Below are positions 1-64,000 of a DNA stretch of 64,000 bases, in pieces. The number at the start of each line of letters is the position of its first letter. Position 1 is the stretch's first letter. This DNA comes from Geothrix paludis. GTDB lineage: Bacteria > Acidobacteriota > Holophagae > Holophagales > Holophagaceae. The stretch spans positions 62,001-126,000 of the forward strand of contig NZ_JAKZLC010000005.1 in NCBI RefSeq assembly GCF_022808815.1, in the 5' to 3' direction. Both the position numbers and the translations under genes were made by a program. The notes under the pieces are model-generated. The model had not been told where the DNA came from, searched no databases, and worked only from the letters and a program-made list of their open reading frames with translations.

Positions 1-797
1 TCAACCGTCAGCACCGCTGTCAGGACGCTCTGCTTCCACGGCGAGAGGTCGAACTCCGCGAGGGGATTGAAGGAGTCCTTCTTCCTTTGGATGCGCAGGC
101 GGCTGAAAGCGAGGGCTGGGAGCAGCAGGGACACGAAGGAGCCCGCGCGGAGGGGCTTCAATCCGGCACGCCTCACCTTCTCGAGCAGGTCCTTCCGTCG
201 GTACCGGCGGACGTGGAAGGACTTCTCGTCGATCACAGTCCAAAGCCACGGATGCTGGGGCACCGTGATGAGGACCACCCCCCCGGGCTTGCAGGCCTCC
301 GCCACCGAGTCCAGCACGCGCTGGTCCTCTTCGATGTGTTCCAGCACATCGAAGAGACCGATGGCATCGAATTCCTCCCAGAAGGGAATCTTCCGGGCAT
401 CGATTTGGAGGAACGTCGCGCTCGGTAGCCGTCCGGCGGCGTAGGCCAGCCCCTCCACGAACAGCTCGGCTCCGCTCAGCTCGAGGTCCGGATGGACCTC
501 GGCGATTCCCTTCAGAACGAATCCTGTGCCGCACCCGATTTCTAGGAACTTTCCCTCGGGTTCGACATACCGCTTGAATGCCCACTGAAGCAGCCGGTTT
601 CTCGCCCGAAACCAGAAGTGCCCGACCTCCCGGCTGGCCAAGGCCTCGTAGAAAGTGGCGGAGTAGCCCTGCCCCTCCGAGGGGCGCGGACCACCGAGGA
701 GAGGGATCCCGCCGGTCCATTCCGGCTCCCACCCGCAGGCCGGGCAGTGCCACCCATCTTCCTCGAAAAGCCGGGCACAGGACGGGCAACGTTTCAC
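1..797 (-). CDS. SAM-dependent methyltransferase with N-terminal zinc ribbon (3' end outside window)
   Basis: Likely class I SAM-dependent methyltransferase; 265 codons are visible and the C-terminus lies beyond the left edge. I start it at a GTG at 797 with AGAGG six bases upstream. CPSC at residues 4-7 and CPAC at 18-21 look like a small zinc ribbon. The SAM-binding motif EIGCGTG is at 86-92, followed by a DVLEHIEED motif typical of Methyltransf_11/23 proteins. It is transcribed away from the glycosyltransferase at 872 and may share a promoter region with it. Proteins of this layout are common in polysaccharide clusters, but the acceptor cannot be read from sequence. A longer-looking frame on the same strand (1-789) is a shadow. 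Confidence 0.8.
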   Translation of the reverse strand, partial: MKRCPSCARLFEEDGWHCPACGWEPEWTGGIPLLGGPRPSEGQGYSATFYEALASREVGHFWFRARNRLLQWAFKRYVEPEGKFLEIGCGTGFVLKGIAEVHPDLELSGAELFVEGLAYAAGRLPSATFLQIDARKIPFWEEFDAIGLFDVLEHIEEDQRVLDSVAEACKPGGVVLITVPQHPWLWTVIDEKSFHVRRYRRKDLLEKVRRAGLKPLRAGSFVSLLLPALAFSRLRIQRKKDSFNPLAEFDLSPWKQSVLTAVLTV

Positions 798-871
798 GCC
801 AACCTCTGGAAGACGGTGGCGGAAGCCGAGATCGAGGCCTTCAGGTGGGAGGTATCTGCCATAATTCCGGA

Positions 872-2623
872 ATGTTAACCGCAAACGCGCAGGATTCGAC
901 GGATCGACCGGCGGAGGAGGGGCCGGGCAGCCTTTTTCGCGAAGGCTCCTTGCTCAGGATACTGGGATGGGTGACCGTGGCTGGGCTGGTGCTCACCTCA
1001 ATATATCTGGCGGTGAACCGGATCTTCCAGGTGGACGAGGCCCAGCAGGTCTTCCAGTCGGTGATCCTAGCCCGGGGCCAGTCTTCGAGCTTCTACACCT
1101 ACGCGCCGCTCCACCACCTGGGACCCATGGCCTGGGTGGCGCATCACGCCGGCACGGCCAAAGACATGTTCACATGGGACCGGCTGATCTACCTGGTCGT
1201 GTTCTGGATCAACCTCCTGCTCCTCGCACGGATCTGCGCGGGCGGCTGGCGCAACCGGTCCTTCCTGCCATGGCTCCTGTTCGCGGCCACCCTGGAGCCA
1301 GTTTGGGACTACGGCTTCGAGATCCGGCACGACAACCTGCTCCTCACCGGGATTCTCCTCCTGTGGCTGCTGGTCCGGGGCGAAGCCCGGCGTTCCTGGG
1401 TCACTGCGGGCTTCACCGGCCTGCTTGCCATCGTCCTCCAGTTCATCGCCTTCAAGGCGTTCCTCTACTGGATTCCCTGCACGCTGGCCATCCTACTGTT
1501 CCCGCCTCCCGCCGTCCAGCCGTCGGGGCGATTGCGACTGGCGCTCGAATGGCTCGGGGGCGCGCTCCTCGGCCTCGTCCTGGTCCGTCTCGCCTACGCC
1601 CTCGGGGGCGGCTGGAGCGTGGCCCTGGAGGGATTCCGGGGAGGCGTATCCGTATCTGCCTCCGTGGAACGCTTCTCCCCCTTCCCCGCCCTGTTCCGGA
1701 TGGTCAGTCAAACTCCCCTAGTGGTGGCTTTGGGAATGGCAGCCGCCGCGGCCGCCATCCACCGGTGGGTTGCAGAGGGACGGTCCTTCGTAGGCTGGGG
1801 GACAGCGTTCCCGGAGCTAGTTCTCCTGACCTGCCTGCTTGCCTCCTTCCTGGCCAACCCGACCCCCTTCCCATACAACCTGCTCTTCCTGGCCCCCTTC
1901 CTCCTGATCGCCGGGGCTGGGCTCGTCCGCCGGGTCCTTCCGGAGCGCCGACCGGCCGTCGTAGCCATGGCAGTCGCCACCGCGGCCTTCTGCCACTTCG
2001 TGCCCTTCCTGAGCCAGACGTACCGCCATTTCGGCCGAACCAACGACCGGCAGGAAGAGCTCATGACACTCGCAGAGCGGATGACAGACCCCGCCCGGGA
2101 CAGGGTGTTCGACGGCACCGGTCTCGTTCCCACCCGGGCCACCGTCGGGTACCACTGGCTGGTGCACTCCCTCACCCTCAGGCATTTCCAGGATGGTAGC
2201 TGGCCCTCCGTGCGCGAGTTGCTCGAAAAAAATCCGGCCCCGATCGTCATCCCGAACTACCGGACAAACTGGCTTCCCGCAGCTGACCGCAGCTTCCTCA
2301 CCAGCCACTACGTCGCCCTGGCGGATGACTTTCTCGTGTTGGGCTCCACCATGCCATCCGGGGGCGGAACCTACGTCTGCCTCCAGCCCGGCCGCTACGA
2401 GATCATGCTCGCCGGGCCACCGGAGGCCGGGAAGGTGGCTCCGATCGAGGTGGACGGACGCGCCGTGGCGCCTGAATCGGTCCTGAACCTGACCCGGGGC
2501 CCCCACGAGGTCAGGACCGAATCCCCTGCCCGGGCCATCATCGTGTGGCTCGGTCCCAGCCTCGACAAGGTTCCCCGGCTGGCTCCGGGCAGCCACCTCA
2601 ACCTCTTCGTGAACTGGTACTGA
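872..2623 (+). CDS. GT-C type membrane glycosyltransferase (ArnT/PMT-like)
   Basis: 583-residue polytopic membrane protein. A short soluble N-terminus leads into TM1 near residues 30-50. The first outer loop carries VDEAQQVFQS, matching the acidic loop motif that GT-C enzymes such as ArnT and protein mannosyltransferases use to bind a polyprenyl-phosphate sugar donor. Roughly ten hydrophobic segments follow, then a soluble C-terminal domain from about residue 400. The start is the ATG at 872; the shine-dalgarno is weak. The next gene, 15 bases on, is an ArnC/DPM-like transferase that could make its lipid-linked donor. The donor sugar and acceptor (lipid A, pilin or polysaccharide) are unknown. 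The family call is good; the ArnT comparison is by architecture only. Confidence 0.7.
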   Translation: MLTANAQDSTDRPAEEGPGSLFREGSLLRILGWVTVAGLVLTSIYLAVNRIFQVDEAQQVFQSVILARGQSSSFYTYAPLHHLGPMAWVAHHAGTAKDMFTWDRLIYLVVFWINLLLLARICAGGWRNRSFLPWLLFAATLEPVWDYGFEIRHDNLLLTGILLLWLLVRGEARRSWVTAGFTGLLAIVLQFIAFKAFLYWIPCTLAILLFPPPAVQPSGRLRLALEWLGGALLGLVLVRLAYALGGGWSVALEGFRGGVSVSASVERFSPFPALFRMVSQTPLVVALGMAAAAAAIHRWVAEGRSFVGWGTAFPELVLLTCLLASFLANPTPFPYNLLFLAPFLLIAGAGLVRRVLPERRPAVVAMAVATAAFCHFVPFLSQTYRHFGRTNDRQEELMTLAERMTDPARDRVFDGTGLVPTRATVGYHWLVHSLTLRHFQDGSWPSVRELLEKNPAPIVIPNYRTNWLPAADRSFLTSHYVALADDFLVLGSTMPSGGGTYVCLQPGRYEIMLAGPPEAGKVAPIEVDGRAVAPESVLNLTRGPHEVRTESPARAIIVWLGPSLDKVPRLAPGSHLNLFVNWY

Positions 2624-2638
2624 ATTCCCCAGGATCCC

Positions 2639-3604
2639 ATGGCACCCCACCCTTCCCCGCGCATATCCATCGTGGCCCCGACCTATCGCTGCTCGACTTG
2701 CCTAGTGGAACTGCACCGGCGGATCGTCTCGGCCTTCGCAGGGATGCCGGGTTCGGATTTCGAGTTAATCCTGGTGAACGATGGAAGCCCGGAGGACGAC
2801 TGGCAACGGATCGAGGAACTGGCGACCTCGGATTCCAGGATCAAGGGCATCAACCTCTCCAGGAACTTCGGTCAGCACCATGCCATCAGCGCAGGTGTCG
2901 ACCATGCGGACGGAGACTGGGTGGTAGTCATGGACGCCGACCTCCAAGATCGGCCCGAGGAGATCCCAAGGTTGTACGAAAAGGCCATGGCCGGGGATTT
3001 CGACGTGGTCTTCGCCCAGCGGGTCTTCCGCCAAGATCCGGTAATGAAGGTTCTCCTTTCCCGGGCCTTCAACCTACTGATCAACACCCTCAGCAGCCTT
3101 CCCATCGATCCGACCATCGGCAACTTCTCCATCGCCTCGAGGCAGGTCATTACCGCCTACCGGAAACTCCGGGAATCCAGCCGATCCTATGGACTCGGCA
3201 TCCTCTGGTGCGGGTTCCGGGTGGGATACCTCCCTGTGGAGCATGGCGCCCGGTTCGCCGGACGGTCCTCCTACAGCCTCGGTCGGTCCATCCACCTAGC
3301 GCTGGAATCCATCACCTCCCTATCCAACAAGCCCCTCCGGATGGCCATCAATGTGGGGTTTTCCATCTCCTTCACGGCCTTCCTGTACGGCCTGTACCTG
3401 ATCCTCAGGTACCTGTTCCATGCTGTGCCAGTCCCTGGGTGGACAAGCACCGTCGTCTCCGTGTACTTCCTCTCGGGCATGATCCTCGCATTCATGGGGA
3501 TCCTAGGGCTCTACCTGGGGAAGGTGTTCGATGAAGTCAAAGGTCGACCGCTCTATATCATTCGGAAAACGCTCAATTTCGACCAGGAACAGGATGGAGT
3601 CTGA
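2639..3604 (+). CDS. Family 2 glycosyltransferase, ArnC/dolichol-phosphate-mannose-synthase-like
   Basis: 321 residues. The N-terminal GT-A domain has IVAPTYR, VNDGS near residue 46 and the metal-binding DADLQD at 99-104. RNFGQHHA is typical of polyprenyl-phosphate glycosyltransferases. Two hydrophobic segments at about 235-290 anchor the C-terminus. Proteins with this layout transfer a sugar from a nucleotide donor to undecaprenyl phosphate on the cytoplasmic face (ArnC, GtrB). It sits between the GT-C enzyme and the adenylation enzyme in one transcription direction, which fits a lipid-linked sugar pathway. The sugar is not identifiable. Confidence 0.85.
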   Translation: MAPHPSPRISIVAPTYRCSTCLVELHRRIVSAFAGMPGSDFELILVNDGSPEDDWQRIEELATSDSRIKGINLSRNFGQHHAISAGVDHADGDWVVVMDADLQDRPEEIPRLYEKAMAGDFDVVFAQRVFRQDPVMKVLLSRAFNLLINTLSSLPIDPTIGNFSIASRQVITAYRKLRESSRSYGLGILWCGFRVGYLPVEHGARFAGRSSYSLGRSIHLALESITSLSNKPLRMAINVGFSISFTAFLYGLYLILRYLFHAVPVPGWTSTVVSVYFLSGMILAFMGILGLYLGKVFDEVKGRPLYIIRKTLNFDQEQDGV

Positions 3605-3613
3605 GGAACTGGC

Positions 3614-5152
3614 ATGCTGACGACCATCCTGGACTACCTGGATTCTGAGCGACCTGGCCGCGTCCAGGTCGGTCCCGCCATCCTAGACGGGGATCGGTCC
3701 TTCACGCTCAAGGAAGTGGAACGCGTCGGTCGAATCTTCGGAACCCACCTGCTCCGACTCACGGAGATCCGGCGCCGGCCCATAGCCGTCTTCCTTCCCA
3801 AATGCGCAGAGGTCGTATTCGCGGACCTCGGCATCCTCTCCACGGGAAACCTCTTCACGAACCTGGACGTGAAATCCCCCGCCCAGCGCATCCGGAACAT
3901 CCTGGACAACCTCGATCCGGCGCTCGTCGTCACATCCCGGAACTTGGCTCCATGGCTGACAGAACTCGGCCTCGATAACTCCCGGCTGGTCCTCGTGGAA
4001 GACGTGCTCGACGGAACCACCTCCCCAGACGACGCGGTTCTCGACCAGCGACGGCGGGGGATCCTGGATACCGATCCCCTATGCATCATCAACACCTCCG
4101 GTTCCACCGGGACTCCCAAAGGCGTCGTCCTGCACCACCGGGGGCTCATCGACTTCATGGAATGGGCCTTCGAGACCCTGCCACTGGACGGAACCGAACG
4201 AATCGGGAGTCTTTCTCCCTTCCACTTCGACATCTACCTCTTGGAATTGGTCCTCTGCCTCGCCAGGGGCGCCACCCTTGTGATAATCCCGGAGGAGATA
4301 GCGGCCTTTCCGGCCAGCCTCATGCGGTTACTCCGGGAGCGGGAAATCACCTTCCTCTTTTGGGTACCCACCATCATGGTCACCATCGCGAACCAGGGGC
4401 TGCTCGAAACCCTGCCCGTGGCGAGCCTCCGAACCATCTTCTTCGCGGGGGAGGTATTCCCCACCCGGCACCTGAACCTATGGAGGAAAGCCCTCCCGGA
4501 GGCGGTGTTCGTGAACCTCTACGGTCCCATCGAGATCCATGTGGACTGCACCTACTTCATCGTGGAGAGGAAACTGCAGGACGACGAGCCCCTCCCCATC
4601 GGGTTTCCATGCCGGAACACGGACATCCTCATCCTGGACGAAAACGACCGTCCCTGCCCTCCTGGGCGGCAGGGAGAGCTTTGCGTCCGCGGAAGTTCTG
4701 TCGCCCACGGGTACTGGAACGACCCGGAGAAGACCGCCCAAGCCTTCGTCCAGAACCCCCTGCAGGATTGCTATCCCGAGCGCATCTACCGGACAGGCGA
4801 CTTGGTCTACCTGAACGAACGAGGCGAGATCATGTTCGTCGGGAGGATGGACTACCAGATCAAGCACATGGGCTATCGCATCGAGCTCCCGGAGATCGAA
4901 CACCAGGTGTTGGCCCTTCCCGGCATCCGGAATGCATGCGTGCTGTACCACCGGAGCCGGAAGGAGATCACGCTCTTCTATGAATCGGCCCATGGGACGG
5001 TCACTCCGGCCACCCTCCGTCTCGCCCTCGCCGAAGTGTTCCCGAAGTACATGATCCCGACGGTCTTCCACCAGTTGGAGACCCTACCCCGAAACCCCAA
5101 CGGAAAGATCGACCGCCATGGGCTGCAGGGGCTCTTGGAGGAGCGCCCGTGA
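3614..5152 (+). CDS. Free-standing amino acid/acyl adenylation enzyme
   Basis: 512-residue ANL-superfamily enzyme. The P-loop NTSGSTGTPKG is at about 160-169, the A5 region reads NLYGPIE near 301 (usual T replaced by I), GRMDYQIKHMGYRIE is near 410 and the catalytic lysine lies in NPNGKIDR near 498. An aspartate in the FDIYLLEL stretch matches the residue that binds the amino group in NRPS adenylation domains, so an amino acid substrate as in DltA is possible. No carrier or condensation domain is attached; a separate ACP is encoded at 5982. It probably activates a small acid and loads that ACP. It overlaps the next gene by GTGA. Confidence 0.8.
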   Translation: MLTTILDYLDSERPGRVQVGPAILDGDRSFTLKEVERVGRIFGTHLLRLTEIRRRPIAVFLPKCAEVVFADLGILSTGNLFTNLDVKSPAQRIRNILDNLDPALVVTSRNLAPWLTELGLDNSRLVLVEDVLDGTTSPDDAVLDQRRRGILDTDPLCIINTSGSTGTPKGVVLHHRGLIDFMEWAFETLPLDGTERIGSLSPFHFDIYLLELVLCLARGATLVIIPEEIAAFPASLMRLLREREITFLFWVPTIMVTIANQGLLETLPVASLRTIFFAGEVFPTRHLNLWRKALPEAVFVNLYGPIEIHVDCTYFIVERKLQDDEPLPIGFPCRNTDILILDENDRPCPPGRQGELCVRGSSVAHGYWNDPEKTAQAFVQNPLQDCYPERIYRTGDLVYLNERGEIMFVGRMDYQIKHMGYRIELPEIEHQVLALPGIRNACVLYHRSRKEITLFYESAHGTVTPATLRLALAEVFPKYMIPTVFHQLETLPRNPNGKIDRHGLQGLLEERP

Positions 5153-5985
5153 GCCTGGGGATCCGCAGCGTCGAGGATTTCCGGCGCGCCCTGCAGGCGA
5201 TCAAGGCTTCCGGCCCTGGCTTCTCGACCACCTTCTTCGCGGGAATGTCCCAGCTGGAGGTCTGGCTCGCCGCCGGCCGGATCGAGTTCCTCCTCACTCG
5301 CGAAGGGCTTCTGATCGCCCGGAGGGATCGCGATTTCCTTCACCTCCACCATCTCGTCCCGGAGCCTGGGGCGCTACCCGGCCTTCTTCAGGCCCTTCCC
5401 ACAGCATGGAAGGACCGGACGCTCGTGGCTGACCTTGTCGGGCGGCCGGAGGATCTGTCCCGGATCGCGGACGGGTACCTGGGCCACGGATTCCAGGAAC
5501 ACCGGTCCCTGGTGCGTATGGGACGGACGGGCCACCCGGAACCCCGCGCCTTCCGGGATCCTTCGGTGGCGTCCGCCGGGCCGGAGGAGGCCGGGGAGAT
5601 CGTCGCGTTCCTGGAGCGCCTGCTGGACCGCTTCGCGGAACAGATCCCGGAAGCGGCCGAGGTTGCGGATTGGGCCTCCCAGGGGTGGGTGCTGGCCTCG
5701 CGGGCAGACGGACGCCTGGCAGGCGTTCTCATCTTCGAGTACCAAGGCAGGTCCTGTAGGCTCCTCTTCTGGCACGTGGATGAAGCATGCCGCCATGCCG
5801 GAATCGGCTCCGGACTCATCCACGAATTTTTCCGCCTGACCCAGGGAGTGACCCGGACGAGCCTCTGGGTGATGTCGGACAACCAGAATTCCCTGGCCAT
5901 GTATCGGCATTACGGATTCCAGGAGGAGAATGCCGTCGACCGTATCCTGATCCGTCATCCTCTTCCGGAAGGAGCCTCCATATGA
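5149..5985 (+). CDS. GNAT family acyltransferase
   Basis: 278 residues with a C-terminal GNAT fold: RHAGIGSGLI is the acyl-CoA or acyl-carrier pyrophosphate loop (motif A), followed by SLWVMSDNQNSLAMYRHYGF (motif B). The N-terminal half resembles the extra domain found in some acetyltransferases of cell-surface clusters. It overlaps the ligase upstream (GTGA) and the ACP downstream (ATGA), so the three are translationally coupled. This supports transfer of an ACP-bound acyl group, probably to an amino sugar, but the substrates are inferred. Confidence 0.75.
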   Translation: MSLGIRSVEDFRRALQAIKASGPGFSTTFFAGMSQLEVWLAAGRIEFLLTREGLLIARRDRDFLHLHHLVPEPGALPGLLQALPTAWKDRTLVADLVGRPEDLSRIADGYLGHGFQEHRSLVRMGRTGHPEPRAFRDPSVASAGPEEAGEIVAFLERLLDRFAEQIPEAAEVADWASQGWVLASRADGRLAGVLIFEYQGRSCRLLFWHVDEACRHAGIGSGLIHEFFRLTQGVTRTSLWVMSDNQNSLAMYRHYGFQEENAVDRILIRHPLPEGASI

Positions 5986-6212
5986 CCCCTCTCCTCGAGA
6001 TCCTCCAGGACATCCGCCCCGAGTGTGATTTCTCGGCTTCCGAAGACTTTCTCGCCGACGGCCTGCTCGATTCCATGGACATGGTGACCCTCGTCTCGGA
6101 CCTCGACCGAACCTTTGGCATCTCCATCGACGGCCTGGACATCATTCCGGAGCATTTCGCCAACCTCCGAACCATCGAGCTCCTCCTGGAGAAGTACGGA
6201 GTGAAGGCGTGA
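5982..6212 (+). CDS. Acyl carrier protein (arm 1)
   Basis: 76-residue acidic acyl carrier protein. The phosphopantetheine attachment serine is in DGLLDSMDMV. The start ATG overlaps the TGA of the acyltransferase, with GGAG seven bases upstream, and the gene ends in a GTGA overlap with the KAS III gene. A dedicated ACP placed between an adenylation enzyme, a GNAT protein and a KAS III implies a specialised acyl chain and not bulk fatty acid synthesis. Confidence 0.85.
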   Translation: MTPLLEILQDIRPECDFSASEDFLADGLLDSMDMVTLVSDLDRTFGISIDGLDIIPEHFANLRTIELLLEKYGVKA

Positions 6213-7276
6213 ACTTCCTCTTCGACGGGTGCGCCCTGACGGGACTGCTCACGGTGCTGCCGTCGCACGAGCGGTCTTTCGTGGACGAGATGGCCAACTT
6301 CAACTTCCCGCTGAAGCGGTCCCTAAAGCTCAAGGAGGTCATGGGGTACGACAGGCACCGGATCGTCCAGGGCCCGGTCTGCGCCTCCGACCTCGTCTGC
6401 TTCGGCCTGGAGCACCTGTTCAGCCACGGCCTGCTCGAGAAGGACGGGTTCGACGCCCTGGTGCTGGTGACGCAGTCGCCGGACCATTTCATTCCACCCA
6501 CCAGCAATGTCGTACAAGGCCGCCTGGGCTTGAAGCAGGACCTCCTCTGCATGGACATCAACCAGGGGTGCGCCGGCTTCCTCATCGGCCTGTTCCAGGC
6601 CTTCCTGCTTCTCGGCCAGCCTTCCGTGCGGCGCGTGGTCCTCGCCAACGTCGACCTTCTCAGCCGCAAGGTGTCGCCGAGGGACCGCAACAGCTATCCC
6701 CTCATCGGCGACGCTGCCTCCATCGCCATCCTCGAGCGCCAGAAAGGGGCCGCTCCCATCCACATGAACCTGAAGATGGACGGCACCCGCCGGGAGGCGC
6801 TGATGATTCCCGCCGGCGGCTTTCGCCAACCCTCCTCTCCAGAAACGGCCATCGAATCGGAGGATGCCGAGGGGAACTTCCGGGCCCCTGACAACCTGGT
6901 GATGGACGGATCGGCCGTCTTCAACTTCGTCCAGGTCGAGGTCCCCCCGATGATCGAGTCCCTGCTGGAAACCGCGGGCCGCAGCCTGGACGAGGTGGAC
7001 GCCTTCCTCTTCCACCAGCCGAACCGTTTCATGCTGGAGAAGCTGGCCGACAAGATCGGACTGCCGCGCGCGAAGATGCCGAGCAACATCGTCGAACATT
7101 TCGGTAATTCGAGCGGCGTCACCATTCCCCTGGCCCTGGCCTTCAATCTGCGGGAACAGGTACTCCATGAGCGGATCCGCGCCTGCCTCGGAGGCTTCGG
7201 AGTGGGCCTCACCTGGGCCTCGATGCTCATGGAGATCGGACCGTTGGGTTTCTGTGATCTGATCGATTTCCAATAG
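6209..7276 (+). CDS. 3-oxoacyl-ACP synthase III family protein (arm 1)
   Basis: 355 residues, thiolase fold. The catalytic triad of FabH-type enzymes is intact: Cys121 in NQGCAGF, His269 in HQPNR and Asn300 in FGNSSG. It should condense an acyl starter with malonyl-ACP. GTG start overlapping the ACP stop. It is a paralogue of the protein encoded at 11033-12112, with all three catalytic residues at the same positions. KAS III-like proteins in glycosylation clusters are thought to make short oxoacyl groups for sugar decoration. Confidence 0.85.
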   Translation: MNFLFDGCALTGLLTVLPSHERSFVDEMANFNFPLKRSLKLKEVMGYDRHRIVQGPVCASDLVCFGLEHLFSHGLLEKDGFDALVLVTQSPDHFIPPTSNVVQGRLGLKQDLLCMDINQGCAGFLIGLFQAFLLLGQPSVRRVVLANVDLLSRKVSPRDRNSYPLIGDAASIAILERQKGAAPIHMNLKMDGTRREALMIPAGGFRQPSSPETAIESEDAEGNFRAPDNLVMDGSAVFNFVQVEVPPMIESLLETAGRSLDEVDAFLFHQPNRFMLEKLADKIGLPRAKMPSNIVEHFGNSSGVTIPLALAFNLREQVLHERIRACLGGFGVGLTWASMLMEIGPLGFCDLIDFQ

Positions 7277-7287
7277 GCAAGGTCACC

Positions 7288-8061
7288 ATGGTCCCAGCAT
7301 GTGTAAATCCCATGGATATGACAGGGCGGCATGTCCTGGTCACGGGTGCAGGCTCCGGCATCGGCCGATCGGTGGCCACCCTTTTGGATCGCCTCGGGGC
7401 CACGCTGAGCCTCGTCGATCTGTCCCCCTCCGGACTGGAGGAGTCCTTGTCCCTACTGGGATCAGGCCGACATCGCACCCTGCTCTCTGATCTCTCCAAC
7501 CTCCAAGAAGCTGATGACCTCCTCAGGCAGGCGGTGAATGCCGGTGGCCGGCTCTACGGGATGGTCCACTCTGCCGGGATTCAGGAGGTTCTCCCGGCCA
7601 AATCCCTGACCGTGGAGAGTTGGAGGAAGGTATTCGCCGTGAATGCCGAAGCTGGCTTGGCTCTCGCCAAGGGGTTCCAGAGCCGGAAGATCTATGGTGG
7701 TGAACGGGGGTCCATTGTGTTCATCTCTTCGATCATGGGACTGGTGGGCTCCCCGGGTGCGATCGCCTATTCCATGAGCAAAGCCGCGCTACACGGCATG
7801 GCGCGGTCCCTGGCCCTGGAGTACGCGCCGCGAAGCATCCGGGTGAATTGCGTCGCGCCTGGATTTGTGAAGACTGCCCTCCTCGAGAGAACCAGTCGGA
7901 TATGGGGAGCAGAGCAGGCCAAAGCGGTCGAATCCCTGCACCCTCTGGGCTTTGGCGAACCCGAAGATGTGGCCCATGCTGTAGCCTTCCTGTTGGCCGA
8001 CACCGGCCGGTGGATCACCGGAAGCGTGCTGGTCGTGGATGGCGGCTACCTCGCCAGATGA
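7288..8061 (+). CDS. SDR oxidoreductase, FabG-like (arm 1, first copy)
   Basis: 257 residues. The cofactor motif TGAGSGIG follows the first strand, and the catalytic Tyr161 and Lys165 are in YSMSK. It ends in the typical G-[GD]-G tail VDGGY. It is probably the ketoreductase that acts on the KAS III product. The ATG at 7288 is used, although ATGs at 7312 and 7318 would also give a complete Rossmann fold. It lies 11 bases after the KAS III gene. Confidence 0.8.
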   Translation: MVPACVNPMDMTGRHVLVTGAGSGIGRSVATLLDRLGATLSLVDLSPSGLEESLSLLGSGRHRTLLSDLSNLQEADDLLRQAVNAGGRLYGMVHSAGIQEVLPAKSLTVESWRKVFAVNAEAGLALAKGFQSRKIYGGERGSIVFISSIMGLVGSPGAIAYSMSKAALHGMARSLALEYAPRSIRVNCVAPGFVKTALLERTSRIWGAEQAKAVESLHPLGFGEPEDVAHAVAFLLADTGRWITGSVLVVDGGYLAR

Positions 8062-8086
8062 GCATCCATCCTTCAAGGAGCATGGT

Positions 8087-8857
8087 GTGACCTTCCCGCC
8101 CGAGAACCCGTTCCCCTCCTGCATTCTGATCACTGGCGCTTCCTCCGGCCTGGGCCGGGAGATCGCCATTCACCTTTCTGCCCACCATCGCCTGCTTCTC
8201 AATGGCAGGAACCTTCAGAGGCTTGAAGAGACAAGGGACAGGTGCCGTCCCGCCCCCGGCGGGCACCTGATCTGGCCTTTCGACCTTCTTGAATCGGAGG
8301 CGGCCGGCGGCTCCCTCGAGGCCTTCCTGAGGCAGCACGGCGCCCTGGTCGAGGCGTTCGTGCATTCGGCCGCACTGCTTCAGATCCTCCCTCTGCGCAG
8401 CCTCACGGTCCAGATGGTGCAAGCGGGCCTGAACGTCTCGGTGGCCTCTCCAGTGGCCATCCTCCAGGCCCTCATGAAGCGGAAAGTGAACCAGAGACAG
8501 CTCCGGAATGTGGTCTTCATCTCGAGCATCGCAAGTCAATTCGGGGCCAAGGGCTTCAGTGCCTACGCCGCCTCCAAGGGCGCCATGGACGCCCTGATGA
8601 AATCACTCGCTATCGAACTCGCGCCAGAGGTTCGGGTCAATTCGATCCTTCCCGGTGGGATCCAAACCCCCATGACCGAGGGCATCCTAGGGGATCCACA
8701 GATGGCTTCGAAATTCGAGCGGGACTACCCCCTGGGGATCGGGGAACCCCAGGATATTTCAGAGATGGTCGAATTCCTGTTGTCCGGGCGCTCGCGGTGG
8801 ATCACGGGCCAGCCCTTCATCGTGGATGGAGGACGTACGTCCAATATCACGGCTTGA
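8087..8857 (+). CDS. SDR oxidoreductase, FabG-like (arm 1, second copy)
   Basis: 256 residues with TGASSGLG, Tyr160 and Lys164 in YAASK, and a VDGGR tail. I start it at the GTG at 8087 because AAGGAG lies six bases upstream; an upstream ATG at 8039 lies inside the previous gene. It is the last gene of the forward arm and ends 15 bases from the convergent membrane gene. It could reduce a second carbon of the acyl chain or a sugar; no substrate is evident. Confidence 0.8.
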   Translation: MTFPPENPFPSCILITGASSGLGREIAIHLSAHHRLLLNGRNLQRLEETRDRCRPAPGGHLIWPFDLLESEAAGGSLEAFLRQHGALVEAFVHSAALLQILPLRSLTVQMVQAGLNVSVASPVAILQALMKRKVNQRQLRNVVFISSIASQFGAKGFSAYAASKGAMDALMKSLAIELAPEVRVNSILPGGIQTPMTEGILGDPQMASKFERDYPLGIGEPQDISEMVEFLLSGRSRWITGQPFIVDGGRTSNITA

Positions 8858-8872
8858 GGCGCGCCCCGTAGG

Positions 8873-9211
8873 TCAGGCGTTGAACAGGACAATGCCGGCC
8901 AGGATCAGGGCCGCCCCAATCCATTGTCTGCGGTGGATGCGCTCATCCAGGAAAAGGACGGAGAACAAGCCCACGAATACATAGTTGAACGGAAGGATGA
9001 CAACCGCGTACTTCAGCGGGAGCGTCCGGTAGACATAGAGGTTCATGACCGTGACTCCGAGCAGGATGAGGTACCCCACCAGGGTATGGGGATTGAGGTA
9101 GACCCTCAGCAAGGGACGCCCCAGGCTCTGCCTGGCTCCGATTTTGAACAGGACATGCCCCACTGCCACCAGCAAGGCTCCGAGGTAGGCGATCAGGAAA
9201 CACCTAAGCAT
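8873..9211 (-). CDS. Four-TM small DMT-family protein (ArnF-like subunit)
   Basis: 112 residues with four hydrophobic helices. The stretch from LPLKYAVVIL to VLFLDERI and a final helix after the WIG motif match the EamA/SMR fold. Two adjacent small proteins of this type resemble the ArnE/ArnF pair, which flips aminoarabinosyl-undecaprenyl phosphate. It overlaps its partner gene by eight bases. With an ArnC-like and an ArnT-like gene in the same cluster, a lipid-linked sugar flippase is the favoured role; a drug exporter is the alternative. Confidence 0.7.
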   Translation of the reverse strand: MLRCFLIAYLGALLVAVGHVLFKIGARQSLGRPLLRVYLNPHTLVGYLILLGVTVMNLYVYRTLPLKYAVVILPFNYVFVGLFSVLFLDERIHRRQWIGAALILAGIVLFNA

Positions 9212-9572
9212 GGCGGGCCGCCTTCCCGGGATACATCAGACAGCCAATCCCCCCGGCGATCAGAAGGGATCCCGCCAGGTTGAATGACGTCAGGTGCTCG
9301 TTGAATACGAACCGGCTGATGAGAGGGATCGCCAGGTAGATGCCGCTCATGAACAGGTAGGCTTTGAAAAGAGGAACGCGGCGAAGAGCCAGCGGCCAGA
9401 ACAGCGCTTGGAGGGCGAGGCACCCCAACGAGGCCAAGTAGTAATGGTTATGCGACAGCCTATCGACCGTGAAGGGGGTCATGACCATGGCCGCCCGTTT
9501 CCCGAACACCGCTGACAAGATCTGAAAGCCGAGCGACAGAAGGATGAAGAAGTAAGACGTTCCTTTGTTCAT
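9204..9572 (-). CDS. Four-TM small DMT-family protein (ArnE-like subunit)
   Basis: 122 residues, four predicted helices, with VFNEHLTSFNLAGSLLI near the end matching the EamA/SMR pattern. It ends with an eight-base overlap into the 8873-9211 gene and overlaps the upstream GNAT stop by four bases, so the three are probably made together. The two subunits are different in sequence, as expected for an asymmetric heterodimer. Substrate is inferred from context only. Confidence 0.7.
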   Translation of the reverse strand: MNKGTSYFFILLSLGFQILSAVFGKRAAMVMTPFTVDRLSHNHYYLASLGCLALQALFWPLALRRVPLFKAYLFMSGIYLAIPLISRFVFNEHLTSFNLAGSLLIAGGIGCLMYPGKAARHA

Positions 9573-10324
9573 GGATGGACCTGGTCTGGGCCGATTATTT
9601 CATAATGTTTGTGCATGACCAGCCAAGACCGCACGACCTTGAACCCGAGGTGGCCAACCTCCAGGTTCATGATCGGCAGATTAATGGCGGACACTGAGGT
9701 GTGAATGTCTCGGATTCCCATATCAAAGTAGGTGGCCAACCCCACGTAATCGTGGATCACCCCAAGTCCGGAAGCCTTGAATTCATTGGAAACCCCCCCG
9801 ATGAGCAGCCTCGCCTCGTCGGGTCCCGTGCGACGGATGGTGGCGAAACTGACTACCTCCTCCGACTCCAGGCTCCTCATCACAAACACATGCTCCTGGG
9901 GGTCGGCAAAGGATTTCCGGACGTAGGCCTGATACCTGCGCCCCGAGAGTTCCGGTCCGAGCATCGGATCAGTCGTGATCCTATCGTGGGCAAAGATGTC
10001 AGCCGCGAGTTCCAGCACCGGGTCCAGCCCCGCCTCCTCAGTGACCACCTCGAACCGGTAGGGATAACCCTTCACTTCGGGTCTCAGTTTCATGCGGTGT
10101 CGCAGCTGGAGCTGGAATTCCGCAAACCGGAAACCCTGGGATTCGAGGCTCCTGATCGAGGCCACATCCTCCGCAGGTAGCCGCAGCGACGCATACCTCG
10201 GCCTCAAGGGCAGGACGGAGGCCTGTTCAAACTGATGGAAGTCCACCGCAGGATCGAAATCCTGGATCTCAACGACGGGACCGCCCAGAACGTACGAATC
10301 AATCTGATTGAGTTCAGCGCGCAT
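9569..10324 (-). CDS. GNAT family acyltransferase, WecD-like
   Basis: 251 residues. The C-terminal GNAT portion contains GVSNEFKASGLGVIHDYVG and NLPIMNLEVGHLGF, a pattern seen in WecD-type acetyltransferases that act on dTDP-amino sugars. I choose the ATG at 10324 (GAGGG seven bases upstream) over an in-frame TTG at 10348 that has no ribosome site. It lies between the flippase-like pair and a degenerate SDR gene. It probably acylates the amino group of a nucleotide sugar. Confidence 0.7.
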   Translation of the reverse strand: MRAELNQIDSYVLGGPVVEIQDFDPAVDFHQFEQASVLPLRPRYASLRLPAEDVASIRSLESQGFRFAEFQLQLRHRMKLRPEVKGYPYRFEVVTEEAGLDPVLELAADIFAHDRITTDPMLGPELSGRRYQAYVRKSFADPQEHVFVMRSLESEEVVSFATIRRTGPDEARLLIGGVSNEFKASGLGVIHDYVGLATYFDMGIRDIHTSVSAINLPIMNLEVGHLGFKVVRSWLVMHKHYEIIGPDQVHP

Positions 10325-10354
10325 GCTCACACCCTCGAATCCGCTCAATGCATT

Positions 10355-11029
10355 TCAACTAATGGAACGCCCGCCATCCATCACGATCGTTTGTCCCGTG
10401 ATGCCTGTGGATGCTTGTGAAAGCAGGAAGGCGACAGCACCTCCCGGGTCAGATGCAGGAACTTTCTCCCTAGGCCCGCCAAGGCCCAGCAGCAGGCAAT
10501 TGACCTTGATCCTCGGCGCCCACTCCACGGCCAGGGCGCGCGTCAACGATTCGAGCGCGCCAGATCCAACCGCGCGCTCCGTGTCGCCCCGCCGGGCCGA
10601 ATGCGCTTCCACGCCAGCCACAAAGACCACGGTGCCAAGGGCCTCCTGATTGAATCGACGGCTGGCCACCAATCGGCAGAGTTCGATGCCGCAGTGGACA
10701 TCCCGCCGCAAAGCGGATTCAAACTGAAGGCAATCCAGCGGCTCCGGATCGGATCCGGGCTCCGTCACGGCGCAATGGACCAGATTCTGGATGAGGGCGT
10801 CCTCGAATTTCAGCTTCGCTCCGAGAGCGGCCTCCAGGCTTTCGACTTCCGAAAGCTCTTGCGCCCAGATGAGGTGAGGCGCGGAAGGGACGCAGGATCG
10901 GCGCAGCCGTTCGAGTTCCTCGGCGTCCTGATCCGCCAGCAGCAACCTTCGGGTCCTGGCCAGATGGAGCGCGATGGCGGTGCCTGCCTTCGAAGTGGCA
11001 CCAGTAATGAGGGTGAGCAGGTGTTCCAA
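10355..11029 (-). CDS. SDR-family protein lacking the catalytic Tyr and Lys
   Basis: 224 residues. The N-terminus keeps an SDR-like strand and turn (LITGATSKAGTAIA) and the C-terminus keeps GITGQTIVMDGGR, but where the active paralogues have YSMSK or YSATK this protein reads RAVGS, so the YxxxK pair is missing. It is also shorter than its neighbours. It lies in frame between the KAS III and GNAT genes with tight spacing, so it looks maintained. It may be a non-catalytic partner of another SDR or a decaying copy. Confidence 0.7.
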   Translation of the reverse strand: MEHLLTLITGATSKAGTAIALHLARTRRLLLADQDAEELERLRRSCVPSAPHLIWAQELSEVESLEAALGAKLKFEDALIQNLVHCAVTEPGSDPEPLDCLQFESALRRDVHCGIELCRLVASRRFNQEALGTVVFVAGVEAHSARRGDTERAVGSGALESLTRALAVEWAPRIKVNCLLLGLGGPREKVPASDPGGAVAFLLSQASTGITGQTIVMDGGRSIS

Positions 11030-11032
11030 GGT

Positions 11033-12112
11033 TCAGCTCACGGATGAGGGGTAGTCCACGATTTCGCACATCCGAAGAGGACCCAGGTCCATCACCATTG
11101 AGCTCCAGACGAGGCCGACCCCGAACCCGGCGATGCAGGCCCGGATCCGTTTCTCCAGGAGCGAGGACCCCAGGTTGTGGGTAATGTTCGTGGGGATGCT
11201 GACCGAGGCGCTGTTGCCGTAGATCCCCACGATGTTGCTCGGCAGCTTCTCCCTGGGGATCCTCAGCTTGTCCGCCATCTGCTGAAGGATGAACTGGTTT
11301 GGCTGGTGGAACAGGAACCGGTCGATGCTGTCGATGGTCTCACCTGAAAACACAAGAATCTCCTCGATGAGCGGGGGCACATCCTCGAGGGTGAAATTGA
11401 AGACGCCTGCCCCGTTCATGGCAATGTGCTCGAGGCTGCGATGGACCCCCTCCTCGACAGGAACGACTTGGAGGGTTTCCTGGGTGGAAGGCTGGCGGTA
11501 GGCCCCGGCCGGCACGATGATCGAATCGAAGCGGGAACCGTCGGTCCGGATGTTCATGAATGTCGGCGCGACTCCCTCGGTCCGGGAGACGACCGTGGCA
11601 GAACCGGCGTCACCCACCAGGGGCCAGGAAACCCGGTTGAGGGGAGACAGTTGCTTGCTTGCAGTATCTCCGCACAGCAGCACCACTTTCCGCATGCCCG
11701 GAAGATCCAGGAGCATGAACGACTGGATGAGTCCCAGCAGGAAGCCTGAGCATCCCTGGGGCACATCCATGCACAGGACCTCCCGATCAAGGCCCATCCG
11801 ACCATGGATGACGTTGCTTGAAGGAGGAACGAAATAGTCCGGGGTGAGCGACACGAACACGATGGCCCCGATTTCATCCCGGCCTAGAGCGCCCGAATCC
11901 AGGAGCCGCCGGAAGGCCGCCACACAAAGATCAACCGACGTCACATCCGGAGGGGCGATCCGGTGCCGGTCCACGCCCATCATTTTCTTGAACCGCCGCG
12001 CCTTCTCTTCCGTGAGCTGGTAGTTCTTGAACTCTTCATCGAACCGCAATTCCTGCTGTGGAACGGTAACCACCATCGACTCGATCGCCTTGTTTCCGAA
12101 CGTGGTCCTCAT
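11033..12112 (-). CDS. 3-oxoacyl-ACP synthase III family protein (arm 2)
   Basis: 359 residues. Cys121 in PQGCSGF, His269 in HQPNQ and Asn300 in YGNSAS form the FabH-type triad. The start at 12112 has GGGGGAA upstream and puts the triad at exactly the positions of the arm 1 paralogue; a frame extending to 12178 overlaps the upstream SDR gene. It lies three bases from the degenerate SDR gene. The two synthases are clearly related but diverged, so they may use different starters. Confidence 0.85.
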   Translation of the reverse strand: MRTTFGNKAIESMVVTVPQQELRFDEEFKNYQLTEEKARRFKKMMGVDRHRIAPPDVTSVDLCVAAFRRLLDSGALGRDEIGAIVFVSLTPDYFVPPSSNVIHGRMGLDREVLCMDVPQGCSGFLLGLIQSFMLLDLPGMRKVVLLCGDTASKQLSPLNRVSWPLVGDAGSATVVSRTEGVAPTFMNIRTDGSRFDSIIVPAGAYRQPSTQETLQVVPVEEGVHRSLEHIAMNGAGVFNFTLEDVPPLIEEILVFSGETIDSIDRFLFHQPNQFILQQMADKLRIPREKLPSNIVGIYGNSASVSIPTNITHNLGSSLLEKRIRACIAGFGVGLVWSSMVMDLGPLRMCEIVDYPSSVS

Positions 12113-12126
12113 GCTGTTCCCCCGAA

Positions 12127-12858
12127 TCAAACCACCGTGCGACCGCCATCCACGCTCATGAGCATACCCGTGATCCACCGGGCTTCTTGGGAGACCAGGA
12201 ACCGCACGGCCGCCACCACGTCTTCGACCCGGCCGATGCCCAACGGGTACTTCGAAGCAGCCTTCGAAAGAAAATCCGGACCCTCAAGAGTCGTCTTGGA
12301 CATGGGCGTCGGGACAATGCCAGGCAGCACCCCATTGACTCGCACCTGTGGCGCCAGCTGGACAGCCAGGGCCGCCACAAGACCATCCAGGGCGCCCTTC
12401 GTGGCACTGTACAGCGCTGCCCCCGGTTCACCCCTCCGGCTTGCGGCACTCGACACAAGCACCACGGATTCCAAGCTCTGTGGATCAGGCCCCTGGAGGA
12501 TGGCCTGCAACATCGCCACGGCGGAAAGCACATTCACCCGGAACTGTTCCCTGACCATGGCAGGCCGGGCCTCCCGGACTGCCCCCACCTGCACCATCCC
12601 TGCGCAATGAACCAGGCACGACACGCGCTCGCCCCCCCACAGGAGGGCGGAAAGCCCATCCTTGACCCCCCCCAAGTCCCGCAGGTCCGCCACCCATTCG
12701 AGGTGGTGCCCAGGACGGGGGCACGCTTCCGCCAACGCACAGGTGCGCGCAGGATCCCGGCCATGAAGGAGGAGAGCCCTCTGCGGGGCAAGCGACATCG
12801 CAATCGCATGCCCGATGCCTGAGGTACTTCCTGTGATCAGGGTCCGAGCGCCGGGCAT
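12127..12858 (-). CDS. SDR oxidoreductase, FabG-like (arm 2)
   Basis: 243 residues with TGSTSGIG near the N-terminus, an intact YSATK catalytic pair and the VDGGR tail. It follows the arm 2 ACP by eight bases and precedes the arm 2 KAS III by 14 bases. The likely task is reduction of the oxoacyl-ACP made by that KAS III. Sequence is closest by eye to the arm 1 protein at 8087 (shared PTPMS/TPMTE and YPLGIG segments). Confidence 0.8.
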   Translation of the reverse strand: MPGARTLITGSTSGIGHAIAMSLAPQRALLLHGRDPARTCALAEACPRPGHHLEWVADLRDLGGVKDGLSALLWGGERVSCLVHCAGMVQVGAVREARPAMVREQFRVNVLSAVAMLQAILQGPDPQSLESVVLVSSAASRRGEPGAALYSATKGALDGLVAALAVQLAPQVRVNGVLPGIVPTPMSKTTLEGPDFLSKAASKYPLGIGRVEDVVAAVRFLVSQEARWITGMLMSVDGGRTVV

Positions 12859-12866
12859 GAAGACAG

Positions 12867-13091
12867 CTATTTCCTGCTGGTACGGCTTGCCAGGAAATTC
12901 GCCAGATCCGAAGCCTTGATAAATTTGGAGATGTCCTCCGGAGTGATGGTGACCCCGTACGCGGAATCAGCCATGGCCAGGATGGAGAGCACGGTCAGGG
13001 AATCCCAGTCGGCGAAATCACGAAGGACATCGTCCGGCCTGACTTCTTCGATATCGAGGATCTCGGCCAATCGGGTGTACAACTCGTCCAT
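12867..13091 (-). CDS. Acyl carrier protein (arm 2)
   Basis: 74-residue acyl carrier protein; the attachment serine is in DWDSLTVL. I start it at the ATG at 13091, which has GGAGG ten bases upstream; the upstream extension of the frame does not look like ACP. It is the second dedicated ACP of the cluster and heads the arm 2 acyl genes. Confidence 0.8.
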   Translation of the reverse strand: MDELYTRLAEILDIEEVRPDDVLRDFADWDSLTVLSILAMADSAYGVTITPEDISKFIKASDLANFLASRTSRK

Positions 13092-13147
13092 ATCGCAACA
13101 ACCTCCATAGCTGGCGTTCAGCACGTGGGCAAGATTCAGGCCTGGTT

Positions 13148-14179
13148 CTAGGGTAGCTGAAGAATTCCGCCGTACCGCTCTACCTCCCGGATGATTCGGT
13201 GCCAGGTCTCCAGCTTCCGGTACCACTCCAGGGTGATGGTGGTGCTGTCCTTGGCGAGCCGGCCGGCCTCAAGGCCCTCCCAGATCTCTCGGGCGCCATC
13301 GGCCGCGGTCCAGCGGGCCGTCCAACCCAGGGTCCGCTCAACCTTACCGAAGGCCACGCGGTAGGAACGATGGTCCGGATCGCCGTACCACTCGATGGAG
13401 ACGGGACGGGGCATGACCCTGACCATCTCCTGGGCAAGGGGCCCGAGCTGGTAGTTGTTCCGGTCGGAACCCACGTTGAAGATCTCGCCGTTGATGCGGG
13501 AGGGCTCCGCCTCCAACAACAGGCACATCACGTCGGTGGTGTCCTGCACGTGGACCATCGGTCGCCACTGACTCCCGTCCCGCATGAGCGGGATAACGCC
13601 GTTCTTCCAAGCCCCGTAGGTCATACCATTGATCGCAAGGTCGAAGCGCATCCGCTGGGAGGCCCCATAGACGGTCGCCTGGCGGATCACCACGACGGTG
13701 AAGGTGTCAGAAGCCAGAGGGAGCACAGCCTGCTCCGCCATCTCATTGGCTCTCGCGTAGGTGGTGAGGGGATTCGTCGGAGCGGTTTCATCCACCAGCC
13801 GATCCTCGCCCTGGAACCCGTAGATGCTGCAGGAGGATGGAAGCAGGTAGCGCTGCACCCCGAGGTCCCGCGCCAGGCCGGCCGTCGCCGCTCGGGAAGC
13901 GTGGTTGATCTGGTACGTGGCCTCCTGGAATAGTTCCCCGCTCGGGTCATTGGAAATGGCCACCAGGTCGATGACGGCGTCGATCCCGGCGAGATGCTCC
14001 GGCCCCAGCCGCCGCGAGTCCTCCTGGACGACTTCGAGCCCTTCCTGGGACGGGAGCTTGTCCAGCCCGAAGAAGAACCGGTCCAGGGCCCGCACGCGGT
14101 ATCCACGGTCGAGGAGCTTCGGGACGAGCACACTTCCGATGTAACCTCCAGCCCCGGTCACCAGCACCGTTCGGATCAT
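13148..14179 (-). CDS. NAD-dependent nucleotide-sugar epimerase/dehydratase family protein
   Basis: 343-residue extended SDR. TGAGGYIG at residues 8-15 binds NAD. The active-site stretch reads TTYARANEMAE, giving YxxxN where YxxxK is normal. The substrate half includes FNVGSDRNNYQLG, common in GDP- or dTDP-sugar epimerases. It overlaps the upstream nucleotidyltransferase by four bases. The usual reactions are 4-epimerisation, 4-reduction or dehydration of a nucleotide sugar; the lysine change makes the activity uncertain. Confidence 0.8.
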   Translation of the reverse strand: MIRTVLVTGAGGYIGSVLVPKLLDRGYRVRALDRFFFGLDKLPSQEGLEVVQEDSRRLGPEHLAGIDAVIDLVAISNDPSGELFQEATYQINHASRAATAGLARDLGVQRYLLPSSCSIYGFQGEDRLVDETAPTNPLTTYARANEMAEQAVLPLASDTFTVVVIRQATVYGASQRMRFDLAINGMTYGAWKNGVIPLMRDGSQWRPMVHVQDTTDVMCLLLEAEPSRINGEIFNVGSDRNNYQLGPLAQEMVRVMPRPVSIEWYGDPDHRSYRVAFGKVERTLGWTARWTAADGAREIWEGLEAGRLAKDSTTITLEWYRKLETWHRIIREVERYGGILQLP

Positions 14180-14955
14180 GGCCGACCCCCTTTCTCTTCT
14201 TGAAGTCCGCCGATCCTGTTCTCGCAGGCGAGCATCATGGCGTTCGCCTCTGCAAGGCTCTCGAAGGTTCCCGCGTCGGTCCAGCCACCTTCCACGATGT
14301 CGTAGCTCAGTTGCCCGAGCCGGATGTAGCAGTTGTTCACCGACGTGATTTCGTACTCGCCCCGGGGGGAGATCCCCATTTCCCGGATGAGGTCCCAGAC
14401 TTGACAGTCGTAGCAGTAGGCGCCCACCACCGCATAGGAACTCTTGGGGCTGGCAGGCTTCTCCTCAATTTCGAGGACTTGTTTCTCATCCAGCGCCGCC
14501 ACGCCATAGCGGGAGGGATCGTCCACACGCTTCAGGAGCACCCGGGCGCCGCGGTCCTGCTCGAGAAACCGTCGCACAAACCCCCGAATGGAATGAGTAA
14601 AGATGTTGTCGCCCAGCAATACGGTCACTGGTTGACCCCCAGCGAAATCCTCCGCAAGGGCGAGGGCATCCGCGATGCCCAGCGCATCTTCCTGCACCCG
14701 GTAGGTGAACTGGCAGCCGAAGGCCTTGCCGCTGCCCAGGAGGCGAACCACCTCGCCCATGTGCTCCGTGCTCGTGATGATGAGGATGTCCTGGATGCCG
14801 GCCCCCACCAGTTGTCGTACCGGGTGGAAGATCATCGGCTCCCGGCCCACAGGAAGGAGGTGTTTGTTGGTGACCTTGGTGAGGGGGTAGAGGCGGGTGC
14901 CCTTTCCTCCGGCCAAGACAATGCCCTTCACGCGTTGGTCGCCTGAGGTGTGCAT
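14176..14955 (-). CDS. rfbA: Glucose-1-phosphate thymidylyltransferase family nucleotidyltransferase
   Basis: 259 residues. GIVLAGGKGTRLYPLT is the nucleotide-binding signature of RmlA/RfbA, followed by NKHLLPVG, LLGDNIF and VEGGWTDAGT. It should activate a hexose-1-phosphate to a dTDP-sugar. It is shorter than classical RmlA (about 290), like the RmlA-like proteins found with atypical sugar pathways. First gene of the reverse arm; ATG at 14955, with a GTG at 14931 as an alternative start. Confidence 0.8.
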   Translation of the reverse strand: MHTSGDQRVKGIVLAGGKGTRLYPLTKVTNKHLLPVGREPMIFHPVRQLVGAGIQDILIITSTEHMGEVVRLLGSGKAFGCQFTYRVQEDALGIADALALAEDFAGGQPVTVLLGDNIFTHSIRGFVRRFLEQDRGARVLLKRVDDPSRYGVAALDEKQVLEIEEKPASPKSSYAVVGAYCYDCQVWDLIREMGISPRGEYEITSVNNCYIRLGQLSYDIVEGGWTDAGTFESLAEANAMMLACENRIGGLQEEKGGRP

Positions 14956-15198
14956 GAAAACCCCGGATGGTATCCCAGGAGTCTACACTGCGGCATCGTT
15001 CCGCCCATTCCCCGATGCCCCACCGCAGGCCTTCTCCGGAACAGGCTGGGCATGCCCCTATAAACCCACACCCGAATGCCCCATCGCGCCATTAATGTGA
15101 CGCCCCAGGGCACCCACGCCTCCTTCGGGACCAAAGTAAGTCTCGCCTTCTCTCTGTTCACCTTGGTTAGATGGGCCTAGAATCCCTTCATACAGCCC
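14956..15198. other. Non-coding spacer between the sugar cluster and pilA
   Basis: Divergent intergenic region of about 295 bases counting the promoter below. It must hold the promoter of the reverse sugar operon as well as upstream activator sites for pilA. I see no convincing ORF, hairpin or -35/-10 pair in it. Confidence 0.5.
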
Positions 15199-15215
15199 CT
15201 GGCACGAGATTTGAA
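15199..15215 (+). promoter_or_regulatory. Sigma-54 type promoter for pilA
   Basis: CTGGCACGAGATTTGAA closely matches the -24/-12 consensus (TGGCAC-N5-TTGC) except that the -12 GC is GA. The implied transcription start is about 25 bases before the pilA ATG. Sigma-54/PilR control of pilA is known in Geobacter, Myxococcus and Pseudomonas; no PilS/PilR is encoded in this window. Confidence 0.6.
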
Positions 15216-15250
15216 ACCTAGTCTCGGCCCCATCACAAAGGAGACGCCTC

Positions 15251-15766
15251 ATGAAGAAGCAGTCCGGCTTCACCCTCATCGAACTGCTGCTGGTCCTCGC
15301 GATCATCGGCATCATCAGCGCCATCGCCATCCCGGCCCTGCTCAGCCAGCGCGCCCGGGCCCGCGACAAAGCTTCCATCGACAACATGGTCGGCCGTGTG
15401 GGCGATCTGGTGGGCCAGTGGGATAAGTCCCGTGAGGCGGGCACGCCTGCTTCGGGTGCCATCGCCAGCATGCAGGCTTATCTGACGAATACCGGCGGCG
15501 CTGACAAGAACCCCTGGAACGGCACGGCCGGCGCTCCGTCTACTGCTTTCAATGCGTCGTTCAACACTCAGACCGGCAACATGACCGCCAGTGCGTTCGC
15601 CACCGCCTGTTCGGGCACGGCGACCACGGGTAATTTCGGTCAGGCCCAGTTCAGCTACCAGATTCCCACGGCCTCGGGTGCCCCCGGGTTCTTTGGTGGC
15701 GCGGTCTATGTGCAGAACAAGGTGTCTGGTAAGAATGTGGTCATCAAGGTCTCCAGCCTCGAGTAG
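15251..15766 (+). CDS. pilA: Type IV major pilin PilA
   Basis: 171 residues. A six-residue leader ends MKKQSG, followed by the prepilin cleavage site and N-terminal helix FTLIELLLVLAIIGIISAIA with the conserved Glu5. The head domain is Ala/Gly/Thr-rich with a single cysteine. AAGGAG lies seven bases before the ATG. It stands alone between a sigma-54-like promoter and a strong hairpin, so it is probably made at high level as a monocistron. It is much longer than the short conductive-type Geobacter PilA. Confidence 0.92.
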   Translation: MKKQSGFTLIELLLVLAIIGIISAIAIPALLSQRARARDKASIDNMVGRVGDLVGQWDKSREAGTPASGAIASMQAYLTNTGGADKNPWNGTAGAPSTAFNASFNTQTGNMTASAFATACSGTATTGNFGQAQFSYQIPTASGAPGFFGGAVYVQNKVSGKNVVIKVSSLE

Positions 15767-15791
15767 CCTTCAATCTCGACATATCTTAATT

Positions 15792-15817
15792 GAACGGGGG
15801 GCCGCGGCCCCCCGTTC
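15792..15817 (+). terminator. Hairpin after pilA
   Basis: A perfect 26-bp palindrome (11-bp GC-rich arms, CGCG loop) 25 bases after the pilA stop. There is no T-run after it, so it may attenuate or protect the pilA mRNA while letting some transcription enter the next gene. Confidence 0.65.
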
Positions 15818-15833
15818 TCGTGCTGGAGTTCCG

Positions 15834-17783
15834 ATGCTTCTGCTTCGCCGCCTGCGGCTCCTGGCCCCGTTCCTGGCCGGAAGTTTCGTCCTCCTATTGA
15901 GCCTCGCCGCCCTCTGGACTTACTACCGGGGACCAGCCGTGGGCCTCTCGGGGTTCGTGGCTGACGGCCTCCATAACCCCACGGCGCGAGCCTTCGCGAT
16001 CTCGCTGCTCTTGCGAGAAGTACTTCCTCTTTACCTGGGCGCGGGAATCCTCCTCTGGTTGGTATCCCTAGCCTGGGGCACCATTTTTGATCGGAATTGG
16101 GGGCAAAACTGGGGCTTCGGAACGGCCTTTGGGCTCACCCTTGCAGCAATAGCTTGGATCCACCTTGCCCTTTGGTGGCGAGTGCCATCCGCCCTCTGGG
16201 TGATTCCTGTTGTTCAGCACCTGCCCTTTTTCCTCACCTTTCCTTTGCTCATTCTGCTCATCGTAGGCCCCATGGCCCGATGGGCCAGCCTTCGTTGGGG
16301 GCGTCGGGCATGGTACTTGGTACCAGGATGGTTGCTTATCTGGTCCGCCTTGGCTCAGACACCTTTCCTTCTGAGTCGCCGTATCCCAACGGAACCACCC
16401 GGGCGAAGACCCGTACAGATTCTTCTGCTGGGCATCGACGCGCTTCGGCCGGATATCGCCGAACCTGAAGGCTTAGGAACCTGGTCCGGCACGCACTACC
16501 CGAATGCCTACACCATGGTGCCAGCCACCCGTCTCTTCTACAGCCTGCTCTGGGGGGGCGACCCCGCTCAGTTCAGCATCGGAACCGCCCTGCCCTCCGA
16601 GGAGGAAATTAATGGGAAACTGCGCTATGCCCTCCTGGATGCTTACCGCGCCCGGGGTTTGAAGGTTCGCTTCTATATCGACGATGGCGGCACGATCGGT
16701 CTGGCGGGCCGAGGGTCCAGTTTCTTCGATGACACCGCCATGCCTGCTGCTGGATGGGAGAACTTCGTCAATTCGAACCTGGCCGTCCATCTTCCCCTCT
16801 ATGCCAGTTGGCTGGACACACTTCGGGTGTTCCCCTCCACCAATCCCTGGGCCGCTTTAGAAGCGGGGCTGAGGGAGACTCTGGAACGTGGACGAGGCGC
16901 GGATGTGGTGATGTTCCACTCCTGCCACCTACACCAACCCATCTTCCTCAGTCGGCCTGAACTACAGGACATTCCTCACTGGTGGACCTTGCGCCCAATG
17001 GACCTCCGGCCGGTGCCTGGGCTTCCGGCGGTCCGCCCAGAGGACGTGGCCAACACCGATGTTCGGAAGGATCCACTCGGCACCTATCGCATCCGGGTGC
17101 GCCATCTGCTCACCGCCTGGAAGCCCATGTGGCAAGATCTCCAGCGAGACCCCGACTATGCCCAGGCGACCCGCGTGCTCTTCGCGGATCATGGAGAACG
17201 GTTCTACCATGCCACAGAGACCCTCCGACTGCAGGGCACCCACGGCTATGACCTAGACCCCTGGGAGTTGCGGGTTCCATTCGTGGTGGCCGGCCCCGCA
17301 TTCAGGAACGGCTCAGGCCCACAGCAGGCTGTGGACATGCTGGAACTCCGTGATGCCATGGCCTTGAAGCTCCTGGCACAGAAGCCCATCACCCCCGCCA
17401 GTTTCGGGTCTCGGCCTTTTGCAGCCGTTCGCTACCATACCCTCTCTACTGACATCTACCGGCCGGATCCGGACGGAGTCCATTACCTTGCCTACGATTC
17501 AAAGAATATCGTCCAAGGGGCGGCCATGTTGCCTCACGGAGTCTGGTTGCTCCGCTTCCAAGCAGATCTGGACGAGCGACAGAAGGAAATCAGCGTGGCC
17601 CGCGCTGAAGAGGATCGGCTCGACATCTACAAGCCGCTAGCAGGCGGCGGCGCCCACCACATCACGTACCAGGGATTTGCTCTAAAGAGCATGGTTGAGA
17701 TCGACGAGGTCTCCTTCCAGAAAGCCAAACATGAGATCGAAGCTGAATACCTGAGGCCCCTCTCCCTGCCGTCGACCCGGTAG
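15834..17783 (+). CDS. Membrane alkaline-phosphatase-superfamily protein (sulfatase/phosphotransferase-like)
   Basis: 649 residues. About five TM helices in the first 190 residues are followed by a periplasmic sulfatase-type domain. Metal ligands are visible: GIDALRPD (Asp202), a candidate nucleophile Thr in TMVPATR, ADHGE (Asp452-His453) and THGYD. Such proteins move phosphoethanolamine, phosphoglycerol or similar groups onto lipids or proteins. The start ATG at 15834 has GGAG five bases upstream. Lying directly downstream of pilA, it is a candidate pilin-modifying enzyme comparable in role to neisserial PptA; this is inference. Confidence 0.75.
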   Translation: MLLLRRLRLLAPFLAGSFVLLLSLAALWTYYRGPAVGLSGFVADGLHNPTARAFAISLLLREVLPLYLGAGILLWLVSLAWGTIFDRNWGQNWGFGTAFGLTLAAIAWIHLALWWRVPSALWVIPVVQHLPFFLTFPLLILLIVGPMARWASLRWGRRAWYLVPGWLLIWSALAQTPFLLSRRIPTEPPGRRPVQILLLGIDALRPDIAEPEGLGTWSGTHYPNAYTMVPATRLFYSLLWGGDPAQFSIGTALPSEEEINGKLRYALLDAYRARGLKVRFYIDDGGTIGLAGRGSSFFDDTAMPAAGWENFVNSNLAVHLPLYASWLDTLRVFPSTNPWAALEAGLRETLERGRGADVVMFHSCHLHQPIFLSRPELQDIPHWWTLRPMDLRPVPGLPAVRPEDVANTDVRKDPLGTYRIRVRHLLTAWKPMWQDLQRDPDYAQATRVLFADHGERFYHATETLRLQGTHGYDLDPWELRVPFVVAGPAFRNGSGPQQAVDMLELRDAMALKLLAQKPITPASFGSRPFAAVRYHTLSTDIYRPDPDGVHYLAYDSKNIVQGAAMLPHGVWLLRFQADLDERQKEISVARAEEDRLDIYKPLAGGGAHHITYQGFALKSMVEIDEVSFQKAKHEIEAEYLRPLSLPSTR

Positions 17784-17791
17784 GTTCATGT

Positions 17792-17841
17792 CAGAACTCA
17801 ATGGGCCCCGCCATGGTCATGGCGGGGCCCATTGAGTTCTG
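17792..17841. terminator. Bidirectional terminator hairpin
   Basis: Two perfect 24-bp arms separated by two bases, between the convergent sulfatase-like gene and the second pilin gene. The position and symmetry fit a terminator that works for both strands. Confidence 0.85.
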
Positions 17842-17854
17842 GTGTCTCCCTGCT

Positions 17855-18304
17855 TTACTTAAGGCGCGCCAGTTCCTCGCCAGACTGGTTGGTCTGGTAG
17901 GCAGTGGCACCACCAAGGGTGGTGTCGGTAACGGTCAGAGTGTAGGTGAGGCCACTGTCATCGACCGCCACGGTGTAGTTCATGAGGCTGTTGCCTTTGG
18001 GCTGGAACGTGGGGAGAAGGGTGGGGCCGGTGCTGGCGCTGCCGTCCGCCTTCCATTCATAGGTGCCCTTGACCGCATAGATGCCCGTCTCGGCCTTGCG
18101 GTTCTCCAGTGACATCTGGAGGGACTTGGCGTTGGACATGGCATCGCCGATGACCCGGGCCCTGCGCCGCTGACCCAGGTAGCTGGGGATGGCGATGGCG
18201 CTGAGGATGCCGATGAGGGCCAGGACCAGCAGGAGCTCGATGAGGGAGAAACCCCGCGCCCGGCCGGCACGGCGGGGCGACAGGCGGGACAGCAGACCGG
18301 ACAT
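17855..18304 (-). CDS. Second type IV pilin-like protein
   Basis: 149 residues. An 18-residue basic leader ends RARG, then the prepilin helix FSLIELLLVLALIGILSAIA. The head domain is about 110 residues with NYTVAVDDSGLTYTLTVT. It lies 58 bases after pilC in the same direction, so it is part of the pil operon and is probably a minor pilin, although an alternative major pilin is possible. Confidence 0.85.
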   Translation of the reverse strand: MSGLLSRLSPRRAGRARGFSLIELLLVLALIGILSAIAIPSYLGQRRRARVIGDAMSNAKSLQMSLENRKAETGIYAVKGTYEWKADGSASTGPTLLPTFQPKGNSLMNYTVAVDDSGLTYTLTVTDTTLGGATAYQTNQSGEELARLK

Positions 18305-18362
18305 GAGAGGACCTCCAGGATGTTCAGGGAAGCATGCAAAGCGCGTGCGGAACGGCGCCCGC

Positions 18363-19565
18363 TCAGTCTTTCCCGAACACGTTGGCCAGGTTGAAGATGG
18401 GCAGATACATGGCGATGACGATGAAGCCGATGATGCCGCCCAGCATGGCGATCATGATGGGCTCCATGAGGCTGGTGAGGTTGGCCACGGCGTTGTCCAC
18501 CTCGTCCTCGTAGAAGTCCGCCACCTTGGAGAGCATGGCGTCCAGGGCGCCTGTGGCCTCGCCCACGCCCACCATCTGTACCACCATGGGCGGGAAGACC
18601 TTGGTCTCCGCCAGGGGTGTGGCGATGTTGCGGCCCTGTTCCACGGCGTCCTTGGACTTGAGAATGGCGTTCTGGATCACCATGTTGCCGGAGGTGCGGG
18701 CCGTGATATCCATGCCTTCGAGGATGGGCACGCCGGAGCTGATGAGGGTGCCCAGGGTGCGGCAGAACCGGGCGACGGCCGTCTTCCGGAGCACGTCGCC
18801 GATGATGGGGATCTTCAGCATGAACGCATCGATCTGGAGGCGGCCTGCCGGCGTCTTGTAGTACTGGCGCAGGCCCACCACGATGAGAGTGATCGCGATG
18901 ATGATGAGCCAGCTGTAGTTGATGAGGGCGCTGGAGAGGGCCATGCAGACGAGGGTGGGGAAAGGCAGCTTGCTGCCCAGGCCGTCATACATGGCGGAGA
19001 AGACGGGGATCACCTTCACCATGATGATGACCACCACGGCGATGGCGATGGTGATGACAGCCACCGGGTAGGTCATGGCGCCCTTCACCTTGGCCGTGAG
19101 CTTCACGGCCTTCTCGATGTAGGTGGACAGACGCTGGAGGATGACATCCAGGATGCCTCCGCTCTCGCCCGCGCCCACCATGTTCACGTAGAGGTCGTTG
19201 AAGGCCTTGGGGTGCTTGGAAAGCGCTGCCTGCAAAGTAAGACCTTTCTCCACGTCCTCGCGCACGGCCTCGATGATCTTCTGGAAACCCTTGTCCACCT
19301 GCTGGGCGCCCAGGATCTCCAGGCACTGCACCAGGGGCAGGCCGGCGTCGATCATCACGCTGAACTGCCGGGTGAAGATGGCCAGGTCCTTGGGTTTCAC
19401 CTTGCCGAAGGACTTGGTGCCCTTGGCGGCCATGGCGCTGATGCCCGTAACTTCGATGCCGTTGCGCTTCAGGGTGGCGGCGGCGGCATCCCGGGATTCG
19501 GACACCAGGACGCCCTCCTGGGCCTCCCCCATTCGATTCTTGCCTTTCCATGCGTATGCGGGCAT
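18363..19565 (-). CDS. pilC: Type IV pilus inner-membrane platform protein PilC
   Basis: 400 residues, the usual PilC/GspF length. The start MPAYAWKGKN and the two T2SSF repeats (one near 70-190, the other near 270-395) are clear, with PLVQCLEIL and GVPILEGMDI as the repeat signatures and three TM segments. PilC anchors the PilB and PilT motors at the inner membrane. Third gene of the pilB-pilT-pilC series. Confidence 0.93.
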   Translation of the reverse strand: MPAYAWKGKNRMGEAQEGVLVSESRDAAAATLKRNGIEVTGISAMAAKGTKSFGKVKPKDLAIFTRQFSVMIDAGLPLVQCLEILGAQQVDKGFQKIIEAVREDVEKGLTLQAALSKHPKAFNDLYVNMVGAGESGGILDVILQRLSTYIEKAVKLTAKVKGAMTYPVAVITIAIAVVVIIMVKVIPVFSAMYDGLGSKLPFPTLVCMALSSALINYSWLIIIAITLIVVGLRQYYKTPAGRLQIDAFMLKIPIIGDVLRKTAVARFCRTLGTLISSGVPILEGMDITARTSGNMVIQNAILKSKDAVEQGRNIATPLAETKVFPPMVVQMVGVGEATGALDAMLSKVADFYEDEVDNAVANLTSLMEPIMIAMLGGIIGFIVIAMYLPIFNLANVFGKD

Positions 19566-19657
19566 GCGGACCTCGGCGGACAGCTGGGAACGATGGTGCC
19601 TTCAGGATAGGCAGGAATGGATCAGTGGTGAAGAGCTAATGGGTCGCAGAGAAAGGT

Positions 19658-20848
19658 TTAGGTGTACTTGATGTTGGGATTCCTGCCTCCCAGCGCGGGA
19701 TTGCTGGTGGCGGCCGGCTGGGCGGCGGTGGCCCCGCGGCCGCCGGCCGCGCCGACGCCCACGCCCCGGTTGATGAGTTCCCTCAGTTCGTCGGCATTCG
19801 AGGTGTACTCGAAAGCCTGCTCCTGGCTGATTTCCTTGCGGAGCACCAGGTCCGAGAGGCTCTGGTTGAAGGTCTGCATGCCATATTTCGTCTGGCCGGA
19901 CTGCATGGTGCCGTAGATCTGGTGGATCTTGTCCTCGCGGATGAGGTTCCGGATCGCGGAGTTGGGGATCATGATCTCCAGGGCAAGGGCCCGGCCCTTG
20001 CCGCCCACCTTGGGAATGAGGCTCTGACAGATGACGCCCTCCAGCACCAGGGAGAGCTGGGCCCTCACCTGGGCCTGCTGGTGGCTGGGGAACACGTCGA
20101 TGATGCGGTTGATGGTCTGCACGGTGCTGTTGGTGTGCAGGGTGGCGAAGGTGAGGTGACCTGTCTCGGCGATGGTGAGCGCCGATTCGATGGTCTCCAG
20201 GTCGCGCAGCTCGCCCACCAGCACCACGTCGGGATCCTGGCGGAGGGCCGAGCGCAGGGCCTTCTTGAAGCTGTGGGTGTCCGCGTGGATCTCGCGCTGG
20301 TTCACCAGGGCCCGCCGGTGCTTGTGGACGTATTCCACCGGGTCCTCGATGGTGAGGATGTGGACGGGCTCCTCGGCATTGATCTTGTCCACCATGGCGG
20401 CCAGGGTCGTGGACTTGCCGGAGCCCGTCACACCGGTGACCAGCACCAGGCCGCGGGGCTTGTCGCAGAGGGCCTGGACCGAGGGCGGCAGGCCCAGCTG
20501 GTCGAAGCTGCGGATGTTCTCGGGGATGGTGCGGAAGACGCCCGCCGTGGCGCCGCGCTGGTTGAAGACGTTGGCGCGGAAGCGGGCCACGCCCTGGAGG
20601 CCGAAGGAGAAGTCCACCTCCAGGTCCTCCTCCAGGCGGTGCTTCTGCTGATCGGTCATGACGCCGTAGCAGAGCCAGCGCGTCTGGGACGCGTCCATGG
20701 GAGGCAGCTTGAGGGGCACCATGCGCCCGTCGATGCGGATCTGCGGTGCCGAGTCCGTGGTGATGTGGAGGTCCGTACCCCCGTACTCCACCATCGTCTT
20801 GAGCAGCTGCTGCAGCGGAGCTACGTAGTTGGAACCGATTTCACTCAT
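19658..20848 (-). CDS. pilT: Pilus retraction ATPase PilT
   Basis: 396 residues. Walker A GVTGSGKSTT, the Asp box and Walker B LVGELRDLETI, the His box HLTFATLHT, and the PilT-specific AIRNLIRED motif are present. It is longer than usual because of an Ala/Gly-rich C-terminal tail of about 35 residues. I start at the ATG at 20848 (GAGG seven bases upstream) and not at an in-frame TTG at 20869. It powers pilus retraction. The gene is separated from pilB by an inserted element. Confidence 0.93.
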   Translation of the reverse strand: MSEIGSNYVAPLQQLLKTMVEYGGTDLHITTDSAPQIRIDGRMVPLKLPPMDASQTRWLCYGVMTDQQKHRLEEDLEVDFSFGLQGVARFRANVFNQRGATAGVFRTIPENIRSFDQLGLPPSVQALCDKPRGLVLVTGVTGSGKSTTLAAMVDKINAEEPVHILTIEDPVEYVHKHRRALVNQREIHADTHSFKKALRSALRQDPDVVLVGELRDLETIESALTIAETGHLTFATLHTNSTVQTINRIIDVFPSHQQAQVRAQLSLVLEGVICQSLIPKVGGKGRALALEIMIPNSAIRNLIREDKIHQIYGTMQSGQTKYGMQTFNQSLSDLVLRKEISQEQAFEYTSNADELRELINRGVGVGAAGGRGATAAQPAATSNPALGGRNPNIKYT

Positions 20849-20876
20849 GCCGAACCTCGGGAAAGACAACTGCCTG

Positions 20877-20913
20877 GACAGGATTCACAGGATGAAAAGC
20901 AGGATTAACAGGA
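20877..20913 (+). repeat. Left inverted repeat of the GxxExxY element
   Basis: Starts GACAGGATTCACAGGATG and contains the TAA stop codon of the GxxExxY gene on the opposite strand. It differs from the right copy at three positions. Confidence 0.8.
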
Positions 20914-21300
20914 TTCAGGCTGGCGCGGGGAGCGGAACTTCTTCTTCACTTGGAGGCTCCGGGCTCCGAAATTCAGGAGCAAGGCCCGTTCCAGGCCGGT
21001 GGCAGCCAAGTAATTGACGACTTGCACCTCGTGCTCGGGGAGGACGGCCTGCACGGCCTTCAATTCAAGGATCAGGGATCCGTCCACCAGGAGATCTGCT
21101 CGGTACTGCCCGACCAGCTCGCCCCGGTAGCGAACCTCGAGCTTCACCTCTCGCTCGAAGGGAATGCCATCCATCACCATCTCGAGTGCCAGCGCGTTCT
21201 GGTAGACGGCCTCAGTGAACCCTGGCCCGAGGACGGAGTGCACCCTCATGGCCGCCCCAATGACGCGCCCCGAAAGCTCATCCAAAACAGCCACGTCCAC
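20905..21300 (-). CDS. GxxExxY family protein
   Basis: 131 residues. GPGFTEAVYQNAL holds the GxxExxY signature and a PD-(D/E)XK-like pattern follows (DLLVDGSLILELKAVQAV). Members are small proteins, related to those in 23S rRNA intervening sequences, whose function is not settled. No ATG fits; I choose the GTG at 21300 (AGGA seven bases upstream). The gene ends inside one of the flanking inverted repeats, so repeat and gene have moved as a unit. It lies in the pil operon direction. Confidence 0.75.
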   Translation of the reverse strand: MDVAVLDELSGRVIGAAMRVHSVLGPGFTEAVYQNALALEMVMDGIPFEREVKLEVRYRGELVGQYRADLLVDGSLILELKAVQAVLPEHEVQVVNYLAATGLERALLLNFGARSLQVKKKFRSPRQPESC

Positions 21301-21321
21301 CCAGCCATCCTGCTTTTGAAG

Positions 21322-21358
21322 TCCTGTTAATCCAGCTTTTAATCCTGTTAATCCTGTC
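21322..21358 (-). repeat. Right inverted repeat of the GxxExxY element
   Basis: On the minus strand it reads GACAGGATTAACAGGATT at its outer end. It lies 29 bases after the pilB stop and 21 bases before the GxxExxY start codon. Confidence 0.8.
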
Positions 21359-21386
21359 AAAGAACTTCGCCGGTGTGGGTCGGCGC

Positions 21387-23219
<1,833 letters not shown>

Positions 23220-23298
23220 TGGCTGCCTCCGGATGGGGTGATGCGATGGTAACACCTCCCGGAGGTATCCCACGCCCGGCCCATTGTATGCTTTCGCC

Positions 23299-25257
23299 AT
23301 GCCTGCCCCAGGGACTCCGCCCCAGCGTCTGATGCTGGCCCGGCAATTGATCCGGGAGAAGGGTCTATCCAGGACGGACCTGGCCCTGCTGGAGGACATC
23401 CTCCGGGAAGGGGCCGGGGATCTGGATCCCCTGCTGGAAGCGCCTTCCGGCGAGACCGCCAGTACCGGGGAGTCCCCGGCCCAGGCCAACCTGCGACGCA
23501 ACCTCGGACTCTTCCTGGCCTTCCTCCACCAGTTCTCGCCCCGCCGCCTCGGCGAGGCTCGGGTCGCCATGGGGCTGGTGCTGCAGCATAGCCTCGGGCG
23601 GCTGGCCCACCTGACCGGCACCGCTCACCGGGAGCTGATGGTGGAACACGAGCAGCCGGCCTGGGTGGGCCTGCTCCTCGATCTCCTGGCCTCGCTCCGC
23701 ACCATGGCCGCCCCGCCGGGTGAGGAAGCCGGAACCCTTCAGGCCCTGTGGGCGGCCTTCCTGGAAGACCACCGCGATTCCTTCCGCCAGATCATGACCG
23801 CGCTGCAGACGTGCAAGGACGGGCCGGAAGCTGTCGCGCGACTGAACGCCCAGATGAAGGTGGTCAACCGGGCCATCCAGGGGCAGGGCCGGCTGGAGGA
23901 ATCCCTGGCCCGGCTGGCGGAGCACCTGGAAGCCTGCATCCCTCCGGAGTTCCATGCCCGCGTGGAGCCCCTGCTGCTGCTGCAGCACGTGGTGTCCAAC
24001 CTGCGCCTAGGCCTGATGCGGCCCATGGACCGGGGCATCCATTGGCCCGCGGTGGAGCAGGTGCGGGGAAGTCTGCGCTGGCTCTGGGACCACCTGGGCT
24101 GGGTGCTGCCCCGCATGGACGCCGAGCTGTTCAGGGACCGCACCCCGGCCGAGCTGCGGCAGCTGCTCCGGGATCTCCGCGCCGGGGATCCAGCCCTCTT
24201 CTCCGTGGTGGCCCGGGCCCTGGCCAGCCACATCTCCCTCCTGGGACTCATGGAATCCCTGGAACCTTCGGCCGGGACCGGTTCCCAGGAGATCTACGCG
24301 TCCGTGCCCACCTTCCTGGTCATCGAATCCGAGCTGGGCCGGGTGGCGGAGCGCGCCTACGACCCCGGCCGGGCCGCCCTGGTGGACCCCGACCGGCCCG
24401 AGGCGCCCCGGCTCCGGGCCTACCTCCGCCAGGCCGTGCTGAGCCTGCGCCAGGACCAGGGGACCCTGCGGAGCCTCCTGCAGCAGGCCCTGGCCGGGGC
24501 CGACGCGGAGCAGGTGGCCCACGCCCAGGACAGCCTGCGCGGCCTGCTCATCAACCACCAGAAGCAGCTCATGGGCGAGCTCGTGGGCCTGTTCTCCCCC
24601 GACGTGCAACAGCGCCTGTTCCCGGACTCCCCCAGCCTGATGGAAGAGGGGGATCGCCTCCGGCTGCGCATCCAGCGGCTCTGGGAACAGGTCCCGCCCA
24701 TCCACACCCACCTCCTCCTGAGCCTGGAGCTCCAGGACTGGCCGCGGCTCGCCCTGGGACTGGCCCAGGCCTACCGTCACCTGCTGGCCTTCCGCCGCAG
24801 CCCGGAGTTCCCCCTGATGCGGCGGCCCGACCGCGAGGAGGCGGAGCGGCTCATCGAGGACCTGGGTCAGCTGCTGGAATCCCCGGAGGAAGTCCATCAG
24901 GCCCTCCGCGATGCCATGGACGTGCTGGGCGAGCTGCTGCGATTCCTGGAGCTGTTCCTGCTCCGGATCAACGCCCGGGTGCCCCTCATCCGGCAGGACC
25001 TGGAAGTGGCCCAGGAGGCCCTGCAGCTCATCGCCGGCCTCAGGGGAAGCCCGGCGGGATCCGAGCGTGCCCGCCTTTCCCACAAGCTGATCCAGAGCAC
25101 CAAGCGCCTCGGCGTGCGCGATGCCCAGGCCGTGGTCCTCCTCAAGCGCTGGATCCGCGCCGAGCGCGGGCAGCGAGAAGGCTCGCTTCCCGTCCTGGAG
25201 CCGCTCGCCGCCCACCTCGGCCAACTTGCCATGAGACTCGAAGCCGCGCTGGGCTGA
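23299..25257 (+). CDS. Unknown large helical protein
   Basis: 652 residues; I do not recognise the family. It has no signal peptide or TM segment and is rich in Leu, Arg, Glu and Gln, with long amphipathic helices throughout, as in soluble scaffold proteins. Start ATG at 23299; the frame opens earlier at a TTG. It is divergent from pilB across 79 bases and 40 bases upstream of a GGDEF gene in the same direction, so it may act with c-di-GMP signalling or the pilus. Confidence 0.75.
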   Translation: MPAPGTPPQRLMLARQLIREKGLSRTDLALLEDILREGAGDLDPLLEAPSGETASTGESPAQANLRRNLGLFLAFLHQFSPRRLGEARVAMGLVLQHSLGRLAHLTGTAHRELMVEHEQPAWVGLLLDLLASLRTMAAPPGEEAGTLQALWAAFLEDHRDSFRQIMTALQTCKDGPEAVARLNAQMKVVNRAIQGQGRLEESLARLAEHLEACIPPEFHARVEPLLLLQHVVSNLRLGLMRPMDRGIHWPAVEQVRGSLRWLWDHLGWVLPRMDAELFRDRTPAELRQLLRDLRAGDPALFSVVARALASHISLLGLMESLEPSAGTGSQEIYASVPTFLVIESELGRVAERAYDPGRAALVDPDRPEAPRLRAYLRQAVLSLRQDQGTLRSLLQQALAGADAEQVAHAQDSLRGLLINHQKQLMGELVGLFSPDVQQRLFPDSPSLMEEGDRLRLRIQRLWEQVPPIHTHLLLSLELQDWPRLALGLAQAYRHLLAFRRSPEFPLMRRPDREEAERLIEDLGQLLESPEEVHQALRDAMDVLGELLRFLELFLLRINARVPLIRQDLEVAQEALQLIAGLRGSPAGSERARLSHKLIQSTKRLGVRDAQAVVLLKRWIRAERGQREGSLPVLEPLAAHLGQLAMRLEAALG

Positions 25258-25297
25258 CCGCCCGCGAACGACCTGACCCCCACCTCCCCGGAGCCCC

Positions 25298-26455
25298 ATG
25301 CACCACATCCACTGGCTGGAACCGCAACCATCCACGGCCGGCCATGCCTTGAGATCGGCCCTGGAGGCCTGGGGTCACGACGTGGTGCCTGGGCCGGGAC
25401 CCGGTTCGCTGGTGCTGGTGGCGGAACGGCCCGATCCGCGGCTGATCCCCGCGGAAGGATCGGAAATCCTGTGGTGGGTCCAGGAGGCGGAGGCGGAGGA
25501 GATCAGCGCCGTGCTGGAACAGCGGCCGGGCTGGGTGATGCGCCAGGACCGCCCCCTCGAGGCGGCCCGGGAGGCGCTCCGGCACCTGCGGCAGCGGGAC
25601 CTCGGCAGCGAAGGATGGCTGCGCCAGATGCTCCACCTGGCTTCCCTGGACGAGCTGCTGAAGCTCATGCTGAGCCGCGCCATCCGGCAGTCCCGGGCGA
25701 AGGGCGGCGCGATCTGGCTCCGGAAGGAGAACCGCTTCTACCAGCGGGCCGGCGACGGGTCCTTCCCGGAAGCCCCCCTGCCCCGCCACGAGGCCCTGGA
25801 CCTGGTGCGCCGGGGCGAGGCCTTCCTCCTGGCCGCCTCGGAACAGCTGGGCCTCCTGCGCCTGCTGGAGCCCCTCGAGCCGCCCGAGCGCTTCCTCCTG
25901 GGCTTCGAGGACGTGGAGCCCCTGCTACTCAACGCTTGGCGCCTGGAAGAGAGCCGGGCCCTGTCCTTCAAGGACGATCTCACCGTGGCCCAGAACCGCC
26001 GATGCCTGGAGACGGAGCTGCCCCAGACGGTGCGCGAGGCCGCCGCCAAGGGGGAATCCGTGGCCCTGGTGTTCATCGACGTGGACGACCTCAAGCAGGT
26101 GAACAGCCAGTACGGCCACCCCGCGGGAAGCATCGTGCTCGAGGCCGTCGCCCGGACCGCCCAGCGTCTCTGCCGCGCCCATGACCGCCTCTACCGCTAC
26201 GGAGGGGATGAGTTCTGCCTCATCATGCCCAGCACCCGATCCCCGGGGGCCCAGAAGCTGGCGGAGCGCCTCATCGAGGTCATCCTGGGCCAGCCCGTCG
26301 CCATCGGGAATGACCGCCTGACCATCTCCCTCAGCGCCGGCGTGGCCGCCTTCCCGGAGCACGCCGATGGGGCCGGCCACCTCATCGAACAGGCCGACCG
26401 CGCCCTCCTGCGCGCCAAGCGGGAAGGCAAGCGGCAGGTGGTAGTGGCGGATTGA
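25298..26455 (+). CDS. GGDEF diguanylate cyclase
   Basis: 385 residues. The N-terminal ~220 residues are a soluble sensor-like region (GAF-like by pattern), followed by a GGDEF domain. The active-site loop YGGDEF (302-306) is intact, as is the inhibitory RxxD site (RAHD five residues before it). It should make c-di-GMP from two GTP with product feedback. It follows the unknown helical protein and is near pilB, whose N-terminal domain may bind c-di-GMP. Confidence 0.88.
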   Translation: MHHIHWLEPQPSTAGHALRSALEAWGHDVVPGPGPGSLVLVAERPDPRLIPAEGSEILWWVQEAEAEEISAVLEQRPGWVMRQDRPLEAAREALRHLRQRDLGSEGWLRQMLHLASLDELLKLMLSRAIRQSRAKGGAIWLRKENRFYQRAGDGSFPEAPLPRHEALDLVRRGEAFLLAASEQLGLLRLLEPLEPPERFLLGFEDVEPLLLNAWRLEESRALSFKDDLTVAQNRRCLETELPQTVREAAAKGESVALVFIDVDDLKQVNSQYGHPAGSIVLEAVARTAQRLCRAHDRLYRYGGDEFCLIMPSTRSPGAQKLAERLIEVILGQPVAIGNDRLTISLSAGVAAFPEHADGAGHLIEQADRALLRAKREGKRQVVVAD

Positions 26456-26459
26456 GGGG

Positions 26460-26494
26460 CAGTCCTCAGTCCTCAGTCCTCAGTCCTCAGTCCT
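26460..26494 (+). repeat. CAGTCCT tandem repeat (5 copies)
   Basis: Five exact head-to-tail copies of a seven-base unit just after the GGDEF stop, in the convergent gap with dnaJ. It is a simple sequence repeat prone to slippage; no function is apparent. Confidence 0.85.
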
Positions 26495-26572
26495 CAGGAA
26501 GATACGTCCCCAGACGGATCCTCCCAATGGGTCGGCGCGACACTGAAGACTGAGGCCTGAAGCCCGAGTCCC

Positions 26573-27733
26573 CTACTTCCGCTTCTTCTTCCCGCCCTTC
26601 TCGGCTCCGAACACCTTGGCCAGGAAGCCTTCTTCGCCCTCCCCGGCGGGCTCGCCGTCGAGGCTTCGACGGAGCTGCTCCAGCAGCTGGCGCTGCTCGG
26701 CCGTGATGGACTTCGGCACGGCCGCCCGCAGGTGCAGGTAGAGGTCGCCGCGGCCGCTGCCCTGGAGCCTGGGGACGCCGGCGTTCACCAGCTTCACCAC
26801 ATGGTCCGCGGGGGTTCCCGCCGCCAGCTTCACCTTGTCCGCGCCGTAGGGCGTTTCGACTTCGAGCGCGCCGCCGGTCACCAGCAGGGGCCAGGACACC
26901 TCCAACCGCTGGTGGAGGTCGAACCCGTCCCGCTCGTACTTCGGATCCTGCTCCACGTCGAACACCACGTAGAGATCGCCGGTGCGGCCGCCGAAGCGCC
27001 CGGCCTCGCCCTGGTTCTGGAGGCGGAGGCGCGTGCCCCGGTCCACGCCCGCGGGCACCTTGAAGCTGACCTTGGCCTTCCGATGGACCCGCCCCTCCCC
27101 GCGGCATTCGCGGCAGGGCTTCGGGATGATGCGGCCCTTGCCTTCGCAGCGGGGGCAGGGCGTGAGCATCTGGAAGAAGCCCTGGCGCATGGCCACCTGG
27201 CCCGCGCCCCGGCACTGGGGGCAGGTCTCCGGACGCGTGCCCGGCTCGCAGCCCGAGCCATGGCAGGTGCCGCAGGCCTCCAGGCGCGGGATGCTGAGCT
27301 CCACGCTGTCCTTGCCGAAGACCGCATCCTTGAAGCTGAGCTTCAGGTTGTACTGCAGGTCCGAGCCCCGCTCCTCGCCGCTGGCCCGCCGCCGGCCGCC
27401 GCCAAAGAGGTCCCCGAATAGCCCGCCGCCGAAGAAGCTGCCGAGAATGTCCTCGAAATCCGCGAACTGGTTCGGGTCGAACTGGAACTGCTGGCCGCCG
27501 CCCCCCGCGCCGCCCAGGCCCGCGTGGCCGAACTGGTCGTACACCCGGCGCTTCTCGGGATCCGACAGCACGCTGTAGGCCTCCGCGGCCTCCTTGAATT
27601 TCTCCTCCGCCTCCTTGTTGCCCGGATTGCGGTCGGGATGCAGCTCCATGGCCAGCTTGCGGTAGGCCTTCTTCAGTTCATCCGTCCCCGCGTCCTTCGA
27701 AACGCCGAGGACTTCGTAGTAGTCACGCTTCAT
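26573..27733 (-). CDS. dnaJ: Chaperone DnaJ
   Basis: 386 residues. J domain with HPD in MELHPDRNP, a Gly/Phe linker, four zinc motifs (CGTCHGSG, CPQCRGAG, CPRCEGKG, CRECRGEG) and the C-terminal substrate domain ending in a Lys-rich tail. It stimulates the DnaK ATPase and delivers clients. Last gene of hrcA-grpE-dnaK-dnaJ. Confidence 0.95.
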   Translation of the reverse strand: MKRDYYEVLGVSKDAGTDELKKAYRKLAMELHPDRNPGNKEAEEKFKEAAEAYSVLSDPEKRRVYDQFGHAGLGGAGGGGQQFQFDPNQFADFEDILGSFFGGGLFGDLFGGGRRRASGEERGSDLQYNLKLSFKDAVFGKDSVELSIPRLEACGTCHGSGCEPGTRPETCPQCRGAGQVAMRQGFFQMLTPCPRCEGKGRIIPKPCRECRGEGRVHRKAKVSFKVPAGVDRGTRLRLQNQGEAGRFGGRTGDLYVVFDVEQDPKYERDGFDLHQRLEVSWPLLVTGGALEVETPYGADKVKLAAGTPADHVVKLVNAGVPRLQGSGRGDLYLHLRAAVPKSITAEQRQLLEQLRRSLDGEPAGEGEEGFLAKVFGAEKGGKKKRK

Positions 27734-27771
27734 GCACCCATCCTGGATTCCAGGATAGCCGATGGGCCGGC

Positions 27772-29634
<1,863 letters not shown>

Positions 29635-29712
29635 GGGTGGAACTCCCGGGGATTTGCAACTTCATGATAAATCGGATTCATGGGTCATCAAAATCGCAGA
29701 GGCGGGCGGCAG

Positions 29713-30402
29713 CTAGGGCTTCCCGGAGTCCTGCAGCCGATTCACCACCACGCGGGCGGGACGGAGGAGCTGTCCCTTGAGGTTGTAGCCGCGTTCGTAG
29801 ACCGCGGCCACGGCGCCGTCGGGAAGGTTCGGATCGCTGAAGGTGGTGAGCGCCTCGGCGTGGAGGGCATCGTATGCGTCGCCGACCTTCAGCGGAAGCG
29901 GCTCGACGTTCATGCGGCGAAGCGCCTCCACGAACTGCTTCTGGATCAGCTCCACACCGCCCCGGAAGGTGTCGACATCCTGGTAGGAGGCGCCAAGGCC
30001 GCGCTCGAAGTTGTCAAGGACGGGAAGCACCTCGAGGAGGATCTTCCGCTCGGCCTGCTCCACGGCCAGGGCGATGTCGCGCTGGACGCGATTGCGGAAA
30101 TTGTTGAAATCCGCCGCCAGGCGCCGGTGCTGATCCATCAGCTCGCCTTCGCGCCGGAGCATTTCCTCCATCTGCCGTTCGGCTTCGGTGAGGGCCGCCT
30201 CCAGACCCTCCCGCGAGCCGTCGAGCTCCGTGAGCTCGCCTTCCTCGAGGGACGGGGCGGGGTATCCCGAGGCCACCTCGTCCGCGACGGACTGGAGATC
30301 CGCGTCCAGGGCATCGTCCAGGCTGAGATCCACCACATCCTCGGGCTCGCCGGAGGGTGGAGCGGGCAGGTCGTTGGGCTCGCGGGGAGTGCCGGTGGTC
30401 AT
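29713..30402 (-). CDS. grpE: Nucleotide exchange factor GrpE
   Basis: 229 residues. A long acidic, disordered N-terminus (about 75 residues) precedes the coiled coil and the beta-wing domain; LAADFNNFRNRVQRD and the C-terminal YNLKGQLLRPARVVVN are GrpE signatures. It exchanges ADP for ATP on DnaK. It sits between hrcA and dnaK. Confidence 0.93.
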   Translation of the reverse strand: MTTGTPREPNDLPAPPSGEPEDVVDLSLDDALDADLQSVADEVASGYPAPSLEEGELTELDGSREGLEAALTEAERQMEEMLRREGELMDQHRRLAADFNNFRNRVQRDIALAVEQAERKILLEVLPVLDNFERGLGASYQDVDTFRGGVELIQKQFVEALRRMNVEPLPLKVGDAYDALHAEALTTFSDPNLPDGAVAAVYERGYNLKGQLLRPARVVVNRLQDSGKP

Positions 30403-30436
30403 CGCAGCAGTATACGCAGTCCAGCGGGGAACCGTC

Positions 30437-31486
30437 TCAGGATCCGCCCTGCCGCCGCTGGACCTGCCGGGACCACCACCGCAGGCCGCCCATGACCCGG
30501 CCGTAGTCCATGCGGAGCGGCCCCACCAGGGCGAAGGTCACGTAGCCGGCCGGCCCCAGCCCCACCGTGCGGACGGCCGTGGCCAGAGGCCAGCCTTCCA
30601 GGTAGGGATTCTCCGACCCCAGCAGCAGCTGGATGTCCTGGGAGGCCCGGTCCGCGAAGGCATTCAGCAGACGGGCCAGGCGGCCCTGCTCTTCGAAGGC
30701 GGCCACCAGGCCCCGGAACCGGGCCACGTCCTCGAATTCGGGAAGCTGGCCAAGACGCCCCAGCCCGGACACCAGCACCGGGGGATCGTCCGCCTGGCGC
30801 TCCTCGGGCCACTGGGAGGCCAGCCCCTGGAGCCGGGTCCGGAGGGTCTCGCCTTCCCGGGCCCCCGCCTGCAGGGCGTCCAGCAGCCTCGACCGCATCT
30901 CGCCCAGGGTGAGGCCCGCGAACTGGGCGGTGGCGAAATTCGCCAGCTCGGTAAGCACCGTATCGCTGTAATTCCATGGGTTGTCCATGAGGCGGTGGTC
31001 CACCTCGCCCAGGCTCCCCACCCAGATGGCCACCAGGCGGCCCGGTCCCACCGGCACGAACTCCAGGCGCACGAGGCGGCTCTGGGTCAGCGGCAGGGGC
31101 AGGGCCAGGCAGACCCCTCCCATCACCTCGGCCAGCGTCCGGCTGGCGTGCCGGGCCCAGGACTCGGGATCCAGGTCGAGGCCGTCCAACGCCGTGGCAA
31201 GGCGCCCTTCCAGCTCGGAGTCCGGGGGTTGCGCCTTCAGCCAGCGGTCCACGTAGTAGCGGTACGCCCGCTCCGTGGGGACCCGCCCGGCGGAGGTGTG
31301 CGGCTGGGCCACCAGGGATTCGTCCTCCAGGTCCGAGAGCACGTTCCGGATGGTGGCGCTGGAGAGGGGCTCCGGGAACCGCTTGGACAGCAGGCGCGAG
31401 CCCACGGGCTCACCGGCCTCCAGGTAGGCCTCGATGAGGGTGCGGAGCACGGATTCGCCGCGGGGGTTGAGGTTGGGAGTGGCCAT
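30437..31486 (-). CDS. hrcA: Heat-shock repressor HrcA
   Basis: 349 residues. N-terminal winged helix with SSATIRNVLSDLE and TSAGRVPTERAYRYYVD, then the GAF-like domain. HrcA normally represses heat-shock operons by binding the CIRCE inverted repeat. I find no CIRCE copy upstream of hrcA, grpE or dnaK here, but another inverted repeat lies 13 bases before the start. The ATG at 31486 has no clear ribosome site. Confidence 0.93.
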   Translation of the reverse strand: MATPNLNPRGESVLRTLIEAYLEAGEPVGSRLLSKRFPEPLSSATIRNVLSDLEDESLVAQPHTSAGRVPTERAYRYYVDRWLKAQPPDSELEGRLATALDGLDLDPESWARHASRTLAEVMGGVCLALPLPLTQSRLVRLEFVPVGPGRLVAIWVGSLGEVDHRLMDNPWNYSDTVLTELANFATAQFAGLTLGEMRSRLLDALQAGAREGETLRTRLQGLASQWPEERQADDPPVLVSGLGRLGQLPEFEDVARFRGLVAAFEEQGRLARLLNAFADRASQDIQLLLGSENPYLEGWPLATAVRTVGLGPAGYVTFALVGPLRMDYGRVMGGLRWWSRQVQRRQGGS

Positions 31487-31498
31487 GGTGGGTAAACT

Positions 31499-31529
31499 TT
31501 GCGGGCTGTCATACTATATACACCCGCAA
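31499..31529. promoter_or_regulatory. Inverted repeat between hrcA and the lipoprotein gene
   Basis: TTGCGGG and CCCGCAA are perfect 7-bp arms 17 bases apart, with a TACTATATA stretch between them. It lies in the 53-base gap between two divergent genes and could be an operator over both promoters. It does not match CIRCE (9-N9-9). Confidence 0.45.
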
Positions 31530-31539
31530 CGGAGGTCCC

Positions 31540-32382
31540 ATGCGCACAGCCCTGATCCGAATGTCCCTCGCCGCGGCGCTTGTCCTGGCCGTGGGATGCA
31601 ACCGCAAGAGCGAAGCCGCCATCCAGGCGGATGAAGCGGCCAAGGCGGCTGAGGCCAAAGTTGCCCAGCTCGAGCAGCAGCTCGCCGAAGCCAAGTCCGG
31701 CAAGGTCACCGGAGAGGACGCCGAGACCGTCAAGCAGGTGACCAAGTCCCAGGTGAAGGCCCTGGAGCGCCAGGTGGCCGACGCGAAGAAGCGCGCCGAG
31801 GCCAAGAAGCAGGAAGCCGCCATGCTGGCTACCGCCCCCGTCGCCAAGGAGGCGCCCAAGCCCGTGGTGGTCGACGTGCCCACCGGCACCAAGCTCGAGA
31901 TCACCCTGGCCCGCGAGCTGGCCACGGACAAGGACCAGGCCGGGGATGCCTGGGAGGGCTCGCTGGCCTCTGACGTCGTGGTGGACGGCAAGCTGGTCTG
32001 GAGCGCCGGCAGCCCGGCCCGGGGCGTCGTGACCCAGAGCGCCGCGGCGGGCCGTCTCAGCAACGGCAAGGGTGCCCTCGGCATCCGTCTCACCGAGATC
32101 GCCGGCGTCGGCATCGATACGGACACGCACGTGGTGGTGGCCACCGCCCGCGGCGAGCGCAACGCCAAGTACATCGGCGGCGGCGCAGCCCTCGGCGCCC
32201 TGGTGGGCCTCCTCTCCGACAAGAAGAACCAGGGTGACCACGCCCTCGGCGGCGCGGCCATCGGCGCCGCCGCCGGTACCGCCGTGGCCGCCGGCACCGC
32301 CGACACCGTGATCAAGATTCCAGCGAGCAAGCCCGTCGCCTTCAGCCTGACCTCGCCGGAGAAGGTGACGCTGAAGAAGTAG
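31540..32382 (+). CDS. Lipoprotein with coiled coil and glycine-rich hydrophobic segment
   Basis: 280 residues. A signal peptide ends in the lipobox LAVGC at about residue 20. Residues 25-95 form an Ala/Lys/Glu coiled coil resembling Lpp-type proteins. A beta-rich domain (about 105-205) is followed by an Ala/Gly segment (GGGAALGALVGLL, GGAAIGAAAGTAVAAG) like glycine-zipper proteins of the outer membrane. GGAGG lies before the ATG. Divergent from hrcA. Function unknown; an envelope role is likely. Confidence 0.75.
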   Translation: MRTALIRMSLAAALVLAVGCNRKSEAAIQADEAAKAAEAKVAQLEQQLAEAKSGKVTGEDAETVKQVTKSQVKALERQVADAKKRAEAKKQEAAMLATAPVAKEAPKPVVVDVPTGTKLEITLARELATDKDQAGDAWEGSLASDVVVDGKLVWSAGSPARGVVTQSAAAGRLSNGKGALGIRLTEIAGVGIDTDTHVVVATARGERNAKYIGGGAALGALVGLLSDKKNQGDHALGGAAIGAAAGTAVAAGTADTVIKIPASKPVAFSLTSPEKVTLKK

Positions 32383-32385
32383 TCA

Positions 32386-32480
32386 TCAGCTATCAATTGT
32401 CAGCTATCGGCCAAAAAAGGAAGCGGGAGGCGTGCCTCCCGCTTCTGCATTTACTGAGAGCTGACAGCTGATAACTGACA
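32386..32480. repeat. Inverted-repeat element enclosing a terminator hairpin
   Basis: Imperfect outer arms of about 23 bases built on TCAGCTATCA/AGCTGACAGC motifs flank the hairpin at 32420. The outer arms lie in the gap between the lipoprotein gene and the prfA fragment. It looks like a small non-autonomous repeat element. Confidence 0.5.
32420..32445 (-). terminator. Terminator downstream of prfA
   Basis: 12-bp arms GAAGCGGGAGGC / GCCTCCCGCTTC with a two-base loop; on the minus strand it is followed by TTTTTT, so it is an intrinsic terminator for the prfA direction. It may also serve the lipoprotein gene without a T-run. Confidence 0.8.
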
Positions 32481-32486
32481 GCCTGC

Positions 32487-32567
32487 TCAAGCCTCCAGTG
32501 CCTGCAACCGCTCCGCCTCGAACGCGGCGCGCAGGGGCTCGATGATGGGTTCGATCTGGCCGGACAT
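32487..32567 (-). pseudogene. Duplicated 3' fragment of prfA
   Basis: An 81-bp reading segment coding 26 residues plus stop that matches the last 26 residues of the adjacent prfA with a single Leu-to-Ile change. The other differences are synonymous third- or first-position changes. It lies 135 bases past the real prfA stop on the same strand and has no upstream part. The substitution pattern suggests it came from an intact prfA homologue. Confidence 0.8.
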
Positions 32568-32702
32568 GGGGGGCCCCGCTCCGGGAGCCCGGACCCCTGG
32601 GGCCGGGCGAACGGGAGGGCGGTCTGGGGGACCGCCCGATCGCGGGCTGCCAGGAGCCGCGTGCGCAGAGCCGCGCAGCGGCGAGCGCTCAGCGGCGGAG
32701 CT
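32568..32702. other. Non-coding spacer between prfA and its fragment
   Basis: GC-rich sequence of 135 bases with short inverted segments such as GGGCGGTC...GACCGCCC. No gene is seen. Together with 32383-32486 it makes a 320-base gap whose content is the repeat element, terminator and prfA fragment. Confidence 0.5.
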
Positions 32703-33776
32703 TCAGGCCTCCAGCGCCTGCAGTCGCTCCGCCTCGAACGCGGCACGCAGGGGCTCGATGATGGGTTCGAGCTGGCCGGACATGAAGCTGTCGATCTGGT
32801 GGATGGTGACGCCGATGCGGTGGTCGGTGACACGACCCTGGGGGAAATTGTAGGTGCGGATCTTCTCGCTGCGGTCGCCGCTGCCCACCTGGGACTTGCG
32901 GAGGGCGGAGTGGGCCGCATCGGCCTCGTCCTGGGCCTTCTGGAGCAGCCGGCTGCGCAGCACGGTCATGGCCTTGGCCATGTTCTTGATCTGGCTGCGC
33001 TCGTCCTGGCAGCTCACGACGGTGTTCGTGGGCAGATGGGTGAGGCGCACGGCGGAGTAGGTGGTGTTCACGCTCTGGCCGCCCTTGCCGCCGGAGCAGA
33101 AGGTGTCGATGCGCAGGTCCTTCTGGTGGATCTCGATGTCCACCTCCTCGGCCTCGGGCATGACCGCCACGGTGGCGGCGGATGTGTGGATGCGGCCCTG
33201 GGTCTCGGTCTTCGGCACCCGCTGCACGCGGTGGACGCCGCTCTCGAAGCGGAAGAGGCTGTAGGCGCCGTCGCCCTGGATCTCCGCCGTGGCCTCCTTG
33301 AGTCCGCCCGCATCGGCGTCGCTCTCATCCAGAACCGACACCTTGAAGCCCCGGCGCTCGGCGAAGCGGATGTACATGCGGAAGAGTTCCGCCGCGAAGA
33401 GCGCCGCCTCCTCGCCACCTGTGCCGGCGCGGACCTCGAGGATCACGTTCTTGGCGTCAGCGGGGTCCTTGGGAATGAGCAGGCGCTTGATCTCGGCTTC
33501 GCCTTCGGCGATGGCCTTCTTCAGGTCGGGGATCTCCATCTCGGCCATCTCGCGGAGATCCGCGTCCATGGTCTTGTCGCCCAGGATGAACTCGGCCTCC
33601 GCCAGCTGTTTGAGGCGCGTGCGCTGGGCCTGGAAGGCCTGGACCACCGGCTCCAGCTCCGCGCGGAGCTTGGTCAGCTCCCGCAGCCGCTTGGGGTCGG
33701 ACACCACGGCGGGATCCTGCAGCTGCGCCTCCACTTCCTGGAAGCGGGCATCCACGGCTTCTAGCTGGTCAAGCAT
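32703..33776 (-). CDS. prfA: Peptide chain release factor 1
   Basis: 357 residues, normal RF1 length. The GGQ loop is in GGKGGQSVN and the RF1-type codon-reading motif is PKT in QRVPKTETQGR, where E. coli has PAT. It reads UAA and UAG. The gene lies 69 bases after rpmE in the same direction, with a terminator between them. Confidence 0.94.
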   Translation of the reverse strand: MLDQLEAVDARFQEVEAQLQDPAVVSDPKRLRELTKLRAELEPVVQAFQAQRTRLKQLAEAEFILGDKTMDADLREMAEMEIPDLKKAIAEGEAEIKRLLIPKDPADAKNVILEVRAGTGGEEAALFAAELFRMYIRFAERRGFKVSVLDESDADAGGLKEATAEIQGDGAYSLFRFESGVHRVQRVPKTETQGRIHTSAATVAVMPEAEEVDIEIHQKDLRIDTFCSGGKGGQSVNTTYSAVRLTHLPTNTVVSCQDERSQIKNMAKAMTVLRSRLLQKAQDEADAAHSALRKSQVGSGDRSEKIRTYNFPQGRVTDHRIGVTIHQIDSFMSGQLEPIIEPLRAAFEAERLQALEA

Positions 33777-33804
33777 GGGACCTCCAGAGCACCGGTACGA
33801 AAAA

Positions 33805-33831
33805 GGGAGGGGCCGAAGATCGGCCCCTCCC
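33805..33831 (-). terminator. Terminator downstream of rpmE
   Basis: 11-bp arms GGGAGGGGCCG / CGGCCCCTCCC around a five-base loop. On the minus strand TTTTT follows, so it ends rpmE transcription before prfA. Confidence 0.8.
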
Positions 33832-33845
33832 TCGGAATGGTGCAG

Positions 33846-34094
33846 CTAGGCTTCGGTCGTCTCGACGGCGGCTTCGGGAGCGGCGGCCGGGGCTTCCTTC
33901 TTGGCGTACTTCTTGTTGAACTTCTCCACGCGGCCCTCGGTGTCCATCAGGCGCTGCTTGCCGGTGAAGTAGGGGTGGCAGGCCGAGCAGATTTCCACGC
34001 GCAGCTCCTTCTTGGTGGAGCGCGTCATGAACTCGTTGCCGCAGGCGCAGTGCACCTTCACATCGTGCAGTTCGGGGTGGATCTTTTCCTTCAT
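33846..34094 (-). CDS. rpmE: Ribosomal protein bL31
   Basis: 82 residues. Zinc ligands C16-x-C18 and C36-x-x-C39 mark the zinc-binding form. The body ends near residue 68 (KYAKKE) and a 14-residue Ala/Pro/Glu tail follows, longer than the 70-residue E. coli protein. AGGAGG lies before the ATG at 34094. The upstream extension of the frame is not part of L31. Confidence 0.93.
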
Positions 34095-34235
34095 CTCTTC
34101 CTCCTGGGACCGACCGGATGCCCCCATGGGCGGGGTGAACGCACGCGGCTTGTCCACGCAAGATGGATAGCTTATCGCCAAACCGCCCGTCCCTCAAGGA
34201 GGATTCCCGAAACAGGGCCCGGAGACAGGCCTGGA

Positions 34236-34997
34236 TCAGCCCTCCTGCTCCTGGGGCGTCAGCACCCAGCGCTCGGCCAGGACGCGGCGCAGCTTCAGCG
34301 CCAGCATCACGCTGACCAGCAAGGTGGCATTGAAGCTGAGCTCCAGGGGCACCTGCCACCACCGGAAGCGGATCCGGCCCAGGAACCCCGTCTCGAGGGC
34401 GAACATGAAGGCCGTGAAGAGGACCGGTTCCAGAAGGGTCTGCCAGAGCGGGCGCTCCTGGCTGTGGCGCTCCAGGAGGAATCCCGTGTAGGCGCCATAG
34501 AACAGCCGCGTGGGCTTGAACCCGTGGGCCGTGGTGAACCCGAGGGGGATCGAGAGCAGGGAGGTGAGCAGCACGGCCACGGCCGTTCTCGCCCAGGGAT
34601 CGAGCCGGAGCCAGTGGCGCCGGGCCCAGAAGTAGCCAGCCCCCACGGCCAGGCCCTGGGCCGCGGCGAAGGCCACGCAGATGTACCAGCGCCAGCCTTC
34701 GAACCACATGTGGCTGCCCGTGGCGATCCCGATGATCATGCCCGCGGCCAGGGCGGTGCTCCCACGGTGGTTGGCGTCCTGGCCCTCGCCAGCGGCGAGT
34801 TCCCCGGCCAGCAGGCCGGGGCGCTCCTTCTCGGCGAGCAGGGCCGCCATGGCCGATTCGCCCTCGATGCCCCGGGCCTCAGCCTCGTCCAGCAGGTGGG
34901 TCTCCAGTTCCCGCAGCAGCCTGAGGCGCCGCCAGCGGGACACCCCCCTCAGGCCAGCAGCCACTTGGGCGAGGTAGCCGTCGAGCGCGCGGGACAC
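34236..34997 (-). CDS. Membrane protein with N-terminal HAAS-like domain
   Basis: 253 residues. The N-terminal ~70 residues are soluble and helical (LLRELETHLLDEAEARG), like the HAAS domain often paired with PadR regulators. Five to six TM helices follow. It lies 13 bases after the PadR gene, an arrangement that usually means the regulator controls the membrane protein. The function of the membrane part is unknown. Confidence 0.75.
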   Translation of the reverse strand: MSRALDGYLAQVAAGLRGVSRWRRLRLLRELETHLLDEAEARGIEGESAMAALLAEKERPGLLAGELAAGEGQDANHRGSTALAAGMIIGIATGSHMWFEGWRWYICVAFAAAQGLAVGAGYFWARRHWLRLDPWARTAVAVLLTSLLSIPLGFTTAHGFKPTRLFYGAYTGFLLERHSQERPLWQTLLEPVLFTAFMFALETGFLGRIRFRWWQVPLELSFNATLLVSVMLALKLRRVLAERWVLTPQEQEG

Positions 34998-35010
34998 GGT
35001 GATGGATCCT

Positions 35011-35337
35011 TCAGGCCCTCGGCCCGACGAAGGCCTGGACCATGTCCACGAACTGGTTCCACTCCTTCTTCTTGGCGGTCAGGAAGGCCTGCCCCGCGGG
35101 CTGGATGGCGTAATAGCGCCGTTCCCGCCCGTTCTCCTGGGTTTCCCAGTACGACGTGATGAACTCGGTCGCCTCGAGCTTGTGGAGGGCCGGATAAAGG
35201 GCCCCTTCCTTGAGGGTGTAGGTTCCCCCCGTTCTCTGGCGGACCGTCTCGATGATCTGGTAGCCGTACATGGGCCCCTCGCAGAGCAGCGACAGCAGCA
35301 GCAAGGGAGTGCTGCCTTTCAGGAGTTCACGATCCAC
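35011..35337 (-). CDS. PadR family transcriptional regulator
   Basis: 108 residues. Winged-helix domain with LLKGSTPLLLLSLL, MYGYQIIETV and LKEGALYPALHKLE, typical of PadR. I start it at a GTG at 35337 with GGAGG five bases upstream; an ATG at 35364 would place the start inside a palindrome that looks like the operator. It is first in an operon with the HAAS-like membrane protein. Confidence 0.85.
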   Translation of the reverse strand: MDRELLKGSTPLLLLSLLCEGPMYGYQIIETVRQRTGGTYTLKEGALYPALHKLEATEFITSYWETQENGRERRYYAIQPAGQAFLTAKKKEWNQFVDMVQAFVGPRA

Positions 35338-35352
35338 TGGGACCTCCGGTTT

Positions 35353-35371
35353 AGGCACGATCATTGTGCCT
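35353..35371. promoter_or_regulatory. Candidate PadR operator
   Basis: AGGCAC and GTGCCT arms seven bases apart, 16 bases before the chosen start. A related GTGCCCCGCAAATG at 35393 echoes GTGCCTCGCAAAATG at 35366, so two similar sites may exist. Autoregulation is inferred. Confidence 0.5.
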
Positions 35372-35442
35372 CGCAAAATGAGGTCAGTCAAGGTGCCCCG
35401 CAAATGTTTTCACGGGAAGGAACTTCCCAGTGGCCAGGGGGG

Positions 35443-35574
35443 CATGCGGTCCGGTCGGGGTTCGAACCGTGCGGCTGCGCCGCCCCGGCCCGCTTCGACG
35501 CGCCATCTAGGCGCGCTTTGGGCAGTCTACTCGCTGGTTCAAGCCCAGAGACCATCAACAAAGTCAGGGGGGGC
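35443..35574 (+). repeat. tRNA-adjacent tandem repeat, unit A
   Basis: 132-bp unit beginning CATGCGG and ending in a GTCAGGGGGGG block. It contains the hairpin CGCGCC-ATCTA-GGCGCG (35499-35515) and a T-arm-like GGTTCAAGCCC. Unit B follows directly. Confidence 0.7.
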
Positions 35575-35696
35575 CATGCGGCACGATCAGGATTCGAACC
35601 GCGTCGCCGGCCCACGTCGGCGCCACATCTAGTGGCGCCTTGGGCGGTCCACTCGCTGGTTCGAATCCAGAGACCATCAACAAAGCCAGGGGGGCC
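35575..35696 (+). repeat. tRNA-adjacent tandem repeat, unit B
   Basis: About 122 bp, beginning CATGCGG. It contains the hairpin GGCGCCAC-ATCTA-GTGGCGCC (35619-35639) with the same loop as unit A but a different paired stem. Its end carries an inverted copy of the tRNA-Arg T arm (CTGGTTCGAATCCAG) and of the sequence just after the tRNA. Confidence 0.7.
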
Positions 35697-35715
35697 GTTG
35701 GCCCCCCTGGCTTTG
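35681..35715 (-). terminator. Terminator of tRNA-Arg
   Basis: 16-bp arms CAAAGCCAGGGGGGCC / GGCCCCCCTGGCTTTG with a three-base loop, starting one base after the encoded CCA. Its distal arm overlaps the end of repeat unit B. Confidence 0.8.
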
Positions 35716-35716
35716 T

Positions 35717-35793
35717 TGGTGCACCCGACTGGATTCGAACCAGCGACCTTTGGCTTCGGAGGCCAACGCTCTATCCAACTGAGCTACGGGTAC
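35717..35793 (-). tRNA. tRNA-Arg (anticodon CCG)
   Basis: 77 bases forming a full cloverleaf: acceptor GTACCCG/CGGGTGC with one G-U pair, D arm GCTC/GAGC, anticodon stem TTGGC/GCCAA around the loop CTCCGAA, T arm CTGGTTCGAATCCAG, and encoded CCA. Anticodon CCG reads CGG, a common codon in this GC-rich DNA. Confidence 0.95.
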
Positions 35794-35900
35794 TGCGGCC
35801 TTCCATCATGGCGGCGATCGGCGTTCCGTTCAAGGTTGAGGCTCGGGAAGCGGGGTTCCCGCGACCATTGGCTTCGGAGGCCAAGGGCATTCAGGGGCGT

Positions 35901-36692
35901 TCAGCCCGGTCCGGCCACGGTCTTCCGGCGCACGCTGCCGTTGGCCTGGGCGAAGTAGCGGCGAACGCCACGGGTGATGGCATCGGCCACCTTGGCGCGG
36001 AAGGCGGCCTCCTTGAGCTTCCCTTCCTCCTTGGGATTGGAGATGAAGGCCACCTCCACCAGCACGGCGGGCATGGCCGCGCCCCGAAGGACGATGAAGG
36101 GGGCCTGCTTGACGCCCCGCTCTTTGATGCCCGCCAGCCGGTTCAGCTGGCCCTGGATGGCCACAGCCAGCCGCTCGGAATCCTGGAGGAATGCCTTCTG
36201 AGCCAGGTCGTCGAGGATGCTCGCCACCACGGTGTCCGCGCTGGCCGGGGCGTCGCCGGCGCCGGCGTTCTCGGCCGCCACCACCTCCTCGTCATCGCCC
36301 TTCCCCAGGCTCAGGAAGTAGACCTCGGAGCCCCGGGCGGCCCGGGCGCGGGCGGCGTTCAGGTGGAGGCTGATGAAGAGATCGGCCCCCTGGGCGTTGG
36401 CGGCCTTGGCCCGGTCCCAGAGGGGGATGAAGGTATCGTCCCCGCGCGTGAGGACGGCTTCGAAGCCCGCGGCCTCGAGCTTGGCCGCCACGGCCTTGCC
36501 GATCTCCAGGGCCGCCGCCTTTTCCTTCAGGCCCTTGGGGCCCCGGGCCCCCCCGTCATCGCCGCCATGCCCCGGGTCGACCATGACCTTCAGGCGCGGG
36601 GGATGGGGGGCCGGACCGGCGAGTTTGGGACTCTGGGCCCAAGACAGTAGGCTGAAGGTGACGAGCGACAGAAAGCTCAGGAGTCGGATCAT
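35901..36692 (-). CDS. N-acetylmuramoyl-L-alanine amidase
   Basis: 263 residues. A signal peptide of about 19 residues ends near SWAQ. Amidase_3 zinc motifs: VDPGHGG, SLHLNA and EVAFISNP. It cleaves peptide stems from peptidoglycan in the periplasm, as in the AmiC family. Its ATG (36692-36690) overlaps the hisS ATG (36691-36693) on the other strand inside one CATG. No strong ribosome site is visible. Residues 130-165 are a low-complexity insertion. Confidence 0.9.
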   Translation of the reverse strand: MIRLLSFLSLVTFSLLSWAQSPKLAGPAPHPPRLKVMVDPGHGGDDGGARGPKGLKEKAAALEIGKAVAAKLEAAGFEAVLTRGDDTFIPLWDRAKAANAQGADLFISLHLNAARARAARGSEVYFLSLGKGDDEEVVAAENAGAGDAPASADTVVASILDDLAQKAFLQDSERLAVAIQGQLNRLAGIKERGVKQAPFIVLRGAAMPAVLVEVAFISNPKEEGKLKEAAFRAKVADAITRGVRRYFAQANGSVRRKTVAGPG

Positions 36693-37935
36693 GGCCCAAT
36701 CGGTGAAAGGTATGCGGGATCTGTTCGGAGGGGAGCTGCGTTGGTTCCAGCATATCGAGGAAACCGCCCGCCGCGTGTTCGGCCGCCACGGCTACGGGGA
36801 GATCCGCACGCCCATCCTCGAAGAACTCGACGTGTTCAAACGCAGCGTGGGGGAAAGTTCCGACATCGTGAACAAGGAGATGTACGAGTTCACGGACAAG
36901 GGCGGCCGGCAGGTGGTCATGCGCCCCGAGAACACCGCCGGCGTGGTGCGGGCGGCCATCCAGCACAAGCTGCTGGCCTCCAGCGATCCCGCCCTGTTCT
37001 ATTACATCGGCCCCCAGTTCCGCTACGAGCGCATGCAGACGGGCCGCTACCGCCAGTTCTGGCAGATCGGCGCCGAGAGCTTCGGCGTGGCCACGCCCGA
37101 GAGCGAGGCCGAGAGCCTGCTCATGCTCCACAGCTTCCTGAAGGAGCTGGGACTCAAGCAGATGGTCTTCTCCATCAACAGCGTGGGCACGCCCGAGTCG
37201 CGCCCCGCCTTCTATGAGGCCTTCCGGGCCTTCTTCGCGGCGCGGGAAGCGCAGTTCTGCGAGGACTGCCACCGGCGCATCGAGTCCAATCCGCTGCGCG
37301 TATTGGACTGCAAAAATGAAAAGTGCCAGGCGGCGCTGGAAGGTCATCCGGTCATCACGGATTTCCTCGACGAGGCCTCGGCCAAACACCACGCCCGCCT
37401 CAAGGCCCTGCTCACGGAGCTGGACATCCCCTTCGAGGAGAACCCGCGGCTGGTGCGCGGCCTGGACTACTACACCCGCACGGCCTTCGAGCTGCTCAGC
37501 TCCGACCTCGGCGCCCAGAGCGCCCTGCTGGGCGGCGGGCGCTACGACCTGCTGGTGAAGCACCTGGGCGGCCCCGACGTGCCCGCCTTCGGCTGGGCCA
37601 TCGGCCTGGACCGCCTGGCCATGGTGCTGCAGCAGGTGCGTGGGGAGGCCCCCCAGGCCGCTCCCGCCCTGCTCATCCCACTTGGCGAGCGGGCCGCCGT
37701 CGAAGCCTTCAAGCTGGCGCGGCAGCTCTGGGACGCAGGCATCGCCCTCCAGCTGGAGACCCGCGGCGGGGCCCTCAAGAAGGCCATGGCCACCGCCAAC
37801 CGCACCGGCGTGCAGACCGTCCTCATCCTCGGCGACGGGGAGCTGGATGGGGGCACCATCACCGTCAAGCACATGGCCAGCGGCGAGCAGGAGAGCTGGC
37901 CCCTGGACGAGTTGGCGGGGCGCCTGGGCCGGTGA
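36691..37935 (+). CDS. hisS: Histidyl-tRNA synthetase
   Basis: 414 residues, the normal length. Class II motifs: RYERMQTGRYRQFWQIGAE (motif 2), LVRGLDYYTRTAFE and LLGGGRYD (HisRS-specific) and GWAIGLDRL (motif 3), then the anticodon-binding domain. Start ATG at 36691 with CAGGAG upstream; the longer open frame is antisense to the amidase. Confidence 0.95.
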   Translation: MAQSVKGMRDLFGGELRWFQHIEETARRVFGRHGYGEIRTPILEELDVFKRSVGESSDIVNKEMYEFTDKGGRQVVMRPENTAGVVRAAIQHKLLASSDPALFYYIGPQFRYERMQTGRYRQFWQIGAESFGVATPESEAESLLMLHSFLKELGLKQMVFSINSVGTPESRPAFYEAFRAFFAAREAQFCEDCHRRIESNPLRVLDCKNEKCQAALEGHPVITDFLDEASAKHHARLKALLTELDIPFEENPRLVRGLDYYTRTAFELLSSDLGAQSALLGGGRYDLLVKHLGGPDVPAFGWAIGLDRLAMVLQQVRGEAPQAAPALLIPLGERAAVEAFKLARQLWDAGIALQLETRGGALKKAMATANRTGVQTVLILGDGELDGGTITVKHMASGEQESWPLDELAGRLGR

Positions 37936-37969
37936 CCGTCCCCTATCACCAGAACGGTTCTGACCAGCC

Positions 37970-39739
37970 CTACCGCCGGACGGTCTTGAGCAGGCCCTTG
38001 AACCGGGGGTCCCGGCGGATGGGGTCCGCCATGGGCTCGCGGTCCAGGTAGATCAGGTACTCGCAGCGCTCCTCCAGGGCCCTTTGCAGGCTGCGGAACT
38101 CGCCTTCCCGATCCCCCAGGCCGCCCTGGAGCCCGGCCAGATAGAGGGCCGGCACGTACACCGGCTTCCCATGGAAGTCCGGGGGGTGGTTGAGGAGATT
38201 CAGCATCTCCTGGGCCTTGCCGCGGTTCCCCTTGGCCGCGTAGGCCAGCCCCAGGAAGAGCGTCATGCCCGGAGCCCGGCCGGAGCGCTCCCAGCCTTCG
38301 GTCAGGGACGTGATGGCCTCGTCGTGGCGTCCCAGCATCACCAGGGCCCGGCCCAGGTTCAGGTAGCCCAGGATGAACCCCGGGTCCAGCTCCAGGGCCT
38401 TCTGCGAGGCCGCGACGGCCTCGCCGTAGCGCCGGTTGAAGTAGTGGGCCTCGGCCACGGCGGATTTCACCGCAGGCGACAGCGGATCCAGCTCCTCGGC
38501 CTTCCGCAGCTCGGCCAGGGCATCGTCGCTCCGGCCCACGGCGCTGAGGTAGAGGGCGTGCCACTGATGGGCGGTGGCGTAGCCCGGGTTCAGATCGAGG
38601 GCCCGGTTGAAGGAGGCCTCGGCCCCATCCCAGTCCCACTCGTAGATCAGCCGGATGTGGCCGAGAGAGGCGTGGGCCTCGGCCGACGCGGGGTCCAGCT
38701 CCAGCGCGGTCATCACCTCCCGCTTGGCCAGGGGCATGGCCTCCCCGGGCCTCATGGCGCCCATTTCGGCGGATCCCAGGAGGGCGTAGCAGTCCGCGAT
38801 GCCCACGTGGGTGGGGGCGAAGGTGGGATCCAGCCGCGCGGCCTCCTGGAAGCGTTCCAGCGCGAGGTAGAGGTCCTGTGGGGTGCGCTTGTTCCAGAGG
38901 AACCGGCCCCGCAGGTAGGCCTCGTAGGCCTCCGGCTTGACGGGCCTGGGGTGGGCTCGTCCGGGTTCCAGCTTGAGGCTGATCCCGCTGGCGATGGCGT
39001 CCGCGACCTCTCGCTGGAGCACCAGAACGTCCCGCACGTCCCGGTCGAAGCTGCTGTCCCAGATGTGCGTCTCGTCGGCGCCGCGCAGCAGGTGCACCGC
39101 CACCCGCACCCGGTCGCCCGAGCGCCGCACCGACCCCTGCAGCAGGTAGTCCACGCCCAGCTCGCGGGCCACCTGGCGGGGCCGCTTCTCCGTGTTCCGG
39201 TAGCCCAGGGCTGAACGCAGGGCCACCACGCGGCCACCCTCGCCCTGGTGACGGCCAAGCTGGGTGATGAGTTCCTCGGTGAAGCCGTCGCTGAAGAACT
39301 CCTGGCCGCGCTCACCGCCCAGATCGACGAAGGGGAGCACCGCCAGGGCCGGACCCGGCCGGGAGGGCCTGAAGCCCAGGCGCCAGACGAGGGCGAGGCC
39401 GCCCGCCAGCACCAGCGCCGCGGTGAGGGACCAGAGCACCCAGGGCACCACACCCCGCGGTTCCGGCCGGATCACCTCGACCGGCGCGGGCTCCGCCGCG
39501 GCGACGGCCTCGGGCGCCGCGGCCGGTCCCTCCGCGTCGGGGGCCAGGATCCGCCCGGCCCGCCAGGCGTCCACCTCCGAGCGGTGGGCGAAGACGCTGC
39601 CCTGCTTGTCGTGGAGGTGCCGGTGCACGGGGAGGCCCTCCCCCTTCTCCCAGCGCTGGACCGTCCGGACATCGCGGTCCAGGTAGGCCGCGATCTCCTT
39701 CCAGGATTCCAGCCGCTCCTCCAGGACCTCGTCTGCCAT
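37970..39739 (-). CDS. HTH-TM-TolB-TPR one-component regulator
   Basis: 589 residues. An excisionase/MerR-like helix-turn-helix (ESWKEIAAYLDRDVRTVQRW) occupies residues 10-60, a TM helix lies near 105-125, and a TolB-N-like domain is next (AVLPFVDLGGERGQEFFSDG). About eight TPR repeats fill residues 260-560. Start at the ATG at 39739 with GGGAG upstream. Membrane one-component regulators of this design are numerous in Acidobacteriota; targets are unknown. Convergent with hisS. Confidence 0.8.
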   Translation of the reverse strand: MADEVLEERLESWKEIAAYLDRDVRTVQRWEKGEGLPVHRHLHDKQGSVFAHRSEVDAWRAGRILAPDAEGPAAAPEAVAAAEPAPVEVIRPEPRGVVPWVLWSLTAALVLAGGLALVWRLGFRPSRPGPALAVLPFVDLGGERGQEFFSDGFTEELITQLGRHQGEGGRVVALRSALGYRNTEKRPRQVARELGVDYLLQGSVRRSGDRVRVAVHLLRGADETHIWDSSFDRDVRDVLVLQREVADAIASGISLKLEPGRAHPRPVKPEAYEAYLRGRFLWNKRTPQDLYLALERFQEAARLDPTFAPTHVGIADCYALLGSAEMGAMRPGEAMPLAKREVMTALELDPASAEAHASLGHIRLIYEWDWDGAEASFNRALDLNPGYATAHQWHALYLSAVGRSDDALAELRKAEELDPLSPAVKSAVAEAHYFNRRYGEAVAASQKALELDPGFILGYLNLGRALVMLGRHDEAITSLTEGWERSGRAPGMTLFLGLAYAAKGNRGKAQEMLNLLNHPPDFHGKPVYVPALYLAGLQGGLGDREGEFRSLQRALEERCEYLIYLDREPMADPIRRDPRFKGLLKTVRR

Positions 39740-39978
39740 CGTCACTCCCGGGGAGAACCTTCCCTCCACCTCCTGACGCCGGATGATCCCATTAAAATTG
39801 CAACGGAATTCTACCGAAACCCCCTTGACCGTCAAACCAAAACCTCGGATTCATGGATGGATTACCCCATCCCGGAAGGGCACGACAAAGGACGACACCC
39901 GCGCCTTGCCGCTGGCCGCTGGCCTCTGGTCGTACCCATCCTGCCCGGGAACCCATCGGGTGATCGAAGGGAGACGCC

Positions 39979-42900
39979 ATGGCACGCTTCATCGGCCTCG
40001 ATCTCGGCGCGGAGACCCTGAAGGCGGTGGAGCTGGTGGGCGAGGCCGGGGCCTGGACCTGGACCCGCCGGGCCCGGGTGCCCCATGGGAAGGAACCCGG
40101 CAAAGTGCTCATGGACCTGCTCGGCGCATGGGGCTGGGACCACGTGGACGGCGCGGCGGTGACCGGCCGCATGGGGCGCCCCGTGGCGCTGGCGCGGGTG
40201 CCAGGGCGCCAGGCCCTGGCCGCGGGGTTCCGCCTCCGCCACGGCGCGACGCCCGCCACCGTGGTGTCCATCGGCAGCCGGGGGTTCTCCGTGCTGGAAC
40301 TCCGGGGGGAGGGCCGGGAGATCTTCCGGGAGAACGGCCGCTGCGCCCAAGGCACGGGGAACTTCCTGCAACAGCTGGTGGGGCGGTTCGGCCTCACGGT
40401 GGAGGAGGCGTCCGCCCTGGCGGAGGGCGTGGCCGACCCGGCGCCGCTGTCGGGGCGCTGCCCCGTGATCCTCAAGACGGACATGACCCACCTGGCCAAC
40501 AAGGGGGAATCCCGGGAGCGCATCCTGGCGGGCCTGCTCGACGCCATCGCCGAGAACGTGCAGGCCCTCATGAAGCCGAAAGTCTGCCCAGAGCGCCTCC
40601 TCCTGGCCGGCGGCGTGGCCCGCTCGGCGCGCGTCCAGGCCCACTTCCGGCGCCATGCGGCGGCCCACGGCATGACCTTCCTGGAGACGGAGGAGGAGGA
40701 TCGCCTCTTCCTCGAGGCCCTGGGCTGCGCGGTGCTGGCTGCGGAGACTCCGGCGGCCGTGCCCAGACTGGACGCCCTGCTGCGCCCGCCCAACCGGGCC
40801 TCCCTGGAGGTGACCGAACCCCTGGCCTTCCACCTGAACCGGGTCCGCCGCCTGGCGGAGCCGTCGGATCTGGCGGCTGGCCCTGTGGAGACAGAGTTCC
40901 GGGACGTGATCCTGGGCTTCGACATCGGCTCGACCGGCTCGAAGGCCGTGGCCCTGGATGCCCGCCTGGGCGCGGTGCTCTGGGAGGGCTACCTGCCCAC
41001 GGACGGCGCGCCGGTGGCCGCTGCCCAGGCCCTCATGCGCGAGTTCCTCGCCAGCCCCGCCGCCACCCACCACATCCAGGGCTTCGGCGTCACGGGGTCG
41101 GGCCGCGAGATCGTGGGCTCCCTCCTCTCCGTGTGCTACGGCCGGGATGCGGTCTGGGTGATCAACGAGATCGCCGCGCACGCCACCGGCGCCCTCCAGT
41201 GCGATCCACGGGTGGACACCATCTTCGAGATCGGCGGACAGGACGCGAAGTACATCCGCCTCGCGGACGGCAAGGTGGTGGACGCCGCCATGAATGAGGC
41301 CTGCTCCGCCGGCACGGGCTCCTTCATCGAGGAGCAGGGGCGGCGGTTCACCGGCATCGAGTCCGTGGCTCAGCTGGGCCAGGTGGCCCTGTCGGCGGAC
41401 AGCTGCATCTCCCTGGGCCAGCACTGCTCCATCTTCATGGCCGAGGTCATCGACGAGGCCGTGGCCGCTGGCGCGCCCCAGGCCAGCATCATCTCGGGCA
41501 TCTACGACTCCGTGGTGGCGAACTACCTGAACCGGGTGAAGGGCAGCCGCTCCGTGGGCCAGGTGGTCTTCTGCCAGGGTATGCCCTTCGCGTCGGACGC
41601 CCTGGCCGCGGCGGTGGCCCGCCAGACCGGAGCCGAGGTCATCGTGCCACCGCGGCCCGGCCTCATGGGCGCCGTGGGCATCGCGCTCCTGGCGGCGCGG
41701 GAGCTGGCGTGGGAAGAGGCCGAGCCCCTCGACGGCGCTCGTTTCCTGCAAGCGGAGGTGGCCGCCAAGGACCAGTTCGTCTGCACGGCCACCCAGGGGT
41801 GCGGCGGCGCGGGGAACAAGTGCCGCATCGACCGGCTCACCACCCGGGTGGATGGCCGGGTCACGAAGTTCACCTGGGGCGGCGGCTGCTCGCTGTGGGA
41901 CAAGGGGACGCGCCGCGCCAAGCTGCCCGACCTGGCCCCGGACCCCTTCCGGGAGCGCCGCGAGTGGGTGACCCGGCTCTCCGAGCGCCTCTCCGAGCGG
42001 CGCGGCCGCCCCCTCATCGGGATCAGCGGCGAGTTCCAGCTGCAGGGCACCTTCCCCTTCTTCGCCACCTTCCTCCACGAGCTGGGCTTCGACCTGCAGG
42101 TGGCGCCCACCCCGGGCCGCGAGGCCCTGAAGCGGGGCATCGAGGAAGCCGGGGTACCCTTCTGCGCCCCCATGCAGCAGTACCACGGCCTCGTGGCCGG
42201 CATGGCTGACATCGCGGGCGCCCGCCCGGACTACCTGTTCCTGCCCATGATGCGCGAGCTCCCGCGGGTGGGCGGAGAGACCCATTCCGTCGTCTGCCCC
42301 ATCTCCCAGGGCGCGCCGGACGTGCTCCGGCTCCTGCTGGGCGAGGGCGGGCCCAAGGTGCTCTCGCCCGTGGTGGACCATGGCGCCGGCGCCTTCGACT
42401 CCCGGACCTTCCTCGCCGTCTGCCGCGCCCTCGCCACGGACCTGGGCCGGCCCCTGAGCTGGCGCCCCGCCTGGCGGATCGCCCGCGCCGCGCAGCTCGC
42501 CTTCGAGGCCGACCTGCGCGAGATGGGCCGCCGGGCCCTGGCCTTCTGCCGGGAGCGCGGGATCGTGCCGGTGGTCCTGCTGGGGCGGGGCTACACCCTC
42601 CACAACGACGTGCTGAACTCCAACGTGCCCGCCATCCTCCGGGAACAGGGAGCCATCGGCATCCCCCTGGACTGCCTGCCCGTGGCGGAGGACGCGCCCA
42701 TCTTCGACGAGATCTTCTGGGGCCACAGCCAGCGCATCCTGCGCGCCGCCTGGCAGGTCCGGAGGACGCCGGATCTCTACAGCATCTTCTGCTCCAACTA
42801 CGCCTGCGGGCCGGACAGCTTCACGGTGCCGATGTTCGCCTGGCTCATGGAGGGCCGGCCCTACGCCGTGATCGAGACCGACGGCCACTCCGGGGACGCG

Positions 42901-44295
42901 GGCACCAAGACGCGCGTGGAGGCCTTCCTCCACTGCGTCCGCGAGGACCGGCAGCGGACCACCCGGAGCGCTCCGCGGGACGCGTCGGACCTGTCCGTGG
43001 GCACCCGTACGTTCCGGGAGATCCAGAGCCTGGGCGAGCGCCTGCTGATCCCGCCCATGGGCCCGGAATCCGAAGCCGCCGCGGCCACCTTGCGGGGCGT
43101 GGGCGTGAACGCGGAAGCCCTGCCCCCCTCGGACCACACCGCCCTGCTCCTGGGCCGTCGGCAGACCTCCGGGAAGGAGTGCCTGCCCATGACCCTCGTG
43201 CTGGGGAACCTCCTGGCGCACCTGGAGCGCCATCCCGGCGAGCGCGTCATCCTGCTGCTCCCCGCCGCCTCGGGCCCCTGCCGCATGGGCGCCTACCGCA
43301 CCCTGCACCAGCTGGTGCTGAAGCGGCTGGGCGAAGCGGGGCGCGTGCGGATCTGGTCGCCCCCCTACGGCGACTATTTCGGCGGCCTGCCCGCCGGCTT
43401 CAAGGCCATTCTCTTCGCGGGCATGGCGGCCTTCGGCACGCTGGAGCGCGCCCTTGGCCTGGTCCGGGCCGCGGAACGTCTGCCGGGCCAGGCGCAGGCC
43501 ATCCGGGACCGCTGGGCCGGCCGCTTCGCCGCCCACCTGGAAGCGGCCGCCAAGGGCGACCTCAGCGCGACCCGCGTGATCACCGAGGTCGCCACGGGGC
43601 GGATCTACGGCCTGACCGCGCTGCTGCGCCAGGCCCTCGGCGAGCTCCGGCAGGCGGACAGCGGCGCCGACCTGCCCCGCGTCCTGCTGACCGGCGAGAT
43701 CTACGTGCGCCTGGATCCCTTCGCCAACGGGGAGGCCGCCCGTGCCCTCGCGTCCCGGGGGCTCCGGGTGGACATGGAGGCCACCACGGAGTTCATCCAG
43801 TATTCCGAGTACACGTCGCGGGCCCAGGGCGCCAAGAAAGGCCCCGCCACCCAGGTGGAGCGCTGGATCCGCGAGCGGATCCTGGCCGTGGCCGAGGGCC
43901 TCCTGGAGGCGGAGCTGGGCTGGCCGCGCCGCGGGTCCCTGCCCCGGGTCCTGGAGGCTTCCGCCCCCTATCTGCGCGAGGCCCTGGAGGGGGAGGCCGT
44001 GCTCACCCTCGGCGCGCCCATCCTGGGCTGGCGCCGGGGCGAGATCGACGCCGCTGTCCTGGTGGGCCCCCTGGAGTGCATGCCCTCCAAGCTGGCGGAC
44101 GCCCAGTTCGTCCACGTGGCCGAACGGGAGGGGCTGCTCACGCTCTCCCTGTCGCTCAACGGCGAGCCCCCGGATTCCGAGGCCCTGGACGCCTTCGCCT
44201 TCGAGGTCCACCGCCGGCACCAGCACCGCCGCCATCGCCGTGCCCGGCGCCCGGCGCCCGCGGATGCCCTGCTGCGCACGGCGTCTTCCATCTGA
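39979..44295 (+). CDS. Acyl-CoA dehydratase activase fusion (HgdC/BcrAD-type with DUF2229)
   Basis: 1438 residues. Two ASKHA ATPase modules: MARFIGLDLGAETLKAVEL at the start and GFDIGSTGSKAVALD near 313. The second includes EIGGQDAKYI and MNEACSAGTGSF near 438-449, where the cysteine is the usual iron-sulfur ligand of HgdC. The C-terminal ~850 residues are DUF2229/HgdB-like. Such activators drive ATP-dependent electron transfer to radical dehydratases or benzoyl-CoA-type reductases, but no partner enzyme lies in this window. Confidence 0.85.
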   Translation: MARFIGLDLGAETLKAVELVGEAGAWTWTRRARVPHGKEPGKVLMDLLGAWGWDHVDGAAVTGRMGRPVALARVPGRQALAAGFRLRHGATPATVVSIGSRGFSVLELRGEGREIFRENGRCAQGTGNFLQQLVGRFGLTVEEASALAEGVADPAPLSGRCPVILKTDMTHLANKGESRERILAGLLDAIAENVQALMKPKVCPERLLLAGGVARSARVQAHFRRHAAAHGMTFLETEEEDRLFLEALGCAVLAAETPAAVPRLDALLRPPNRASLEVTEPLAFHLNRVRRLAEPSDLAAGPVETEFRDVILGFDIGSTGSKAVALDARLGAVLWEGYLPTDGAPVAAAQALMREFLASPAATHHIQGFGVTGSGREIVGSLLSVCYGRDAVWVINEIAAHATGALQCDPRVDTIFEIGGQDAKYIRLADGKVVDAAMNEACSAGTGSFIEEQGRRFTGIESVAQLGQVALSADSCISLGQHCSIFMAEVIDEAVAAGAPQASIISGIYDSVVANYLNRVKGSRSVGQVVFCQGMPFASDALAAAVARQTGAEVIVPPRPGLMGAVGIALLAARELAWEEAEPLDGARFLQAEVAAKDQFVCTATQGCGGAGNKCRIDRLTTRVDGRVTKFTWGGGCSLWDKGTRRAKLPDLAPDPFRERREWVTRLSERLSERRGRPLIGISGEFQLQGTFPFFATFLHELGFDLQVAPTPGREALKRGIEEAGVPFCAPMQQYHGLVAGMADIAGARPDYLFLPMMRELPRVGGETHSVVCPISQGAPDVLRLLLGEGGPKVLSPVVDHGAGAFDSRTFLAVCRALATDLGRPLSWRPAWRIARAAQLAFEADLREMGRRALAFCRERGIVPVVLLGRGYTLHNDVLNSNVPAILREQGAIGIPLDCLPVAEDAPIFDEIFWGHSQRILRAAWQVRRTPDLYSIFCSNYACGPDSFTVPMFAWLMEGRPYAVIETDGHSGDAGTKTRVEAFLHCVREDRQRTTRSAPRDASDLSVGTRTFREIQSLGERLLIPPMGPESEAAAATLRGVGVNAEALPPSDHTALLLGRRQTSGKECLPMTLVLGNLLAHLERHPGERVILLLPAASGPCRMGAYRTLHQLVLKRLGEAGRVRIWSPPYGDYFGGLPAGFKAILFAGMAAFGTLERALGLVRAAERLPGQAQAIRDRWAGRFAAHLEAAAKGDLSATRVITEVATGRIYGLTALLRQALGELRQADSGADLPRVLLTGEIYVRLDPFANGEAARALASRGLRVDMEATTEFIQYSEYTSRAQGAKKGPATQVERWIRERILAVAEGLLEAELGWPRRGSLPRVLEASAPYLREALEGEAVLTLGAPILGWRRGEIDAAVLVGPLECMPSKLADAQFVHVAEREGLLTLSLSLNGEPPDSEALDAFAFEVHRRHQHRRHRRARRPAPADALLRTASSI

Positions 44296-44510
44296 GGCCT
44301 CATCGTCCCTGGTTCTCCGGCCGGCCGGGAATGCCTGCCAGGAGCGGTGTCTGGAACGGTGGCTGGCGAAATCCTGACCATTCAGATAAACTAATGGCTT
44401 CGTGATCGCAGGCGACCCCCGGTCTCCGCCTCTTTTCAGTCCGAATACCCCCTTCTCGCCCTGACCGGGCCCCCGGAACCATCCGCGGGCGGGCCCTTCC
44501 AGGAGCGACC
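44296..44510. other. Long leader region of the DEAD-box helicase gene
   Basis: 215 bases with no gene. It contains GC-rich palindromes such as CCGGCCGGCCGG and GGGCCC...GGGCCC. A structured 5' leader is possible for a helicase gene, but no known riboswitch is recognised. Confidence 0.4.
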
Positions 44511-45815
44511 ATGTCCTTCGATACCCTCGGGCTGATGCCCGAGCTGCTGCGCGCCGTACGCGAGCAGGGCTACGAAACCCCCACCCCCATCCAGGCCCAG
44601 GCCATTCCCCTGGTGCTGGAGGGCCGCGATCTGCTGGCCCGCGCCCAGACCGGCACCGGCAAGACCGCCGGCTTCACCCTGCCGATGCTGCAGCTGCTGG
44701 CCCCCCATGCCAGCACCTCGGCCTCGCCCGCGCGCCACCCCATCCGCGCCCTCATCCTCACGCCCACCCGCGAGCTGGCCATGCAGGTGGAGGAGAGCGT
44801 CCGCGCCTACGGCAAGCACATCCCACTGCGCTCCACCACCATCTTCGGCGGCGTGAACATCAACCCCCAGACCAAGGCCCTGCGGGCCGGCGTCGAGATC
44901 CTCGTCGCGACCCCCGGCCGCCTGCTGGACCATCAGGGCCAGGGCAACCTGAACTTCAGCCAGCTCGAGATCCTGGTCCTCGACGAAGCCGACCGCATGC
45001 TCGACATGGGCTTCATCCGCGACATCCAGAAGATCCTCGCCCTGCTGCCCACCAGCCGTCAGACCCTGCTCTTCTCCGCCACCTTCACGGACGAGATCAA
45101 GCAACTGGCCTCCAAGTTCCTCAAGAACCCCGCGTCCGTGCAGATCACCCCACAGAACACGGCCGCCGAGCTGGTGCGCCAGGTCGTGCATCCCGTGGAC
45201 CGGGAGCGCAAGCGCGCCCTGCTGGCCCACCTCATCCAGAGCCGCAACCTCGAGCAGGTGCTGGTCTTCACGCGCACCAAGCACGGCGCCAACCGGCTTT
45301 CCGAACAGCTGGACAAGGACGGCATCTCGTCCATGGCCATCCACGGCAACAAGAGCCAGCCCCAGCGCATCAAGGCCCTGGAGGACTTTAAGAAGGGCGC
45401 GGTCCGCGTCCTCGTGGCCACGGACATCGCCGCCCGCGGCCTGGACATTGATCAGCTTCCCAACGTCGTGAACTACGAGCTGCCCCAGGTGCCGGAGGAC
45501 TACATCCACCGCATTGGCCGCACGGGCCGTGCGGGCGCGGAAGGGGAGGCCCTGTCCCTGGTCTGCGTGGACGAGCACAAACTGCTGCGCGACATCGAGA
45601 AGCTGCTCCGCAAGGAGCTGCCGAAACAGGTGGTGACGGGCTACGCCCCGGATCCCAGCATCCCGGCCGAGCCCATCCAGACCGGGCGCCAGGGCGGTGG
45701 CCGGGGCCGCGGTCCCGCGCGCAGCTCCCGCCCGGGCGCCCGCTCCGACCAGGGCCAGCCCCCCCGGGGCGAGCGCGGCCGCCATCCGGCCCGACCCAGC
45801 ACCCGAGGCAAGTAA
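44511..45815 (+). CDS. rhlE: DEAD-box RNA helicase, RhlE-like
   Basis: 434 residues. Motifs: [13 protein letters not shown] (I), PTRELAMQV (Ia), [11 protein letters not shown] (II), FSATF (III) and [10 protein letters not shown] (VI), followed by an Arg/Gly-rich tail ([12 protein letters not shown]) typical of RhlE. It unwinds RNA duplexes in ribosome assembly or decay. GGAGCGACC before the ATG. Confidence 0.9.
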
Positions 45816-45891
45816 TCAGGCGACTTGCCGGGTCGACAAAGGCGCTTATACCCCTTGACACGAGGGTAGATGGGGCGCAGCCTTGTTGCTT

Positions 45892-46383
45892 ATGCAAGAT
45901 CGGGTTTCCATCTCCCTCTCCGACGCCAACCCCGGCACCCTGGCCTCCGCCGTCCGGCGGGTCCTCAAGCAGGTGGTCTGGGCGAGGCTGGCCCCCTACG
46001 GCCTCAGCCCCCAGCAGTTCTGGGTGATGCTGGTGCTCCTCGAACAGGGCCCGTCCTCCCTCCACCCGCTGGCCCAGCAGGTCTGGATGGACGATCCCAC
46101 CGCCAGCCGGGTGGTGAAGGCCATGGTGAAGCAGGGCTGGCTCACCGCCAAACCCGACCCCCGGCACGGGCGCCGCATCCTCATCGAGCTCGCCCCGGGC
46201 GCCCTGGCCCTGGCCCACGAGCTCCGGGATCTGGCCACGGAGATCCGGGAGTCCATGACGGCCGGCCTGTCTCAAGAAGACCAACGGGTCCTGACCCACA
46301 GCCTGCGGACCATGGTCGGCAACCTGGAGGCCATGTATGCCGCCACGGTCGCCCAGGGCGCGGATCAGGCTCCGGTGCCATGA
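45892..46383 (+). CDS. MarR family transcriptional regulator
   Basis: 163 residues from the ATG at 45892 (an in-frame TTG lies at 45883). Winged helix: FWVMLVLLEQGPSS and DDPTASRVVKAMVKQGWL, with a DPRHGRRILIEL wing. It precedes the RND pump genes in the same direction across 182 bases that contain nested palindromes, so it probably represses the pump. Confidence 0.85.
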   Translation: MQDRVSISLSDANPGTLASAVRRVLKQVVWARLAPYGLSPQQFWVMLVLLEQGPSSLHPLAQQVWMDDPTASRVVKAMVKQGWLTAKPDPRHGRRILIELAPGALALAHELRDLATEIRESMTAGLSQEDQRVLTHSLRTMVGNLEAMYAATVAQGADQAPVP

Positions 46384-46464
46384 CCGGGCCCCGGCCTGCT
46401 TCATCTGCCCCATTCGATCGGGGTCATGTTCGGCCCGTCGGGAGCATGATTTCTTCTTTCACGG

Positions 46465-46495
46465 CCAACCGGATGCCCGGTTGGATGGTCCAACC
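46465..46495. promoter_or_regulatory. Nested palindromes upstream of the RND pump
   Basis: CCAACCGG-ATGC-CCGGTTGG overlaps GGTTGG-ATGGT-CCAACC, giving three half-sites in 31 bases about 70 bases before the adaptor gene. A plausible MarR operator; the alternating pairing would also allow exclusive hairpins in RNA. Confidence 0.45.
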
Positions 46496-46565
46496 ACTGG
46501 ACCCATCGCTGGTCCGGAGCTGAGCCCGCCCTCCGCCCCCTCCTTGAAAAGGCTTCGATTCCCGC

Positions 46566-47759
46566 ATGGACGCCACCGATCCCATCCCCTCGTATGAATC
46601 CAGCACCGCCCGCCCTGCCCTCCTGAGCGGCTGGCGTCTCTGGGCTGTCCTGGGAGCAGCCGCGATCCTCGTCTGGGCGATCTTCTTCCGCGGCGGGGCG
46701 AAGAAGGACGCCGGCAAGAACGCCGCGGCGGGGCGCCCCGTGCCCGTGGTGGCGGTTCCTGCCCGGAAGGGCGACATGCCCGTGAGCCTCACGGGCCTGG
46801 GGACGGTCACCGCCCTGAACACCGTCACCGTGAAGAGCCGCGTGGACGGCCAGCTGGTGCGCGTGGCCTTCACCGAGGGCCAGATGGTGCGCCAGGGCGA
46901 CCTGCTGGCGGAGATCGACCCCCGGCCGTTCCAGGTCCAGCTCATGCAGGCCGAGGGCCAGCTGGCCAAGGACCGGGCCGCGTACCAGAACGCGCTCGCG
47001 GACCTGAACCGGCTCCAGGGACTGGTCCAGCAGGGCATCATCTCCCGGCAGCAGCTGGACACCCAGAGTTCCTCCGTCGCCCAGTACGAGGCCACCCTCA
47101 AGGCCGACCAGGCCCAGGTGGAGAGCGCCAAGCTGAACCTCACCTACAGCCGCATCACCGCGCCGATCTCGGGCCGGGTGGGCCTGCGCCAGGTGGACGC
47201 CGGCAACATGGTACGGGCCAGCGACGCCAACGGCCTGGCGGTCATCGCGCCGATCCAGCCCATCAACGTCCTGTTCGCGGTGCCCGCGGACAACATCCAG
47301 AACGTGCTGCGGCAGACCGCCAAGGGCGCGAAGCTGCCCGTCGAAGCCTGGGACCGCGACCTCAAGGCCCGCCTCGCCACCGGCTCCCTCTCGGCCATCG
47401 ACAACCAGGTGGACTCCGCCACGGGCACCGTGCGCCTCAAGGCCCTCTTCACCAACGATGACCGCACCCTCTTCCCCAACCAGTTCGTGAACGCCCGGCT
47501 GCTGGTCGACACCCTGCGCGGCGTGGTGATCGTGCCCACAGCCGCGGTGCAGCGCAGCCCCCAGGGAGCCTTCGTGTACGTGGTGAAGGCGGACGGCACC
47601 GCAGACATGCGCCCGGTCGAGGTGCTCGCCACCGATGGCGACGACACCGCCCTCAAGCAGGGAGTGGAAGGCGGCGAGACCGTCATCACCGATGGCCTCG
47701 ACAAGCTCCGTCCGGGCAGCAAGGTCGCCCTTCCGAAACCCCCGGCCGCGAAGGGCTGA
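46566..47759 (+). CDS. RND efflux periplasmic adaptor, MdtA-like
   Basis: 397 residues. An N-terminal TM helix (about 22-42) anchors it. Lipoyl halves [15 protein letters not shown] and [15 protein letters not shown] flank an alpha-hairpin, then beta-barrel and membrane-proximal domains. It links the RND pump to an outer-membrane channel. The two pump genes follow with near overlaps, as in MdtABC. No TolC-like gene is present in the window. Confidence 0.9.
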
Positions 47760-47763
47760 CCCG

Positions 47764-50700
47764 ATGAATCCATCCCGGCCCTTCATCCTCCGGCCGATCG
47801 CGACCTCGCTGCTGATGGCCGGGCTGCTCCTGGTGGGCCTGCTGGCCTTCCGCCAGCTTCCGGTCTCGGCCCTGCCCCAGGTGGACTACCCCACCATCCA
47901 GGTGGTCACCTTCTATCCCGGCGCCAGCCCGGACGTGATGGCCTCCGCCATCACCGCCCCCCTGGAGCGCCAGTTCGGCCAGCTCCCGGGCCTGAACCGC
48001 ATGTCCTCCTCCAGCTCCGGCGGCAGCTCGATCATCACCCTCCAGTTCGTGCTGGACCTGAACATCGACGTGGCCGAGCAGCAGGTGCAGGCGGCCGTGA
48101 ACGCCGCGGGCACCTACCTCCCCCGCGACCTCCCCAATCCGCCCATCTACAGCAAGATCAACCCGGCCGACGCGCCCATCCTGACCCTGGCCCTCACGTC
48201 GAAGACCCTGCCCCTGTCGAAGGTCGAGGACTTCGCGGACACCCGCCTGGCCCAGAAGATCTCCCAGCTCCCCGGCGTGGGCCTCGTGAGCATCAGCGGC
48301 GGCCAGAAGCCCGCGGTCCGCATCCAGGCCAACCCCACGGACCTGGCGATCAAGGGCCTCACCCTGGGCGACGTGCGCACCGCCGTGGCCCAGAGCAACG
48401 TGAACCAGGCCAAGGGCAGCTTCGATGGCCTGCGGCAGGCCTACGCCATCGGCGCCAACGACCAGCTACTCTCCAGCGAAGACTATCGGCCCCTCATCGT
48501 GGCCTACAAGAACGGCGCGCCGGTGACCCTGTCGGAGGTGGCCACCGTCGCCGACGACGTGGAGAACGCGCGGCTCGCGGCCTGGATGAACCGCACGCCC
48601 GCCGTCATCCTCAACATCCAGCGCCAGCCCGGGGCCAACATCATCGCCGTGGTGGACCGGGTGAAGGACCTGATGCCCCAGCTCCGGGCCTCCCTGCCCG
48701 CCGCCGTGGAGCTCAACATCCTCACGGACCGCACGGTCACCATCCGCGCCTCGGTGGCGGACGTGGAGTTCGAGCTGATGCTCACCATCGCCCTCGTGGT
48801 CATGGTGATCTTCCTGTTCCTGCGCACCCTGGCCGCGACGGTCATCCCCAGCGTGGCCGTGCCGCTCTCGCTGGTGGGCACCTTCGGGGTGATGTACCTG
48901 CTGGGCTATAGCCTGAACAACCTCACGCTCATGGCCCTGACGATCTCCACGGGCTTCGTGGTGGACGACGCCATCGTGATGATCGAGAACATCATGCGCT
49001 ACATCGAGGAGGGCGAGCCGCCCCTCCAGGCGGCGCTGAAGGGCTCGGGCCAGATCGGCTTCACCATCCTGTCCCTCACGGTCTCGCTCATCGCGGTGCT
49101 CATCCCCCTGCTCTTCATGGGCGACATCGTAGGCCGCCTCTTCCGCGAATTCGCCGTCACGCTGAGCGTCACCATCCTGGTGTCCGCGGTGGTGTCGCTC
49201 ACCCTCACGCCCATGATGTGCGCCAAGCTGCTGAAGCACACGCCCCCTTCGGAACAGGGCCGCTTCTACCAGTCCTCGGAGCGGGTCTTCCAGCGGATCA
49301 TCGCCTTCTACGGCCGCACCCTCTCCTGGGTGCTCAAGCACCAGACCGGCACCCTGGTGGTGGCCGTGGCCACCCTGGCGTCCACGGTGCTGCTCTACAT
49401 CGCCATCCCCAAGGGCTTCTTCCCGGTGCAGGACACGGGCGTGCTCCTGGGCATCTCCGAGGCCTCCCAGACCGTGTCGTTCTCCGCCATGGCCGAGCGA
49501 CAGCAGGCCCTCGCCGCGGAGATCCTCAAGGATCCGGCCGTGGAGAGCCTGTCCTCCTTCATCGGCATCGACGGCACGAACACCACCCTCAACAGCGGGC
49601 GCATCCAGATCAACCTCAAGCCCCTCGAGGAGCGCGGCCTCAGCGCCATGGAAGTCATCCACCGCCTCCAGCCCGAGCTGGCGAAGATCCAGGGCATCCG
49701 CCTCTACCTCCAGCCCATCCAGGACCTCACGGTGGAGGACCGGGTCAGCCGTACCCAGTACCAGTACACCCTCGAGGACGCGGATCCGAAGGAGCTGGGC
49801 ACCTGGGTCCCCCGCTTTGTGGAGCGCATCTCGTCGCTTCCAGAGCTCAGGGATGTGGCCAGCGACCAGCAGAACGCCGGCCTCCAGGTGCGCATCGTCC
49901 TGGACCGCGCCACCGCCTCGCGTCTGGGCATCACGCCCCAGATGCTGGACGACGCGCTCTATGACGCTTTCGGCCAGCGGCAGGTCTCCACCATGTTCAC
50001 TCAGCTGAACCAGTACCGCGTGGTGCTGGAGGCGCCCCCTGGCCAGTACCAGCGGCCCGAGGATCTGCAGAACATCTACGTCCGCTCGGCCTCCGGCGGA
50101 TCCGTGCCCCTCAGCGCCTTCACCCGCATCGAGACCGTCACGGCGCCCCTGGCCGTAAACCACCAGGGCCAGTTCCCGACCACCACCGTCTCCTTCAACC
50201 TGGCCCCCGGCGCCTCTCTGGGCGACGCAGTGAAGGCCATCCAGCGCGCCCGGAACGAGCTCGACATGCCCGCCAGCATCAAGGCGGGCTTCCAGGGCAC
50301 GGCCCAGGCCTTCGGCGCTTCCCTCACGAACACGCCCTTCCTCATCCTCGCCGCGGTCCTGACGGTCTACATCCTGCTGGGCGTGCTGTACGAAAGCTAC
50401 ATCCACCCCGTCACGATCCTCTCGACCCTGCCTTCGGCCGGCGTGGGCGCCCTGCTCTCGCTCATGATCTGCCGGACCGACTTCAGCGTCATCGCGCTGA
50501 TCGGCATCATCCTGCTCATCGGCATCGTGGAGAAGAACGCCATCATGATGATCGACTTCGCGCTGGAGGCCGAGCGCAAGGACGGCCTGCCGCCCGAGGA
50601 GGCCATCTACCAGGCCTCCCTGCTGCGCTTCCGGCCCATCATCATGACCACCATGGCGGCCCTGCTCGGGGGCGTGCCCCTGGCCCTGGGCACCGGCGTC

Positions 50701-50874
50701 GGCGCCGAGCTGCGCCGCCCGCTGGGCATCGCCATCGTGGGCGGCCTCATCTTCAGCCAGATCCTCACGCTCTATACGACGCCCGTGATCTATCTGGCCT
50801 TTGACCGTCTGGCGCGGAGGCTGCGCCGCTGGCGCGGCGCAGAACAGGCTTCGCCTGAACTGATCGGGTCATGA
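47764..50874 (+). CDS. RND efflux permease, MdtB-like
   Basis: 1036 residues; start ATG at 47764, four bases after the adaptor stop. TM1 begins [16 protein letters not shown] and the porter domain has [12 protein letters not shown]4 carries [10 protein letters not shown], with the Asp pair of the proton relay. It ends in an ATGA overlap with the second permease. It probably forms a heteromeric pump with it. Confidence 0.92.
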
Positions 50875-53800
50875 GCATCTCCACCCCCTTCATCCACCGG
50901 CCCGTGGCCACCACGCTGCTGACGGTGGCCCTGGCCCTGCTGGGCGCCATCGCCTACCAGTTCCTGCCGGTCTCGCCCCTGCCCCAGGTGGAGTTCCCCA
51001 CCATCCAGGTCTCGGCCGGATTGCCCGGCGCGAGCCCCGAGACCATGGCCTCTTCCGTGGCGACGCCCCTGGAGCGCCAGTTCGGCCGCATCGCGGGCAT
51101 CACGGAGATGACCTCCGCCAGCTCGCTGGGATCCACGAACATCACCCTCCAGTTCGACCTGAGCCGCAACATCGACGCGGCGGGACGCGACGTGCAGGCG
51201 GCCATCAACGCCGCGCGCGGCGACCTGCCCTCGAACCTGCCGAACAACCCCTGGTACCGGAAGGTGAACCCGGCCGACTCGCCCATCCTCATGCTGGCGC
51301 TGACGTCGAACATGATCCCCCGGGAACGCATGTACGACGTGGCCTCCTCGGTGCTCCAGCAGAAGCTGTCCCAGGTCCAGGGCGTTGGCCAGGTCTTCGT
51401 GTGGGGCGGCGCGCTGCCGGCGGTGCGGGTGGACGTGAACCCCTCGGCGCTGAACGCCCAGGGCATGGCCCTGGAGGATGTCCGCCTCGCCATCGCGGCC
51501 GCCAACATCAACCGGCCCAAGGGGGACATCGCCAACTCCACCGCCACCTGGTCCCTGTCCACGACGGACCAGCTCATGAAGGCCGCGGACTACCAGCCCC
51601 TCATCGTGAGGTACCGGAACGGCAACGCCGTGCGCCTGTCGGACGTGGCCCAGGTCACCGATTCCGTGGAGAACGTCCGCAACCGCGGCCTCTCGAATGG
51701 CGTCCCCGCCATCATCATCCCCATCTTCCGCCAGCCCGACGCCAACATCATCGACACCGTGGACCGCGTCCGGGCCATCCTCCCGCAGCTCCAGGCCTCG
51801 CTGCCGCCCACCATCGAGCTGAAGGTGCTCATCGACGCCACCCGCACCATCCGGGCCTCGGTGAAGGATGTGCAGCTGGCCATGAGCATCTCCATCGGCC
51901 TGGTGATCCTGGTGGTGTTCGTCTTCCTCCGCAGCGTGCGGTCCACGCTCATCCCCAGCGTGGCGGTGCCCATCTCCCTCATCGGCACCTTCGGCGCCAT
52001 GTACATGCTGGGCTACACCATCGACAACCTCTCGCTCATGGCCCTCACGGTGGCCACGGGTTTCGTGGTGGACGACGCCATCGTGGTGGTGGAGAACATC
52101 ACGCGCCACCTCGAGGACGGCATGCAGCCCATGGAGGCCGCCCTCTACGGCGCCAAGGAGATCGGCTTCACGGTGGTCTCCATCAGCATCTCGCTGATCG
52201 CCGTGTTCATCCCCATCCTGCTCATGGGCGGCATCGTGGGGCGGCTCTTCCGCGAGTTTGCGGTGACCCTCTCCGTGGCCATCCTGGTGTCCATGGTGGT
52301 CTCCCTCACCACCACTCCCATGATGTGCTCGCGCCTGCTGCGGCCCCACGCCGAGGAGCGGCACGGCCGCATGTTCATGGCCACGGAGCGGGCCTTCCAG
52401 TGGGTCATGCGCCACTACGAGACCTCGCTGGCCTGGGTCCTGCGGCACCAGCGCTTCACCCTGGGCCTGGCCCTGGGCACCATGCTCGCCACCGTGGGCC
52501 TCTACGTGGTCATCCCCAAGGGCTTCTTCCCCCAGCAGGACACGGGCCGCCTCACCGGCTCCATCCAGGCCGCCCAGGACATCTCCTTCGCGGGCATGGA
52601 GAAGCTGATGACGGGCTACGTGGCCATCGTCCAGGCGGACCCCGCCGTGGAGAACGTCACCGCCTTCATCGGCGGGGGCAACACCGGCCGCATGTTCTGC
52701 TCGCTGAAGCCCAACGACCAGCGGAAGGAGACCGCCGATCAGGTCATCGCCCGGCTGCGGGGGAAGACCGCCCACCTGCCCGGCGGCACGCTCTACATGC
52801 AGCCCGTCCAGGACATCCGCATCGGTGGCCGGCCTTCCAGCTCCCAGTACCAGTACACCCTCCAGGGCGATGACGCCCGGGAGCTGTTCGACTGGTCCCC
52901 GAGGGTGCTCCAGAAGCTCCGCACCGTGCCCCAGCTGGCCGATGTCAACACGGACCTCCAGAACAAGGGCCTGGAGGCCTCGCTGGTCATCGACCGCACC
53001 AGCGCCTCGCGCCTGGGCATCACGCCCCAGGCCATCGACAGCACCCTCTACGACGCCTTCGGCCAGCGCTTCGTATCCACCATCTACACCACCCTGAACC
53101 AGTACCACGTGGTCATGGAGGTGGACACGCCCTTCATGCAGACCCCCGACGGCCTGCGCCACACCTACGTGCGCGCCACCTCGGGCGACCTGGTGCCCCT
53201 CAGCGCCTTCACCCGGCTGGAGCGGCGGAACACGGCCCTCTCGGTAAACCACCAGGGCCAGCAGCCCTCGGTGACCCTCTCCTTCAACCTGCCGCCCGGC
53301 GTGGCCCTGGGCGACGCGGTGGCGGCCATCGACGCGGCCCAGCAGGAGATCCGCCTGCCCGGATCGATCCGCGGGAGCTTCATGGGTACGGCCCAGGCCT
53401 TCAAGGCCTCCCTGGCGAACCAGCCGCTGCTCCTGGCGGCGGCGCTGCTGGTGGTCTACATCGTGCTGGGCGTCCTGTACGAAAGCCTCATCCATCCGCT
53501 GACCATCCTGTCCACCCTGCCTTCCGCGGGCGTGGGGGCCCTGCTGGCCCTGCTGGCCTTCCGCACGGAGCTGAGCGTCATCGCCTTCATCGGCATCATC
53601 CTGCTCATCGGCATCGTGAAGAAGAACGCCATCCTCATGATCGACTTCGCCATCGAGGTGGAGCGCCGGGAGGGCAAGACCCCGGAGGAATCCATCTTCC
53701 AGGCCTGCCTGCTGCGGTTCCGGCCCATCACCATGACCACCATGGCGGCCCTGCTGGGCGGCCTGCCCCTGGCCATCGGCATGGGCACCGGCTCTGAGCT

Positions 53801-53972
53801 GCGCCGCCCCCTGGGCATCGCCATCGTGGGCGGCCTCCTCTTCAGCCAGCTCCTGACCCTCTACACCACCCCGGTCATCTACCTCTACATGGACCGCGCC
53901 CGGCTGCGGTGGGCACGCTACCGGGCCGGACGGAAGGGTGCGTCACTCCTGGAAAAAGCCCTCCACGAATGA
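50871..53972 (+). CDS. RND efflux permease, MdtC-like
   Basis: 1033 residues. [18 protein letters not shown]1, [10 protein letters not shown] porter motif and [14 protein letters not shown] in TM4. It is homologous to the preceding permease. Paired, distinct permeases with one adaptor match the MdtBC arrangement, in which the two subunits form a mixed trimer. Substrates cannot be inferred. Confidence 0.92.
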
Positions 53973-54005
53973 CATGAAGGTACCCCAAGGCCACTAATTA
54001 GAGCG

Positions 54006-54120
54006 CTGGTCACGGAAGGCACGGAAGAAAGCTGGAAGACACGGAAAAGGCCTGAGCGCCTGCCTCGGGGCACAGTCCTCCTTCCCGTCTTCCGTGGAAT
54101 TCCGTGTCTTCCGTGACCAG
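54006..54120. repeat. MITE-like element with 21-bp inverted ends
   Basis: 115 bp. The ends match CTGGTCACGGAAGGCACGGAA with one mismatch, and inside are further CACGGAA/TTCCGTG motifs. It lies between the RND genes and aspS. No transposase. A related CTTCGTGTCCTTCGTGGA follows outside the element. Confidence 0.7.
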
Positions 54121-54203
54121 CCTGGTTTTCCCCTTCGTGTCCTTCGTGGAGATCCGTTCGCCCCGCTTGAGCCTCGCCCCCCAGGGTGCGATCCTGGAAG
54201 GCT

Positions 54204-56183
54204 ATGAAACTCGATCGGCTCGGCGACTTCCAACGCACCCACCGCAACGGCGACCTGCGCCTTGACCACGCGGGCCAGACCGTGCGCCTGCTCGGCTGGT
54301 GCCGGCGTGTTCGCAACCTCGGCTCCCTCGTGTTCCTGGACCTGCGCGACCGCTGGGGGCTGGTGCAGCTGGTGGCCAACGAGGAGACCGCCGATCCCGA
54401 GCTGCTGGCCCGGCTCAAGGCCGTGCGCAGCGAGTTCGTGCTGGCCGTCGAAGGCGTGGTGGCCGAGCGGGAGAGCAAGAACCCCAACCTGCCCACGGGC
54501 GACATCGAGATCCGCCTGACGGGCCTCCGGATACTCAACACCGCGGCGCCCCTGCCCTTCCCCCTGGAGGACGAGGGCGTGGGCGAGGATCTGCGCCTCA
54601 CCTACCGCTTCCTGGACCTGCGCCGGGAGCAGCTCCAGCGCAACCTGGTGCTCCGTAGCGAGGTGGCGAACCTCACCCGGAACCACTTCCGGGAGCTGGA
54701 CTTCATCGAGGTCGAGACGCCCATCCTCACCAAGTCCACGCCCGAGGGCGCCCGGGACTACCTGGTGCCCAGCCGCGTCCACGCCGGCGAGTTCTTCGCG
54801 CTGCCCCAGAGCCCCCAGCTCTTCAAGCAGCTGCTCCAGGTGAGCGGCTTCGAGCGCTACGTGCAGATCTGCCGCTGCTTCCGCGATGAGGACCTGCGCG
54901 CCGACCGCCAGCCCGAGTTCACACAGATCGACATCGAGATGAGCTTCGTGCGCCAGGAAGACGTCCAGGGCGTCATCGAACCGCTGATGGTGAAGCTGGC
55001 GAAGATGATCGGCCAGGACGTGACCGCGCCCTTCCCCCGCCTCCCCTACCGGGACGCCATGGAGTGGTACGGATCCGACAAGCCCGACCTCCGTTGCGCC
55101 ATCAAGATCCAGGACGTCACCGGCCTCTTCGCCCAGAGCGGCTTCAACCTCTTCCGGGCCGCCTCCGAGAGCCAGGGCCACCGCCGGGTGCGAGCCCTCT
55201 TCTTCCCCGGCGAGGCCGCGGGTTCCCTCAGCCGCAAGCAGCTGGACGAGCTGGGCGAAACGGCCAAGCAGCTGGGCGCCGGCGGCCTGCCCTATGCCAA
55301 GTGGGGCAAGGACGGGCTCTCCAGCAGCTTCAAGAAGTTCCTCGAACCCGCGGATGAAGCCGCCCTACGACAGCGCCTCGGCGCGACAGGGGATGGCCTG
55401 GCCATCTTCGCCGTGGGACCCGACGCCCAGACCAGCCGCGTGCTGGGCGAGCTGCGCCTCCGCCTCGCCCGCCAGTTCGGGATGCTGGACGAGTCCCGGT
55501 TCGACTTCCTCTGGGTCGTGGACTTCCCCCTGCTGGAGTGGAGCGGCGAGGATGACGGGGAGGGCCGCTTCGTGGCCTGCCACCATCCCTTCACCAGCCC
55601 GCATCCGGAGGACCTGGACCTGCTGGAGACGGATCCCGCCCGCTGCCGCGCCGTGGCCTACGACCTGGTGCTCAACGGCTTTGAGGTGGGCGGCGGCAGC
55701 ATCCGCATCCACGATGCAGAGACGCAGCAGCGGATGTTCCGAGCCATCGGCATCGGGCCCGAGGAAGCGCGGGCCAAGTTCGGCTTCCTGCTGGATGCCC
55801 TCAGCTACGGCGCCCCGCCCCACGGCGGCCTGGCCCTGGGCCTGGACCGCCTCGTGATGCTGCTGGCGGGTGTGGACAACATCCGCGAAGTCATCGCCTT
55901 CCCCAAGACCGCCCAGGCCCGCTGCCTGATGACGGACGCCCCCAGCCCCGTGGACGAGCGCCAGCTCCGCGAGCTGCACCTGATGCAGGAATCCCATCAG
56001 ACCTACCGGGTGGGCGCCGTGTTCTTCGAGAGCGCCGAAGGCGGAAGTCCGGAGCTGCGCGGCCAGGCCCTCCAGCAGATCAGCCAGATGACGCCCCGCC
56101 AGGCCCAGGGCCTCGTCACCCTCGACGCCCAGGGCCAGATCCTCGATGCCCAGACCCTCAGCGGGCCGACCTTCGAGTTCTGA
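54204..56183 (+). CDS. aspS: Aspartyl-tRNA synthetase
   Basis: 659 residues. OB-fold anticodon domain, then class II motifs FRDEDLRADRQPEFTQIDIE (motif 2) and GLALGLDRLVMLLAG (motif 3), with the bacterial insert domain between. The usual end is near residue 590 (RELHL); about 66 further residues (GAVFFES onward) form an unusual C-terminal extension. Start ATG at 54204 with GGAAGG. Discriminating versus Asp/Asn activity was not judged. Confidence 0.93.
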   Translation: MKLDRLGDFQRTHRNGDLRLDHAGQTVRLLGWCRRVRNLGSLVFLDLRDRWGLVQLVANEETADPELLARLKAVRSEFVLAVEGVVAERESKNPNLPTGDIEIRLTGLRILNTAAPLPFPLEDEGVGEDLRLTYRFLDLRREQLQRNLVLRSEVANLTRNHFRELDFIEVETPILTKSTPEGARDYLVPSRVHAGEFFALPQSPQLFKQLLQVSGFERYVQICRCFRDEDLRADRQPEFTQIDIEMSFVRQEDVQGVIEPLMVKLAKMIGQDVTAPFPRLPYRDAMEWYGSDKPDLRCAIKIQDVTGLFAQSGFNLFRAASESQGHRRVRALFFPGEAAGSLSRKQLDELGETAKQLGAGGLPYAKWGKDGLSSSFKKFLEPADEAALRQRLGATGDGLAIFAVGPDAQTSRVLGELRLRLARQFGMLDESRFDFLWVVDFPLLEWSGEDDGEGRFVACHHPFTSPHPEDLDLLETDPARCRAVAYDLVLNGFEVGGGSIRIHDAETQQRMFRAIGIGPEEARAKFGFLLDALSYGAPPHGGLALGLDRLVMLLAGVDNIREVIAFPKTAQARCLMTDAPSPVDERQLRELHLMQESHQTYRVGAVFFESAEGGSPELRGQALQQISQMTPRQAQGLVTLDAQGQILDAQTLSGPTFEF

Positions 56184-56305
56184 GGCCCTCCGTGGAACCT
56201 AACCGGTCGAGCGGCCACCATTCATGGGATCCTCCCGTTCGGCGAGACCCGGTCCACCCTTCCATCACGCTTCGGCCCACAGGGTCTAGTTTTCGGGGAG
56301 ATTCG

Positions 56306-57661
56306 ATGATCCAGGGATGTCCTAGCCCGGTCGGGGCCGCCGGTTCGATGCGGGCCCGGCTCCTATTCCTCTCCGCCATCCTCTTCCTGAGCCTTGGGGT
56401 GGCCTGCTCCGGCCACAAGTCCGCCGACGCCTCCGCCCCGGGCACCCCGCCGGCCATCACCGCCGCCCCGACGAGCGCCAGCACCGTCACCGGCCGCCCG
56501 GTCACCTTCACGGTCACCGCCACCGGGGCCGCCACACTGTCCTACCAGTGGGCCAAGGATGGCCAGAGCATCCTGGGCGCCATCAGCTCCAGCTTCACCC
56601 TCTTCCAGCCCAGGGTCGAGGATGCGGGCGCCTACACCGTGACCATCACCAATCCCAACGGTACCGTCACCAGCGGCATCGCCACGCTGACCGTGACCGC
56701 CGCCGTGATGTTCCCGGCGCCCGTGGGCCTGGCCTACGACGCCTCGGGCAACCTCTTCGTGTCCGACATGAACGACCACACCATCTGGAAGATGGACGCC
56801 ACGAACCACAAGACCCTCCTGGCGGGCACCTCCGGACTGGCCGGCTCCGCCGACGGCCAAGGCGCGGTGGCGCGGTTCAGCCACCCGGGCGGCCTCGCCA
56901 TTGATCCCGCCGGAAACCTGCTGGTGGCGGACACGGGCAACCACACCATCCGGCGGATCGCGCCCGACGGCACCGTGACCACCCTGGCCGGTGCCGCGGG
57001 ACTGCCCGGGACCACGGACGGTCCGGGCGCCCAGGCCCGCTTCAACGCCCCCTTCGGCTTGGCCGTGGACGCCACCGGCGGAGCCTACATCGCCGATACC
57101 CAGAACCACACCATCCGCTACCTGGCCGCGGACGGAACGGTCTCCACCTACGCCGGCAAGGCCGGCGCGCCGGGGCTCGTGGATGGGACCGCCACGACCG
57201 CCCAGTTCAACCAGCCCAACGGGATCGCCCTGGCGCCGAACGGAACCCTGTACGTGGCGGACTATGGCAATTCCTGCATCCGGGCCATCGCGCCGGGCGC
57301 CATCGTGACCCGCCTGGCCGGGCAGGCCGGCACCTACGGCTTCGCCGACGGCAACGGCCTCTCCGCCGCCAAGTTCAATTCCCCCGTGGGGATCGCCCTG
57401 GATGCCGCCGGGGTCCTGTGGGTCGCCGACACTCAGAACCACGCGATCCGGCGCATCGGGACCGATGGCACGGTCAGCACCCTCGCCGGGACGGGCGGCT
57501 CGGCCGGCAACGCCGACGGCACCGGCACCGCGGCCCTCTTCTACCGGCCCTGCGGCATCGCGATCACCCCCGCGGGCAACCTGGCGGTGGCCGACACGGC
57601 CAACCACCTGCTCAGGACCGTGACCCCCGCCGGCATCGCCACGACCTTCCTCATGCCCTGA
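56306..57661 (+). CDS. Lipoprotein with Ig-like domain and NHL repeats
   Basis: 451 residues. A signal peptide ends in LGVAC. An immunoglobulin-like domain (about residues 45-135) has SYQWAKDGQSI and DAGAYTVTITN. Five to six NHL-type repeats follow (GLAIDPAGNLLVADTGNHTI pattern), forming a beta-propeller. GGGGAG lies six bases before the ATG at 56306. Probably a surface-anchored binding protein; ligand unknown. Confidence 0.8.
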   Translation: MIQGCPSPVGAAGSMRARLLFLSAILFLSLGVACSGHKSADASAPGTPPAITAAPTSASTVTGRPVTFTVTATGAATLSYQWAKDGQSILGAISSSFTLFQPRVEDAGAYTVTITNPNGTVTSGIATLTVTAAVMFPAPVGLAYDASGNLFVSDMNDHTIWKMDATNHKTLLAGTSGLAGSADGQGAVARFSHPGGLAIDPAGNLLVADTGNHTIRRIAPDGTVTTLAGAAGLPGTTDGPGAQARFNAPFGLAVDATGGAYIADTQNHTIRYLAADGTVSTYAGKAGAPGLVDGTATTAQFNQPNGIALAPNGTLYVADYGNSCIRAIAPGAIVTRLAGQAGTYGFADGNGLSAAKFNSPVGIALDAAGVLWVADTQNHAIRRIGTDGTVSTLAGTGGSAGNADGTGTAALFYRPCGIAITPAGNLAVADTANHLLRTVTPAGIATTFLMP

Positions 57662-57692
57662 GCGCGACCCGCTCCCCGCCCTTTCTCTCCGC

Positions 57693-57727
57693 AACCCCTG
57701 GCCCGGTCCGGTCCAGGGGTTATTTTT
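57693..57727 (+). terminator. Intrinsic terminator
   Basis: AACCCCTGG / CCAGGGGTT 9-bp arms around an 11-base loop, followed by TATTTTT. It ends the NHL gene just before the AmmeMemoRadiSam genes. Confidence 0.85.
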
Positions 57728-57732
57728 GCGGC

Positions 57733-58569
57733 ATGGACACGACGATGGATGTCCGTGCGGCCGCGGTGGCCGGAATTTTCTACCCGCGGGAGAGCAGCGA
57801 GCTGAGCCAGGCCATCCAGGCGATGTTCGCGGACGCCACCGGGGCCAATCCCTGGCTGGGGCCGCCAAAAGCCCTGATCGTCCCGCATGCGGGCTACGTC
57901 TACTCCGGGCCCATCGCCGCCAGCGCCTACGCGTCCCTGCACCGCCTGCGGGGCATCATCCGGCGGGTGGTCCTGCTGGGCCCGGCCCATCACGTGCCCG
58001 TGGTGGGCCTGGCCCTGCCCGGCGCCTCGGCGTTCGACACCCCCCTCGGGCGGGTCCCCGTGGATGCTGCGGCCGCGGAGGCCCTCCGGCCTCTGGCCGG
58101 CGTGACGACAAGCCCCGCCGCCCACGCGAGGGAGCATTCGATCGAGGTCCAGCTGCCCTTCCTCCAGCTGGCCCTGGGCACCTTCCAGCTGGTGCCCCTG
58201 GCCGTGGGCCATGCCACCGCCGAGCGCGTGGCAGAGACCATCGAGGCCGTCTGGGGAGGGATGGAGACCCTGATCGTGGTGAGTTCCGATCTGTCCCACT
58301 ACCTGCCCTATGAGCGGGCGCAGGCCCTGGACCGCCGCACCTGCGCCAGCATTTCGGACCTGGACCTGCTGGCCAGCCACGACCAGGCCTGCGGCGCCAC
58401 GGCGGTGAACGGGCTGCTGCTGACCGCCCGGCACCACCGGCTGACGCCCCATCTGATGGACCTGCGCAACTCCGGCGACACGGCCGGGGACCGCGACCAC
58501 GTGGTGGGCTATGCCGCCTTCGCGTTCGTCCAGGAGGGCGCCCATGACCTATCCGCACACGAGCATTGA
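57733..58569 (+). CDS. amrB: AmmeMemoRadiSam system protein B (MEMO1 family)
   Basis: 278 residues. MEMO1 hallmarks: AGIFYPRESSEL, VPHAGYVYSGP, GPAHH, SSDLSHY and CGATAVNGLLL. The family has a dioxygenase-like fold without a settled activity. ATG at 57733, directly behind a terminator, so a promoter must overlap the hairpin. It overlaps the next gene by 26 bases. Confidence 0.9.
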   Translation: MDTTMDVRAAAVAGIFYPRESSELSQAIQAMFADATGANPWLGPPKALIVPHAGYVYSGPIAASAYASLHRLRGIIRRVVLLGPAHHVPVVGLALPGASAFDTPLGRVPVDAAAAEALRPLAGVTTSPAAHAREHSIEVQLPFLQLALGTFQLVPLAVGHATAERVAETIEAVWGGMETLIVVSSDLSHYLPYERAQALDRRTCASISDLDLLASHDQACGATAVNGLLLTARHHRLTPHLMDLRNSGDTAGDRDHVVGYAAFAFVQEGAHDLSAHEH

Positions 58570-59125
58570 CTGGGGCCCCACCCTGCTGCGGATCGCCCGC
58601 GACGCCATCGCGGAGAAGCTGGGCATGGCGGCGTCGCCGGTCCCGATTGCCGCCTGGCTCGAGGAGCCCGCCGCCACCTTCGTCACCCTCCATCGCCTGG
58701 GCCAGCTCCGGGGGTGCATGGGCACCCTGGAGCCCCGGCGGCCCCTCGGCGAGGATGTGGCCGAGAACGCCCGGCAGGCGGCCTTCCACGATCCCCGCTT
58801 CCCGCCCCTGGCCCGCAGTGAATTCACCGACCTCCGGGTGGAAGTGTCCCTTCTCTCCGGCCTCGAGCCGCTCCCCTTCAACAGCCAGGCCCATCTGCTG
58901 ACCCTGCTGCGGCCGGGGGAGGACGGCCTGGTGTTGGAATGGCAGGGGCTGCGGGGCGCCTTCCTGCCCCAGGTCTGGGATCAGCTGCCCGAATCCGAGG
59001 ACTTCCTGACCCACCTGAAGCGGAAGGCCGGCCTGCCCATGGATTTCTGGGACGACGGAATTCGGATCACCCGGTTCACGGTGACGCGCTTCCACGAGGA
59101 GGCCGAGGTGGGCAGTCCGGGGTAA
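58544..59125 (+). CDS. amrA: AmmeMemoRadiSam system protein A (AMMECR1 family)
   Basis: 193 residues. AMMECR1 signature LRGCMGTLEP, then DLRVEVSLLS and GLRGAFLPQVW. I start it at the ATG at 58544 (GGAGG five bases upstream), inside the 3' end of amrB. Function unknown; it is regularly next to MEMO1 and radical SAM genes. Confidence 0.9.
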   Translation: MTYPHTSIDWGPTLLRIARDAIAEKLGMAASPVPIAAWLEEPAATFVTLHRLGQLRGCMGTLEPRRPLGEDVAENARQAAFHDPRFPPLARSEFTDLRVEVSLLSGLEPLPFNSQAHLLTLLRPGEDGLVLEWQGLRGAFLPQVWDQLPESEDFLTHLKRKAGLPMDFWDDGIRITRFTVTRFHEEAEVGSPG

Positions 59126-59129
59126 CGCC

Positions 59130-60209
59130 ATGGATCCCACCTCCCACTCCGCTCGCTGGTGGCACCGCCTCGACGATGGACGGATCCAGTGCGACCTCTG
59201 CCCCCGCGACTGCAAGCTGGGCGAGGACCAGCGCGGTGCCTGCTTCGTCCGGCAGAACCTGGGCGGCGCGATGGTCCTCACCACCTACGGCCGCTCGTCG
59301 GGCTTCTGCGTTGATCCCATCGAGAAGAAGCCTCTGAATCATTTCCTCCCGGGCTCGCGGGTGCTGTCCTTCGGCACCGCGGGCTGCAACCTCATGTGCA
59401 AGTTCTGCCAGAACTGGGACATCAGCAAAGCGCGGGACATGGACCGCCTCACGGACCGGGCCTCGCCGGAGGGCATCGCTGGGGCTGCCGCCGCCTCCGA
59501 GTGCCGGAGCGTCGCCTTCACCTACAACGATCCGGTGATCTTCGCGGAGTACGCCATGGACGTGGCCGATGCCTGCCACGAGCGCGGCCTCCGCACCGTC
59601 GCCGTGACGGCCGGCTACATGCACGCCGAGCCCCGGCGGGCCTTCTACGCGAAGATGGACGCCGCCAACGTGGACCTCAAGGCCTTCACGGAGGGGTTCT
59701 ACGTGCGCCTCTCCGCGGCCCACCTCCAGCCGGTGCTGGACACACTCCTGTACCTCCGGCACGAGACGGACACCTGGCTGGAGATCACCACCCTCCTCAT
59801 CCCGGGACAGAACGATTCCAGCGAGGAGCTCGCGGCGCTGTCCGCCTGGATCGCCCGGGAGCTGGGCCCCGATGTCCCCCTGCACTTCACCGCCTTCCAT
59901 CCGGACTACAAGATGACCGATCTGCCCCGGACGCCCGCATCCACCCTCACCCGGGCGCGGGAGATCGCCCTCGCCGCCGGCCTCCGGTACGTCTACACCG
60001 GCAACGTGCACGATGCCGCGGGGGGGACGACCCATTGTCCCGGCTGCCAGGCCCCGCTCATCGTCCGAGACTGGTACCGCATCGAGCGGAACCGTCTGGG
60101 TCCGGATGGCCGCTGCCCGGACTGCGGCACCGTGATCCCGGGCCACTTCGAGGCCGATCCCCAGTCCTTCGGCCGCCGACGCATCCCCCTTGCCATCCAG
60201 GATTTCTGA
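59130..60209 (+). CDS. amrS: AmmeMemoRadiSam system radical SAM enzyme
   Basis: 359 residues. The radical SAM cluster motif is CNLMCKFC, a CxxxCxxC variant of the CxxxCxxC signature. An extra N-terminal Cys pair lies in CDLCPRDC and GACFV, and a C-terminal zinc ribbon is visible as CPGC and CPDC. It is 4 bases after amrA. The reaction is unknown. Confidence 0.92.
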   Translation: MDPTSHSARWWHRLDDGRIQCDLCPRDCKLGEDQRGACFVRQNLGGAMVLTTYGRSSGFCVDPIEKKPLNHFLPGSRVLSFGTAGCNLMCKFCQNWDISKARDMDRLTDRASPEGIAGAAAASECRSVAFTYNDPVIFAEYAMDVADACHERGLRTVAVTAGYMHAEPRRAFYAKMDAANVDLKAFTEGFYVRLSAAHLQPVLDTLLYLRHETDTWLEITTLLIPGQNDSSEELAALSAWIARELGPDVPLHFTAFHPDYKMTDLPRTPASTLTRAREIALAAGLRYVYTGNVHDAAGGTTHCPGCQAPLIVRDWYRIERNRLGPDGRCPDCGTVIPGHFEADPQSFGRRRIPLAIQDF

Positions 60210-60214
60210 CGCCC

Positions 60215-60730
60215 ATGATCCCCATCCTGCTGCTCCCCGCCCTGCTGGCCATCGCGCCGGTGAAGGAGGCCCGCATGGAACTCCGGATTTCAGCCTTCCC
60301 GAACGGCGGCCCGGTCCCCCGCGCCCACACCGCCGACGGCGCCGACCGCTCCCCGGCCCTCCAGTGGGGCGACCCTCCCGTCGGCACCGCCGCCTTCGCC
60401 CTGATCGTGGACGATCCGGACGCCCCTGCAGGCACCTGGGTCCACTGGGTCCTCTATGATCTGCCGGGAACGGCCCGGTCCCTGGCGGAGGACCAGCCCC
60501 GCACGACGGATCTTCCGGGCGGCGCGCACCAGGGGAAGAACAGCTGGGGCCGCCTGGGCTGGAACGGCCCCTCGCCCCCGCCCGGCAAGCCCCACCGCTA
60601 CTTCTTCCGGCTCCGGGCCCTCTCGGCACCGCTGGGCCTTCCCGCCGGCGCCAGCCGGGCCCAGGTGGACGCGGCGATGAAGGGGAAGGTCCTGGCCGAG
60701 GGCACCTGGATGGGCACCTACGGGCGCTGA
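60215..60730 (+). CDS. YbhB/YbcL family PEBP protein
   Basis: 171 residues. PEBP motifs: LIVDDPDAPAGTWVHW and PHRYFFRLRAL. A hydrophobic N-terminus (MIPILLLPALLAIA) suggests export; an internal ATG at 60275 would give a cytoplasmic form. It lies five bases after the radical SAM gene and may be cotranscribed. Bacterial roles are poorly known. Confidence 0.85.
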   Translation: MIPILLLPALLAIAPVKEARMELRISAFPNGGPVPRAHTADGADRSPALQWGDPPVGTAAFALIVDDPDAPAGTWVHWVLYDLPGTARSLAEDQPRTTDLPGGAHQGKNSWGRLGWNGPSPPPGKPHRYFFRLRALSAPLGLPAGASRAQVDAAMKGKVLAEGTWMGTYGR

Positions 60731-60741
60731 GCGGCCCAGCC

Positions 60742-61275
60742 TCAGGGCTTGCCGGACTTCAACCGGATCGTCTCGCCGTCCACCGCGAAGACGCCATACC
60801 CCTGGTGGTGGAGGGTCTTCGGCTTCTTCTGCGCGGGGTCGATCCAGGCCTGCACCACCTCCAGCACGAAGAGGTTGTAGCGGTTCACGAAGCGCGTGTC
60901 CGCGACCCGGCACTCCAGGTTCGCGAAGCACTCGGCCACCAGCGGCGCGGCCACCTTCTTCGCCGGCAGGGGCGTGAGGCCGAAGGTCGCGAACTTGTCC
61001 AGGTCGCGGCCCGAGGCGTTGCCCACCTTCACCACCTGCTTCACCAGCCCGGCCGCGGGGATCGCGATCACGCACTCCCGCGTCTTCCGCAGGGCCTCGA
61101 AGCTGTGGTTGGCGCCGCTCACCAGGCAGCCCACCAGGGGCGGATTGAACTCCATCATCATGTGCCAGGACATGGCCATGACGTTGGCGCGCCCCCGCTG
61201 AGCCGTGGTGAGGAGCACCACCGGTCCCGGCTCCAACAAGGTGTACACCTCTGGCAGTGGAAGGGCCCTCATCAT
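60742..61275 (-). CDS. Flavin reductase-like FMN-binding protein
   Basis: 177 residues. The flavin reductase-like fold shows VVLLTTAQRGRANVMAMSW and NPPLVGCLVSGANHS. AAGGAG precedes the tandem ATG. Convergent with the PEBP gene. It probably binds FMN and acts as an NAD(P)H:flavin reductase or related oxidoreductase; no partner monooxygenase is adjacent. Confidence 0.82.
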   Translation of the reverse strand: MMRALPLPEVYTLLEPGPVVLLTTAQRGRANVMAMSWHMMMEFNPPLVGCLVSGANHSFEALRKTRECVIAIPAAGLVKQVVKVGNASGRDLDKFATFGLTPLPAKKVAAPLVAECFANLECRVADTRFVNRYNLFVLEVVQAWIDPAQKKPKTLHHQGYGVFAVDGETIRLKSGKP

Positions 61276-61367
61276 GGCGCGTCTCCTTCCCCCGGCCCCC
61301 GTCCGGGAGTGACCCGATCCAAGCCTACGCCGAGCCGGAAGGTCCGCATCGGCCCTGGCAAGAAAAA

Positions 61368-61387
61368 ATGCAACCAGGGGGTTGCAT
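61368..61387. promoter_or_regulatory. ArsR operator copy 1
   Basis: Perfect inverted repeat ATGCAACC-AGGG-GGTTGCAT in the gap before the SRPBCC gene. Copy 2 lies exactly 40 bases downstream. Confidence 0.65.
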
Positions 61388-61407
61388 CATTCCCCGACTC
61401 GCTTAAC

Positions 61408-61427
61408 ATGCAACCAGGAGGTTACAC
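61408..61427. promoter_or_regulatory. ArsR operator copy 2
   Basis: ATGCAACC-AGGA-GGTTACAC; the left arm is identical to copy 1, the right arm diverges. It covers the AGGAGG ribosome site and ends at the GTG start codon, so a bound repressor would block the start region. Confidence 0.6.
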
Positions 61428-61886
61428 GTGACGACATCGAGCACCGACTGCATCCGGAAGGAGATCCATCTCCGTGCGCCCCGGACGCGGGTCTGGAAGG
61501 CACTATCGGACGCCGAGGAGTTCGGCACCTGGTTCGGGATGAAGCTGGAGGGTCGCTTCGTGCCAGGCCAGCCGGTCTTCGGACGGATCACCCATCCCGA
61601 CTACTCGCACATCCAGGTGGAGATGAGGATCGAGCGTATGGAAGCCGAGCGCCTCTTCTCCTACCGCTGGCACCCCTATCCCATGGACATGAAGCGGGAC
61701 TACTCAGTCGAGCCCATGACCCTCGTGGAGTTCCACCTCGAAGCGGCCGAGGGCGGCACCCTGCTCAAGGTGGTGGAATCCGGCTTCGACCAGTTGCCCC
61801 CGGACCGGCGCGACGAGGCCTTCCGCATGAACGATGGGGGCTGGACGAGCCAGCTGGTCAGGATCGAACGCCATGTCACGAGCTGA
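61428..61886 (+). CDS. SRPBCC (AHSA1-like) protein
   Basis: 152 residues with a START/Bet v1-like pattern (IRKEIHLRAPRTRVWKALSD, GTWFG). GTG start with AGGAGG seven bases upstream. It overlaps the ArsR gene by 14 bases. AHSA1-like proteins paired with ArsR regulators are a common module with no settled function. Confidence 0.82.
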   Translation: MTTSSTDCIRKEIHLRAPRTRVWKALSDAEEFGTWFGMKLEGRFVPGQPVFGRITHPDYSHIQVEMRIERMEAERLFSYRWHPYPMDMKRDYSVEPMTLVEFHLEAAEGGTLLKVVESGFDQLPPDRRDEAFRMNDGGWTSQLVRIERHVTS

Positions 61887-62217
61887 GGCCCTCTCCCCTA
61901 CGCGGCTGAAGGATGCGGCCCCGCTCTTCGCCGCCCTGGGGGATGCGACGCGCCTGGGCCTGCTCGTGAGCCTCTGCTCTGGCGGACCGCTCACGGTCAC
62001 GCGTCTCAGCGGCCAGTTCGACGTCTCCCGGCAGGCCATCACCAAGCACCTCGACGTGTTGGCCGAAGCGGGGCTCGTGAAGAGCAGCCGCCAGGGAAGA
62101 GAGCGCATCTGGACCTTCGAGCCCAAGCGCCTCGAGGATGCCCACCAGTACCTGGAGCGCCTGTCCAGGGAGTGGGACGTCGCCCTGGGGCGGCTCAAGG
62201 CCTTCGTCGAAACCTGA
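61873..62217 (+). CDS. ArsR family transcriptional regulator
   Basis: 114 residues. Winged helix FAALGDATRLGLLVSLCSGG and DVSRQAITKHLDVLAEAGLV, then a charged C-terminal helix. No CxxC metal site in the recognition helix, so it is not a classic metal sensor. It overlaps the SRPBCC gene, and two inverted repeats before that gene are its likely operators. Confidence 0.87.
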   Translation: MSRAEALSPTRLKDAAPLFAALGDATRLGLLVSLCSGGPLTVTRLSGQFDVSRQAITKHLDVLAEAGLVKSSRQGRERIWTFEPKRLEDAHQYLERLSREWDVALGRLKAFVET

Positions 62218-62396
62218 CATCCAGAGGAGGCCCATGCCCCAGTCCTGACCCTATGCAGCCCTTTTCGGGCTCGAGGGACCCGCTGATCGTGCCTGGCGTC
62301 ATTCCCTTTTCATGTACTGAAATGAACTCGAAACCGATTGATCACCTGCAAATGCGGGTGGAGCGGGCTGTGTCCCGAAAACACAACGGAGGTTCT

Positions 62397-62855
62397 ATGG
62401 TCGACATCATTCATCGCGTGGGAATCAAGGCTTCACCGGAAAAGGTGTACTCCGCATTGACGACCCTCGAAGGCCTGGCGCACTGGTGGACTGAAGACAC
62501 GGAAGGGAATGCGGCGCTTGGCGAAGCCATCAAGTTCTCCTTCCGGTCGCCCGCCGGGGATCTCATCGGAAAGATGGCGATGACGGTCCAGGAGCTCAAG
62601 GCTCCCGACGAGGTGCGATGGCTCTGCACCGAGGGGCCTTCGGATTGGTTGGGAACCTTGATCACGTTCCAGCTTTCCCGGCAGGACAATCAGACCATCG
62701 TCCTGTTCGGTCACCGGAACTGGGCTGAGTCGACCGAGTTCATGGCCCACTGCAGCATGAAGTGGGCGACCTTCCTCCTGAGCCTTCGCGCCTACGCGGA
62801 GGCGGGTGCCGGAAAGCCCTCGCCCGGCGACCTGAAGATCGACAACTGGAATTGA
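62397..62855 (+). CDS. SRPBCC family protein
   Basis: 152 residues, a second Bet v1/AHSA1-type protein (HRVGIKASPEKVYSALTTLE, LAHWWTEDTEG). CGGAGG lies four bases before the ATG; the upstream open frame is non-coding. It is 179 bases after the ArsR gene in the same direction and may be part of the same module. Function unknown. Confidence 0.78.
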   Translation: MVDIIHRVGIKASPEKVYSALTTLEGLAHWWTEDTEGNAALGEAIKFSFRSPAGDLIGKMAMTVQELKAPDEVRWLCTEGPSDWLGTLITFQLSRQDNQTIVLFGHRNWAESTEFMAHCSMKWATFLLSLRAYAEAGAGKPSPGDLKIDNWN

Positions 62856-62970
62856 GGGCGGCGAGTGGGGCGTTGAAACCCCGGAATCCGGTGCCGCGGA
62901 ACCGGGCCCGATCTCTTGATCTGCTCCTACAATCACAAACAAGCCATCGAATCCTCTGGAGAGCAGAAAC

Positions 62971-63366
62971 CTGAACCTCACGCTCCGCCACAAGGCCCAG
63001 GCCATCCTCCGAGAGGCGGGATGGGAACTCGCGCCGCCACCTGTGATCTGGTCCCCGCGCATGGCACGGTGCGCGGGGCTCTTCGTGATCGAGAAGGACT
63101 CGCGTGGCAAGTGGCATCCGGAGATCCGCCTCAGCATCCCCCTGCTGCGCCGCCGGGACTGGCCCTGGCCCCAGCCGGTCTGCGGGATGAACTGCCACAC
63201 GCCCGACGACATCCAGCGGCGCATCCTCGAGCACGAACTGATTCACTTCAAGCTCTGGATGGACCGGGAGCGGGACTGGGGCCATACGGAGCGGTTCCGG
63301 CAGTTGGCCTGGGAGGTGTTCGGGCACCAGAGCATTACCCACGGCATCGGCTCGGAACCTGATTAG
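62971..63366 (+). CDS. SprT-like zinc metallopeptidase-type protein
   Basis: About 131 residues. The HExxH site is in ILEHELIHFKLW, with a third-ligand candidate in WGHTERF, as in SprT-like proteins. No ATG fits: the fold needs residues before the GTG at 63043, so I use a CTG at 62971 with GGAGA eight bases upstream. The start is uncertain. Role unknown. Confidence 0.65.
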   Translation: MNLTLRHKAQAILREAGWELAPPPVIWSPRMARCAGLFVIEKDSRGKWHPEIRLSIPLLRRRDWPWPQPVCGMNCHTPDDIQRRILEHELIHFKLWMDRERDWGHTERFRQLAWEVFGHQSITHGIGSEPD

Positions 63367-63384
63367 TCCAGCGCGCGAGTTCGG

Positions 63385-63588
63385 CATGATTCGCTCCTTG
63401 TGGGGGCCCCGCTCCGCAGGCTCCCCCGGAGCCTGCTCTGCGACCCACATGGTCAAACTCGCTCCCTGTGGGGCCCCGCTCTGCAGGCTCCCCCGGAGCC
63501 TGCTCCGCGACCCACATGGTCAAACTCGCTCCCTGTGGGGCCCCGCTCTGCAGGCTCCCCCGGAGCCTGCTCCGCGACCCACATGGTC
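63385..63588 (+). repeat. 67-68 bp tandem repeat (3 copies)
   Basis: Three near-identical units, each with an internal palindrome GCAGGCTCC-CCC-GGAGCCTGC and ending GCGACCCACATGGTC. They fill most of the 291-base gap between the SprT-like gene and rsmI. No spacers, so not CRISPR; open frames through it are artefacts of the repeat. Confidence 0.85.
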
Positions 63589-63657
63589 GCGACCCACGGC
63601 ATCGGGCACGAGTCGGGGTGAGGGCTGGGACCGGCCCGCCGGAGGATCCGGTCTTCC

Positions 63658-64000
63658 CTAGAGGTCGGCCGCCAGGCGGTAGAGCTCGGAGGCGGACACG
63701 CCCAGGTGCTTGGCCAGGGGCTTCACCGCTTCGCGGAGGGTCATGCCGCCTTCGCGAGCGGCGGCAAGGTAGGCCTTGGCCCAATCCGGCAGGGTGCCGT
63801 CGAACGTCGCCGGCTCGTCGTTGACGACCCGCTTGGCCCCGGCGCCCGCCAGCACCAGCACCATCTCGCCGCGGTCCTCGCGGCCCAGCTGGGCCTTCAC
63901 CTGGTCCGGCGTGCCGCGGTACCAGGTCTCGTGCAGCTTGGTCAGCTCGCGGCCCAGGGCCATCTCGCGGTCCGGCAGCAGCTCCGCCAGGTCGGACAGG
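63658..64000 (-). CDS. rsmI: 16S rRNA 2'-O-ribose C1402 methyltransferase RsmI (3' part)
   Basis: C-terminal ~114 residues; the N-terminal methyltransferase domain is beyond the right edge. ALGRELTKLHETWYRG and GEMVLVLAGA match the C-terminal region of RsmI. An extra helix-turn-helix-like C-terminal tail (ELYRLAADL) follows. Function assigned from this part only. Confidence 0.8.
   Translation of the reverse strand, partial: LSDLAELLPDREMALGRELTKLHETWYRGTPDQVKAQLGREDRGEMVLVLAGAGAKRVVNDEPATFDGTLPDWAKAYLAAAREGGMTLREAVKPLAKHLGVSASELYRLAADL

Follow-up and report, generated by a model that had tools for sequence, protein, structure and literature searches.

Background

One small gene inside an inverted-repeat frame is known from the 23S rRNA intervening sequences that carry a PF05635 four-helix protein. 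In heterocystous cyanobacteria, heptanucleotide STRR arrays consist of short tandem units scattered in intergenic DNA, much like the arms of the PF05635 units described below; we know of no STRR arrays that form inverted frames round a gene.

REPINs are short extragenic inverted-repeat units that lack a gene and are dispersed in the genome; they are associated with the RAYTs, a single family of small enzymes, and co-evolution of the two has been proposed, with several such families per genome (PMC3116915). MITEs and their parent insertion sequences, which the introduction of that paper also covers, are short, bounded by terminal inverted repeats and accompanied by gene-less derivatives.

Here we describe a unit in a 64-kb stretch of Geothrix paludis DNA (the window, meaning the whole stretch analysed), in which a single GxxExxY gene stands between two inverted arms. 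It shares with REPINs and RAYTs the gene-less inverted-repeat units tied to one small enzyme family, but RAYT is a tyrosine transposase while GxxExxY is a predicted PD-(D/E)XK nuclease, and the GxxExxY gene sits between two arms made of repeated units, mostly 8-10 bp long. RAYT (Y1_Tnp, PF01797) is present as one copy in G000 and was absent from 10 of the 12 genomes examined, including four of the five repeat-rich carriers (G004, G005, G029 and G027), and RAYT as the mover was rejected for that absence. Since its enzyme belongs to another family and these carriers lack RAYT, we regard the unit as like REPIN/RAYT in its working and not as a member. The likeness to MITEs lies in the short length, terminal inverted repeats and gene-less derivatives; in contrast, the long GxxExxY form has no transposase, no target duplication was seen at the ragged ends of the sites compared, and the arms are internally repetitive. 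With the 23S rRNA intervening sequences it has in common one small gene framed by inverted repeats, a layout that most PF05635 genes we read also share, but the window unit lies between two protein genes and not in 23S rRNA, encodes another protein, has arm units that are mostly 8-10 bp and not 7 bp long, and has no sign of selection for RNA pairing. Compared with Cas4, lambda exonuclease and AddAB, the predicted fold and the E-D-ExK-QxxxY residues agree, while GxxExxY is a stand-alone protein of about 130 residues in an inverted-repeat frame.

Both GxxExxY and PF05635 are family names silent on function. Our searches of the open-licence journal literature brought up no paper in which GxxExxY or PF05635 genes are described in an inverted-repeat frame, and the passages of that literature returned by our searches mention GxxExxY only in passing.

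Structure of the unit

The features of the locus are as follows; pilB, pilT and, further on, dnaJ, dnaK and GGDEF are names from reading translations, hence "-like".

19658..20848, minus strand: pilT-like gene, downstream neighbour
20858..21385, no strand: inserted unit, the stretch lacking at empty pilT-pilB junctions (ends good to a few bases)
20868..20913 (core 20877-20913), plus strand: left inverted-repeat arm, CAGGATTAA-like units, containing the stop codon
20905..21300, minus strand: GxxExxY / PDDEXK_3 gene (ORF with TIGR04256/PF13366 profile matches)
21322..21367 (core 21322-21358), minus strand: right inverted-repeat arm (inverted-repeat search)
21387..23621 (ORF extent), minus strand: pilB-like gene, upstream neighbour

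The extended arms (20868-20913 and 21322-21367; 46 nt, 85% complementary) form the longest inverted pair in the region, and also the longest of the four found in the whole window with arms of at least 24 nt at most 900 nt apart. Their 37-nt cores differ at three positions, so that the 34 of 37 inverted matches given by the original prediction, which had been made from the letters alone, are exact. It was equally correct that one repeat carries the stop codon: the TAA of the gene (20905-20907) is within the left arm, and the final codons are therefore read from the arm. The start codon is GTG at 21298-21300, with an alternative at 21292-21294. The space between the arms (408 nt) is mostly taken up by the GxxExxY gene, and the long form has no transposase.

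The motif CAGGATTAACAGGAT (at most two mismatches) has four matches in the window, every one in these arms, while 0.06 are expected and none of 100 shuffles reached four. G+C is 0.58 in the unit against 0.67 in the window, and 0.43 and 0.38 in the arms. When positions 20300-21900 of the window were aligned to empty sites, positions 1-558 and 1087-1601 of this segment matched, so the absent DNA is slightly longer than the span first predicted.

The encoded nuclease

The GxxExxY protein of the window matches TIGR04256 with 137.3 bits (cut-off 35; E 2.8e-40) and PF13366 PDDEXK_3 with 134 bits (cut-off 22; E 4.2e-39). Among 132 homologues the active-site residues are conserved as E in 132, D in 132, E in 130, K in 131 and Q in 130, and the QxxxY pattern presumably ties the protein to the Cas4 / lambda exonuclease / AddAB group. 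A sequence search for solved relatives gave none at E 1. The AlphaFold model is confident (mean pLDDT 94.2), and its top solved structure is SSO0001 (Z 9.9 over 100 residues, rmsd 4.4), which we take to be a Cas4 protein; the rows after it have Z below 8, a level which the tool calls common. Foldseek ranks SSO0001, alkaline exonuclease, AddAB and lambda exonuclease first. Lower fold matches comprise lambda-type exonucleases, AddAB, restriction enzymes, another Cas4 and Hjc, and those other than DNA nucleases include Rep15, a mitochondrial ribosomal chain, CinA/CinB and bunyavirus cap-snatching proteins. By profile and model the window protein is a member of the PD-(D/E)XK superfamily with an intact predicted active site. 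Besides, dN/dS is 0.05-0.14 among the eight window-clade genes (28 pairs), a range that indicates strong purifying selection on the gene.

The inverted-repeat frame in other GxxExxY genes

This genome has four GxxExxY genes that we found, each framed by inverted repeats of a different sequence. The original prediction had named as a refuting result that the repeats be absent from other GxxExxY genes: the frame is present around the other three, but its sequence is another one each time. At the locus L010, the GxxExxY gene also lies between direct repeats (1255-1477 and 1928-2150; 223 bp, 91% alike), each with a 23-nt palindrome, and so forms part of a larger composite repeat.

In this genome and its relatives, 34 of 39 loci score above the highest of 219 shifted controls; eight entries of this set are the pil-site unit in different genomes, and duplicates (L001, L013, L086), incomplete hits and the short-flank locus L030 were left out. 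In a wide named set, consisting of the best 80 of 579 confirmed matches and drawn with one protein clade, with three dropped for short flanks, 60 of 77 loci are above the 99th percentile of 640 controls and 35 above their maximum. By record title, the bacteria above the 99th percentile include Planctomycetota, Chloroflexota, Acidobacteria, Verrucomicrobia, Betaproteobacteria and Psychroflexus, and the archaea include Methanothrix (one of two) and Methanophagales. When the sets were pooled (129 distinct genes after four of 133 loci were dropped), 107 genes from many phyla score above 14, while 22 are without an arm pair above this threshold. From 395 genomes of the phylum we later drew 20 loci (18 outside the home genus and two inside), of which 16 score above 14, against 0 of 114 controls; in two loci of this later set, L343 and L344, the GxxExxY gene contains a stop codon. 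Chance or artefact as the source of the frames was rejected by the shuffles and shifted controls.

The repeated unit of the arm is 8-10 bp in 87 of 105 arms against 32 of 94 shuffled arms, and the median span of the whole unit is 473 bp. CCAC or CCGC occurs near the outer end of the upstream arm in 78 of 107 genes, and the reverse polarity in two. With one query protein, GxxExxY matches were found in 6 of 72,556 plasmid records and 0 of 50,697 phage records, on which carriage by phage or plasmid was rejected.

Arm sequence follows the nuclease and probably matters as DNA

Nuclease clades tend to differ in their arms, with one arm sequence to a clade. Arm similarity correlates with protein identity (Mantel rho 0.62, p 0.001, n = 107, the 22 of 129 genes scoring at most 14 being left out; 999 permutations gave at most 0.17), and 65 of 107 genes share their arm type with the nearest relative less than 80% identical, where 17.9 are expected. 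In the later set, ACAGGAT-like arms occur at L330, L334, L339 and L343, which come from other families of the phylum and whose proteins are 46-50% identical to the window protein. On the protein tree the ACAGG-type label changes four times, against at least nine in 1000 shuffles; the label at L053 reflects incidental matches within arms of another type. Monophyly of the ACAGG-armed proteins was not found: L339 and the window clade are apart from L330, L334 and L343, which group near one another, on a backbone without support.

If the arms were selected to pair as RNA, G-U-compatible mismatches should be in excess over A-C ones. In the sense of the gene, 153 arm mismatches are G-U-compatible and 172 are A-C, and by locus the tally is 41 against 42, with 24 ties. 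There is no G-U excess, and DNA is therefore favoured as the level at which the arms matter. Six loci, including L013, which contains the window unit, had no match in Rfam at the gathering threshold. An RNA hairpin as the selected property was rejected on these two results. Of the two roles first proposed for the protein, the nuclease-like one is borne out by profiles and fold matches, while the single test made of an RNA-related one was negative.

Gene-less copies

Thirteen other places in this genome have the same arms and lack the gene. At 11 of them the outermost motif matches span about 70-130 bp, while a single arm was recovered at L203 and at the second of the L205 sites. At L203 (about 1121-1200), the ACAGG left arm is directly joined to an arm of the L010 repeat type, an arrangement that suggests insertion of one element into the other.

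Several of these places differ between relatives. Site A (L206), between apparent convergent stop codons, has a copy in G000, G004 and G005 and an identical 11-bp empty junction in G002, G003, G009 and G046; in G001 its flanks are about 2.3 kb apart with no exact motif between them. Site B has copies in G000, G004 and G005 and other spacers in G001, G002, G003, G009 and G046. At site 9, G000 has an ACAGG copy and G001 an element of another arm family, and G046 and G009 are empty. Short ACAGGAT remnants in G046 (site 1) and G003 (site 3) may be scars of decay, or seeds. Units with a gene vary in the same way: the L009 unit is in G000 and absent from G001, G046 and G003, and the L012 site is filled in G005 by a GxxExxY unit whose arms differ, and by short spacers in G001, G046 and G004, with arm-like remnants in the latter two.

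Of the 47 genus genomes, 23 contain exact ACAGGATTAACAGGAT and none contains the reversed control pattern. The ten carriers of a window-clade gene have 1-19 exact ACAGG-family matches, and the 27 genomes confirmed empty have 0-5, with zero in 22 (rank test p 5e-7; p 3e-5 against all 37 other genomes; relatedness ignored). A second family, CGCGAATGACGCGAATG, has 21, 12, 4, 4 and 2 matches in the five genomes with a gene seen in such arms, and 0-4 in the 42 other genomes (rank test p 1e-5, relatedness ignored); since arms were read for part of the GxxExxY genes of the genus, further CGCGAATGACGCGAATG carriers may exist. Some genomes go against the trend. G026, which has a pil-site relic only, has the highest number of exact ACAGG matches (22), and G025, 84% complete, has 21 with no window-clade gene found. 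Without a window-clade gene there are also 10 matches in G012, 6 in G024 and 5 each in G001, G003, G023 and G039, and for the second family G009 has four CGCGAATG matches and no GxxExxY hit.

The pil site across the genus

The pilT-pilB junction of 47 genus genomes, readable from both sides in 36, is empty in 27 (spacers of 8-44 bp), holds the full-length unit in eight, is occupied at a contig end in two, holds a relic in one and is unreadable in nine. The full-length units (537-587 bp) are in G000, G004, G005, G021, G027, G029, G031 and G035. G026 has the 349-bp relic, with arms present and gene sequence undetectable, and in G019 and G042 a GxxExxY gene adjoins pilB at the contig end. The junction is empty in the two genomes closest by pil sequence, G001 and G046 (94-97%), but carries the unit in G004 (94%) and G005 (92-94%), which are further away.

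On the pil tree (40 taxa; the relic scored as occupied, the contig breaks of G012 and G023 as empty), occupancy changes seven times. Shuffled labels gave a mean of 9.7 changes, with seven or fewer in 27 of 1000, and occupancy is therefore scattered yet non-random on the tree. In AU tests the pil topology was not rejected by the element gene data (p 0.059) and the element topology was rejected by the pil data; since the element gene is compatible with the pil topology, an old vertical insertion plus losses is possible. The median dS of the element is 1.37, against 0.44 for pilT and 0.38 for pilB. Between G000 and G004, element dS is 1.14 against 0.19-0.36 in seven host genes, and between G000 and G005 it is 0.60 against 0.31-0.55 in five, host genes being the ORFs of one 10.5-kb region with dN/dS below 0.25. 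Codon bias could inflate element dS and so explain part of the excess.

No second genomic site of a window-clade gene was found in the 47 genus genomes. The gene-bearing unit of this clade was thus found at one site only in the genus, and that it moves is inferred. Target duplications were not observed at any of the sites compared (the pil site, A, B and the others), and the ends there are ragged. The view that this is a small mobile unit has accordingly gained the empty pilB-pilT sites and the other copies with the same ends that had been looked for, and not the target duplications.

Proposed explanation and alternatives

We propose that the unit is one of a large class of small DNA units, mobile or selfish, in which a nuclease and its cognate arms act on DNA and are accompanied by gene-less dependents, and we put the probability of this reading at about 0.5. 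In such a unit a single PD-(D/E)XK (GxxExxY) nuclease gene would lie between two inverted arms, each a short run of mostly 8-10 bp repeats. The nuclease most likely acts on DNA bearing its own arms, either as duplex or extruded as a hairpin or cruciform; it would bind and cut them, repair of the break would then copy or swap the unit, and the unit would spread. Gene-less palindromes with the same arms would be dependents of the nuclease whose gene they lack. In favour of this reading are the frames in excess of controls, the covariation of arm and nuclease, the gene-less copies, the higher motif counts of gene carriers, the empty or differently filled sites, the purifying selection, the DNA-nuclease fold matches and the lack of a G-U excess. 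Against it are the ragged ends with no target duplication seen, the single site of the window-clade gene in the genus, the motif-rich genomes with no such gene detected, the AU result, the 22 genes with no arm pair above threshold and the near absence from plasmid and phage records.

An old insertion at the pil site, inherited vertically with many losses and without present mobility, is the reading suggested by the AU result and by occupancy changes fewer than in most shuffles, and the gene-less relic and short remnants suggest that loss does happen. We consider it less likely than the mobile unit, as the G000-G004 element dS lies far above that of the host genes (that of G000-G005 is close), and as G000, G004 and G005 carry the elements of the pil site and of site B while G001 and G046, which are closer to G000, do not; G046 likewise lacks that of site A. 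The arms could instead be operators of the nuclease or of a partner, in which case the gene would be a resident accessory and the gene-less copies binding or terminator sites useful to the host. Strong purifying selection, arms at both gene ends with the stop codon in one, and the position of site A between two apparent convergent stop codons all fit such a regulon; a conserved one would not be expected to be missing from relatives at several sites, to have arms that vary widely among clades or to hold an element of another family at the orthologous site 9 of the close relative G001, and we think it rather improbable.

We are equally sceptical that the arms are MITE-like elements moved by an unrelated transposase and that nuclease genes were captured as passengers. 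The short palindromes do resemble MITEs and the unit has no transposase gene of its own, but capture alone would not couple arm sequence to nuclease relationship across phyla, and RAYT, the only transposase family covered, is missing from four genomes with 14-19 exact motif matches each (G004, G005, G029, G027). A shade more doubtful again is an RNA-level unit like the 23S rRNA intervening sequences, in which the transcribed arms would pair, the unit would be cut out by RNase III or by the nuclease itself, and the gene would ride in the loop. The mismatch counts, the Rfam result at six loci and the DNA nucleases at the top of the fold lists speak against it, while the gene does run in the same sense as its neighbours, PF05635, named for 23S rRNA intervening sequences, has the same frame, and further down the fold lists are endonucleases of RNA splicing and cap-snatching.

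Under the proposed reading of nuclease and cognate arms, the distribution suggests a widespread, little-described kind of small selfish DNA. More tentatively, and with the odds somewhat against it, the units may make up a new class of mobile DNA among prokaryotes, spread over many bacterial phyla and reaching some archaea. A Cas4/RecB-type nuclease on its own, with no transposase, would propagate the repeat-built inverted frame around its gene together with gene-less derivatives, in parallel to a four-helix/heptamer class, with nuclease and arms co-diversifying and several non-cross-reacting families per genome competing even for the same intergenic sites. If each GxxExxY and PF05635 gene is the core of a selfish unit bounded by repeats, such units could account for many interspersed 7-10 bp repeat arrays in bacterial and archaeal genomes. 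REPIN/RAYT would then have an analogue driven by a nuclease, and among the arm-nuclease pairs there would be many natural variants in the specificity of a single small nuclease fold. A vague annotation thus becomes a testable question, namely whether each nuclease acts on its own arms.

PF05635 units and other repeats of the window

PF05635 is a four-helix family unrelated to GxxExxY, and its genes have the same kind of frame, with mostly 7-bp units. In 24 of 30 hits the frame scores above the highest of 163 controls (L110 supplies two rows, and L108 was left out for its short flank), and the best period of the arms is 7 in 16 of 24 and 14 in 5 of 24. Two places of the window are related to this kind:

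26460..26570 (approximate), no strand: gene-less heptamer element of the PF05635 kind, (CAGTCCT)5.4 followed by an imperfect opposite arm
27734..27775, no strand: empty dnaK-dnaJ junction, which holds a PF05635 gene in heptamer arms in relatives

A PF05635 unit lies between the dnaK-like and dnaJ-like genes in G004, G015 (where the gene is broken), G021, G027 and G029 (L101, L104, L110, L115, L116). The gene-less heptamer element sits between GGDEF-like and dnaJ-like genes, 1.2 kb from the empty site.

Two further repeats were seen in the window. A perfect palindrome with 24-nt arms and a 2-nt loop (17792-17841) lies between the ends of converging ORFs, and 63391-63588 is a tandem repeat of 67 bp in 2.9 copies with 96% matches.
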